A DNA stretch of 32,877 nucleotides, from NCBI RefSeq assembly GCF_003576405.1, contig NZ_QWGT01000004.1, forward strand, positions 1 to 32,877. The letters are read 5' to 3'. Shown here piece after piece: positions 1 through 32,877 of the stretch. Made by a program: the position numbers and the translations under genes. This DNA is from Clavibacter lycopersici (lineage in GTDB: Bacteria; Actinomycetota; Actinomycetes; Actinomycetales; Microbacteriaceae). The number at the start of each line of letters is the position of its first letter. Position 1 is the stretch's first letter. The notes beneath the pieces are model-generated. The model did no database searches. It was not told the origin of the DNA and saw only the letters and a list, made by a program, of their open reading frames with translations.

Positions 1-512
1 CGGTCGAGGGTCGCGATCTCGCGGCGCAGCGGCATGCCGACGACGCGGGCGCGCGGCCCGAGCGCGGTGCCGGGGAAGGTGATCCCCACGGCGGTCGCGA
101 CGCGCGCCCCCAGCCGGTTCGCGAGCCCGGGCGACGCGTTCGCCTCGTGCACGACGACGGGAACGCCCGAGCGGCGCGCAGCGAGGTACGCGGGCGCGGC
201 CGCGTACCCGCCGAAGCCCACGACCACGTCGACGCCGCGGTCGGCGACCATGCGGCGGATCTGCCCCACGGCCCGCGCGAACGCCGGCGCGAAGCGGACG
301 GCCGCGCGGTCGGGACGGCGCGGGAAGGGCAGGCGGGCGATGGTGAGCAGCTCGTAGCCGCGCGCCGGGACGAGCCGGGACTCGAGGCCCTCGCGCGTGC
401 CGAGGACGAGGATCGTCGACTCCGGCTCGCGCGCGCGCAGCTCGTCGGCCACGGCGAGCAGCGGGTTCACGTGCCCCGCGGTGCCGCCGCCGGCGAGCAG
501 GTAGACGGTCAC
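1..512 (-). CDS. murG: MurG, lipid II-forming GlcNAc transferase (5' part, cut by window edge)
   Basis: MurG transfers GlcNAc from UDP-GlcNAc to lipid I at the inner face of the membrane, making lipid II. About 170 N-terminal codons are present; the C-terminal UDP-GlcNAc-binding half lies beyond the window start. The translation opens MTVYLLAGGGTAGHVNP, the glycine-rich loop of the family, and continues with DVVVGFGGYAAAP and then VVHEANASPGLANRLGA. The GTG start (512-510) overlaps the ftsW stop (511-509) as GTGA, so translational coupling is likely. It is the last dcw gene visible; murC and ftsQ usually follow in actinobacteria. No frame disruption was seen in the visible part. Confidence 0.96.
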   Translation of the reverse strand, partial: MTVYLLAGGGTAGHVNPLLAVADELRAREPESTILVLGTREGLESRLVPARGYELLTIARLPFPRRPDRAAVRFAPAFARAVGQIRRMVADRGVDVVVGFGGYAAAPAYLAARRSGVPVVVHEANASPGLANRLGARVATAVGITFPGTALGPRARVVGMPLRREIATLD

Positions 513-1798
513 GAGCGCATCCCGATCACGGCGGGCACGACGTCAGGCGACTCCTCGGTCGTGGGCTTCCGGGCGAAGCCCAGCACGATGCCCATAGCCA
601 CGAGCGTGGTCACGAGCGACGAGCCTCCCGACGACACGAACGGCAGCGGCACCCCGAGCACCGGGAGCAGGTTCAGCACCACGCCGATGTTGACGAAGGC
701 CTGCACGATGATCCAGGTCATGACGGCGCCCGTGGCGACGCGCGCGAACGTGTCGGTGTTGGCGCGGATCACCCGGATGAAGCCGATGGCCAGCACGACG
801 AACAGGAGGATGACGACGATCGCGCCGATGAGGCCGAGCTCCTCGCCGATGATCGCGAAGATGTAGTCGTTGTCGGCCTCGGGCAGCCACATCCACTTGG
901 CCTTCGAGTTGCCGAGGCCCACCCCGAAGATCCCGCCGGCGGCCAGCGCGTAGAGGCCGTGGGTGGACTGCCAGCAGCCGCCCGCGTAGTCGCACTGGCC
1001 CGTGAGGAACTCGGTGACGCGGCGCATGCGGCTGTCGCTGATCACGGTCATGAGCACGGCCAGCACGGTGCCGATCGTCAGCATGAGCGTGAGCTTGCCG
1101 ATCGGGATGCCCGCGAAGAAGAGGGCGCCGAGCACGATGCTCGCCATGATGATGACGGTTCCGAGGTCGCCGCCGAGCGCGACGAGTCCGACCGCGCCGC
1201 CCGCGACGGGCAGCACGGGGATGAGGATGTGCGGCCAGGTGCGCAGCAGGTGGCGCTTCCTCGCGAGGATGAAGCCCAGCCAGATCACGAGGCCCACCTT
1301 GATGAGCTCGGCGGGCTGGAACGTGGTGCCGGCGATGCGGATCCAGCCGATGTTCTCGCCGACCTTCACGCCCATGGGCCCGAAGACGAGCAGCTGCACG
1401 GCGCACGCCGCGAGCAGCAGCACCCAGGCCCAGCGCTTCCAGAACATGGGCGGCACGAGCGAGACCACGAGCATGAGCGGCACGCCGATGAGCGCGAACA
1501 TGCCCTGCTTGAGGAAGATGCCGAAGAAGCCGCCGCCTGCGACGAACGAGTCGATGCTCGACGACGACAGCACCATCACGAGGCCGAAGACGACCAGGAA
1601 GAGCGTCGTGCCGAGCAGAAGGAAGTAGGAGCCGCTCTCCGCGTGGAAGGCGCGGCCCAGGTGGATCCGCGCGGCGAGGCCGCGACGCTGCGTCCCCTCC
1701 TGCGCGTCCTCGTGCGGGGCGGACGGGGTGCGCGGACCGCGGGGGCCCGGCGCGTCAGCCGCGCGAGGGGTCCGCGTCGTTCTCGGGGGCAGTGTCAT
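509..1798 (-). CDS. ftsW: FtsW, SEDS-family septal peptidoglycan polymerase
   Basis: FtsW is the multi-pass SEDS glycosyltransferase that polymerises lipid II at the division site, together with the transpeptidase FtsI. The 429-residue product has a Pro/Arg-rich cytoplasmic tail of about 50 residues, then about ten hydrophobic segments starting near residue 58. Family motifs include GGDLGT (about 209-214), QSTHGLYALAAGGIFGVGLG (about 277-296) and WLPEADNDYIFAIIGEELG. I chose the ATG at 1798 because GGGAGG lies 9 nt upstream. The longer GTG start at 1807 falls next to that Shine-Dalgarno. The gene overlaps the 3' end of murD by 44 nt and is coupled to murG by GTGA. A RodA paralog is possible in principle, but the dcw position argues for FtsW. 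Confidence 0.96.
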   Translation of the reverse strand: MTLPPRTTRTPRAADAPGPRGPRTPSAPHEDAQEGTQRRGLAARIHLGRAFHAESGSYFLLLGTTLFLVVFGLVMVLSSSSIDSFVAGGGFFGIFLKQGMFALIGVPLMLVVSLVPPMFWKRWAWVLLLAACAVQLLVFGPMGVKVGENIGWIRIAGTTFQPAELIKVGLVIWLGFILARKRHLLRTWPHILIPVLPVAGGAVGLVALGGDLGTVIIMASIVLGALFFAGIPIGKLTLMLTIGTVLAVLMTVISDSRMRRVTEFLTGQCDYAGGCWQSTHGLYALAAGGIFGVGLGNSKAKWMWLPEADNDYIFAIIGEELGLIGAIVVILLFVVLAIGFIRVIRANTDTFARVATGAVMTWIIVQAFVNIGVVLNLLPVLGVPLPFVSSGGSSLVTTLVAMGIVLGFARKPTTEESPDVVPAVIGMRS

Positions 1799-3299
1799 CC
1801 GCCGCACCTCCCAGGTGGTGGTCGACCGCGGCCCGGAATCGGCGCCCGCGGTCGGCGTAGTCGGTGAATTGGTCCATGGATGCCGCTGCCGGGGCCAGGA
1901 GGACGGTGTCGCCCTCCCGGGCCACGCCCGCCGCGAGCCGCACGGCGGACCGCATGACCTCCTCAGTGTCGCTCTCGGCCACCTCGAGGACGGTCACGTC
2001 GGGCGCGTGTCGCGCGAATGCCGCGACCACCTCGGCGCGCTCGACGCCGATGACGACGGCGGCGCGCAGGCGCCGTGCGTGCGCCCGGATCAGCTCGTCG
2101 AGCTCGACGCCCTTGAGGAGCCCGCCGACGAGCCACACCACGGAGGGGAAGGCAGCGAGGGACGCCGAGGCGGCGTGCGGGTTCGTGGCCTTCGAGTCGT
2201 CGACGAACGCCACGCCGTCGCGCTCCCCGATCCGCTCGATGCGGTGGCTGTCGAGCTCGAAGCGCAGCAGCGCCTGCCGCACGACGCCGGGCTCCACGCC
2301 GTAGGAACGGGCGAGCGCCGCCGCCGCCAGGATGTTCTGCACGATGTGCGGCGCCGCGAGGCCCACGGCGCGCAGCTCGTCGAGCGTCGTGAGCTCCAGC
2401 GCGGACGTCGCGCGCTCCTCGAGGAAGGCGCGGTCGCAGAGGATCCCGTCGACGATGCCGAGGTCGCTCGGGCCCGGGGCGTCGAGCCCGAAGCCGATGG
2501 CGCGCGCGCCGTCCTGCACGTCGGCCTCGCGGAGCGCGTCCTCGGTGGCGCGGTCGGCGCGGTTGTAGACGCACGCGACCCGGGTGTCGGCGTACACGCG
2601 GCCCTTGGCGGCGGCGTACGCGCGCCGGGATCCGTGCCACTCGAGGTGGTCGTCGGCGAGGTTGAGGAAGGCGCTCGAGTACGGCCGGACCTCGCGCATG
2701 TAGTGGAGCTGGTGGCTCGAGAGCTCGACGACGAGCACGTCGAAGCCGTCCGGGTGGCGGACGACGTCGAGCACGGGCAGGCCGATGTTGCCGCACGGCA
2801 CCGCGCGCACGCCGCCCTCCTGGAGGAGCGCGGCCGTGAGCTGCGTGGTGGTCGTCTTGCCGTTGGTGCCCGTGATGGTGATCCACTCGGCGGGCGTGCC
2901 CGTCTTGTCGCGCACGCGCCACGCCAGCTCGATGTCCCCCCACAGCGGGATGCCCGCCTCCGTCGCCCAGGCGGGCAGCGGGTGCGTCGGCGCGTAGCCG
3001 GGCGAGACGACCACGAGCTCGGGCGCGAAGGCCACGAGCTCCGCGGGGACGGGCTCCTCGTCGGTGGGGCGCACCAGCCGCCCGCCGATCACGTCGAGCA
3101 GCGCCAGCCGCTCGGGCGACGCGTCGGCGGCGACCACGAGCACGTCGGCGCCGAGCTCGACCAGCGTGTCCGCCACGGAGAACCCCGTGCGGCCGAGGCC
3201 GAGGACGGCGACCCGCAGGCCCGTCCAGTCGTCGTGCCAGCTGTGCAGGGACTCGGGTCGCGCGAGCGGCGTGGCGTCGTCGGGGGTGCCGTCTGTCAT
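1755..3299 (-). CDS. murD: MurD, UDP-MurNAc-L-Ala:D-Glu ligase
   Basis: MurD is the cytoplasmic ATP-dependent ligase that adds D-glutamate to UDP-MurNAc-L-alanine. The 514-residue product begins with a Rossmann-type UDP-binding segment (VAVLGLGRTGFSVADTL, about 30-46), followed by the Mur ligase P-loop TGTNGKTTTTQL (about 143-154). Further on are LNLADDHLEWHGS and VDDSKATNPHAA, both typical of MurD. The frame stays open far upstream, but that extension lies inside mraY and is not coding. The ATG at 3299 is 2 nt after the mraY stop, so coupling is likely although the Shine-Dalgarno is weak. An in-frame ATG at 3317 inside mraY is a less likely start. The 3' end overlaps ftsW by 44 nt. Confidence 0.96.
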   Translation of the reverse strand: MTDGTPDDATPLARPESLHSWHDDWTGLRVAVLGLGRTGFSVADTLVELGADVLVVAADASPERLALLDVIGGRLVRPTDEEPVPAELVAFAPELVVVSPGYAPTHPLPAWATEAGIPLWGDIELAWRVRDKTGTPAEWITITGTNGKTTTTQLTAALLQEGGVRAVPCGNIGLPVLDVVRHPDGFDVLVVELSSHQLHYMREVRPYSSAFLNLADDHLEWHGSRRAYAAAKGRVYADTRVACVYNRADRATEDALREADVQDGARAIGFGLDAPGPSDLGIVDGILCDRAFLEERATSALELTTLDELRAVGLAAPHIVQNILAAAALARSYGVEPGVVRQALLRFELDSHRIERIGERDGVAFVDDSKATNPHAASASLAAFPSVVWLVGGLLKGVELDELIRAHARRLRAAVVIGVERAEVVAAFARHAPDVTVLEVAESDTEEVMRSAVRLAAGVAREGDTVLLAPAAASMDQFTDYADRGRRFRAAVDHHLGGAADDTAPENDADPSRG

Positions 3300-3301
3300 C
3301 T

Positions 3302-4411
3302 CTACTGCGTGATCCATTCCAGGTAGAAGGTGCCGACGCCGGCCGCGACGAGCAGCCCGGCGATGATCCAGAAGCGCACGACGACCGTGACCTCCGCCCA
3401 GCCCTTGAGCTCGAAGTGGTGGTGCAGCGGGCTCATGAGGAAGATCCGCTTGCCGTGCGTGAGCTTGAAGTAGATGCGCTGGAGCACCACGGATCCGGCG
3501 ACGATGACGAACAGGCCGCCGATGAAGACCAGCAGCAGCTCGGTGCGGCTGAGGATCGCGAGGGCCGCCAGCGCTCCGCCGAGGCCGAGCGACCCGGTGT
3601 CGCCCATGAAGATCTGCGCCGGGGAGGTGTTCCACCAGAGGAAGCCGATGAGCGCGCCCACGATGGAGGCCGCGATGATCGCGAGGTCCAGCGGGCTCGC
3701 CACCTCGTAGCAGCGGTACTCGTTCTGGTAGCTGGAGACGCTGTCGCACGACTGGTTGAACTGCCAGAAGCCGATGATCACGTAGGAGCCGATCGAGAAG
3801 ATCGACGCGCCCGCCGCGAGGCCGTCGAGGCCGTCGGCGACGTTGACGCCGTTGGAGGCGCTGGCGACGATCAGGCAGATCCACACGATGAACAGGCCCG
3901 TGCCGATCACCGCGCCGAGCGCCATGAAGTCGAGCGGCAGGTCACGGAACAGGCTGATGGCGGTGGACGCCGGCGTGAGGCCGGAGACCGGGTCGCGCAG
4001 CGTGATGGCGAGGACCGCGAATACGGTGGCGACGATGACCTGGCCGGCGATCTTCTGCCAGCCGCCGAGCCCGAGGGACTGCTGCTTGCGGGTCTTGAGG
4101 TAGTCGTCGAGGAACCCGACGAAGCCGAGCCCCACCATCATGAAGACCACGAGCAGGCCCGAGGGCGTCACGGGGTCGAAGCGGATCCCGTCCCACGTGA
4201 GCAGGTGCCCCACGAAGTAGCCGAGCACGCTCGCCAGGATGATGACGATGCCGCCCATCGTGGCCGTGCCGCGCTTGGTGTGGTGGGTCTGAGGACCGTC
4301 GTCGCGGATGAACTGGCCCCACTGCAGGCGGTGGAACAGCTTGATGAACAGCGGCGTGAGGAACAGCGTGAACGCGAGCGAGAAGGCGCCCGCGAAGAGG
4401 AGGGCTACCAC
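3302..4411 (-). CDS. mraY: MraY, phospho-MurNAc-pentapeptide transferase
   Basis: MraY moves phospho-MurNAc-pentapeptide from UDP to undecaprenyl phosphate, forming lipid I in the membrane. The 369-residue product is strongly hydrophobic with about ten membrane segments. It carries the family signatures [18 protein letters not shown] near residue 40, [36 protein letters not shown] and [12 protein letters not shown]. The start is set at GTG 4411, preceded by GGGGGAG about 8 nt upstream. It overlaps the murF stop by 7 nt. Longer open frame upstream lies inside murF and was not used. Its lipid I product is the substrate of MurG in the same cluster. Confidence 0.96.
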
Positions 4412-5814
4412 GAGTACTTCTCCCCCAGCTCGTCGCCGAGGAAGCGGAGCCCCGCGGAGTTGGACGACTTCACGAGCACGAGGTCTCCGTCGCGGAGCAC
4501 GCGGTCGAGGATCTCGCGGGCCTCGTCGACGTCCTCGGCGAAGATCGACTCGCCGTCCCACGAGCCCTGCGCTATGGCCTCGAGGTGCAGGCGGCGCGCG
4601 GGCCGGCCCACCACGATCAGCTGGCCGATGTTGAGGCGCACCGCGAGGAGGCCGACGCGGTCGTGCTCCTCCTCGGAGAACTCGCCGAGCTCGCTCATCT
4701 CGCCGAGGACCGCGACCGTGCGCTGCTCGGGCCCGCGGATCTGCGCGAGCGTGCGGAGCGCCGCGGCCATGGAGTCGGGGCTCGCGTTGTAGGCGTCGTT
4801 GATGACTGTGACGCCGTTGCCGCCGAGCACCTCCATGCGCCAGCGCTCGGCGCGCTGCACGGTCTGCAGGGCGGAGACGATGGCGTCGCCGTCGACGCCC
4901 AGGGCCCAGGCGCCCGCCGCAGCGGCCAGCGCGTTGGTGACGTGGTGCTCGCCGAGCACGCGGAAGGACACGGGACGCGTGGATCCGTCGGGCAGGTGCA
5001 GCGTGAAGGTCGTGCCGGCCGCGGACGCGACGATGTCGGTCGCGCGGACGGCGGCGCGGGCGTCCCGGCCGAACCAGAGCACGGGCGCCTCGGTCTTGTC
5101 GCTCATGGAGGAGACGCGCGGGTCGTCGGCGTTGAGCACGGCCGTGTCCTCGGGCAGGAGGTCCTTCACCATCTCGGTCTTGGTCACGAGCGTCTGCTCG
5201 ATGCCGCCGAAGCCGCCCGCGTGCGCGAGGCCCACGGTCAGCACGATGCCGACGTCGGGCTTCGCCATGCGCACGAGGCGCGTGATCTCGCCGAGCCCGC
5301 TGGCGCCCATCTCCGCGACGAGGAAGCGGGTCGAGCGCGTGACCTTGAGCATCGTCAGCGGCGCGCCGACCTCGTTGTTGAAGGACGCGACGGGCGATAC
5401 GGTCTCGCCCTGGGTCGACAGGATCGCGTGCAGCAGGTTCTTGGTCGTGGTCTTGCCGTTGGATCCGGTGACCGCGACCATCCGCAGGTCGCCCAGGGCG
5501 CGCACGCGCGCCACGACCTCGTGGGCCAGACGGCCGAGCGCGTCCACCACGTCGGGCACGAGCACCTGGGGCACAGGCAGGTCGAGCTCGCGCTCGACGA
5601 GGAGGAGCGCGGCGCCCGCCTCGACGGCCGCGGGCGCGAACAGGTGGCCGTCGGTCTCCTCGCCGGGCTTGGCGACGAAGATCCCGTCGGGGCCGATGAG
5701 GCGGCTGTCGGTGTCGACGGCGCCGTCGACGACGGTCTGCGCGGTCGCGTCGCCGCGCAGCAGGAGACGGCCGTCGACCGCCTCGGCGATCTCGGCGAGG
5801 GTGAGGGCGATCAT
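4405..5814 (-). CDS. murF: MurF, UDP-MurNAc-tripeptide:D-Ala-D-Ala ligase
   Basis: MurF adds D-Ala-D-Ala to the UDP-MurNAc tripeptide in the cytoplasm, completing the pentapeptide used by MraY. The 469-residue product has an N-terminal substrate domain, the Mur ligase P-loop [14 protein letters not shown] (about 115-128), [12 protein letters not shown], and the MurF hallmark [16 protein letters not shown]. The ATG at 5814 is 1 nt after the murE stop and has GGAG 6 nt upstream. An upstream in-frame ATG at 5859 lies inside murE and is rejected. The short spacing on both sides implies one transcript with murE and mraY. Confidence 0.96.
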
Positions 5815-5815
5815 G

Positions 5816-7369
5816 TCAGCTCCAGCCTGCGTCGCGGAGGGCCGCGCGCGCGTCGTCACGGGCGGAGAACGGGATCTTGCGCCCGGCCACCTCGTGGTAG
5901 TCCTCGTGCCCGGGTCCGGCGACGAGGATGGTGTCCCCCTCGCCGACCAGCGACACCGCCGTGCGGATCGCGGTGGCGGGGTCGGGCACCTCGTGGATCT
6001 CGCGGTCGGGCACCGCTGCCTTCGCGCCCGCGATGAGGCTCGCGCGGATCGACGCCGGGTCCTCGTAGCGCGGGTGGTAGTCGGTGATGACCACGACGTC
6101 GGCGAGGCGGGCCGCGATGGCGCCCATCTCGGCGCGCTTCGTGGTGTCCCGGTCGCCGTCGGCGCCGAACACCATCACGAGCCTCCCGGGCGTGAACGGC
6201 CGGAGCGCCTGCAGCGTCTGCTCGAAGGCGTCGGGCGTGTGCCCGTAGTCGACGAAGAAGAGGGGCCCGGTGTCGCCGGACACGCGCTCGGCGCGACCGG
6301 GGATGTAGGCCCGGATGCCGCCGTCGCGGTCGAGCACGTGCGCCACGGCGTCCAGGTCGTAGCCGGACTCGACGAGCATGACGATCGCGAGTCCCGCGTT
6401 CGCGGCCATGAACCAGCCCGGCACGGGCACGCGCGAGACGAGCACGCGGTTGTCGGGCCCCTCGAGGCGGAAGCCGGTGGAGTCGGGGGTCTGCTCGAGG
6501 ACCGTCACGGTCCAGTCGGCGTCGACGCCGGGCTTCGAGGTGATGGTCGTCATCGGGATGCGGGATCCCTCGACGATGCGCTGGCCCCACTCGGTGTCGA
6601 GCGAGACGACGCCGCGACGCGCGCGGTCGGGGTCGAAGAACGCGGCCTTCGCCTCGAAGTACTCCTCGAAGTCGGCGTAGTCGTCGAGGTGGTCGTGGCT
6701 CAGGTTGATGAAGGCGGCCACGTCGAACACGAGGCCGTCGACCCGGTGCCGGGTGAGCGCCTGCGCCGACACCTCGATGGTGACCGCGCGGACCTCGGCC
6801 TCCCGCATGCGCGCCAGGAGCGCGTGCAGCTCGCTCGCCTCGGGCGTGGTGAGGCGGCTGGTGATGCTCTCCTCGCCGATGCGGCGCTCGGCCGTCGAGG
6901 TGAGCCCGGTCACGACGCCGAGCTGGCGGAGCAGCCCGTCGAGCAGGTACACCACGCTCGTCTTGCCGTTCGTCCCCGTGACGCCGTAGAGCGTCGCCGG
7001 GTTCTCCGCCGAGCGGTGGACCCACGCGGCGATGTCGCCGAGGGCGGCCCGGGGGTCGGGCGTGAGGATCACCGGCAGCCCGGAGGCCTGCGCGTCGGCG
7101 AGCCCGTCGGGATCCGTGAGCACCGCGACCGCGCCGCTCTCGGCCGCCGCCGTCGCGAAGCGGGCGCCGTGCGCACGCGCCCCGCGGAGCCCCACGTAGA
7201 GGTCGCCCGGCTGCACGTCGCCGGAGGAGAGGGTCACGCCGGTGACCTCCACGTCGTCCACGTCGCCGGAGACGTCGAGCGCGAAGTCGCTCACCAGGCC
7301 GGACAGCGACCGTGCGACGGGATGCTCGGGGCGGAGGGCGGGAGTGGCAGGGGAGGTCATCGCCCTCAT
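5816..7369 (-). CDS. murE: MurE, UDP-MurNAc-dipeptide:diamino acid ligase with altered substrate motif
   Basis: MurE adds the third stem-peptide residue (a diamino acid) to UDP-MurNAc-L-Ala-D-Glu. The 517-residue product has the P-loop GVTGTNGKTS (about 129-138), the central segment NLSHDHLDDY (about 222-231), and a C-terminal domain with GPGHED (about 485-490). In meso-DAP ligases the substrate loop reads D-D-N-P-R; here residues 430-434 read D-Y-H-P-R, so two of these positions differ while Pro and Arg remain. The family assignment is secure; the amino acid added is not. L-2,4-diaminobutyrate is a reasonable guess for this lineage. ATG 7369 is 3 nt from the ftsI stop; ATG 7360 is an alternative start. 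Confidence 0.94.
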   Translation of the reverse strand: MRAMTSPATPALRPEHPVARSLSGLVSDFALDVSGDVDDVEVTGVTLSSGDVQPGDLYVGLRGARAHGARFATAAAESGAVAVLTDPDGLADAQASGLPVILTPDPRAALGDIAAWVHRSAENPATLYGVTGTNGKTSVVYLLDGLLRQLGVVTGLTSTAERRIGEESITSRLTTPEASELHALLARMREAEVRAVTIEVSAQALTRHRVDGLVFDVAAFINLSHDHLDDYADFEEYFEAKAAFFDPDRARRGVVSLDTEWGQRIVEGSRIPMTTITSKPGVDADWTVTVLEQTPDSTGFRLEGPDNRVLVSRVPVPGWFMAANAGLAIVMLVESGYDLDAVAHVLDRDGGIRAYIPGRAERVSGDTGPLFFVDYGHTPDAFEQTLQALRPFTPGRLVMVFGADGDRDTTKRAEMGAIAARLADVVVITDYHPRYEDPASIRASLIAGAKAAVPDREIHEVPDPATAIRTAVSLVGEGDTILVAGPGHEDYHEVAGRKIPFSARDDARAALRDAGWS

Positions 7370-7372
7370 CTC

Positions 7373-9154
7373 TCAGTAGGTCGTCGGGAGGTTCGGGGAC
7401 GGCACGCTGGAGGGCGGGACCCGGTAGGTCTTCAGTACCTGGGACATGATCTTCTGGAAGACCGGCGCCGCGGCCGCCGAGGACTTCATGGTATCCGGAT
7501 TGGCCAGGCTGATCGACACGACGTACTGGGGGTCCTCGGCCGGCGCGAGCCCGGCGATCGACACCAGGTAGTTCTTGCCGTACTTGCCGTCGGCCTCCGC
7601 GACCTGCGCCGTCCCGGACTTCGCGGCCACCCGGTAGCCGGGGATCGTGAGGTCCTTGGAGAGGTGCCCGTCGGTGACCACGGTCTCGAGCATGTTCACG
7701 GTCGAGTCGGCGGCCTGGGGGGAGATGACCTGCGTGCCCGTCGTGTCGGGCTGGTCCGTCACGGTGCCGTCGGCCTGCTTGCAGCCGGAGACGAGCGACA
7801 GCGGCAGCTTCACGCCGTGGTTGCCGATGGTCTGGTAGATGCTCGCGACCTGCAGCGCCGTGGTCGTGAGGCCCTGGCCGAACATGGTCGCGTAGTTGGT
7901 CTGCGGGTCCCACTCCTGCCACGGGCGGACGAGGCCGCTGCTCTCGCCGGGGAAGTCGATGGCCGTCTTCTCGCCGACGCCGAACGCCTTGAGGTAGTCG
8001 TAGCGGTCGGAGGCGGACAGGCGCTCGCCGAGCGCCGATATGCCCGTGTTCGAGGAGTCCATGAGCACGCCCGCGAGCGTGAAGTGCAGGTCGGGGTGCA
8101 CGTAGCTGTCGCTCAGCTTCACGTCCGGACGGGTGAACGTGTACGGCGCGACGACCCGTGTGGAGGGATCCGCCTTGCCCGAGTCGAGGAGCGCCGCGGC
8201 GGTCACGGCCTTGAGCGTGGATCCGGGCTCGAACGGGGACCCGAACGCGCGGCTCCCCCGGTCCTCGGGCTTCGTCGCGGTCACGTCGTTGGGGTCGACG
8301 GACGGGTACTCGGCGACGGCCAGGACCTTGCCCGTCTTCACCTCGACGATGGTCGCGTGCCCGTAGTCCGCGCCGACCTTCACGGCCTGCTCGGCCACCG
8401 CGGTCTGCGCGAAGTACTCGAGGTCCGTGTCGATGTTGGTCATCACGTCGCTGCCGTCGATGGCCGGCTTCTGCGTGACGGTGCTGCCCGCGATCGGGAC
8501 GCCGTCCGCGCCGCGCTCGTACGTCTGCGCGCCGTCCTGGGCGGCGAGGCACGAGTCGTACTCCTGCTCGAGCCCGGCCTTGATCGTCCCGTCGCCCGCG
8601 ATGTAGCCGAGGATGCTGCCCGCGATCTGCCCGTTGGGGTACGTGCGGCTCGAGACGGCCTGGAAGTAGATCCACGGGATCTTCAGGTCCCGGATGGCGA
8701 GGTACGCGTCGACGTCGACGCCACGGGTCACGTAGCCGAAGAGCGACTTCGGGTCCTTGTCGAGCGCGCCCTGGATGAGCCCGTCGATCTCCTCGGGCGT
8801 CTGCCCGGTGATCGCGCCCAGCTGCGCCTCGGCCTCCGCGAGCGACACGTCCTCCTTGACCGGCTTCCCGTCGTCACCCGTCACCGTGCGCGTGAAGCCG
8901 GCCGCCTTGGACGGGTCCATCGTCACGTCGTACCGCAGGACGCTGTTCGCGAGGACGTTCCCCTCCGCGTCGTAGATGCTGCCCCGGACCCCGGGCAGGA
9001 CCTGCGAGATCGCCCGCTTGCCGAGCGACTCCTCGTTGAGCTCCGACGCCTGCACGACCTGGATGTCGATGAGCTTCACCACGAAGACCCCGATGACGGC
9101 GAGGATCGCGATGAGGGAGAAGGCGATGCGCCGACGGTTCGAGATCGTGCTCAC
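7373..9154 (-). CDS. ftsI: FtsI/PBP3-type septal transpeptidase
   Basis: FtsI is the class B penicillin-binding protein that cross-links septal peptidoglycan outside the membrane, working with FtsW. The 593-residue product has a short cytoplasmic N-terminus, one membrane helix (about 11-29), a dimerisation domain beginning near RGSIYDAEGNVLANSV (about 58-72), and the transpeptidase domain. Active-site motifs are S312-TLK315, SSN (367-369) and KSGT (512-515). No PASTA domain follows. The start is GTG 9154, with GAGAGG/AGAGGA about 8 nt upstream. A 91-bp gap separates it from the ftsL-like gene, and murE follows after 3 nt. Confidence 0.95.
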   Translation of the reverse strand: MSTISNRRRIAFSLIAILAVIGVFVVKLIDIQVVQASELNEESLGKRAISQVLPGVRGSIYDAEGNVLANSVLRYDVTMDPSKAAGFTRTVTGDDGKPVKEDVSLAEAEAQLGAITGQTPEEIDGLIQGALDKDPKSLFGYVTRGVDVDAYLAIRDLKIPWIYFQAVSSRTYPNGQIAGSILGYIAGDGTIKAGLEQEYDSCLAAQDGAQTYERGADGVPIAGSTVTQKPAIDGSDVMTNIDTDLEYFAQTAVAEQAVKVGADYGHATIVEVKTGKVLAVAEYPSVDPNDVTATKPEDRGSRAFGSPFEPGSTLKAVTAAALLDSGKADPSTRVVAPYTFTRPDVKLSDSYVHPDLHFTLAGVLMDSSNTGISALGERLSASDRYDYLKAFGVGEKTAIDFPGESSGLVRPWQEWDPQTNYATMFGQGLTTTALQVASIYQTIGNHGVKLPLSLVSGCKQADGTVTDQPDTTGTQVISPQAADSTVNMLETVVTDGHLSKDLTIPGYRVAAKSGTAQVAEADGKYGKNYLVSIAGLAPAEDPQYVVSISLANPDTMKSSAAAAPVFQKIMSQVLKTYRVPPSSVPSPNLPTTY

Positions 9155-9245
9155 TCGGGGGTTCCTCTCGGTGCCTGCGGTGCGGTGCGGTGCTCCGTCG
9201 GAGCGGTGTCGTGCTGTGGTCGCGACCCCTCGGCGGGGCGCGGCC

Positions 9246-9938
9246 TCATCGGGTCTGCGGGGTCGGGATGGCCGTGGCCGTGGCCGTGGCCGTGGCCGAC
9301 GCTAGCCCGGAGCCCGCGCCCGTCGCGGGAGGCGCGCTCGGGGTCCCTGCGGTCACGCCGCCCTCGGCCTCCGCGGATCCCGGGATGGCCGATCCCGGGT
9401 CCACCGCGGCGGCGCCGTCCTGCGCGGTGGCGGCCTGGACGGCGGCCGCGCGCTTCGTCGGGTCGCTCTCGATGGTGAGCGGCACGCCGGTGAGGAGCGA
9501 GTTGCCGATGAGCGTGTCGGCGGTGAGCGGCGTGGTGGCCCCGTCCTTCGCCTGCGGCGTGCCCTGGATGGTGCCGTCGAGCGAGAGGAAGGAGGGCGAC
9601 GCGCTCGCGACCATTCCGAGCGCCTGCGCGTTGCGCGCCAGGTTCTGCGGGGAGGAGAGGCGGTCGACGTCCTCGGTGAGCGCCTGGTGCGTCCGGTCCA
9701 GCTCCTTCTGCTGCTGCTGCAGCGACTGGATCGCGTAGGCCCCGTCGGACAGGCCGATCGAGAGCAGGAGCTGCGCGAGGAGGACGGCGAAGAGCCCGCC
9801 GACGACGATCACCGCGTAGACGGTGCGCGGCCGTGCGCGGCGCTGGCCGCGGGTGGCGACGACCTCGATGTGGCGGGTCGCGGGCTCGGCGGACGGCCGG
9901 ATCCGGGGACGCGCGGTCGCGCGTGCTGCATCGGTCAT
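9246..9938 (-). CDS. ftsL: FtsL-like septum protein with long Ala/Thr-rich tail
   Basis: This bitopic membrane protein sits where ftsL is found in dcw clusters; FtsL proteins help recruit and activate FtsW-FtsI. The 230-residue product has a basic N-terminus, one membrane helix (about 39-63), then a heptad-like segment with [14 protein letters not shown] (about 73-88) and the [17 protein letters not shown] pattern (about 95-111) seen in FtsL/DivIC proteins. After residue 115 comes a low-complexity Ala/Thr/Pro/Gly tail ending in alternating Ala-Thr. FtsL is often only 100-200 residues, so this tail is long. The ATG overlaps the rsmH stop as ATGA and has AGGAGG 9 nt upstream. Assignment rests on topology and position. 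Confidence 0.8.
9271..9297. repeat. GCCGTG hexanucleotide repeat in the ftsL-like 3' end
   Basis: Four and a half direct copies of a 6-bp unit (GCCGTG on the plus strand) lie inside the coding sequence. They encode the alternating Ala-Thr run near the C-terminus. The unit is a multiple of three, so slippage would change tail length without shifting the frame. Confidence 0.85.
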
Positions 9939-10891
9939 GCGTGTCGCCTCCTGGCTCGTTCGGCGGCGCGCAACCGGACGGAAGCGGCGCGGGGGTTGCG
10001 GGCGATCTCGTGCTGGTCCGCGAGCTCGGCGCCGCGGACGAGGAGCTTCAGCTCGGGACGGTGCTCGGGGAGCTCGACGGGCAGGCCGACCGGCGCCGTG
10101 CTCGTGGAGCGGGCACGGAGCTCGCGCTTCACGATGCGGTCCTCGAGCGACTGGTACGACTCGACGACGACACGGCCTCCGACGGCCAGCCGGTCGATCG
10201 CCGCGGGCATGGCGCGGGCGAGCACGCTCAGCTCCTGGTTGACCTCGATGCGCAGCGCCTGGAAGACGCGCTTGGCCGGGTGACCCGCGCGCTGCACGGC
10301 AGCCGGCGTCGCCTGCTGGATGATCTCCACGAGCCGCGCCGACGTCGTGATGGGCTCCACCTCGCGCGCCTGCACGATGCGGCTGGCGTAGCGCGGGGCG
10401 AGCTTCTCCTCGCCGTAGTCGTAGAAGATCCGGCGCAGCTCGAGCTCGTCGTACTCGGCGACCACCTGCGCGGCGGTGAGCCCGGCCGTGCCGTCCATGC
10501 GCATGTCGAGCGGCGCGTCCTGCGAGTAGGAGAACCCGCGCTCCACGCGGTCGAGCTGCAGCGACGAGACGCCGAGGTCGAAGAACACGCCCTGGACCTC
10601 GCCGATGCCGAGCCCGTCGAGCGCGCGCCCGATGCCGTCGTAGACCGTGTGCACGAGGTGGACCCGGTCGCCGAACCGCGCGAGCCGCTCCCCCGCGATG
10701 GCGAGGGCGTCGGGATCGCGGTCGAGACCGACGAGGCGGAGCCCGGGCAGCGCGTCGAGGAACGCCTCGGAGTGGCCGGCCATCCCGAGGGTGGCGTCCA
10801 CCAGCACGGCGCCCTCGCCCTGCAGGGCGGGGGCGAGCAGCTCGAGGCACCGGTCGAGGAGGACGGGGGTGTGGATGTCGTCGAGGGCCAT
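9935..10891 (-). CDS. rsmH: RsmH (MraW), 16S rRNA m4C1402 methyltransferase
   Basis: RsmH methylates N4 of C1402 in 16S rRNA at the ribosomal P site, using S-adenosylmethionine. The 318-residue product begins [13 protein letters not shown] and has the SAM-binding motif [15 protein letters not shown] (about 30-44), where the family usually has a second glycine in place of Ala, then [21 protein letters not shown] and [16 protein letters not shown]. It follows mraZ after a 103-bp gap, the usual order at the head of dcw clusters. Its TGA stop overlaps the ftsL-like ATG. The ATG at 10891 has a purine-rich AGCGGGA upstream. Confidence 0.96.
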
Positions 10892-10994
10892 GGCATCCCG
10901 CTGTCCTGTCCGCGGCTCCTGATCCCCATCCGTCCCGACCTGCCACCGGGGAAGTGCGGCAGGGCGTCGGACGGCTGGGAGTCAGGGGCCGGGG

Positions 10995-11426
10995 TCAGAA
11001 CAGGCCGGGGATCACCTCCTCCGCGGTGTCGGCGAACGCGCTCTCGTTGGCGGTGAGGTACTCGTCCCACGTGCCGGCGTCCCAGATCTCGACGCGGCTG
11101 CCCGCGCCGATGACCGCGAGCTCGCGGTCGAGTCCCGCGTAGGTGCGGAGCGCCTGGGGGATGGTGATGCGGTGCTGCTTGTCCGGCGTCTCGGCGTTGG
11201 CCCCGGACAGGAAGACGCGCATGTAGTCCCGCGCCTGCTTGCTCGCGAGGGGCGCCTGGCGCATGCGGTCGTGCAGCTCCTCGAACTCGCGCGTCGTGAA
11301 CACGTAGATGCAGCGGTCCTGACCGCGGGTCATGACGACGCCGCCCTCGAGCTCGTCGCGGAACTTCGCGGGGAGGATGAGCCGCCCCTTGTCGTCGAGA
11401 CGGGGCGAGTGGGTGCCGAGGAACAC
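10995..11426 (-). CDS. mraZ: MraZ, dcw cluster transcription regulator
   Basis: MraZ is a DNA-binding protein with two SpoVT/AbrB-like halves that binds repeats upstream of its own gene. The 143-residue product starts [19 protein letters not shown], the first AbrB-like half, and contains [20 protein letters not shown] (about 75-94) in the second half. The GTG start at 11426 has AGGGGGT about 8 nt upstream. It is the first gene of the dcw cluster, and a matching direct-repeat operator lies 41-66 bp upstream of the start. Autoregulation is known for MraZ in other bacteria and is inferred here. Confidence 0.95.
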
Positions 11427-11466
11427 ACCGACACCCCCTGTCTCTCCGGCCGTGGTTCAGGACTTG

Positions 11467-11492
11467 CTCCACTTTACTCCACAGCCCTCCAC
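11467..11492 (-). promoter_or_regulatory. Putative MraZ operator: three GTGGAG repeats, 10-bp period
   Basis: Reading the minus strand towards mraZ, GTGGAG occurs three times at exact 10-bp spacing (plus-strand CTCCAC at 11467, 11477 and 11487). A fourth degenerate copy (CTGGCG) lies one period further upstream at 11497-11502. MraZ is known to bind short G-rich direct repeats with one-turn spacing. A possible -10 box, TAAAGT, lies between two copies (11476-11471), which would place bound MraZ on the promoter. Confidence 0.8.
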
Positions 11493-11617
11493 CCACCGCC
11501 AGCACTCGGCGGTGAATTCGCGGTGCGTGTCCCCCGATCCCCGTGGATCCGGGCCGCATCGCGCGGGGAGGGAAGTGGAGGAGGATCCGGCCCCCGGCGC
11601 GCCGCGGACATGCGGAA

Positions 11618-11655
11618 GCGCCCTGCGCGCGGTCAGGGGACAGCGCGCAGGGCGC
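11618..11655. terminator. Perfect 13-bp stem-loop downstream of the DUF3040 gene
   Basis: GCGCCCTGCGCGC (11618-11630) pairs perfectly with 11643-11655 around a 12-nt loop. It is one of two strong hairpins between the DUF3040 stop and the mraZ promoter. No clear T-run follows on either strand. Termination of DUF3040 transcription is inferred. Confidence 0.5.
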
Positions 11656-11689
11656 GAGGGAGGGAACGGGAGGCGAGTCTGGACGACGG

Positions 11690-11723
11690 AAGGGGCCGAT
11701 CCCGGTGTCGGGATCGGCCCCTT
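11690..11723 (-). terminator. Rho-independent-type terminator of the DUF3040 gene
   Basis: AAGGGGCCGATCCCG (11690-11704) pairs perfectly over 15 bp with 11709-11723 around a 4-nt loop. It lies 43 bp beyond the DUF3040 stop on the minus strand, and TTCC follows the stem. The stem is strong and the U-tract poor, as is common in high-GC actinobacteria. Confidence 0.75.
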
Positions 11724-11765
11724 CGGGTCGAGTGGAGGGCGGTGGAGGACCGCCTCAGCGGGAGG

Positions 11766-12158
11766 TCAGTCCTGACCGCCCTGGCGCTTCTCCCAGCGCT
11801 CGTTGATGCGGTCCATGAAGGAGGACGACGATGCAGGGCGCTTGCCCTGTCCGCGGCTCGGTGCACGGCCGGCCGCCGGGGCGGAGGCCTCCGCAGCCGA
11901 CTCACGCGGGCTGAAGATGAGGAGGGCCCCCACGATCATGATCGCGAAGCCGAGGATGCCGATGACGGCCAGCTTGGTGATGACGCCGGCAGCCAGGGCG
12001 GCGATGCCCAGGACGATGACGAGCACCCCCACGACGACCATCGTGTAGTTGGGTCTGCTGCGGCGGCCGCTGACGGTCGCCACGAAGTCTGCGTCGTTGT
12101 GATAGAGGCTTCGCTCCATCTCCTCCAGCAGGCGCTGCTCTTGCTCGGAAAGCGGCAT
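11766..12158 (-). CDS. DUF3040 family small membrane protein
   Basis: The 130-residue product begins MPLSEQEQRLLEEMERSLYH, the conserved opening of actinobacterial DUF3040 proteins. It then has two membrane helices (about 40-58 and 62-83), followed by an Ala/Ser-rich basic tail ending near SFMDRINERWEKRQGG. The family's function is unknown; its members are often found near dcw genes. The ATG at 12158 was chosen because GAGGGG is 6 nt upstream; the adjacent ATG at 12161 would be only 3 nt away. A TAGAAT -10 box lies upstream and a strong terminator hairpin downstream, so it is probably monocistronic. Confidence 0.9.
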   Translation of the reverse strand: MPLSEQEQRLLEEMERSLYHNDADFVATVSGRRSRPNYTMVVVGVLVIVLGIAALAAGVITKLAVIGILGFAIMIVGALLIFSPRESAAEASAPAAGRAPSRGQGKRPASSSSFMDRINERWEKRQGGQD

Positions 12159-12204
12159 CATGTTCCCCTCAGGCTCGGGACGACGCGTTGGTGTTCACCC
12201 TGGA

Positions 12205-12210
12205 ATTCTA
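12205..12210 (-). promoter_or_regulatory. -10 box (TAGAAT) for the DUF3040 gene
   Basis: TAGAAT on the minus strand matches TANNNT and lies 47 nt before the DUF3040 start. No convincing -35 is visible. The divergent -10 of the polyprenyl synthase gene is only about 17 bp away. Confidence 0.55.
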
Positions 12211-12226
12211 GCTCCCTGCCCCTGGC

Positions 12227-12232
12227 TAGGCT
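12227..12232 (+). promoter_or_regulatory. -10 box (TAGGCT) for a leaderless polyprenyl synthase mRNA
   Basis: TAGGCT ends exactly 6 nt before the GTG start at 12239, and no Shine-Dalgarno lies in between. This spacing predicts transcription starting at or next to the G of GTG. The -35 region is not recognisable. Confidence 0.6.
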
Positions 12233-12238
12233 AGGCGA

Positions 12239-13360
12239 GTGCCCGAAAGCGACCGCCTCGTCAGCCACGTCCAGACCCGCCTCGACGACTTCCTGGCGGC
12301 GCAGGCGGCGGGACTCCGGGAGATCAGCCTGGATCTTGTGCCCATCCAGGAGTTCTCCTCGGATCTGCTGAGAGGCGGCAAGCGCTTCCGCGCGCAGTTC
12401 TGCTACTGGGGATGGCGATCGGTCATCGACCTCGAGCCCTCACCCGCCGGACGCCCGCAGGGCGAGGAGCGCCCGGGCTACCGCGCGGTCGTCGGCGTCG
12501 CGGCCGGCCTCGAGATCTTCCACGCCGCGGCGCTCGTCCACGACGACATCATCGACCGCTCCGACACGCGGCGGGGCCGCCCCGCCGCCCACCGGCGCTT
12601 CGAGACGCTGCATGCCGCCGGCGGCTGGGGCGGATCCTCGGCGGGCTTCGGCGAGGCCGGCGCGATCCTCCTCGGCGACCTCCTGCTCGGATGGAGCGAC
12701 GAGCTCCTCATCGACTCCCTCCTGGCGCTCGCGGACGGGTCGTCAGCCCGCGCGACCCGGGCGGAGCTCGCGACCATGCGGACCCAGGTGACGCTCGGCC
12801 AGTACCTCGACGTGCTCGAGGAGGTCGCCTGGCCGACCGTCCCCGAGGACGACACCCTCGCCCGCGCGCACAACGTGATCGTCTACAAGTCGGCGAAGTA
12901 CAGCATCGAGGCGCCGCTCGTCGTGGGCGCGAGCCTCGCGGGGGCGACGGCCGAGCAGGTCGCGGCGCTCCGGTCCGTCGGCCTGCCGCTCGGCATCGCG
13001 TTCCAGCTGCGCGACGACGTGCTCGGCGTGTTCGGCGACAGCGCCGTGACGGGCAAGCCCAGCGGCGACGACCTCAGGGAGGGGAAGCGCACCGTCCTCA
13101 TCGCGCTGGCCCGACGCCGGCTGCCGGACGGCGTGCGCCGCACGGTCGACGCGCTCCTCGGGGATCCGGATCTCGACGACGAGCAGATCCGCGCGCTCCA
13201 GTCGATCCTGCGCGAGAGCGGAGCCCTCGACGAGGTGGAGGGAATGATCGCCCGTCACGTGCGGGAGTCCCTCGCGGCGCTGCGCGACGCCCCGATCGGC
13301 GCGCGCGCCAGGAACCAGCTCGAGCTCCTCGTGGACAGCGTCACGCGCCGCGTCACCTGA
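12239..13360 (+). CDS. idsA: Polyprenyl (geranylgeranyl-type) diphosphate synthase
   Basis: This trans-isoprenyl diphosphate synthase condenses isopentenyl diphosphate with allylic diphosphates. The 373-residue product has the substrate-contact segment GGKRFRAQFCYWGW (about 46-59), the first Asp-rich motif in LVHDDIIDRSDTRRGRP (about 99-115), and the second in FQLRDDVLGVFGD (about 256-268), where the last Asp is Gly as in many IdsA-type enzymes. Chain length cannot be read reliably from sequence; C20 is usual for this group. The neighbouring Rv2175c-like, pknL and aroG genes match the surroundings of mycobacterial idsA2. The GTG start has no Shine-Dalgarno and appears leaderless. Confidence 0.9.
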   Translation: MPESDRLVSHVQTRLDDFLAAQAAGLREISLDLVPIQEFSSDLLRGGKRFRAQFCYWGWRSVIDLEPSPAGRPQGEERPGYRAVVGVAAGLEIFHAAALVHDDIIDRSDTRRGRPAAHRRFETLHAAGGWGGSSAGFGEAGAILLGDLLLGWSDELLIDSLLALADGSSARATRAELATMRTQVTLGQYLDVLEEVAWPTVPEDDTLARAHNVIVYKSAKYSIEAPLVVGASLAGATAEQVAALRSVGLPLGIAFQLRDDVLGVFGDSAVTGKPSGDDLREGKRTVLIALARRRLPDGVRRTVDALLGDPDLDDEQIRALQSILRESGALDEVEGMIARHVRESLAALRDAPIGARARNQLELLVDSVTRRVT

Positions 13361-13411
13361 CCGGACCCCGAGGCGCCGGCCGCGGACGACGGGAGGTCGC
13401 CAGGGGTGGGA

Positions 13412-13753
13412 TCAGGCGCTGGCCTGGGCCACCCGACGCACCTCGGCCTTGCGCCCCGCGAGCAGGGCATCTACGGGAGCGGCGCCGAGGCTCGGCTCCT
13501 CGGTGAGGAGCCACCGCATGGCCTCCTCGTCGGTGAAGCCGTTGTCACCGAGCACCATGATCGTGCCCCGCAGCTCGGACAGCGGCTCGCCGTCGCGCAG
13601 GAACACGGCCGGCACCTTGAGCACGCCGTCGAGGCGGACGGCCAGGAGCCGCCGGTCCTCGATGAGCCGGCGGACGCGGCTGACGGTGAGACCCAGCAGG
13701 TCGACGAGATCGGGGACGGTCAACCACTCACGGTCGGCATAGGGCTCGTTCAC
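13412..13753 (-). CDS. Rv2175c-like winged-helix DNA-binding protein
   Basis: The 113-residue product has an N-terminal helix-turn-helix (WLTVPDLVDLLGLTVSRVRRLI, about residues 10-31), a wing-like VRLDGVLKVPAVFL, and a C-terminal region GTIMVLGDNGFTDEEAMRWLL typical of the Rv2175c family. In M. tuberculosis, Rv2175c is a DNA-binding substrate of the adjacent kinase PknL. Here the HTH starts almost at the N-terminus, so the longer N-terminal tail carrying the mycobacterial phospho-threonine is missing. The GTG start at 13753 has GAGG only 1 nt upstream, so the start is uncertain. It is convergent with the polyprenyl synthase gene and divergent from the LysM gene. Confidence 0.85.
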   Translation of the reverse strand: MNEPYADREWLTVPDLVDLLGLTVSRVRRLIEDRRLLAVRLDGVLKVPAVFLRDGEPLSELRGTIMVLGDNGFTDEEAMRWLLTEEPSLGAAPVDALLAGRKAEVRRVAQASA

Positions 13754-13909
13754 GCCTCACATGCTGGCACGTCCGGGGCCGCCGCCGGAACGGGGCCCCG
13801 GATCGGCAGCCCCTGCGGGCCTCGGACGCTGCCTATCCGCCGAACACGCGTGTCGCAGTTCACTCCAGTCCCATCCGTCACTTATGTGCGCATTCCTCTC
13901 CCTGCGTGT

Positions 13910-13915
13910 TAACGT
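13910..13915 (+). promoter_or_regulatory. Possible -10 box (TAACGT) for the LysM protein gene
   Basis: The 210-bp gap 13754-13963 between the divergent Rv2175c-like and LysM genes holds few signals. TAACGT lies 48 bp before the LysM start and predicts a leader of about 40 nt. An 8-bp palindrome TGTGCGCA sits at 13885-13892. No clear -35 box or riboswitch-like structure was recognised. Confidence 0.4.
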
Positions 13916-13963
13916 GGAACACCTGCATCAGGGAATCGTGCACGACGGCCGGAGTAGACCAAC

Positions 13964-15238
13964 ATGCCCATGACCGAACCCACCCCTCCTCGCGACCCCC
14001 GCCGGTCCTCGGACACCGCCACCGGACGCTCGGCGAATCGCCGCTCCAAGGCGCTGCTCGCGACGATGCCCATCGTGCTCGTCGGCTCCCTCGCGGTGAG
14101 CCTCGGCATGGCGACGCCCGCCGAGGCCGCGCCGGTCAAGCGGGTCCCGAAGGCGAAGTCCGGCCCCGCGCAGACGAAGCTCCCCCGGGTCGCGGCCCCG
14201 ACGGCCGCCCCCGCCGCGGCGCCCATGGTCGCCGCGCCCTCGACGTACGTCGTCGAGCAGGGCGACACGGTCTCGAGCATCGCCGGACGCTTCGGCCTCT
14301 CCACCGCGTCCGTGCTGGCGCAGAACGGTCTCGGCTGGAAGACGACCATCTTCCCCGGCCAGACGCTCATGCTCGGCGGCTCCGGCGCCTCGAGCCCGGC
14401 ACCGGCCGCGGCGTCCACGGGATCGGGCACGAGCTACACCGTCGTCGCAGGCGACACGGTCTCCGGCATCGCCGGCAAGCACGGCGTCTCCACGTCGTCC
14501 GTCCTCCAGGCCAACGGCCTGCAGGCCACGAGCACGATCTTCCCCGGCAACCGCCTGACGATCCCGGGTGCCGCGACCGCCGCCGCGCCTGCTGCGCCCG
14601 CCGTCCCGGCCAGCGCCTCGCCGGCCGCCACGCAGGGCCTCTCCGGCACCCACACGATCGAGACCGGCGACACGCTGCACAGCATCGCGAAGGAGTCCGG
14701 CGTCACCGTCCAGGACCTCCTCAACGCCAACGGCCTCAACTGGTCGAGCATCATCTACGCGGGCAGCAAGCTGACCATCCCGCACGCGTCCACCGCTGTG
14801 GTGCAGGTGGCGTCGCTGAACGGGACGACGATCATGACCGACGAGATGCGCCGCAACGCGCGCGTCATCGTCCAGGTCGGCCGCTCCGCCGGAGTGAGCG
14901 ACTACGGCCTCGTCATCGCGCTGGCCACCGCCGCGCAGGAGTCCACGCTCCGCAACCTCGACTGGGGGGACCGCGACTCGATCGGCCTGTTCCAGCAGCG
15001 CCCGAGCCAGGGCTGGGGCCAGCCCGCGGACCTCAACGACCCCGTGTACGCATCGCGTGCGTTCTTCGGCGGCAGCGTGAACCCGAACCCGGGCGCCACG
15101 CGCGGCCTCCTCGACATCGCCGGCTGGAAGTCGATGACCGTGACGCAGGCGGCGCAGGCCGTGCAGTACTCCGCGTACCCGGACGCGTACGCCAAGTGGG
15201 AGGCATCCGCCTGGGCGTGGCTCGACGAGATCGGCTGA
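13964..15238 (+). CDS. Secreted triple-LysM protein with lysozyme-like C-terminal domain
   Basis: The 424-residue product has a signal peptide (basic RRSK near 26-29, hydrophobic 31-50, cleavage likely after an Ala near 55-57). Three LysM peptidoglycan-binding repeats follow at about 94-138, 157-201 and 229-273, joined by Ala/Pro/Ser linkers, with a globular domain at about 295-424. That last domain contains ALATAAQESTLRNLDWGDRD and SIGLFQQRPSQGWG, resembling lysozyme/transglycosylase-like domains of actinobacterial wall proteins; Glu326 is a candidate catalytic residue. A wall-remodelling role is inferred; the domain could instead be structural. ATG 13964 (GGAG about 9 nt upstream) or ATG 13970 could be the start. 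It lies just before the PASTA kinase gene. Confidence 0.88.
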   Translation: MPMTEPTPPRDPRRSSDTATGRSANRRSKALLATMPIVLVGSLAVSLGMATPAEAAPVKRVPKAKSGPAQTKLPRVAAPTAAPAAAPMVAAPSTYVVEQGDTVSSIAGRFGLSTASVLAQNGLGWKTTIFPGQTLMLGGSGASSPAPAAASTGSGTSYTVVAGDTVSGIAGKHGVSTSSVLQANGLQATSTIFPGNRLTIPGAATAAAPAAPAVPASASPAATQGLSGTHTIETGDTLHSIAKESGVTVQDLLNANGLNWSSIIYAGSKLTIPHASTAVVQVASLNGTTIMTDEMRRNARVIVQVGRSAGVSDYGLVIALATAAQESTLRNLDWGDRDSIGLFQQRPSQGWGQPADLNDPVYASRAFFGGSVNPNPGATRGLLDIAGWKSMTVTQAAQAVQYSAYPDAYAKWEASAWAWLDEIG

Positions 15239-15308
15239 CGCCGATCGCGAGGGGCACGCGCGCGGCGGCGCACCGGTGTGCCGAGGAGGCCCCGGCGGCC
15301 GCGATCCC

Positions 15309-15314
15309 TAGAAT
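15309..15314 (+). promoter_or_regulatory. -10 box (TAGAAT) for a leaderless pknL mRNA
   Basis: TAGAAT, close to the TATAAT consensus, ends exactly 6 nt before the GTG start at 15321, with no Shine-Dalgarno between. Transcription would start at the G of the start codon. The preceding 15239-15308 region has only a weak hairpin (15267-15282). Confidence 0.65.
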
Positions 15315-15320
15315 CGTCCA

Positions 15321-17270
15321 GTGACCTCCAGCCCGACCGACCCCATGATCGGCCGTCTCCTCGACGGTCGGTACCAGGTCAGGTCCCGCATCGCACGCGG
15401 CGGGATGGCCACGGTCTACGTCGCCACCGACCTGCGGCTGGAGCGCCGCGTCGCCGTCAAGGTGATGCACGGGCACCTCGCGGACGACAGCGCGTTCCGC
15501 GACCGGTTCATCCAGGAGGCGCGCTCGGCCGCGCGGCTGGCGCACCCGAACGTGGTCAACGTCTTCGACCAGGGCCAGGACTCCGACATGGCGTACCTCG
15601 TCATGGAGTACCTCCCGGGCATGACCCTGCGCGAGCTGCTGCAGGAGTACGAGCGGCTGACGCCCGAGCAGACCCTCGACATCCTCGAGGCGGTGCTGTC
15701 GGGGCTCGCCGCCGCCCACAAGGCCGGCATCGTGCACCGCGACCTGAAGCCCGAGAACGTGCTCCTCGCGGACGACGGGCGCATCAAGATCGGCGACTTC
15801 GGCCTCGCCCGGGCCGTGAGCGCGAACACGGCCACAGGCCAGGCGCTGCTCGGCACCATCGCGTACCTCTCCCCCGAGCTCGTCACCCGGGGCATCGCGG
15901 ACACCCGCAGCGACATCTACGCGGTCGGGATCATGATGTACGAGATGCTCGCGGGCGAGCAGCCGTTCAAGGGCGAGCAGCCCATGCAGATCGCCTACCA
16001 GCACGCGAACGACCAGGTGCCGACCCCGAGCACCGCCAACGCGTCGGTGCCCGTCGAGCTCGACGAGCTGGTGCTGTGGGCGACCGCCCGGGATCCCGAG
16101 CAGCGGCCTCGCGACGCCCGGGCCCTCCTCGACGAGCTCTACGCCGTGCAGAACCGCCTCGACGCGCGGTCGGGGGATCCGGCTCCGCTCCAGCGCACCG
16201 TCGTCTTCCCGAGCGCCCCGGCGCTCCCGTCCGTCACGACCGGCGAGACCCAGGTCGTGGGCGGGCCCCCCGTCATGACGCGCCAGGAGACCGACCGCAC
16301 CGAGCCCGACTCCGTCGTCGCGCTCGCCGCCGCCGGTTCGCGCCGGCGTTCGCGCGGCTGGATGCTCGCGCTGCTCATCGTCATGCTCGCCGCCCTCGCC
16401 GGCGGCACCGGCTGGTACTACGGTCAGGGCCCGGGCGCGCGCGTCCCGGTGCCGTCCGTCACGGCGATGGCCGTCGACGACGCAGCCGGCACGCTCCAGG
16501 GGCAGGGCTTCGTCGTCGCGCGCGCCGAGGAGCCGAGCGTCGACGTCGAGGTGGGGCACGTCACGCGCAGCGTCCCGGCCTCCGGCACGCCCGTCGACCA
16601 GGGATCCACCGTGACCCTCTACGCCTCGACCGGCCCGCGACTGCTCGACGTGCCCGACGTGGTCGGCGCTCAGGAGGCGGACGCCCGCACGCGCCTCGAG
16701 GGCGTGCCCTTCCTCGTGCAGGAGGCGACCATCCGCCAGTACGGCGATGCAGAGGAGGGCACGGTCCAGCAGGTCCTCGACGCATCGGGAGCGCCCATCG
16801 GCGCCCAGTACCCGGAGCAGCAGCCCGTGACCCTGGTGGTCGCCGCCGGCCGGATCCCCGACGTGAACGGACGCTCGGTGGACCAGGCCGTCGCCACGCT
16901 CGCCCAGGCCGGCCTCGTCGGCGAGGCCGGCAGGCAGAGCTTCAGCGACGACGTGGAGAAGGGCGAGGTCATCTCGGTCTACCCGCTCGACGAGAACCCT
17001 GTGCGCTCGGGCCTCGACGGGGCGCCCGGCAGCAAGGTGGGGCTGGAGATCTCGAAGGGTCCGGACCTCGTGGCGGTGCCCGCGGTCGTCGGGCTCACGC
17101 GTGACGAGGCGAAGGCCGCCCTCGACAAGGCCGGCTTCAAGTACGCGTACTCGGCGTTCTGGGACGCGCTGCCCAACAGCATCACGCGGGTGGCGTCGGC
17201 CAGCCCGGAGGCGAACGCCATGGCCCGACGCGGATCCACCGTCAACCTCGGCATCACCGCCTCCGGCTGA
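15321..17270 (+). CDS. pknL: PknL-type Ser/Thr protein kinase with four PASTA domains
   Basis: This membrane Hanks-type kinase has 649 residues. The kinase domain spans about 17-278: glycine loop RGGMATVYVA, ATP-binding Lys47 in VAVKVMH, catalytic HRDLKPEN (Asp141), DFG at 159-161, and an activation segment with Thr170, Thr172 and Thr179 before LSPE. One membrane helix follows (about 347-366). Four extracellular PASTA repeats lie at about 373-437, 441-508, 509-579 and 581-647; PASTA domains bind muropeptides or lipid II. M. tuberculosis PknL lacks PASTA domains, so the symbol rests on the Rv2175c/aroG neighbourhood. PknB-type naming is the alternative. Likely substrates nearby are the Rv2175c-like and GarA/OdhI proteins (inference). 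The GTG start appears leaderless. Confidence 0.94.
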   Translation: MTSSPTDPMIGRLLDGRYQVRSRIARGGMATVYVATDLRLERRVAVKVMHGHLADDSAFRDRFIQEARSAARLAHPNVVNVFDQGQDSDMAYLVMEYLPGMTLRELLQEYERLTPEQTLDILEAVLSGLAAAHKAGIVHRDLKPENVLLADDGRIKIGDFGLARAVSANTATGQALLGTIAYLSPELVTRGIADTRSDIYAVGIMMYEMLAGEQPFKGEQPMQIAYQHANDQVPTPSTANASVPVELDELVLWATARDPEQRPRDARALLDELYAVQNRLDARSGDPAPLQRTVVFPSAPALPSVTTGETQVVGGPPVMTRQETDRTEPDSVVALAAAGSRRRSRGWMLALLIVMLAALAGGTGWYYGQGPGARVPVPSVTAMAVDDAAGTLQGQGFVVARAEEPSVDVEVGHVTRSVPASGTPVDQGSTVTLYASTGPRLLDVPDVVGAQEADARTRLEGVPFLVQEATIRQYGDAEEGTVQQVLDASGAPIGAQYPEQQPVTLVVAAGRIPDVNGRSVDQAVATLAQAGLVGEAGRQSFSDDVEKGEVISVYPLDENPVRSGLDGAPGSKVGLEISKGPDLVAVPAVVGLTRDEAKAALDKAGFKYAYSAFWDALPNSITRVASASPEANAMARRGSTVNLGITASG

Positions 17271-17292
17271 TCCGGCCTGCACGCGGTCGGAG

Positions 17293-17346
17293 CCGACACA
17301 GCGATGCCCCGCGGTCCTCGAGGGCCGCGGGGCATCGTCGTGTCGG
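17293..17346. terminator. Long bidirectional terminator hairpin between pknL and aroG
   Basis: CGATGCCCCGCGG (17302-17314) pairs perfectly with 17325-17337. An outer stem CCGACAC (17293-17299) pairs with 17340-17346 across a 2-nt internal mismatch. It lies between the convergent stops of pknL (17270) and aroG (17352), so it can serve both transcripts. Confidence 0.8.
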
Positions 17347-17351
17347 TGCGC

Positions 17352-18722
17352 TCAGCCGCGCGCGGCCGCCAGCTCCTCCGCGACGAGGAACGCGAGCTCG
17401 AGGCTCTGCATGTGGTTGAGCCGCGGGTCGCAGAGCGACTCGTAGCGCGTGGCGAGGGTGGCCTCGTCGATGTGCTCGGATCCGCCCAGGCACTCGGTGA
17501 CGTCGTCGCCGGTGAGCTCGATGTGGATGCCACCCGGGTGCGTGCCCGCGGCCCGGTGCGCCTGGAAGAAGCCCTGAACCTCGTCGACGACGTCGTCGAA
17601 GCGCCGCGTCTTGTAGCCGGTGGGCGTCGTGAGGCCGTTGCCGTGCATGGGATCCGTGACCCACAGCGGGTTCGCGTCCGACGCCTTGACGGCCTCGAGC
17701 AGGGGCGGCAGCGCGTCGCGGATGCGGCCGGCGCCCATGCGCGTGATGAAGGTGAGGCGGCCGGGCTCGCGGTCCGGGTCGAGCTTCTCGATGAGCTCGT
17801 GCACCGTCTCCGGCGTCGTCGACGGTCCCAGCTTGACGCCCAGCGGGTTCCGCACGCGCGACAGGAAGTCGACGTGCGCGCCGTCGAGGTCGCGCGTGCG
17901 CTCCCCGATCCAGATGAAGTGCGCCGACGTGTTGTACGGCGTGCCGGTGCGCGAGTCGATGCGCGTCATGGGCCGCTCGTAGTCCATGAGGAGGCCCTCG
18001 TGGCCCGTGTAGAACTCGACGCGCTTGAGGTCGTCGAAGTCGGCGCCCGCGGCCTCCATGAACTTGATGGCGCGGTCGATGTCGCGGGCGAGCTGCTCGT
18101 AGCGCTGGTTGGCGGGGTTCGCGGCGAAGCCCTTGTTCCAGCTGTGCACCTCGCGGAGGTCGGCGAACCCGCCCTGCGTGAAGGCGCGGATGAGGTTCAG
18201 CGTGGAGGCGGCCGTGTGGTACCCCTTCACGAGGCGCGCGGGATCCGCCGCCCGGGACTCCGGGGTGAAGTCGTAGCCGTTGACGATGTCGCCGCGGTAC
18301 GCGGGCAGCGTCAGGTCGCCGCGCGTCTCCGAGTCGCTCGAGCGGGGCTTGGCGAACTGGCCGGCCATGCGGCCCATCTTCACGACGGGCATCGCCGCGC
18401 CGTAGGTGAGCACGACGGCCATCTGGAGCACGGTCTTCACGCGGTTGCGGATGGCGTCGGCCGTCGCGCCCGCGAACGTCTCCGCGCAGTCGCCTCCCTG
18501 GAGGAGGAACGCGCGGCCGTCCGCGGCGGCGGCCAGCCGGGAGCGCAGCAGGTCGACCTCGCCCGCGAACACCAGGGGCGGCAGCAGGGCGATCTCGGCG
18601 GACGCGGCGTGCACGGCTGCGGCGTCCGGCCACTGCGGCTGCTGCTTGACCTCGAGCGTGCGCCAGTGGTCGAGGCCGGCGAGGACGTCGGGGTGGGCGG
18701 GGACGAGGTGCTCAGAGGCCAC
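17352..18722 (-). CDS. aroG: Class II 3-deoxy-D-arabino-heptulosonate 7-phosphate synthase
   Basis: This enzyme condenses phosphoenolpyruvate and erythrose 4-phosphate, the first step of the shikimate pathway for aromatic amino acids. The 456-residue product is of the plant/mycobacterial class II type. It has LLQGGDCAETF with metal-ligand Cys79, GQFAKPRSSDSE, HSWNKGFAANPANQRYE, KLGPSTTP, FITRMGAGRIRD, VTDPMHGNG and a C-terminal HIELTGDDVTECLGG. The start is GTG 18722 with no strong Shine-Dalgarno. It lies 60 bp after plsC on the same strand and may be co-transcribed with it. Allosteric feedback by aromatic amino acids is known in the mycobacterial enzyme but cannot be shown here. Confidence 0.96.
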   Translation of the reverse strand: MASEHLVPAHPDVLAGLDHWRTLEVKQQPQWPDAAAVHAASAEIALLPPLVFAGEVDLLRSRLAAAADGRAFLLQGGDCAETFAGATADAIRNRVKTVLQMAVVLTYGAAMPVVKMGRMAGQFAKPRSSDSETRGDLTLPAYRGDIVNGYDFTPESRAADPARLVKGYHTAASTLNLIRAFTQGGFADLREVHSWNKGFAANPANQRYEQLARDIDRAIKFMEAAGADFDDLKRVEFYTGHEGLLMDYERPMTRIDSRTGTPYNTSAHFIWIGERTRDLDGAHVDFLSRVRNPLGVKLGPSTTPETVHELIEKLDPDREPGRLTFITRMGAGRIRDALPPLLEAVKASDANPLWVTDPMHGNGLTTPTGYKTRRFDDVVDEVQGFFQAHRAAGTHPGGIHIELTGDDVTECLGGSEHIDEATLATRYESLCDPRLNHMQSLELAFLVAEELAAARG

Positions 18723-18782
18723 GTGTGGGGATCCCGATTCGTGTCGTGCGCGTGGTGCGCGGTGGAGTCAGGCGGGCGTCGG

Positions 18783-19472
18783 TCAGCGGGCCGCGCTCGC
18801 GCGCTTCTCCTTGACCGAGGTCGCGTAGACGTCGACGTACTCCTGGCCGCTCAGCCTCGAGAGCTCGTACATGATCTCGTCGGTGATGGAGCGGAGGATG
18901 AAGCGGTCTCCCTCGAGCCCGGCGAACCTACTGAAATCTAGCGGCTCGCCGATGACCACACCAATCCGGCGGACCTTGGGGATCCGGGTGCCGATGGGCA
19001 TGACCTTCTCGGTGTCGATCATCGCGATCGGGACGACAGGGACCTCGCCCTCGAGGATCATGCGCGCCACGCCCGTGCGCCCGCGGTACATCTTGCCGTC
19101 GGGGCTGCGCGTGCCCTCGGGGTAGATCCCGAGCATGCGGCCCTCGGCGAGCACGCGGAGCCCGGTGTTGAGCGACGCCTCGGAGGCCTTCCCGCCGGAG
19201 CGGTCGATGGGCAGCATGCCCGTCGCCGTGAAGAACATCTTCGTGGCCCAGCCCTTGAGGCCGGTGCCCGTGAAGTAGTCGCTCTTGGCGAGGAAGACGA
19301 GGTTGCGGTCCACCAGGAGCGGCAGGAAGACCGAGTCGATGAACGACAGGTGGTTGCTCGCGAGGATGACGCCGCCCTTGGCGGGGATGTTCTCGAGCCC
19401 CGTGACCCAGGGCCGGAACGTGCTCCGCAGGAGGGGTCCGGCGACCAGGTTCTTCATGAACCAGTAGAACAT
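18783..19472 (-). CDS. plsC: PlsC-type 1-acylglycerol-3-phosphate acyltransferase
   Basis: PlsC-family enzymes acylate lysophosphatidic acid to phosphatidic acid at the cytoplasmic face of the membrane. The 229-residue product has the catalytic HX4D motif NHLSFID (His41, Asp46), the glycerol-phosphate-binding motif YPEGTRSPDG (EGTR at 119-122), and VPVVPIAMI further on. A short hydrophobic segment near the N-terminus may anchor it. ATG 19472 has GGAAGGTGG about 8 nt upstream. It lies between the glucokinase gene (104-bp gap) and aroG. The exact acceptor is inferred; lyso-phosphatidylinositol mannoside or another lysolipid is possible. Confidence 0.92.
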   Translation of the reverse strand: MFYWFMKNLVAGPLLRSTFRPWVTGLENIPAKGGVILASNHLSFIDSVFLPLLVDRNLVFLAKSDYFTGTGLKGWATKMFFTATGMLPIDRSGGKASEASLNTGLRVLAEGRMLGIYPEGTRSPDGKMYRGRTGVARMILEGEVPVVPIAMIDTEKVMPIGTRIPKVRRIGVVIGEPLDFSRFAGLEGDRFILRSITDEIMYELSRLSGQEYVDVYATSVKEKRASAAR

Positions 19473-19505
19473 CGGGTGGCCACCTTCCGGGCGGGGTCGG
19501 GATCC

Positions 19506-19511
19506 AGCATA
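19506..19511 (-). promoter_or_regulatory. Possible -10 box (TATGCT) for plsC
   Basis: TATGCT on the minus strand fits TANNNT and lies 34 nt before the plsC ATG, within the 104-bp gap after the glucokinase gene. No -35 match was seen, so plsC may instead be read from the glucokinase promoter. Confidence 0.35.
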
Positions 19512-19576
19512 GCCAGCGGCGCCGTCGCGACCCGGCAGCCGTCCGGCCGGTCGCGCGCGGCGCGGGTCCCGCGGGC

Positions 19577-20542
19577 TCAGGCCCCGTGGCGCAGGGCTGC
19601 CGCGTGCCGGCGGGCGAGGTCGGCCGCGCCGACGACGCCGGCGTCGTTGACGAGCTCCGCGATCCGGAACTCCGGCTCCGGGTGGTAGCCGCGCGCCGGC
19701 AGGTGCGCGAGGTACGCCTCGCGGATGGGGTCGAGCAGCAGGTCGCCGGCCTGCGCGACGCCGCCGCCGATCACGAACATCTGCGGGTCGAGGATCGCGC
19801 CGATGCTCGCCGCGGCCTCGCCGAGCCAGCCGCCGAGGCGACGGAGGGCGAGGAGCGCGCCCGGGTCGCCGGCCTGGATGAGGTCGCTGACGTCGTGGCC
19901 GGTGAGCGTGCCCACCTCCCGGCGGCGCGCGGCGAGGCCCTCGCCGTGGGTGCCGCCGAGGTCGGCGAGCTCGTCGGCGGTGCGCAGGAGCGCCCGGCCG
20001 GACCCGTACTGCTCGATGCAGCCGCGGGCGCCGCAGCCGCAGGGCAGGCCGTCGGGCACGACGCGCATGTGGCCGAGCTCGGCGCCCGCGCCGAAGCCGC
20101 CGCGGAACAGGCGGTCGTCGGCGACGATCGCGCCGCCCACGCCCGTGCCGATCGTGAGGGTCACCATGTCGCTGACCAGGCGGCCGGCGCCGTAGCGGAA
20201 CTCGGCCCAGCCGGCGGCGTTGGCGTCGTTCTCGATGACGATGGGGAGGTCGATCCGGCCGCGCAGCTTCTCGCGCACGGGCTCGTTGCGCCAGTTGATG
20301 TTCGGGGCGTAGTACACGGTCGACTGCGCGGCGTCGATGAAGCCGGCCGCGGCCACGCCCACCGCCACGACGTCGGGGTGCTGGGCGCGGAGCCGCTCGA
20401 CCATGCCGACGACCGCCTCGACGATCGCGTCCGGGCTGCTCGCCTCCGTGGGCGTGCGCTCCTCCGCCGCGATGACGCCGAGCTCGTCGACCACGGCTCC
20501 CGCGATCTTCGTGCCGCCGATGTCGATCCCGATTGCATGCAC
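19577..20542 (-). CDS. glk: ROK-family glucokinase
   Basis: This cytoplasmic sugar kinase probably phosphorylates glucose with ATP. The 321-residue product starts MHAIGIDIGGTKIAGAV, the phosphate-binding loop of the ASKHA fold. It continues with ENDANAAGWAEF, TIGTGVGGAI, GAELGHM, and the ROK zinc-binding cluster CGCGARGCIEQYGSG. Length and motifs fit ATP-dependent actinobacterial glucokinases rather than the shorter polyphosphate glucokinases. The start is GTG 20542 with GGAAGGG upstream, divergent from the acyl-CoA synthetase. Other ROK hexokinase or regulator roles are less likely because there is no N-terminal HTH. Confidence 0.92.
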   Translation of the reverse strand: MHAIGIDIGGTKIAGAVVDELGVIAAEERTPTEASSPDAIVEAVVGMVERLRAQHPDVVAVGVAAAGFIDAAQSTVYYAPNINWRNEPVREKLRGRIDLPIVIENDANAAGWAEFRYGAGRLVSDMVTLTIGTGVGGAIVADDRLFRGGFGAGAELGHMRVVPDGLPCGCGARGCIEQYGSGRALLRTADELADLGGTHGEGLAARRREVGTLTGHDVSDLIQAGDPGALLALRRLGGWLGEAAASIGAILDPQMFVIGGGVAQAGDLLLDPIREAYLAHLPARGYHPEPEFRIAELVNDAGVVGAADLARRHAAALRHGA

Positions 20543-20575
20543 TCCGCAGGGCCCTTCCGCTCGTCTCGCCAGTCG

Positions 20576-20581
20576 ATCCTA
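20576..20581 (-). promoter_or_regulatory. -10 box (TAGGAT) for the glucokinase gene
   Basis: TAGGAT on the minus strand fits TANNNT and predicts a leader of about 27 nt containing the GGAAGGG Shine-Dalgarno. The -35 is not recognisable. Confidence 0.5.
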
Positions 20582-20634
20582 CCGACGCGCCCGACGCCCC
20601 CGACCGGGGACGAGCGCTCGGGCTCCCGCGCCCA

Positions 20635-20640
20635 TAAGCT
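20635..20640 (+). promoter_or_regulatory. -10 box (TAAGCT) for the acyl-CoA synthetase gene
   Basis: TAAGCT lies 34 nt upstream of the GTG at 20675, and the predicted short leader contains GAGGGAG. It is divergent from the glucokinase -10, about 54 bp away. Confidence 0.45.
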
Positions 20641-20674
20641 GATCACATCCATTTCCGGTACCGAGGGAGTTGCC

Positions 20675-22501
20675 GTGGAACAGCACACCATGCCCGCCGT
20701 CGTCGAGGCCAGACCCGACGACAACGTCACCGATGTCCTGGTGCACCGCGTGAGGACGAGCCCCGACGCTCCGCTGTTCGCGCTGCCGGACGGCGACGGC
20801 GGCTGGACCGACGTCACGGCGTCCGAGTTCCACCGCCAGGTAGTGGCGCTCGCCAAGGGCCTCGTGGCCGCGGGCATCGAGCCGGGCGAGCGGATCGGCA
20901 TGATGTGCCGGACCCGCTACGAGTGGACGCTCGTCGACTTCGCGGTCTTCTTCGCGGGCGGCGTCCTCGTCCCCGTCTACGAGACCTCCTCCCCCGGCCA
21001 GGTGCACTGGAACATGCAGGACTCCGGCGCCGTCGCGATGATCCTCGAGTCCGCCGACCACTTCGCGCGCTTCGACGAGGTGCACCCGGAGCTGCCCGCG
21101 GTGCGCCGCGTCTGGCAGATCGACCTCGGCGACCTGGACAAGCTCGCCGAGCAGGGCGTGGACGTGCCGGACGCGGAGATCGAGCGCCGTCGGAACATCG
21201 CGGTCGGCTCGGACATGGCGACCCTCATCTACACGTCGGGGACGACCGGCCGGCCGAAGGGCTGCATCCTCACGCACGCGAACTTCGTCGAGCTGTCCCG
21301 GAACGCCGAGGTCGCGATGGAGGAGGTCGTGCAGGTCGGCGCGTCGACGCTCCTCTTCATCACGACGGCGCACGTGTTCGCGCGCTTCATCTCCATCCTC
21401 AACGTGCAGGCGGGCGTGAAGACCGGCCACCAGGCCGACACGACGCAGCTCCTCCCGGCGCTCGCCTCGTTCAAGCCGACGTTCCTGCTCGCGGTGCCGC
21501 GCGTGTTCGAGAAGGTCTACAACTCCTCCGAGCAGAAGGCGGAGGGCGCGGGCCGCGGGAAGGTCTTCCGCAAGGCCGCCGAGGTCGCGTACGCGCACTC
21601 GGTCGCGGTCGACGCGGGGAAGGTGCCCTTCGCGCTGAAGGCGCAGTACAAGCTCTTCGACGCCCTCGTGTACTCGAAGATCCGGCAGGCCATGGGCGGG
21701 CGCGTGCGCTTCGCGGTCAGCGGATCCGCACCCCTCGGCCTCCGGCTCGGCCACTTCTACCGGTCGCTCGGCCTGACGATCCTCGAGGGCTACGGCCTCA
21801 CCGAGACCACGGCGCCCGTGAGCGTGAACCTCGTCAAGGGCTTCCGCATCGGCACGGTCGGCCCGGCGCTGCCGGGCGTCTCCACGCGGATCACCGACGA
21901 GGGTGAGATCGAGGTGAAGGGCGTCAACGTCTTCGACGGGTACTGGCAGGACGAGGAGGCCACCGCCGCCGTGTTCGACGACGGCTGGTTCCGGACCGGC
22001 GACCTGGGCAGCTACGACGCCGACGGGTACCTCACGATCACGGGGCGCAAGAAGGAGATCATCGTCACGGCGGGCGGCAAGAACGTCGCGCCTGCCGCGC
22101 TCGAGGACCCCATCCGCGCGAACCCGCTCGTCGGCCAGGTCGTGGTCGCGGGCGACCGGCGGCCGTTCATCTCGGCGCTCATCACGCTGGATCCCGAGAT
22201 GCTCAAGGTCTGGCTCGGCAACAACGGGCAGGACCCGGCCATGACGCTCGAGCAGGCGTCGCAGAACCCGGCCGTGCTCGCCGAGGTGCAGCGCGCGGTC
22301 GACGCGGCGAACGCCACGGTGTCGCGGGCGGAGTCCATCCGCAAGTTCGTCGTGCTGCCGGTGGAGCTGACGGAGGCCGCGGGGCACCTCACGCCCAAGC
22401 TCAGCATCAAGCGCCAGGTGGTGCTCGACGCGTTCGCCGACGTGATCACGCGGATCTACGAGGCGGCGCCGAACACCGAGGGCCACTCGCTGGTGCACTG
22501 A
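20675..22501 (+). CDS. fadD15: Long-chain fatty acid-CoA ligase (FadD15-like)
   Basis: This AMP-forming enzyme activates long-chain fatty acids to acyl-CoA. The 608-residue product has the ATP-binding motif YTSGTTGRPKGCILTH, the adenylate motif LEGYGLTETTAPVSVN, and the C-terminal signatures WFRTGDLGSYDADGYLTITG and RKKEIIVTAGGKNVAP, with a catalytic Lys in the last lid domain. The open frame runs upstream to 19586 antisense to glk; that part is not coding. The GTG at 20675 was chosen because GAGGGAG lies 5 nt upstream and homologs begin similarly. The symbol follows mycobacterial synteny (aroG, plsC, fadD15). It converges with def. Confidence 0.93.
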   Translation: MEQHTMPAVVEARPDDNVTDVLVHRVRTSPDAPLFALPDGDGGWTDVTASEFHRQVVALAKGLVAAGIEPGERIGMMCRTRYEWTLVDFAVFFAGGVLVPVYETSSPGQVHWNMQDSGAVAMILESADHFARFDEVHPELPAVRRVWQIDLGDLDKLAEQGVDVPDAEIERRRNIAVGSDMATLIYTSGTTGRPKGCILTHANFVELSRNAEVAMEEVVQVGASTLLFITTAHVFARFISILNVQAGVKTGHQADTTQLLPALASFKPTFLLAVPRVFEKVYNSSEQKAEGAGRGKVFRKAAEVAYAHSVAVDAGKVPFALKAQYKLFDALVYSKIRQAMGGRVRFAVSGSAPLGLRLGHFYRSLGLTILEGYGLTETTAPVSVNLVKGFRIGTVGPALPGVSTRITDEGEIEVKGVNVFDGYWQDEEATAAVFDDGWFRTGDLGSYDADGYLTITGRKKEIIVTAGGKNVAPAALEDPIRANPLVGQVVVAGDRRPFISALITLDPEMLKVWLGNNGQDPAMTLEQASQNPAVLAEVQRAVDAANATVSRAESIRKFVVLPVELTEAAGHLTPKLSIKRQVVLDAFADVITRIYEAAPNTEGHSLVH

Positions 22502-22531
22502 CGACGTGCAGCGGGTGCGCGGGCCGGCGGG

Positions 22532-23023
22532 TCAGAACCAGTCGGACTCGCGCACCTGCTTCATCGCCTCGCGGCGCCGCGGCTTGTCGAGCCGGTCGAG
22601 GTAGACGAGGCCGTCGAGGTGGTCGACCTCGTGCTGGAAGGCCTGGGCGAGGACGCCCGTGCCCTCGAGCCGGACGGGCTTCCCGTCGAGGTCGATGCCG
22701 GAGATGACGGCCTCGGGGTGGCGCATCGTGGGGAACCACAGGCCGGGCACGGAGAGGCAGCCCTCGTCGACGAGCACGGCCTCGCCGCGGAGCTCCTCGA
22801 TGACGGGGTTGAGGATGTAGCCGAACGCCGGCCCCACGTTGTAGCTGAATGCCCGGACGTTCACGCCGATCTGGGCGGCGGCCACCCCGGCGCGGCCGTC
22901 GGGCCGCACGCTGTCGAGGAGGTCCTCCACGAGGGCGCGCACCCCCTCGTCGATCTCGCGGATCTCCGAGGAGACGGTCTTCAGCACCGGATCGCCGAAC
23001 AGGCGGATCTGTCGTTCAGTCAT
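22532..23023 (-). CDS. def: Peptide deformylase
   Basis: Deformylase removes the formyl group from the initiator methionine of new proteins. The 163-residue product has all three metal-site motifs: GVAAAQIG (Gln51), EGCLS (Cys89) and QHEVDH (His131, Glu132, His135). The open frame extends far upstream inside mtr, but the first plausible start is ATG 23023, with GGAAG upstream. It follows mtr after 32 bp and could be the last gene of a pyc-mtr-def transcript. No formyltransferase gene is nearby. There is one compact domain and no obvious extension or missing residue. Confidence 0.95.
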   Translation of the reverse strand: MTERQIRLFGDPVLKTVSSEIREIDEGVRALVEDLLDSVRPDGRAGVAAAQIGVNVRAFSYNVGPAFGYILNPVIEELRGEAVLVDEGCLSVPGLWFPTMRHPEAVISGIDLDGKPVRLEGTGVLAQAFQHEVDHLDGLVYLDRLDKPRRREAMKQVRESDWF

Positions 23024-23055
23024 TCTCTGCTTCCGTGGGTCCTGCGGGCCGGCGA

Positions 23056-24546
23056 TCAGGGTCGATCGGCGCCCGCGGGCGCGAGGCCCGCTCCATTCTC
23101 CCGTGCCCAGTCGGCCACCGCGGACTCGGCGGCGAGCAGCGCGTTCTCGACGACCTCGGTGACGGCCGGGTGCGGCCAGTACTGCGCCCGCGCGAGGCCC
23201 GTGACCCGTTGGCCGAGGCTCGCCGCGGTCAGCAGCGGCTGGATCAGCGCCGCCGCGTCGGAGCCGATGATGTGCGCGCCGAGGAGCGTGCCGCCGTCGC
23301 GCGGATCCACCACGAGCTTGCAGAACGACGTCGTGTCCTCGAGCGCCCAGCCCCACGCGGTGGAGGAGTAGGGCTGCTCGATCGTGACGACGGGACCCGC
23401 CTCGCGCGCCTCCGCCTCCGTGAGCCCGAAGGAGCCGATCTGCGGGCGCGAGAACACGGCCTGGGGCACGGGTCCGGGGGCGCCGCCGATGAGCTCGTCC
23501 GGGTGGAGCAGGTTGTGCTGCACGACGCGGGCCTGGTGGTTCGCGACGTGCTTGAGCTGGTGGTCGGCGCTGATGTCGCCGAGCGCGAAGACGCCGGGCA
23601 CGGGCTCGCCGCCCGCGAGCACGCGCTGCCGGTCGTCGACCACGACCCGGCCGTCCTCGTGGACGTCGTAGCCGGCGTTCCGGACCGCCAGCGTGTCGGT
23701 GTTGGGGACGCGGCCGAGCGCGACCAGGACGGCCTCCGTCTCGACGAGGTGGCCGGACGCGAGGCGCGAGCGGAGCACGTCGCCGTCGCGCTCGATCTCC
23801 TCGACCTCGCAGTCGGTGATGACGTCCCACTGCGTGCGCGCGAGCGTCGTGAACCGCGTGGACACGTCCTGGTCCAGGTTGCCGAGGAGGTGTGCGGAGC
23901 GGGCGACCTGCGTCACGTGCACGCCCAGGTGGCTGAACACGTGCGCGAACTCGGCCGCGACGTATCCGCCGCCCACGATGAGGAGCGAGGCGGGGAGCTC
24001 GTCGATGCGCATGATCGAGTCGGAGTCGTGGATGTCCGGGTCCGGCGCGTAGACGGCCTGCAGCGGGCGGGGGCGCGAGCCGGCCGCCAGCACGATCCGG
24101 TCGGCGGCGATCCGCTGCCCGCTCGCCGTGACGAGCACGCCGGGGGATTCGAAGCCGACGCTCTCGCGGAGCAGCGTCACGTTCGCCATCCCGGACTCGC
24201 GCCACTCGCGGCCGCCCTCGCTGATCGCGTCGATGCGGCCGAAGACGCGGGCGCGGATCGCCGGCCAGTCGACGGCGTCCACCGAGGCGCGGATCCCGAG
24301 GGCCGCGGCGTCCCGTGTGCCTGCCGCGACGTCGGCCACGTGCACGAGCATCTTCGTGGGGATGCAGCCCGCGTTGAGGCACGTGCCGCCGAAGTGCTCG
24401 CCGTCGTCGACGAGCAGCACGCGCTGGTCGGCGAAGCGCTCGTCGACGATCGAGTTGCCGGATCCCGCACCCACGATCACGAGGTCGTAGCGCTCCTCCG
24501 GCTGCTGGTCCTGCTGCTGGTCCTGCTGCTGGTCCTGGTCCGTCAT
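23056..24546 (-). CDS. mtr: Mycothione reductase-like flavoprotein disulfide reductase
   Basis: Mycothione reductase uses NADPH and FAD to reduce mycothiol disulfide, the actinobacterial counterpart of glutathione disulfide. The 496-residue product has the FAD-binding YDLVIVGAGSGNSIVDERF (about 20-38), the redox-active pair Cys56/Cys61 in GGTCLNAGCIPTK, a second dinucleotide site near LIVGGGYVAAEFAHVF, and the C-terminal His-Glu motif in WPHPAVTEVVENAL. The phrase SIVDERFADQRV favours Mtr over dihydrolipoamide dehydrogenase. The first 18 residues are a Gln/Asp-rich repeat absent from typical homologs. ATG 24546 is 15 nt after the pyc stop, and its TAGGAAG Shine-Dalgarno includes the pyc stop codon. 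Confidence 0.87.
   Translation of the reverse strand: MTDQDQQQDQQQDQQPEERYDLVIVGAGSGNSIVDERFADQRVLLVDDGEHFGGTCLNAGCIPTKMLVHVADVAAGTRDAAALGIRASVDAVDWPAIRARVFGRIDAISEGGREWRESGMANVTLLRESVGFESPGVLVTASGQRIAADRIVLAAGSRPRPLQAVYAPDPDIHDSDSIMRIDELPASLLIVGGGYVAAEFAHVFSHLGVHVTQVARSAHLLGNLDQDVSTRFTTLARTQWDVITDCEVEEIERDGDVLRSRLASGHLVETEAVLVALGRVPNTDTLAVRNAGYDVHEDGRVVVDDRQRVLAGGEPVPGVFALGDISADHQLKHVANHQARVVQHNLLHPDELIGGAPGPVPQAVFSRPQIGSFGLTEAEAREAGPVVTIEQPYSSTAWGWALEDTTSFCKLVVDPRDGGTLLGAHIIGSDAAALIQPLLTAASLGQRVTGLARAQYWPHPAVTEVVENALLAAESAVADWARENGAGLAPAGADRP
24502..24537. repeat. Three 12-bp tandem repeats in the mtr 5' end
   Basis: CTGCTGGTCCTG (plus strand) is repeated three times exactly, followed by a partial copy. 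It encodes a repeated Gln/Asp tetrapeptide in the N-terminal tail of the flavoprotein. Copy-number change would stay in frame. Confidence 0.9.
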
Positions 24547-24561
24547 GCGCGACTCGACTTC

Positions 24562-27500
24562 CTACTGCTCGACGACCACGAGCAGGTCGCCCGCGTCGAC
24601 CTGCTGGGTGGTGGGGACCGCGAGCCGCGCGACGCGGCCGGCGACGGGCGACGTGATGGCCGCCTCCATCTTCATCGCCTCGATGGACGCGACCGGCTGG
24701 CCTGCGGAGACCGTCTGCCCCTCCTCGACCTTGAGCGTGACGACGCCCGAGAACGGCGCCGACACGTGGCCGGGCTTCGCCGGGTCGCCGCGCTCGGCAG
24801 TGGTCGTGGTCACGGCGATGCCGCGGTCGCGCACGAACACGGGGCGCAGCTGTCCGTTCATGACGACCATGACGGTGCGCATGCCCGACTCGTCCGCCTC
24901 GCCCACGGCCTCCAGGCCGATCAGGACCTCGACGCCCCGGCTGATCCGCACGGCGTGCTCCTGGCCCGGACGGAGGCCGTGCAGGTAGTCGTCCGTGTCG
25001 AGGACGGAGAGGTCGCCGAACAGCTCCCGGATGGTCTCGAACTGCTCGGTCGGCTGCGGGAAGAGCAGGCGGTTGAGCGTGCGTCGCCGCTCGGCGCCCG
25101 GGATCCCGAGCGCCTGCCGGTCCGCGGGCGAGAGGGGCGTGACGCCGATGCGCACGTCACGGCCCTGGAGGACGCGCGTGCGGAAGGGCTCCGGCCAGCC
25201 GCCGGGCAGGTCCCCCAGCTCGCCGGCCATGAAGCCGACGACCGAGTCGGGGATGTCGTAGTCCTGCGGGTTCTCGGCGAAGTCGCGCGGGTCGGCCTTG
25301 GCGGCCGCGAGCTGGAGGGCGAGGTCGCCGACCACCTTGGACGACGGCGTGACCTTGGGGATGCGGCCGAGGATCCGGTCCGCCGCCTGGTACATGTCCT
25401 CGATGAGCTCGAAGTCGTCGGCGAGGCCCAGCGCGATCGCCTGCTGACGCAGGTTCGAGAGCTGGCCGCCCGGGATCTCGTGCCGGTACACGCGGCCGGT
25501 CGGGCCGGGGAGCCCGGACTCGAACGGACGGTAGAGCCGGCGCACGGCCTCCCAGTACGGCTCGAGGTCGCTCACCGCGTCGAGCGACAGGCCCGTGTCG
25601 CGCTCGGTGTCGGCGAGGGCGGCGACGAGCGCGGACGCCGACGGCTGGCTCGTGGTGCCCGACATGGGCGCGCTCGCGACGTCGACCGCGTCGGCCCCGG
25701 CGCGGCTGGCGGCCAGCAGGGTGGCGAGCTGGCCGCCCGCGGTGTCGTGGGTGTGCACGTGCACCGGCAGGTCGAACTCGCGGCGGAGGGCGGTGACGAG
25801 GCGCTCGGCGGCGGCGGGGCGCAGGAGCCCGGCCATGTCCTTGATCGCGAGGACGTGCGCGCCGGCGGCGACGCTGCGCTCCGCCAGCCGCAGGTAGTAG
25901 TCGAGCGTGTAGAGGTCCTCGGCGGGGTCCAGCAGGTTGCCCGTGTAGCAGAGGGCGACCTCGGCGACGGTGGTGCCGGTGGCGAGCACCGAGTCGATGG
26001 CCGGGCGCATGCGCTCGACGTCGTTGAGCGCGTCGAAGATGCGGAAGACGTCGACGCCGGTGGCCGCCGCCTCCTGCACGAACGCGTCGGTGACCTCGGC
26101 GGGGTACGGCGTGTAGCCGACGGTGTTGGCGCCGCGCAGCAGCATCTGGATCGCGACGTTCGGCAGCGCCTCGCGCAGCGACGCGAGCCGCTCCCACGGG
26201 TCCTCGCCGAGGAAGCGCAGCGCGACGTCGTAGGTGGCGCCGCCCCATGCCTCGACGGAGAGCAGCTCGGGGGTCGTGCGCGCGACGTACGGGGCGACGG
26301 CCACGAGGTCGCGGGTGCGCACGCGCGTGGCCAGCAGCGACTGGTGGGCGTCGCGGAACGTCGTCTCGGTGACGGCGAGGGCGGTCTGCGCGCGGAGGGC
26401 GTCGGCGAATCCGCGCGGGCCGAGCTCGAGCAGGCGCTGGCGGGATCCGGCGGGCGCCGGCTGCCGGAGGTCGACGTCGGGCAGCTTGTCGGCCGGCCGG
26501 ACGACCGCCGTGCGCGGCCCGTTCGGCTGGTTGACGGTCACGTCCGCGAGCCAGTTGAGGATCTTCGTGCCGCGGTCCTTCGACACGTTGCTGCGCACGA
26601 GCCCCGGCCGCTCGTCGATGAAGGACGTGCTGATGTCGCCCGCCTGGAAGTCGGGGTCGTCGAGCACGCCCTGGAGGAACGGGATGTTCGTGGAGACGCC
26701 GCGGATCCGGAACTCGGCCAGGGCGCGCTTGGCGCGCGTGACGGCCGTGGGGAAGTCGCGCCCGCGGCAGGTGAGCTTCGCGAGCATCGAGTCGAAGTGC
26801 GGGCTGATCTGCGCGCCGGTGGCGACCGTGCCGCCGTCGATGCGGATCCCGCCGCCGCCCGGCGAGCGGTACGTCGTGATCTTGCCGGTGTCGGGACGGA
26901 AGCCCTGGGCCGGGTCCTCCGTCGTGATGCGGCACTGCAGCGCCGCGCCGTGCAGCACCATGTCCTCCTGGCGGAGGCCCAGCTCGACGAGCGTCTCCCC
27001 CGCGGCGATGCGCATCTGCGACTGCACGAGGTCGACGTCCGTGACCTCCTCGGTCACCGTGTGCTCCACCTGGATGCGCGGGTTCATCTCGATGAAGACG
27101 TGCTGGCCCGCGCGCGGCCCGTCGGTGTCGAGCAGGAACTCGACCGTGCCCGCGTTGACGTAGCCGATGCTCCGGGCGAACGCGATGGCGTTCGCGTGCA
27201 TGGCGTCGCGGACGGCGGGGTCGAGGTTCGGCGCGGGTGCGATCTCCACGACCTTCTGGTGCCGGCGCTGCACCGAGCAGTCGCGCTCGAAGAGGTGCAC
27301 GGTCTCCCCCGTGGCGTCGGCGAGGATCTGCACCTCGATGTGCCGGGGCCGGAGCACGGCCTGCTCGAGGAACATGGTCGGGTCGCCGAAGGCGCTGTCG
27401 GCCTCGCGCATCGCGGCGCGCAGCGCGTCCTCCAGGTCCTCCGCACGCTCGACGCGCCGCATCCCGCGGCCGCCGCCGCCCGCGACGGCCTTGGCGAAGA

Positions 27501-27963
27501 TCGGGAAGCCGATGCCCTCGGCCTGCCGGAGGAGCAGATCCACGTCGGTCGACGGCGGCGTGGACGCGAGGACGGGCACGCCGGCCGCGGTCGCGTGCTC
27601 CTTCGCCGTGACCTTGTTACCCGCCATCTCGAGCACACCGGCGTCGGGGCCGATGAACACGATGCCGTTGGCCGCGGCGGCGCGTGCCAGGTCCGGGTTC
27701 TCGGAGAGGAAGCCGTAGCCCGGGTAGATGGCGTCGGCGCCGCTCTCGAGCGCGACGCGGATGATCTCGTCGACGTCGAGGTACGCCCGGACGGGGTGCC
27801 CCTCCTCGCCGATGAGGTACGCCTCGTCGGCCTTGAGGCGGTGCAGCGAGTGCCGGTCCTCGTGGGGGTAGACCGCCACGGTGCGGGCGCCGAGCTCGAC
27901 GGCGGCCCGGAACGCGCGGATCGCGATCTCCCCGCGATTGGCGACGAGGATCTTCTCGAACAT
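24562..27963 (-). CDS. pyc: Pyruvate carboxylase
   Basis: Pyruvate carboxylase makes oxaloacetate from pyruvate, bicarbonate and ATP, refilling the TCA cycle. The 1133-residue single chain has the full domain set. Biotin carboxylase spans about 1-450 (MFEKILVANRGEIAIRAFRA, the ATP loop VAGGGGRGMRRVE, FIEMNPRIQVEHTVTEEV). The carboxyltransferase domain follows at about 490-800 (DVFRIFDALNDVERM, metal ligands in HVHTHDTAGG), then the PYC/OADA domain, then a biotinyl domain with Lys1098 in EAMKMEA. ATG 27963 has GAGAGG 7-8 nt upstream. It is divergent from parA across 77 bp and probably co-transcribed with mtr. Confidence 0.97.
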   Translation of the reverse strand: MFEKILVANRGEIAIRAFRAAVELGARTVAVYPHEDRHSLHRLKADEAYLIGEEGHPVRAYLDVDEIIRVALESGADAIYPGYGFLSENPDLARAAAANGIVFIGPDAGVLEMAGNKVTAKEHATAAGVPVLASTPPSTDVDLLLRQAEGIGFPIFAKAVAGGGGRGMRRVERAEDLEDALRAAMREADSAFGDPTMFLEQAVLRPRHIEVQILADATGETVHLFERDCSVQRRHQKVVEIAPAPNLDPAVRDAMHANAIAFARSIGYVNAGTVEFLLDTDGPRAGQHVFIEMNPRIQVEHTVTEEVTDVDLVQSQMRIAAGETLVELGLRQEDMVLHGAALQCRITTEDPAQGFRPDTGKITTYRSPGGGGIRIDGGTVATGAQISPHFDSMLAKLTCRGRDFPTAVTRAKRALAEFRIRGVSTNIPFLQGVLDDPDFQAGDISTSFIDERPGLVRSNVSKDRGTKILNWLADVTVNQPNGPRTAVVRPADKLPDVDLRQPAPAGSRQRLLELGPRGFADALRAQTALAVTETTFRDAHQSLLATRVRTRDLVAVAPYVARTTPELLSVEAWGGATYDVALRFLGEDPWERLASLREALPNVAIQMLLRGANTVGYTPYPAEVTDAFVQEAAATGVDVFRIFDALNDVERMRPAIDSVLATGTTVAEVALCYTGNLLDPAEDLYTLDYYLRLAERSVAAGAHVLAIKDMAGLLRPAAAERLVTALRREFDLPVHVHTHDTAGGQLATLLAASRAGADAVDVASAPMSGTTSQPSASALVAALADTERDTGLSLDAVSDLEPYWEAVRRLYRPFESGLPGPTGRVYRHEIPGGQLSNLRQQAIALGLADDFELIEDMYQAADRILGRIPKVTPSSKVVGDLALQLAAAKADPRDFAENPQDYDIPDSVVGFMAGELGDLPGGWPEPFRTRVLQGRDVRIGVTPLSPADRQALGIPGAERRRTLNRLLFPQPTEQFETIRELFGDLSVLDTDDYLHGLRPGQEHAVRISRGVEVLIGLEAVGEADESGMRTVMVVMNGQLRPVFVRDRGIAVTTTTAERGDPAKPGHVSAPFSGVVTLKVEEGQTVSAGQPVASIEAMKMEAAITSPVAGRVARLAVPTTQQVDAGDLLVVVEQ

Positions 27964-28014
27964 GGCGGGGCCTCTCGTCGGCGGGCTTCGGGACGCGCGC
28001 GTTTAGGTCTTCCC

Positions 28015-28020
28015 AGAGTA
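28015..28020 (-). promoter_or_regulatory. Possible -10 box (TACTCT) for pyc
   Basis: TACTCT on the minus strand fits TANNNT and would give a leader of about 45 nt. It lies only 7 bp from the divergent parA -10, so the two promoters would overlap. Confidence 0.35.
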
Positions 28021-28027
28021 TCGACGG

Positions 28028-28033
28028 TAGCCT
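28028..28033 (+). promoter_or_regulatory. -10 box (TAGCCT) for a leaderless parA mRNA
   Basis: TAGCCT ends 7 nt before the GTG at 28041, and no Shine-Dalgarno is present. The layout matches those before the polyprenyl synthase and pknL genes. Confidence 0.55.
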
Positions 28034-28040
28034 CTCCCAC

Positions 28041-28853
28041 GTGCATGTACTGAGCGTCAGCTCCCTCAAGGGGGGCGTGGGAAAGACCACAGTGACCCTG
28101 GGACTGGCGTCCGCCGCCTTCTCCCGCGGCTTGAGGACCCTCGTGGTCGACCTCGACCCGCAGGCCGACGTGTCGACGGGCATGGACATCCAGGTCGCGG
28201 GCCACCTCAACGTGGCCGACGTGCTCGCCTCCCCCAAGGAGAAGATCGTGCGCGCGGCCATCGCGCCCAGCGGCTGGACCAAGGGCCGCACGGGCACCAT
28301 CGACGTCATGATCGGCAGCCCGTCCGCCATCAACTTCGACGGACCGCACCCGAGCATCCGCGACATCTGGAAGCTCGAGGAGGCGCTCGCCAACGTCGAG
28401 GCCGACTACGACCTCGTGCTCATCGACTGCGCGCCCAGCCTCAACGCCCTCACGCGCACCGCGTGGGCGGCCAGCGACCGCGTCACGGTCGTCACCGAGC
28501 CCGGCCTCTTCTCCGTCGCCGCCGCGGACCGCGCCCTCCGCGCCATCGAGGAGATCCGCCGCGGCCTCTCCCCGCGTCTGCAGCCCCTCGGCATCATCGT
28601 CAACCGCGCCCGCGTCCAGTCGCTCGAGCACCAGTTCCGCATCAAGGAGCTCCGCGACATGTTCGGGCCGCTCGTGCTGAGCCCGCAGCTGCCCGAGCGC
28701 ACGTCGCTCCAGCAGGCGCAGGGCGCCGCGAAGCCGCTGCACGTGTGGCCGGGCGAGAGCGCGCAGGAGATGGCGCGGAACTTCGACCAGCTGCTCGAGC
28801 GGATCATGCGCACGGCGAAGATCGGCGACTACGCGGAGAACGCCGCGCGCTGA
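28041..28853 (+). CDS. Orphan ParA-family ATPase
   Basis: ParA/MinD-type ATPases form nucleotide-dependent dimers that position DNA or protein cargo. The 270-residue product has the deviant Walker A motif KGGVGKTT (about 10-17), DLDPQADVS (about 38-46), and the Walker B-like LVLIDCAPSLNALT. No HTH domain precedes the ATPase, and no parB or parS-like repeat is adjacent, so it is not part of an obvious parAB pair. Cargo is unknown; actinobacteria have orphan ParAs linked to division or polar growth, such as PldP in Corynebacterium. The GTG start follows a -10 box directly. A hairpin ends the gene before the convergent MerR gene. Confidence 0.88.
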   Translation: MHVLSVSSLKGGVGKTTVTLGLASAAFSRGLRTLVVDLDPQADVSTGMDIQVAGHLNVADVLASPKEKIVRAAIAPSGWTKGRTGTIDVMIGSPSAINFDGPHPSIRDIWKLEEALANVEADYDLVLIDCAPSLNALTRTAWAASDRVTVVTEPGLFSVAAADRALRAIEEIRRGLSPRLQPLGIIVNRARVQSLEHQFRIKELRDMFGPLVLSPQLPERTSLQQAQGAAKPLHVWPGESAQEMARNFDQLLERIMRTAKIGDYAENAAR

Positions 28854-28872
28854 TCCGGCTTGCCTTATCGAT

Positions 28873-28897
28873 CGCCGCTCCTCCTCGAGGGGCGGCG
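28873..28897 (+). terminator. Terminator hairpin after parA
   Basis: CGCCGCTCC (28873-28881) pairs with GGGGCGGCG (28889-28897) with one G-U wobble and a 7-nt loop, followed by TTCGTCGT. It lies 19 bp past the parA stop, and the convergent MerR gene ends at 28947. Confidence 0.65.
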
Positions 28898-28946
28898 TTC
28901 GTCGTCCGTGGAGGGCTGGCCGGGCGGTCGGCGGTCGCGCTCGGGG

Positions 28947-29489
28947 CTAGGAGGCCTTGACGGCGCGACGGGCCGCGAGCTCGTCGGTGGGATCCACTGT
29001 CTGCGTGTCGATCTCGACGAGGGAGTGCTCCACCTCGCGGAGGACCTTGCCGACGGCGATGCCGAAGACTCCCTGGCCGCGGCTCACGAGGTCGATGACC
29101 TCGTCGTTGCTGGTGCACAGGTAGACGCTGGCGCCGTCGCTCATGAGCGTGGTCTGCGCGAGGTCGACGACGCCGGACTCGCGGAGCTGGTTCACGGCGG
29201 TGCGGATCTGCTGCAGGGAGATGCCGGTGTCGAGGAGCCGCTTGACGAGCTTGAGCACGAGGATGTCGCGGAAGCCGTAGAGGCGCTGCGTGCCGGATCC
29301 GGAGGCGCCGCGGACGGTGGGCTCGACGAGGCCGGTGCGCGCCCAGTAGTCGAGCTGGCGGTAGGTGATCCCCGCTGCCCGGGCGGCGACGGCGCCGCGG
29401 TAGCCCGCGCTCGCGTCCATCTCGGGGAGGCCGTCGGTGAAGAGCAGACCGAGGTCGTAGCGCCCGGAGTCCGGGGTGGAGTCGCTCAT
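28947..29489 (-). CDS. MerR-family regulator (Rv1830-like)
   Basis: The 180-residue product has an N-terminal winged HTH of MerR type: GYRGAVAARAAGITYRQLDYWARTG is split around residues 30-54, followed by RLYGFRDILVLKLVKRLLDTGISLQQIRTAV. The C-terminal region (VDLAQTTLMSDGASVYLC, VFGIAVGKVLREVE) has no cysteine pair, so metal sensing is not indicated. Position beside ftsR and garA matches Rv1830 of M. tuberculosis. ATG 29489 was chosen because GGAAGG lies 7-8 nt upstream; the upstream GTG at 29504 would overlap that site. It has its own promoter with a palindrome in the spacer. Target genes are unknown. Confidence 0.88.
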   Translation of the reverse strand: MSDSTPDSGRYDLGLLFTDGLPEMDASAGYRGAVAARAAGITYRQLDYWARTGLVEPTVRGASGSGTQRLYGFRDILVLKLVKRLLDTGISLQQIRTAVNQLRESGVVDLAQTTLMSDGASVYLCTSNDEVIDLVSRGQGVFGIAVGKVLREVEHSLVEIDTQTVDPTDELAARRAVKAS

Positions 29490-29569
29490 CGTTCTGCCTT
29501 CCACCCCTCAGCGCTCGCCCCGGTGGGGTTCGCGCGCTGCTCGGGTCGGTTCGTCGGGATCGTGCTCTC

Positions 29570-29598
29570 ACGGTAGCGGGGCCCGCGGGCCCGATCAA
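29570..29598 (-). promoter_or_regulatory. MerR-gene promoter with a 14-bp palindrome in its spacer
   Basis: On the minus strand TTGATC (29598-29593, -35) and TACCGT (29575-29570, -10) are 17 bp apart. The spacer contains the perfect palindrome GGGCCCGCGGGCCC (29579-29592). The predicted leader is about 74 nt. MerR proteins bind dyads between -35 and -10, so autoregulation is a reasonable inference, although classic MerR promoters have 19-20-bp spacers. Confidence 0.6.
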
Positions 29599-29641
29599 CG
29601 ACATCCGGCCGAAGCGCCCGGCGTGTCGTCCCGGCCCTCCG

Positions 29642-29733
29642 CCGCGCCCCCGTCGGGGGTGCGCATCGACCGGTCCCGACGGGTCCCTCCGGCGTGCGGA
29701 CGGCCCCGTGCGGACACGTCAGTCTACGGGCCG
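29642..29733 (-). terminator. Two hairpins between the MerR genes, possible ftsR terminator
   Basis: The 451-bp gap 29490-29940 holds the MerR promoter, these hairpins and a tandem repeat, and no credible gene. CGCGCCCCC (29642-29650) pairs with 29654-29662 around a 3-nt loop. CGGCCCCGT (29701-29709) pairs with ACGGGCCG (29726-29733) with one bulge. Both lie downstream of the ftsR stop and the repeat. No U-run is seen. Confidence 0.35.
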
Positions 29734-29741
29734 CACCGGTC

Positions 29742-29969
29742 GGCGCGAGCGCGACCTCACGACGAGAGACGGCCCAGGGCGGTCCACGGCGCGAGCGCGA
29801 CCTCACGACGAGAGACGGCCCAGGGCGGACCACGGCGCGAGCGCGACCTCAGGACGAGAGACGGCCGAGGGCGGTCCACGGCGCGAGCGCGACCTCAGGA
29901 CGAGAGACGGCCGAGGGCGGTCCACGGCGCGAGCGCGACCTCAGGACGAGAGACGGCCGAGGGCGGACC
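29742..29969. repeat. Five-copy 46-bp tandem repeat overlapping the ftsR 3' end
   Basis: Units start at 29742, 29788, 29834, 29880 and 29926, are contiguous, and each is 46 bp; the last loses similarity after 29969. Units 1 and 2 share two substitutions (CTCACGACG and GGCCCAGGG) against CTCAGGACG and GGCCGAGGG in units 3-5. Units 2 and 5 have GGACC where the others have GGTCC. Unit 5 contains the last eight ftsR codons plus the stop (29943-29941) and 15 bp of flank, so units 1-4 look like duplicates of the gene's 3' end. The period is not a multiple of three. There are no spacers, so it is not a CRISPR array. Confidence 0.97.
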
Positions 29970-30642
29970 GGATGAGGCTCCCCCGCACGACCTCGAGCTG
30001 GGTGGCGATCTCCCGCGCGAGCTCGGCGGCGTGCGCGCGGCTCGATGCGTCGCGACGCCGGGACACGGGGACGAGGGCCGACTCGATGAGGCTCAGCTCG
30101 CGCTCCGCCGCCTGGCGGAAGCCGCGGAGGTGGCGCGGCTCGATGCCGGTGCGCTGCAGCTCGACCAGCGCGCGCATCACCTGCACCGCGTCGTCGCCGT
30201 AGACCTCCGCCGGCATGAGGACGCCGGCCGTGATCGCGTCGCCGAGCAGCGGGGCGGTTGCGCCGGACTCGCGCACGAGCTCCGCGCGGCTGTAGCGGCG
30301 CTCCTGGTCGAGCATGGAGGCGTGCGGGACGGGCTGGCCGCCGGGGAGCGCGGGCGAGAGCCCGGCGTCGAGGTCGTGCAGGTAGGAGCGGATGACCTTC
30401 AGCGGCAGGTAGTGGTCCCGCTGCATCCCGAGGACGGTGCGGAGGCGCTCCACGTCGGCGGGGCTGAACTTGCGGTAGCCGGACTCCGTGCGGGACGGCT
30501 GGACGAGTCCCTGCTCCTCGAGGAAGCGGAGCTTGCTGTTGGTGAGGTCGGGGAACTCCGGCGTGAGGCGCGCCAGCACCTGCCCGATGCTGAGGAGACC
30601 GGGGGTGCGGGCTGGCGTCGACCGGGCGGCGGACGCCGGCAC
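29941..30642 (-). CDS. ftsR: FtsR, MerR-family regulator (Rv1828-like)
   Basis: FtsR of Corynebacterium is a MerR-type activator of ftsZ; this gene has the same family and neighbours. The 233-residue product has an N-terminal winged HTH (LLSIGQVLARLTPEF, SKLRFLEEQGLVQPSRTESG and YRKFSPADVERLRTVLGMQR, about 16-75), a Pro/Gly-rich linker, and a helical C-terminal effector/dimer region ending near LIRSALGRLSS. The GTG start (30642) shares one base with the FHA gene stop, so the two genes are coupled. The Shine-Dalgarno is weak. Its last eight codons and stop are the first copy of a 46-bp tandem repeat that continues downstream. Confidence 0.9.
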   Translation of the reverse strand: MPASAARSTPARTPGLLSIGQVLARLTPEFPDLTNSKLRFLEEQGLVQPSRTESGYRKFSPADVERLRTVLGMQRDHYLPLKVIRSYLHDLDAGLSPALPGGQPVPHASMLDQERRYSRAELVRESGATAPLLGDAITAGVLMPAEVYGDDAVQVMRALVELQRTGIEPRHLRGFRQAAERELSLIESALVPVSRRRDASSRAHAAELAREIATQLEVVRGSLIRSALGRLSS

Positions 30643-31124
30643 TACTCGATCGTCCGGCCGACGAGGTCGGTGCGCGACGCGTAGAAGGTGAGGCGGAACT
30701 TGCCGACCTGGACCTCGGCGCCGTCCTGCAGGAGGGCCGTGTCGATGCGCACGCCGTCGAAGTAGGTGCCGTTGAGCGAGCCGAGGTCCTTGACCTGGAA
30801 GGACGTGCCCTGCCGCACGAACTCCGCGTGACGACGGGACACGGTCACGTCGTCGAGGAAGATGTCGGCGTCGGGGTGCCGGCCGGCGACCGTCACGTCG
30901 GCGTCGAGGAGGAAGCGCGCGCCCTGGTTGGGGCCCCGGCGGACGACGAGGAGGGCGGATCCCGACGGGAGCGCCGTGACGGCGTCCTTCTCCTCGGCGG
31001 AGACGGCGCCGTCGAGGCCCGCGAGGGCCGCTCCGAGCTCGTCGCGGAAGGTGGCCGTGGTGTCCGTGCTCGTGTACTGCTCGGGCACGCGCGTGGCGCC
31101 GTGACCCTCTTCGCGTCCATCCAT
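30642..31124 (-). CDS. garA: GarA/OdhI-type FHA regulator of 2-oxoglutarate metabolism
   Basis: GarA/OdhI binds and inhibits 2-oxoglutarate dehydrogenase in its unphosphorylated form; phosphorylation by PknG/PknB-type kinases switches it off by self-binding. The 160-residue product has an N-terminal Thr pair in TDTTATFRDEL (Thr22, Thr23), matching the phospho-sites of GarA and OdhI. Its FHA domain (about 57-148) has conserved Gly81-Arg82, Ser96, Arg98-His99 and Asn118 in GSLNGTYFDG. ATG 31124 has AGGAGGT 7 nt upstream, so the longer upstream frame is not used. ftsR follows with a one-base overlap. Phosphorylation by the nearby PASTA kinase is plausible but not shown. Confidence 0.94.
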   Translation of the reverse strand: MDGREEGHGATRVPEQYTSTDTTATFRDELGAALAGLDGAVSAEEKDAVTALPSGSALLVVRRGPNQGARFLLDADVTVAGRHPDADIFLDDVTVSRRHAEFVRQGTSFQVKDLGSLNGTYFDGVRIDTALLQDGAEVQVGKFRLTFYASRTDLVGRTIE

Positions 31125-31147
31125 GGTCGTACCTCCTGTGACCTGAC

Positions 31148-31153
31148 AGCGTA
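31148..31153 (-). promoter_or_regulatory. -10 box (TACGCT) for the FHA gene
   Basis: TACGCT on the minus strand fits TANNNT and predicts a start about 17 nt before the ATG, leaving room for the AGGAGGT site. It lies between dctA and the FHA gene, so garA-ftsR can be expressed independently of dctA. Confidence 0.5.
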
Positions 31154-31170
31154 ACGGATCGGACACGGCC

Positions 31171-31210
31171 GGGACCACGGCCGGAGGCACCCGGGCGTGG
31201 CCCCGGTCCC
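31171..31210 (-). terminator. Possible dctA terminator hairpin
   Basis: GGGACC (31171-31176) pairs with GGTCCC (31205-31210), with further GGCC pairing inside. An outer pair, CTGACAG (31143-31149) with CTGTCAG (31210-31216), spans the dctA stop and the FHA -10 region. The structure is imperfect and lacks a U-run. Confidence 0.4.
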
Positions 31211-31212
31211 TG

Positions 31213-32598
31213 TCAGCGGGAGGAGGCGCGCGGCTCCTCGCCGAGCTCACCGGACCGCGTGACGTCGGCCTCCAGCGCCTCGGCCGGCGCCTCCAGCTCC
31301 GCCTCGTGCTCGGTGCCCATGCTCTTCTCGTCGAACGGGTCGCCGCCGCCGAGGACGAGGGCGACGCGGTCGGCGTCGATGCCGCGGGTCCACGTGCCGA
31401 TGAGGAGCGTCGCCACGGCGTTGCCGGTGAAGTTCGTGAGGGCGCGCGCCTCGGACATGAACCGGTCGATGCCCACGATGAGTCCGACGCCGTCCACGAG
31501 GTCCGGGCGGTGCGACTGCAGGCCGCCCGCGAGGGTCGCGAGGCCGGCACCCGTGACGCCCGCGGCGCCCTTCGACGCGATGATCATGAAGACGAGGAGC
31601 GACACCTGCTCGCCGAGGGCCAGGGGGCTGCCGAGCGCGGTCGCGATGAAGAGCGACGCCATCGTGAGGTAGATGGCCGTGCCGTCGAGGTTGAACGAGT
31701 AGCCCGTGGGGACGGTGATCCCGACGACGGGCTTCGAGACGCCGACGTGCTCCATCTTCGCGATGAGGCGCGGCAGCGCGACCTCGGACGAGGAAGTGGA
31801 CACGATGAGCAGGTACTCGCGGCCGAGGTAGCGCATGAGCTTGAAGATGCTGACGCGGGCGACGAGCCAGAGCAGCGAGCCGAGGATCACGACGATGAAC
31901 AGCGCGCACGTGATGTAGAAGCCGATCATGAGGGTGGCGAGGCTGATGACGGCCTGGAACCCGGTGGCGCCGACGACCGCGGCGATGGCGCCGAACGCGC
32001 CGAGCGGGGCGACCCACATCACCATGCTGAGGATGCGGAACACGAGGATCTGGATGTTGCGGATGCCCTCGAGCACGGGCTCGCCGCGCTTGCCGAGCTG
32101 CTGCAGCGCGAAGCCGACGAGGAGCGCCACGAACAGCGTCTGGAGGATGCTGCCCGAGGTGAGCGACGACAGCAGCGACGTCGGGATGATCGAGAGCAGG
32201 AAGTCCGTCTCGCCCGCCGCCTCCGTGGAGCCCTCCGGTGCGCGCAGGCCGCTGAGGTCGAGGCCCTCGCCCGGGTGGACGAGGTTGCCGACCACGAGGC
32301 CGATCGCGAGCGCGAACGTCGACATGACGATGAAGTAGAGGAGTGCGAGGCCGCCGACCCGCCCGACCGTGGCGGCCTTCGCGACCGAGCCGACGCCGAG
32401 CACGATGGTGCAGAAGATGATGGGCGCGATCATCATCTTGATGAGCGCGACGAACGCGTCGCCGATGGGCTTGAGCGCGACGCCCGTCTCGGGGGCGACG
32501 AGCCCGACGGTGACGCCGAGGATCACCGCGACGATGACGGCGATGTAGAGGTAGTGCTGGCGGTCCAGGCGACGGAGCGCGGCGATGGGGTTGGTCAT
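31213..32598 (-). CDS. dctA: DctA-like dicarboxylate/amino acid:cation symporter
   Basis: DAACS-family transporters take up C4-dicarboxylates (succinate, fumarate, malate) or acidic amino acids with protons or sodium. The 461-residue product has about eight membrane helices and the hairpin signatures. The serine-rich STSSSEVALPRLIAKMEHVG motif is followed by VGITVPTGYSFNLDGTAIY, whose sequence is DctA-like rather than GltP-like; a later segment is GIDRFMSEARALTNFTGNAVAT. The hydrophilic C-terminal tail is Glu-rich. ATG 32598 has AAGGAC about 7 nt upstream; the longer frame to 32697 runs through promoter DNA. The divergent sensor gene supports a C4-dicarboxylate role, which remains an inference. 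Confidence 0.92.
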   Translation of the reverse strand: MTNPIAALRRLDRQHYLYIAVIVAVILGVTVGLVAPETGVALKPIGDAFVALIKMMIAPIIFCTIVLGVGSVAKAATVGRVGGLALLYFIVMSTFALAIGLVVGNLVHPGEGLDLSGLRAPEGSTEAAGETDFLLSIIPTSLLSSLTSGSILQTLFVALLVGFALQQLGKRGEPVLEGIRNIQILVFRILSMVMWVAPLGAFGAIAAVVGATGFQAVISLATLMIGFYITCALFIVVILGSLLWLVARVSIFKLMRYLGREYLLIVSTSSSEVALPRLIAKMEHVGVSKPVVGITVPTGYSFNLDGTAIYLTMASLFIATALGSPLALGEQVSLLVFMIIASKGAAGVTGAGLATLAGGLQSHRPDLVDGVGLIVGIDRFMSEARALTNFTGNAVATLLIGTWTRGIDADRVALVLGGGDPFDEKSMGTEHEAELEAPAEALEADVTRSGELGEEPRASSR

Positions 32599-32690
32599 GG
32601 GACGTCCTTGTCTCGTGAGCGGCGCCGGCGCACGGGTGCGCCAGGCGGTCCTCGTCAGGATGACCCACGCGCGGGGGCGCCCTCGCGTTG

Positions 32691-32704
32691 TGTTCATAAT
32701 GTTC
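32691..32704. promoter_or_regulatory. AT-rich TGTTC direct repeat in the dctA/sensor intergenic region
   Basis: In the 141-bp divergent gap (32599-32739), TGTTC occurs at 32691-32695 and 32700-32704 with a 9-bp period, separated by ATAA. It is the only AT-rich spot there and includes CATAAT/TAATGT, which could act as a -10 box for the sensor gene. A response-regulator site is a guess. Confidence 0.4.
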
Positions 32705-32739
32705 CTGCCGGGTGCCGGCCGCGGACGCGAGGAGGCAGC

Positions 32740-32877
32740 ATGGCCCGACGCGCGCTCTCCGACCTCGTCCGCCGCCGGCGTGTGGGCCTCCCCCGCGGGA
32801 TCGCCGCGCGGCTCCTGGCGGTCCAGCTCGCGGTCCTCGTGCTGGTCGCCGTGGTCGCGGCCGCGGCGCTGTGGGCC
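32740..32877 (+). CDS. N-terminus of a membrane sensor protein, probably DctS/CitA-type histidine kinase (cut by window edge)
   Basis: The 46 visible codons start at an ATG with GAGGAGG 4-5 nt upstream and remain open to the window end. They encode an Arg-rich cytoplasmic start (MARRALSDLVRRRRVG), then GIAARLLAVQLAVLVLVAVV, the beginning of a membrane helix. Sensor kinases of the DctS/DcuS/CitA group begin this way, and divergent placement from dctA is common for them. No catalytic or sensing domain lies within the window, so the kinase assignment rests on context. Confidence 0.6.
   Translation, partial: MARRALSDLVRRRRVGLPRGIAARLLAVQLAVLVLVAVVAAAALWA

What the first reader, a model, noticed from the sequence alone, without database searches (positions are those of the whole stretch)
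5816..7369. MurE substrate loop reads D-Y-H-P-R instead of D-D-N-P-R
In meso-DAP ligases the D-D-N-P-R loop contacts the incoming diamino acid. Here two positions are changed (Asp to Tyr431, Asn to His432), while Pro433 and Arg434 and the GHE motif remain. Microbacteriaceae such as Clavibacter are known for B-type peptidoglycan with 2,4-diaminobutyrate, so this may be a specificity code for a shorter diamino acid.
Basis: partly seen in the sequence, partly recalled or inferred. Interest (0 to 1): 0.6.

Follow-up and report, generated by a model that had tools for sequence, protein, structure and literature searches.

The report
Cell-wall ligase with remodelled amino-acid pocket
The enzyme that adds the third amino acid to the cell-wall building block in Clavibacter and its relatives has a rebuilt binding pocket, and two of its residues seem to tell whether the added amino acid is diaminobutyrate or homoserine, which could let cell-wall chemistry be read from genomes.

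Summary
In detail: the genome's only MurE match (5816-7369, minus strand, between ftsI and murF) reads D430-Y431-H432-P433-R434. His432 is no diaminobutyrate mark: Rhodoluna, Frondihabitans and Curtobacterium, with reported or recalled homoserine-type walls, share it. Rhodoluna lacicola discriminates: its wall holds both, diaminobutyrate apparently in the bridge, and its MurE is H431+Q489. In 168 MurEs of 85 genus codes H431 never meets E489 (0 of 55); F/Y431 mostly does (67 of 72). About three switches on the tree mean ancestry confounds this; one nested lineage reverts 431, 432, 489 and 375 together. No enzyme activity was tested.

The parts
5816..7369 (-). murE, 517 aa, UDP-MurNAc-tripeptide synthetase; the only MurE match in this genome
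   Evidence: G000: 1 match, 15 of 15 candidates scored
6068..6082 (-). D430-Y431-H432-P433-R434 loop (Y431 = E. coli D413, H432 = N414, R434 = R416)
   Evidence: roles of the E. coli residues from PMC9434261 and PMC3829189
5903..5917 (-). G485-P486-G487-H488-E489 (G485 = E. coli G464, E489 = E468); E489 is Gln in the enzymes of homoserine-type walls
6146..6163 (-). A403-D404-G405-D406-R407-D408; R407 corresponds to E. coli R389 (L-centre of the incoming amino acid)
   Evidence: the R407 column is Arg in 167 of 168 Microbacteriaceae MurEs; role from PMC9434261, numbering by alignment
6239..6250 (-). D374-Y375-G376-H377; the 375 column is Tyr in 34 of 34 genera of the F/Y431+E489 class and Phe in 34 of 34 of the H431 class; its role is unknown
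7373..9154 (-). ftsI-type penicillin-binding protein (transpeptidase), next gene upstream in the dcw cluster
   Evidence: Pfam PF00905, PF03717
4405..5859 (-). murF, next gene downstream (overlaps the end of murE)
   Evidence: Pfam Mur ligase domains; identification as MurF from its place

Best explanation
This is the cell's only MurE and it most likely adds L-2,4-diaminobutyrate (L-DAB) as the third residue of the B-type stem peptide. R407 and R434 hold the alpha-carboxylate of the incoming amino acid, as R389 and R416 do in E. coli. The far end of the pocket is rebuilt for a shorter side chain: the Asp that in E. coli and S. aureus helps bind the distal amine (D413/D406) is an aromatic residue (Y431) that shortens the pocket, and E489 (E. 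coli E468, S. aureus E460) is kept as the acid that pairs with the gamma-amine of DAB. In sister enzymes that add L-homoserine, whose side chain ends in a hydroxyl, the acid is replaced by Gln (Q489), 431 by His and 375 by Phe. Shown: the sequence, the conservation, the coupling of 431, 489 and 375, and the match to reported wall types in the few named genera. Inferred: the substrate, the role of each residue here, and that wall-type labels give the residue at position 3.
For: Only MurE match in the genome, in the dcw cluster. Loop conserved in 10 of 10 Clavibacter; 79 of 80 named loci have D-[F/Y]-H-P-R with GHE. Named genera reported with DAB have F/Y431+E489: Clavibacter, Subtercola vilae (L061 is the described strain DB165), Agreia (L261; 'L-DAB connected to D-Orn'), Cryobacterium, Compostimonas. 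B2beta types have H431+Q489: Rhodoluna lacicola (G010: 1,430,433 bases and in PMC4156110; wall with Dab, Gly, Hse, Ala, Glu and the peptide D-Ala-D-Dab; MurE L113) and Frondihabitans sp. PAMC 28766 (own MurE L371; B2beta). 0 of 55 H431 and 67 of 72 F/Y431 sequences have E489. 375 separates the two classes 34 to 34 and was not used to define them. On a tree of 82 rows built without the pocket columns L183 (g82) lies inside the H/Q clade (fork 100/94), yet carries Y431, N432, E489 and Y375 together; its genus mate L190, not in the tree, has the same residues. S. aureus E460A nearly abolishes lysine use (PMC3829189, passage).
Against: No assay, no ligand structure. 431 and 489 need only 3 changes each on the later tree (3 and 5 on the earlier one), and the independent-pairs test had 2 pairs (p 0.5), so shared ancestry explains most of the coupling. 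In the earlier tree L183 stood in the same clade (98) but beside its base with support 15, so the reversal rests on the later tree. Position 3 is inferred from wall-type labels, not measured for these strains; only Rhodoluna's partial hydrolysate places D-Dab on D-Ala. Compostimonas is labelled B1, which does not say where its L-DAB sits. L052, named Cryobacterium sp. BB307, is H431/Q489; its contig length and MurE equal those of G236 in group code g75, while other Cryobacterium are g78, so I take it as misnamed. The DABA aminotransferase family TIGR00709 follows the classes loosely: over cut-off in 27 of 66 class-A and 7 of 54 class-B/C genomes, and in none of the 4 Cryobacterium, 7 Plantibacter, 2 Subtercola and 2 Rhodoluna counted. 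S. aureus MurE shows that loop residues alone do not set specificity (A409R gave no DAP activity).
Confidence: 0.72

Rival explanations
1. Lineage marker: the 431/489/375 changes are neutral or compensatory differences between two old MurE clades, and specificity is set elsewhere or by amino-acid pools, as argued for S. aureus MurE. (This does not exclude that the enzyme adds L-DAB; it denies that these residues decide it.)
For: Few independent changes; 14 columns separate the two classes with mutual information of 0.75 or more; PMC3829189 concludes that lysine use rests on the lysine pool rather than on enzyme specificity (abstract and passages).
Against: 431 and 489 are positions known to bind the amino acid and are D/E and E in 43 of 43 MurEs outside the family; a column not used in the definition, 375, follows them without exception; L183 and L190 carry the reverted state at all of them.
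Confidence: 0.22
2. The remodelled pocket serves B-type precursors in general (for example Gly at position 1 or the D-Glu alpha-carboxylate), and both main classes take the same third residue.
For: Both main classes have P486 and mostly H432, unlike the other families; P486 is found in 132 of 168 family MurEs.
Against: It does not explain why the acid at 489 is missing in all 55 H431 rows, nor the Rhodoluna/Agreia contrast.
Confidence: 0.1
3. The enzyme is still a meso-DAP or lysine ligase (R434 and GHE kept) and DAB enters only in the interpeptide bridge.
For: R434 and E489 are retained; the best NCBIfam model is a DAP-ligase equivalog at 471 bits.
Against: That model's cut-off is 476, not reached; the lysine-ligase model scores 209 against 536; the D413 and N414 equivalents, which contact the DAP side chain, are changed; R416 also binds the L-centre carboxylate, so its retention does not need DAP.
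Confidence: 0.05

Closest known systems
meso-DAP-adding MurE (E. coli 1E8C, M. tuberculosis 2WTZ/2XJA, M. thermoresistibile 8G6P)
   Same: Same fold (Z 41-44, 30-41% identity); equivalents of R389, R416, G464 and E468 kept
   Different: D413 to Tyr, N414 to His, K465 to Pro, G-x-G-G before DRD to G-A-D-G
L-Lys-adding MurE (S. aureus 4C12)
   Same: Acid at the E460 position kept; a single distal amine to bind
   Different: DNPA motif there, Arg at the fourth position here; the D406 equivalent is Tyr
Thermotoga maritima MurE (4BUB, DDPR)
   Same: Keeps the motif's Arg although its wall has Lys (PMC9434261, passage)
   Different: Asp at the 431 column, GRGHE instead of GPGHE
H431/Q489 MurEs of Rhodoluna, Frondihabitans, Curtobacterium
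   Same: His432-Pro-Arg, P486, GADGDRD; same family, and these three lie beside ftsI and murF
   Different: His431, Gln489, Phe375; homoserine-type walls, for Curtobacterium recalled
DAB- and homoserine-adding activities in extracts of Corynebacterium insidiosum and C. poinsettiae (Wyke and Perkins, 1970s; recalled, not read)
   Same: The activities proposed here, in the same two lineages by their modern names (recalled)
   Different: No gene or residues were known then

Membership tests
MurE, UDP-MurNAc-tripeptide synthetase (TIGR01085) | Score over the curated cut-off | tested here: met
   392.3 bits against 257.3
MurE, UDP-MurNAc-tripeptide synthetase (TIGR01085) | Three Mur ligase domains, TGTNGKT ATP site | tested here: met
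   PF01225, PF08245, PF02875 all over cut-off; T131-T137 invariant in the 14 rows of A1
MurE, UDP-MurNAc-tripeptide synthetase (TIGR01085) | Fold of solved MurEs | tested here: met
   Z 43.6, rmsd 2.6 over 492 residues with 2XJA
MurE, UDP-MurNAc-tripeptide synthetase (TIGR01085) | Adds a third residue to UDP-MurNAc-dipeptide | not testable with these tools
   needs an assay
meso-DAP ligase subtype | D-N-P-R motif | tested here: not met
   Y-H-P-R
meso-DAP ligase subtype | Score over the NF001124 equivalog cut-off | tested here: not met
   471 bits against 476, a narrow miss
L-lysine ligase subtype (NF010628) | Score over cut-off | tested here: not met
   209 bits against 536
L-DAB-adding MurE (proposed here, no curated model seen) | L-DAB is the preferred amino acid | not testable with these tools
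   inferred from wall chemistry of named relatives
L-DAB-adding MurE (proposed here, no curated model seen) | F/Y431 with E489 | tested here: met
   Y431, E489

The most novel reading that the evidence does not exclude
MurE carries a small readable switch for the chemistry of the third murein residue: F/Y431+E489+Y375 reads a side-chain amine (L-DAB), H431+Q489+F375 reads a hydroxyl (L-homoserine), and further states (H431+K489 in Mycetocola, g2 and g34; Q431+L489 in the small-genome groups g14 and g81) read residues not yet assigned. The family has repeatedly changed wall type by acquiring an ectopic murE of another class while the dcw copy decayed or vanished.
Probability: 0.45. Interest if true: 0.72.

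Novelty: new variant of a known kind. Interest (0 to 1): 0.55.

Why it matters
The diamino acid of the wall is a character used to tell genera of Microbacteriaceae apart (stated in PMC10757982, passage), yet in the library searches I met no residue-level rule for DAB or homoserine. If 431/489 set the third residue, wall type could be predicted for uncultured species, and a pair of related enzymes (amine-reading and hydroxyl-reading) would let MurE specificity be dissected, which is hard with the distant S. aureus/E. coli pair. The apparent reversal in g82 and the ectopic replacements give ready-made test pairs.

Tried and rejected
His432 as the DAB mark: rejected, because it is in homoserine-type enzymes and is Asn in Agreia.

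DABA aminotransferase (TIGR00709) as a genomic proxy for DAB walls: enriched in class A (27 of 66 against 7 of 54 genomes, Fisher p 0.001, relatedness not corrected) but under cut-off in sampled DAB genera and in Rhodoluna, so not used.

Plasmid look-ups whose listed rows named no genome: (a short contig that looks like an rRNA operon). Papers whose passages gave nothing on position 3 for the genera compared: PMC10757982, PMC6113628, PMC9862828, PMC12089995, PMC7143919; PMC3681970 was read in passages for the motif only.

The first tree (95 rows) had long branches; the later one (82 rows) leaves out 13 long or divergent rows. They differ: the H431/K,Q489 rows of Mycetocola, g2, g18, g34 and g56 stand apart and inside the H/Q region. 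Rows dropped before the 431 x 489 count: L137 (fragment) and L171 (decayed, no loop) of 170. L161, a decayed copy, stayed in that count and is the single F431/Q489 row. The trees also leave out L161 and copies with K/R at 486, and take one row for each genus and 431/489 state. The 168 rows are those I fetched (at least one for each of 85 genus codes), not a random draw. The classes were defined by 431, 489 and 486, so only the other columns there (375 among them) are independent of the definition.

The predicted model gives no coordinates here, so side-chain positions were not measured.

Full report
Observation. The finding's ORF is real: 5816-7369 on the minus strand, 517 aa. It is MurE by TIGR01085 (392.3 bits, cut-off 257.3), by its three Mur ligase domains, by solved relatives and by fold (model pLDDT 89.8, Z 43.6 to M. 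tuberculosis MurE). It lies in a dcw cluster in the order rsmH, ftsI, murE, murF, mraY, murD, ftsW, all on the minus strand (names beyond the Pfam domains follow from gene order). It is the only MurE match in the genome (15 of 15 candidates scored). Residues 430-434 read DYHPR and 485-489 GPGHE.

Extent. One search kept 80 named loci of genome contigs (the best 80 of 102 relatives, so close ones; the titles name Microbacteriaceae or genera that I know as such; the search patterns did not include the loop). Positions 431-432 are F-H in 65, Y-H in 14 and H-H in 1, with Asp before and Pro-Arg after in all 80. All ten Clavibacter genomes read DYHPR. I then read 168 MurEs with at least one for each of the 85 genus codes among the 398 family genomes searched (two further rows without a loop were dropped). 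Outside the family, 43 MurEs from 18 other families of the order (43 of the 92 non-family genomes) have D or E at 431, K or R at 486 and E at 489 in every case. The non-acidic 431 and P486 are therefore a change within Microbacteriaceae as far as sampled.

The coupling. In the 168, H431 goes with Q (48), K (6) or L (1) at 489 and never with E; F/Y431 goes with E in 67 of 72; the remaining 41 rows have other residues at 431, among them 22 with Asp. Taking one row per genus and class (34 and 34), Tyr against Phe at 375 separates the classes without exception although it was not used to define them. Residue 432 does not: it is His in most rows of both classes and Asn in seven genera with F/Y431+E489.

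What the positions do. In E. coli D413, N414, G464 and E468 contact the D-centre end of DAP, R389 the L-centre and R416 both (PMC9434261, passage read). In S. aureus D406 and E460 bind the lysine epsilon-amine, and E460A nearly abolishes activity (PMC3829189, passages read). By the alignments, D413 = Y431, N414 = H432, R416 = R434, E468 = E489 and R389 = R407. R434 is thus expected to stay even without DAP, since R416 also binds the L-centre. The step from this to 'shorter pocket for DAB' and 'Gln for a hydroxyl' is my inference.

Match with wall chemistry. Class F/Y431+E489: Clavibacter, 2,4-diaminobutyric acid (PMC9190974, passage); Subtercola, B2gamma, DAB, where the described strain S. vilae DB165 is L061, and Agreia, 'L-DAB connected to D-Orn' (PMC5945732, passages; Agreia sp. 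COWG is G238 by a plasmid of equal length, 64,315 bases, with identical first 12,000 bases; its MurE L261 reads DYNPR and GPGHEDYQE); Cryobacterium, B2gamma DAB, and Compostimonas, L-DAB but labelled B1 (PMC7033078, table). Class H431+Q489: Rhodoluna lacicola, whose wall has Dab, Ala, Gly, Hse and Glu with the peptide D-Ala-D-Dab, type B2beta (B10) (PMC4156110, passages). G010 has exactly its published closed length, 1,430,433 bases, and the 16S oligonucleotide of the description (the three other genomes of the group that I tested have it too, so this confirms the group only). Its MurE L113 reads DHHPR and GPGHQDYRDI. Frondihabitans, B2beta, Orn: G285 is PAMC 28766 by a 135,614-base plasmid and its own MurE L371 reads DHHPR with GHQ. 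Curtobacterium: G295 is strain MCBD17_035 by a 56,505-base plasmid, MurE L370 DHHPR with GHQ; its B2beta type with homoserine is recalled, not read. That B2beta means L-homoserine at position 3 is recalled from the Schleifer-Kandler scheme (paper not held) and agrees with Rhodoluna's composition. The key contrast: in Rhodoluna DAB and in Agreia ornithine sit in the bridge, and the MurE class follows the third residue in both, not the bridge.

Limits. On a tree of 82 rows built without the pocket columns, 431 and 489 each need at least three changes, and the independent-pairs test on the first tree had only two pairs. So the association is mostly between clades. The best internal evidence is L183, nested in the H/Q clade at a 100/94 fork yet with Y431, N432, E489 and Y375 all back; its genus mate L190, not in the tree, has the same residues; both lie beside ftsI and murF. 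In the first tree L183 stood near the base of that clade with little support. The wall of that genus (g82) is unknown to me. L052, named Cryobacterium, is H431/Q489; its contig length and MurE equal those of G236 in g75, while other Cryobacterium are g78, so the name is probably wrong. TIGR00709 tracks the classes only loosely.

A wider pattern. In several lineages a murE was found without ftsI or murF in the flanks held (1.5 to 5 kb): Mycetocola (L115, L373), g2, g18, g34, g85, parts of g17 and g68 (L114, L116), Gryllotalpicola (L120), and the KGHE or KGHK copies of g4, g19, g20, g25, g58, g59 and g82. L115 and L117 sit between dxr-like and metalloprotease-like genes, L114 and L116 beside an EF-Tu-like gene (names recognised by eye from the first residues). 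In G068 the dcw copy L161 has lost the loop while an ectopic H431/Q489 copy exists; in Gulosibacter the dcw copies L171 (G020) and L377 (G. molinativorax, G352) lack the loop; G254 has an F431/E489 dcw copy (L194) and an H431/Q489 copy on another contig (L272). I read this as wall-type change by gene replacement; it is untested.

Verdict. The DAB- and homoserine-adding activities themselves were probably measured in extracts long ago (Wyke and Perkins; recalled). What looks new is the 431/489/375 switch and the replacements; I met no mention of either in the library searches, which cover open-licence papers only and of which I saw the listings and the papers named above.

Noticed in passing
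L161 (G068) and L116 (G068): dcw copy of murE decayed (loop reads TDFPPG, no GHE) while an ectopic H431/Q489 murE lies beside an EF-Tu-like gene.
   Followed up: partly
L171 and L129, L160 (G020); L377 and L375, L382 (G352, Gulosibacter molinativorax): dcw murE without the loop, plus two further MurE-like genes elsewhere in each genome (a GGHGHR type, and a KGHE type with an EDDLK loop).
   Followed up: partly
L155, L156, L158 (g58: G058, G269, G305): The best MurE match is an ectopic one with TASDPR and GKGHK; in L155 it lies near a large PBP-like gene and a RidA-like gene (recognised by eye). G386 of the same genus code has the ordinary DHHPR enzyme in the dcw cluster.
   Followed up: partly
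L141-L145, L147-L154, L159, L170: Ectopic murE with DDDVH and GKGHE in genomes of six genus codes (g4, g19, g20, g25, g59, g82), 33-37% identical to the window's MurE; substrate unknown. L170 has almost no flank.
   Followed up: no
L376 (Curtobacterium sp. MCBD17_035, G295): A second MurE-like gene away from ftsI/murF (ADHHPR, GPGLTDY, GDKD instead of GDRD) besides the dcw one.
   Followed up: no
L115, L117, L122, L123, L124: MurEs with DSGHS or DSGHT and GLA.[K/Q] in place of GPGHE (H431 with K or Q at 489), without ftsI/murF in the flanks where tested (L115, L117, L122, L124); third residue not assigned. I recall lysine in Mycetocola walls.
   Followed up: partly
window 5816-7369 minus, residues 199-205: E-V-S-A-Q-A-L replaces the E-V-S-S-H-A/G-L of the E. 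coli, M. tuberculosis and T. maritima enzymes; perhaps tied to Gly at position 1 of B-type stems.
   Followed up: no
G000:C190:1011-2264: The window's genome has a full-length diaminobutyrate aminotransferase match (TIGR00709, 477.6 bits), but sampled genomes of several DAB genera have none over cut-off.
   Followed up: partly
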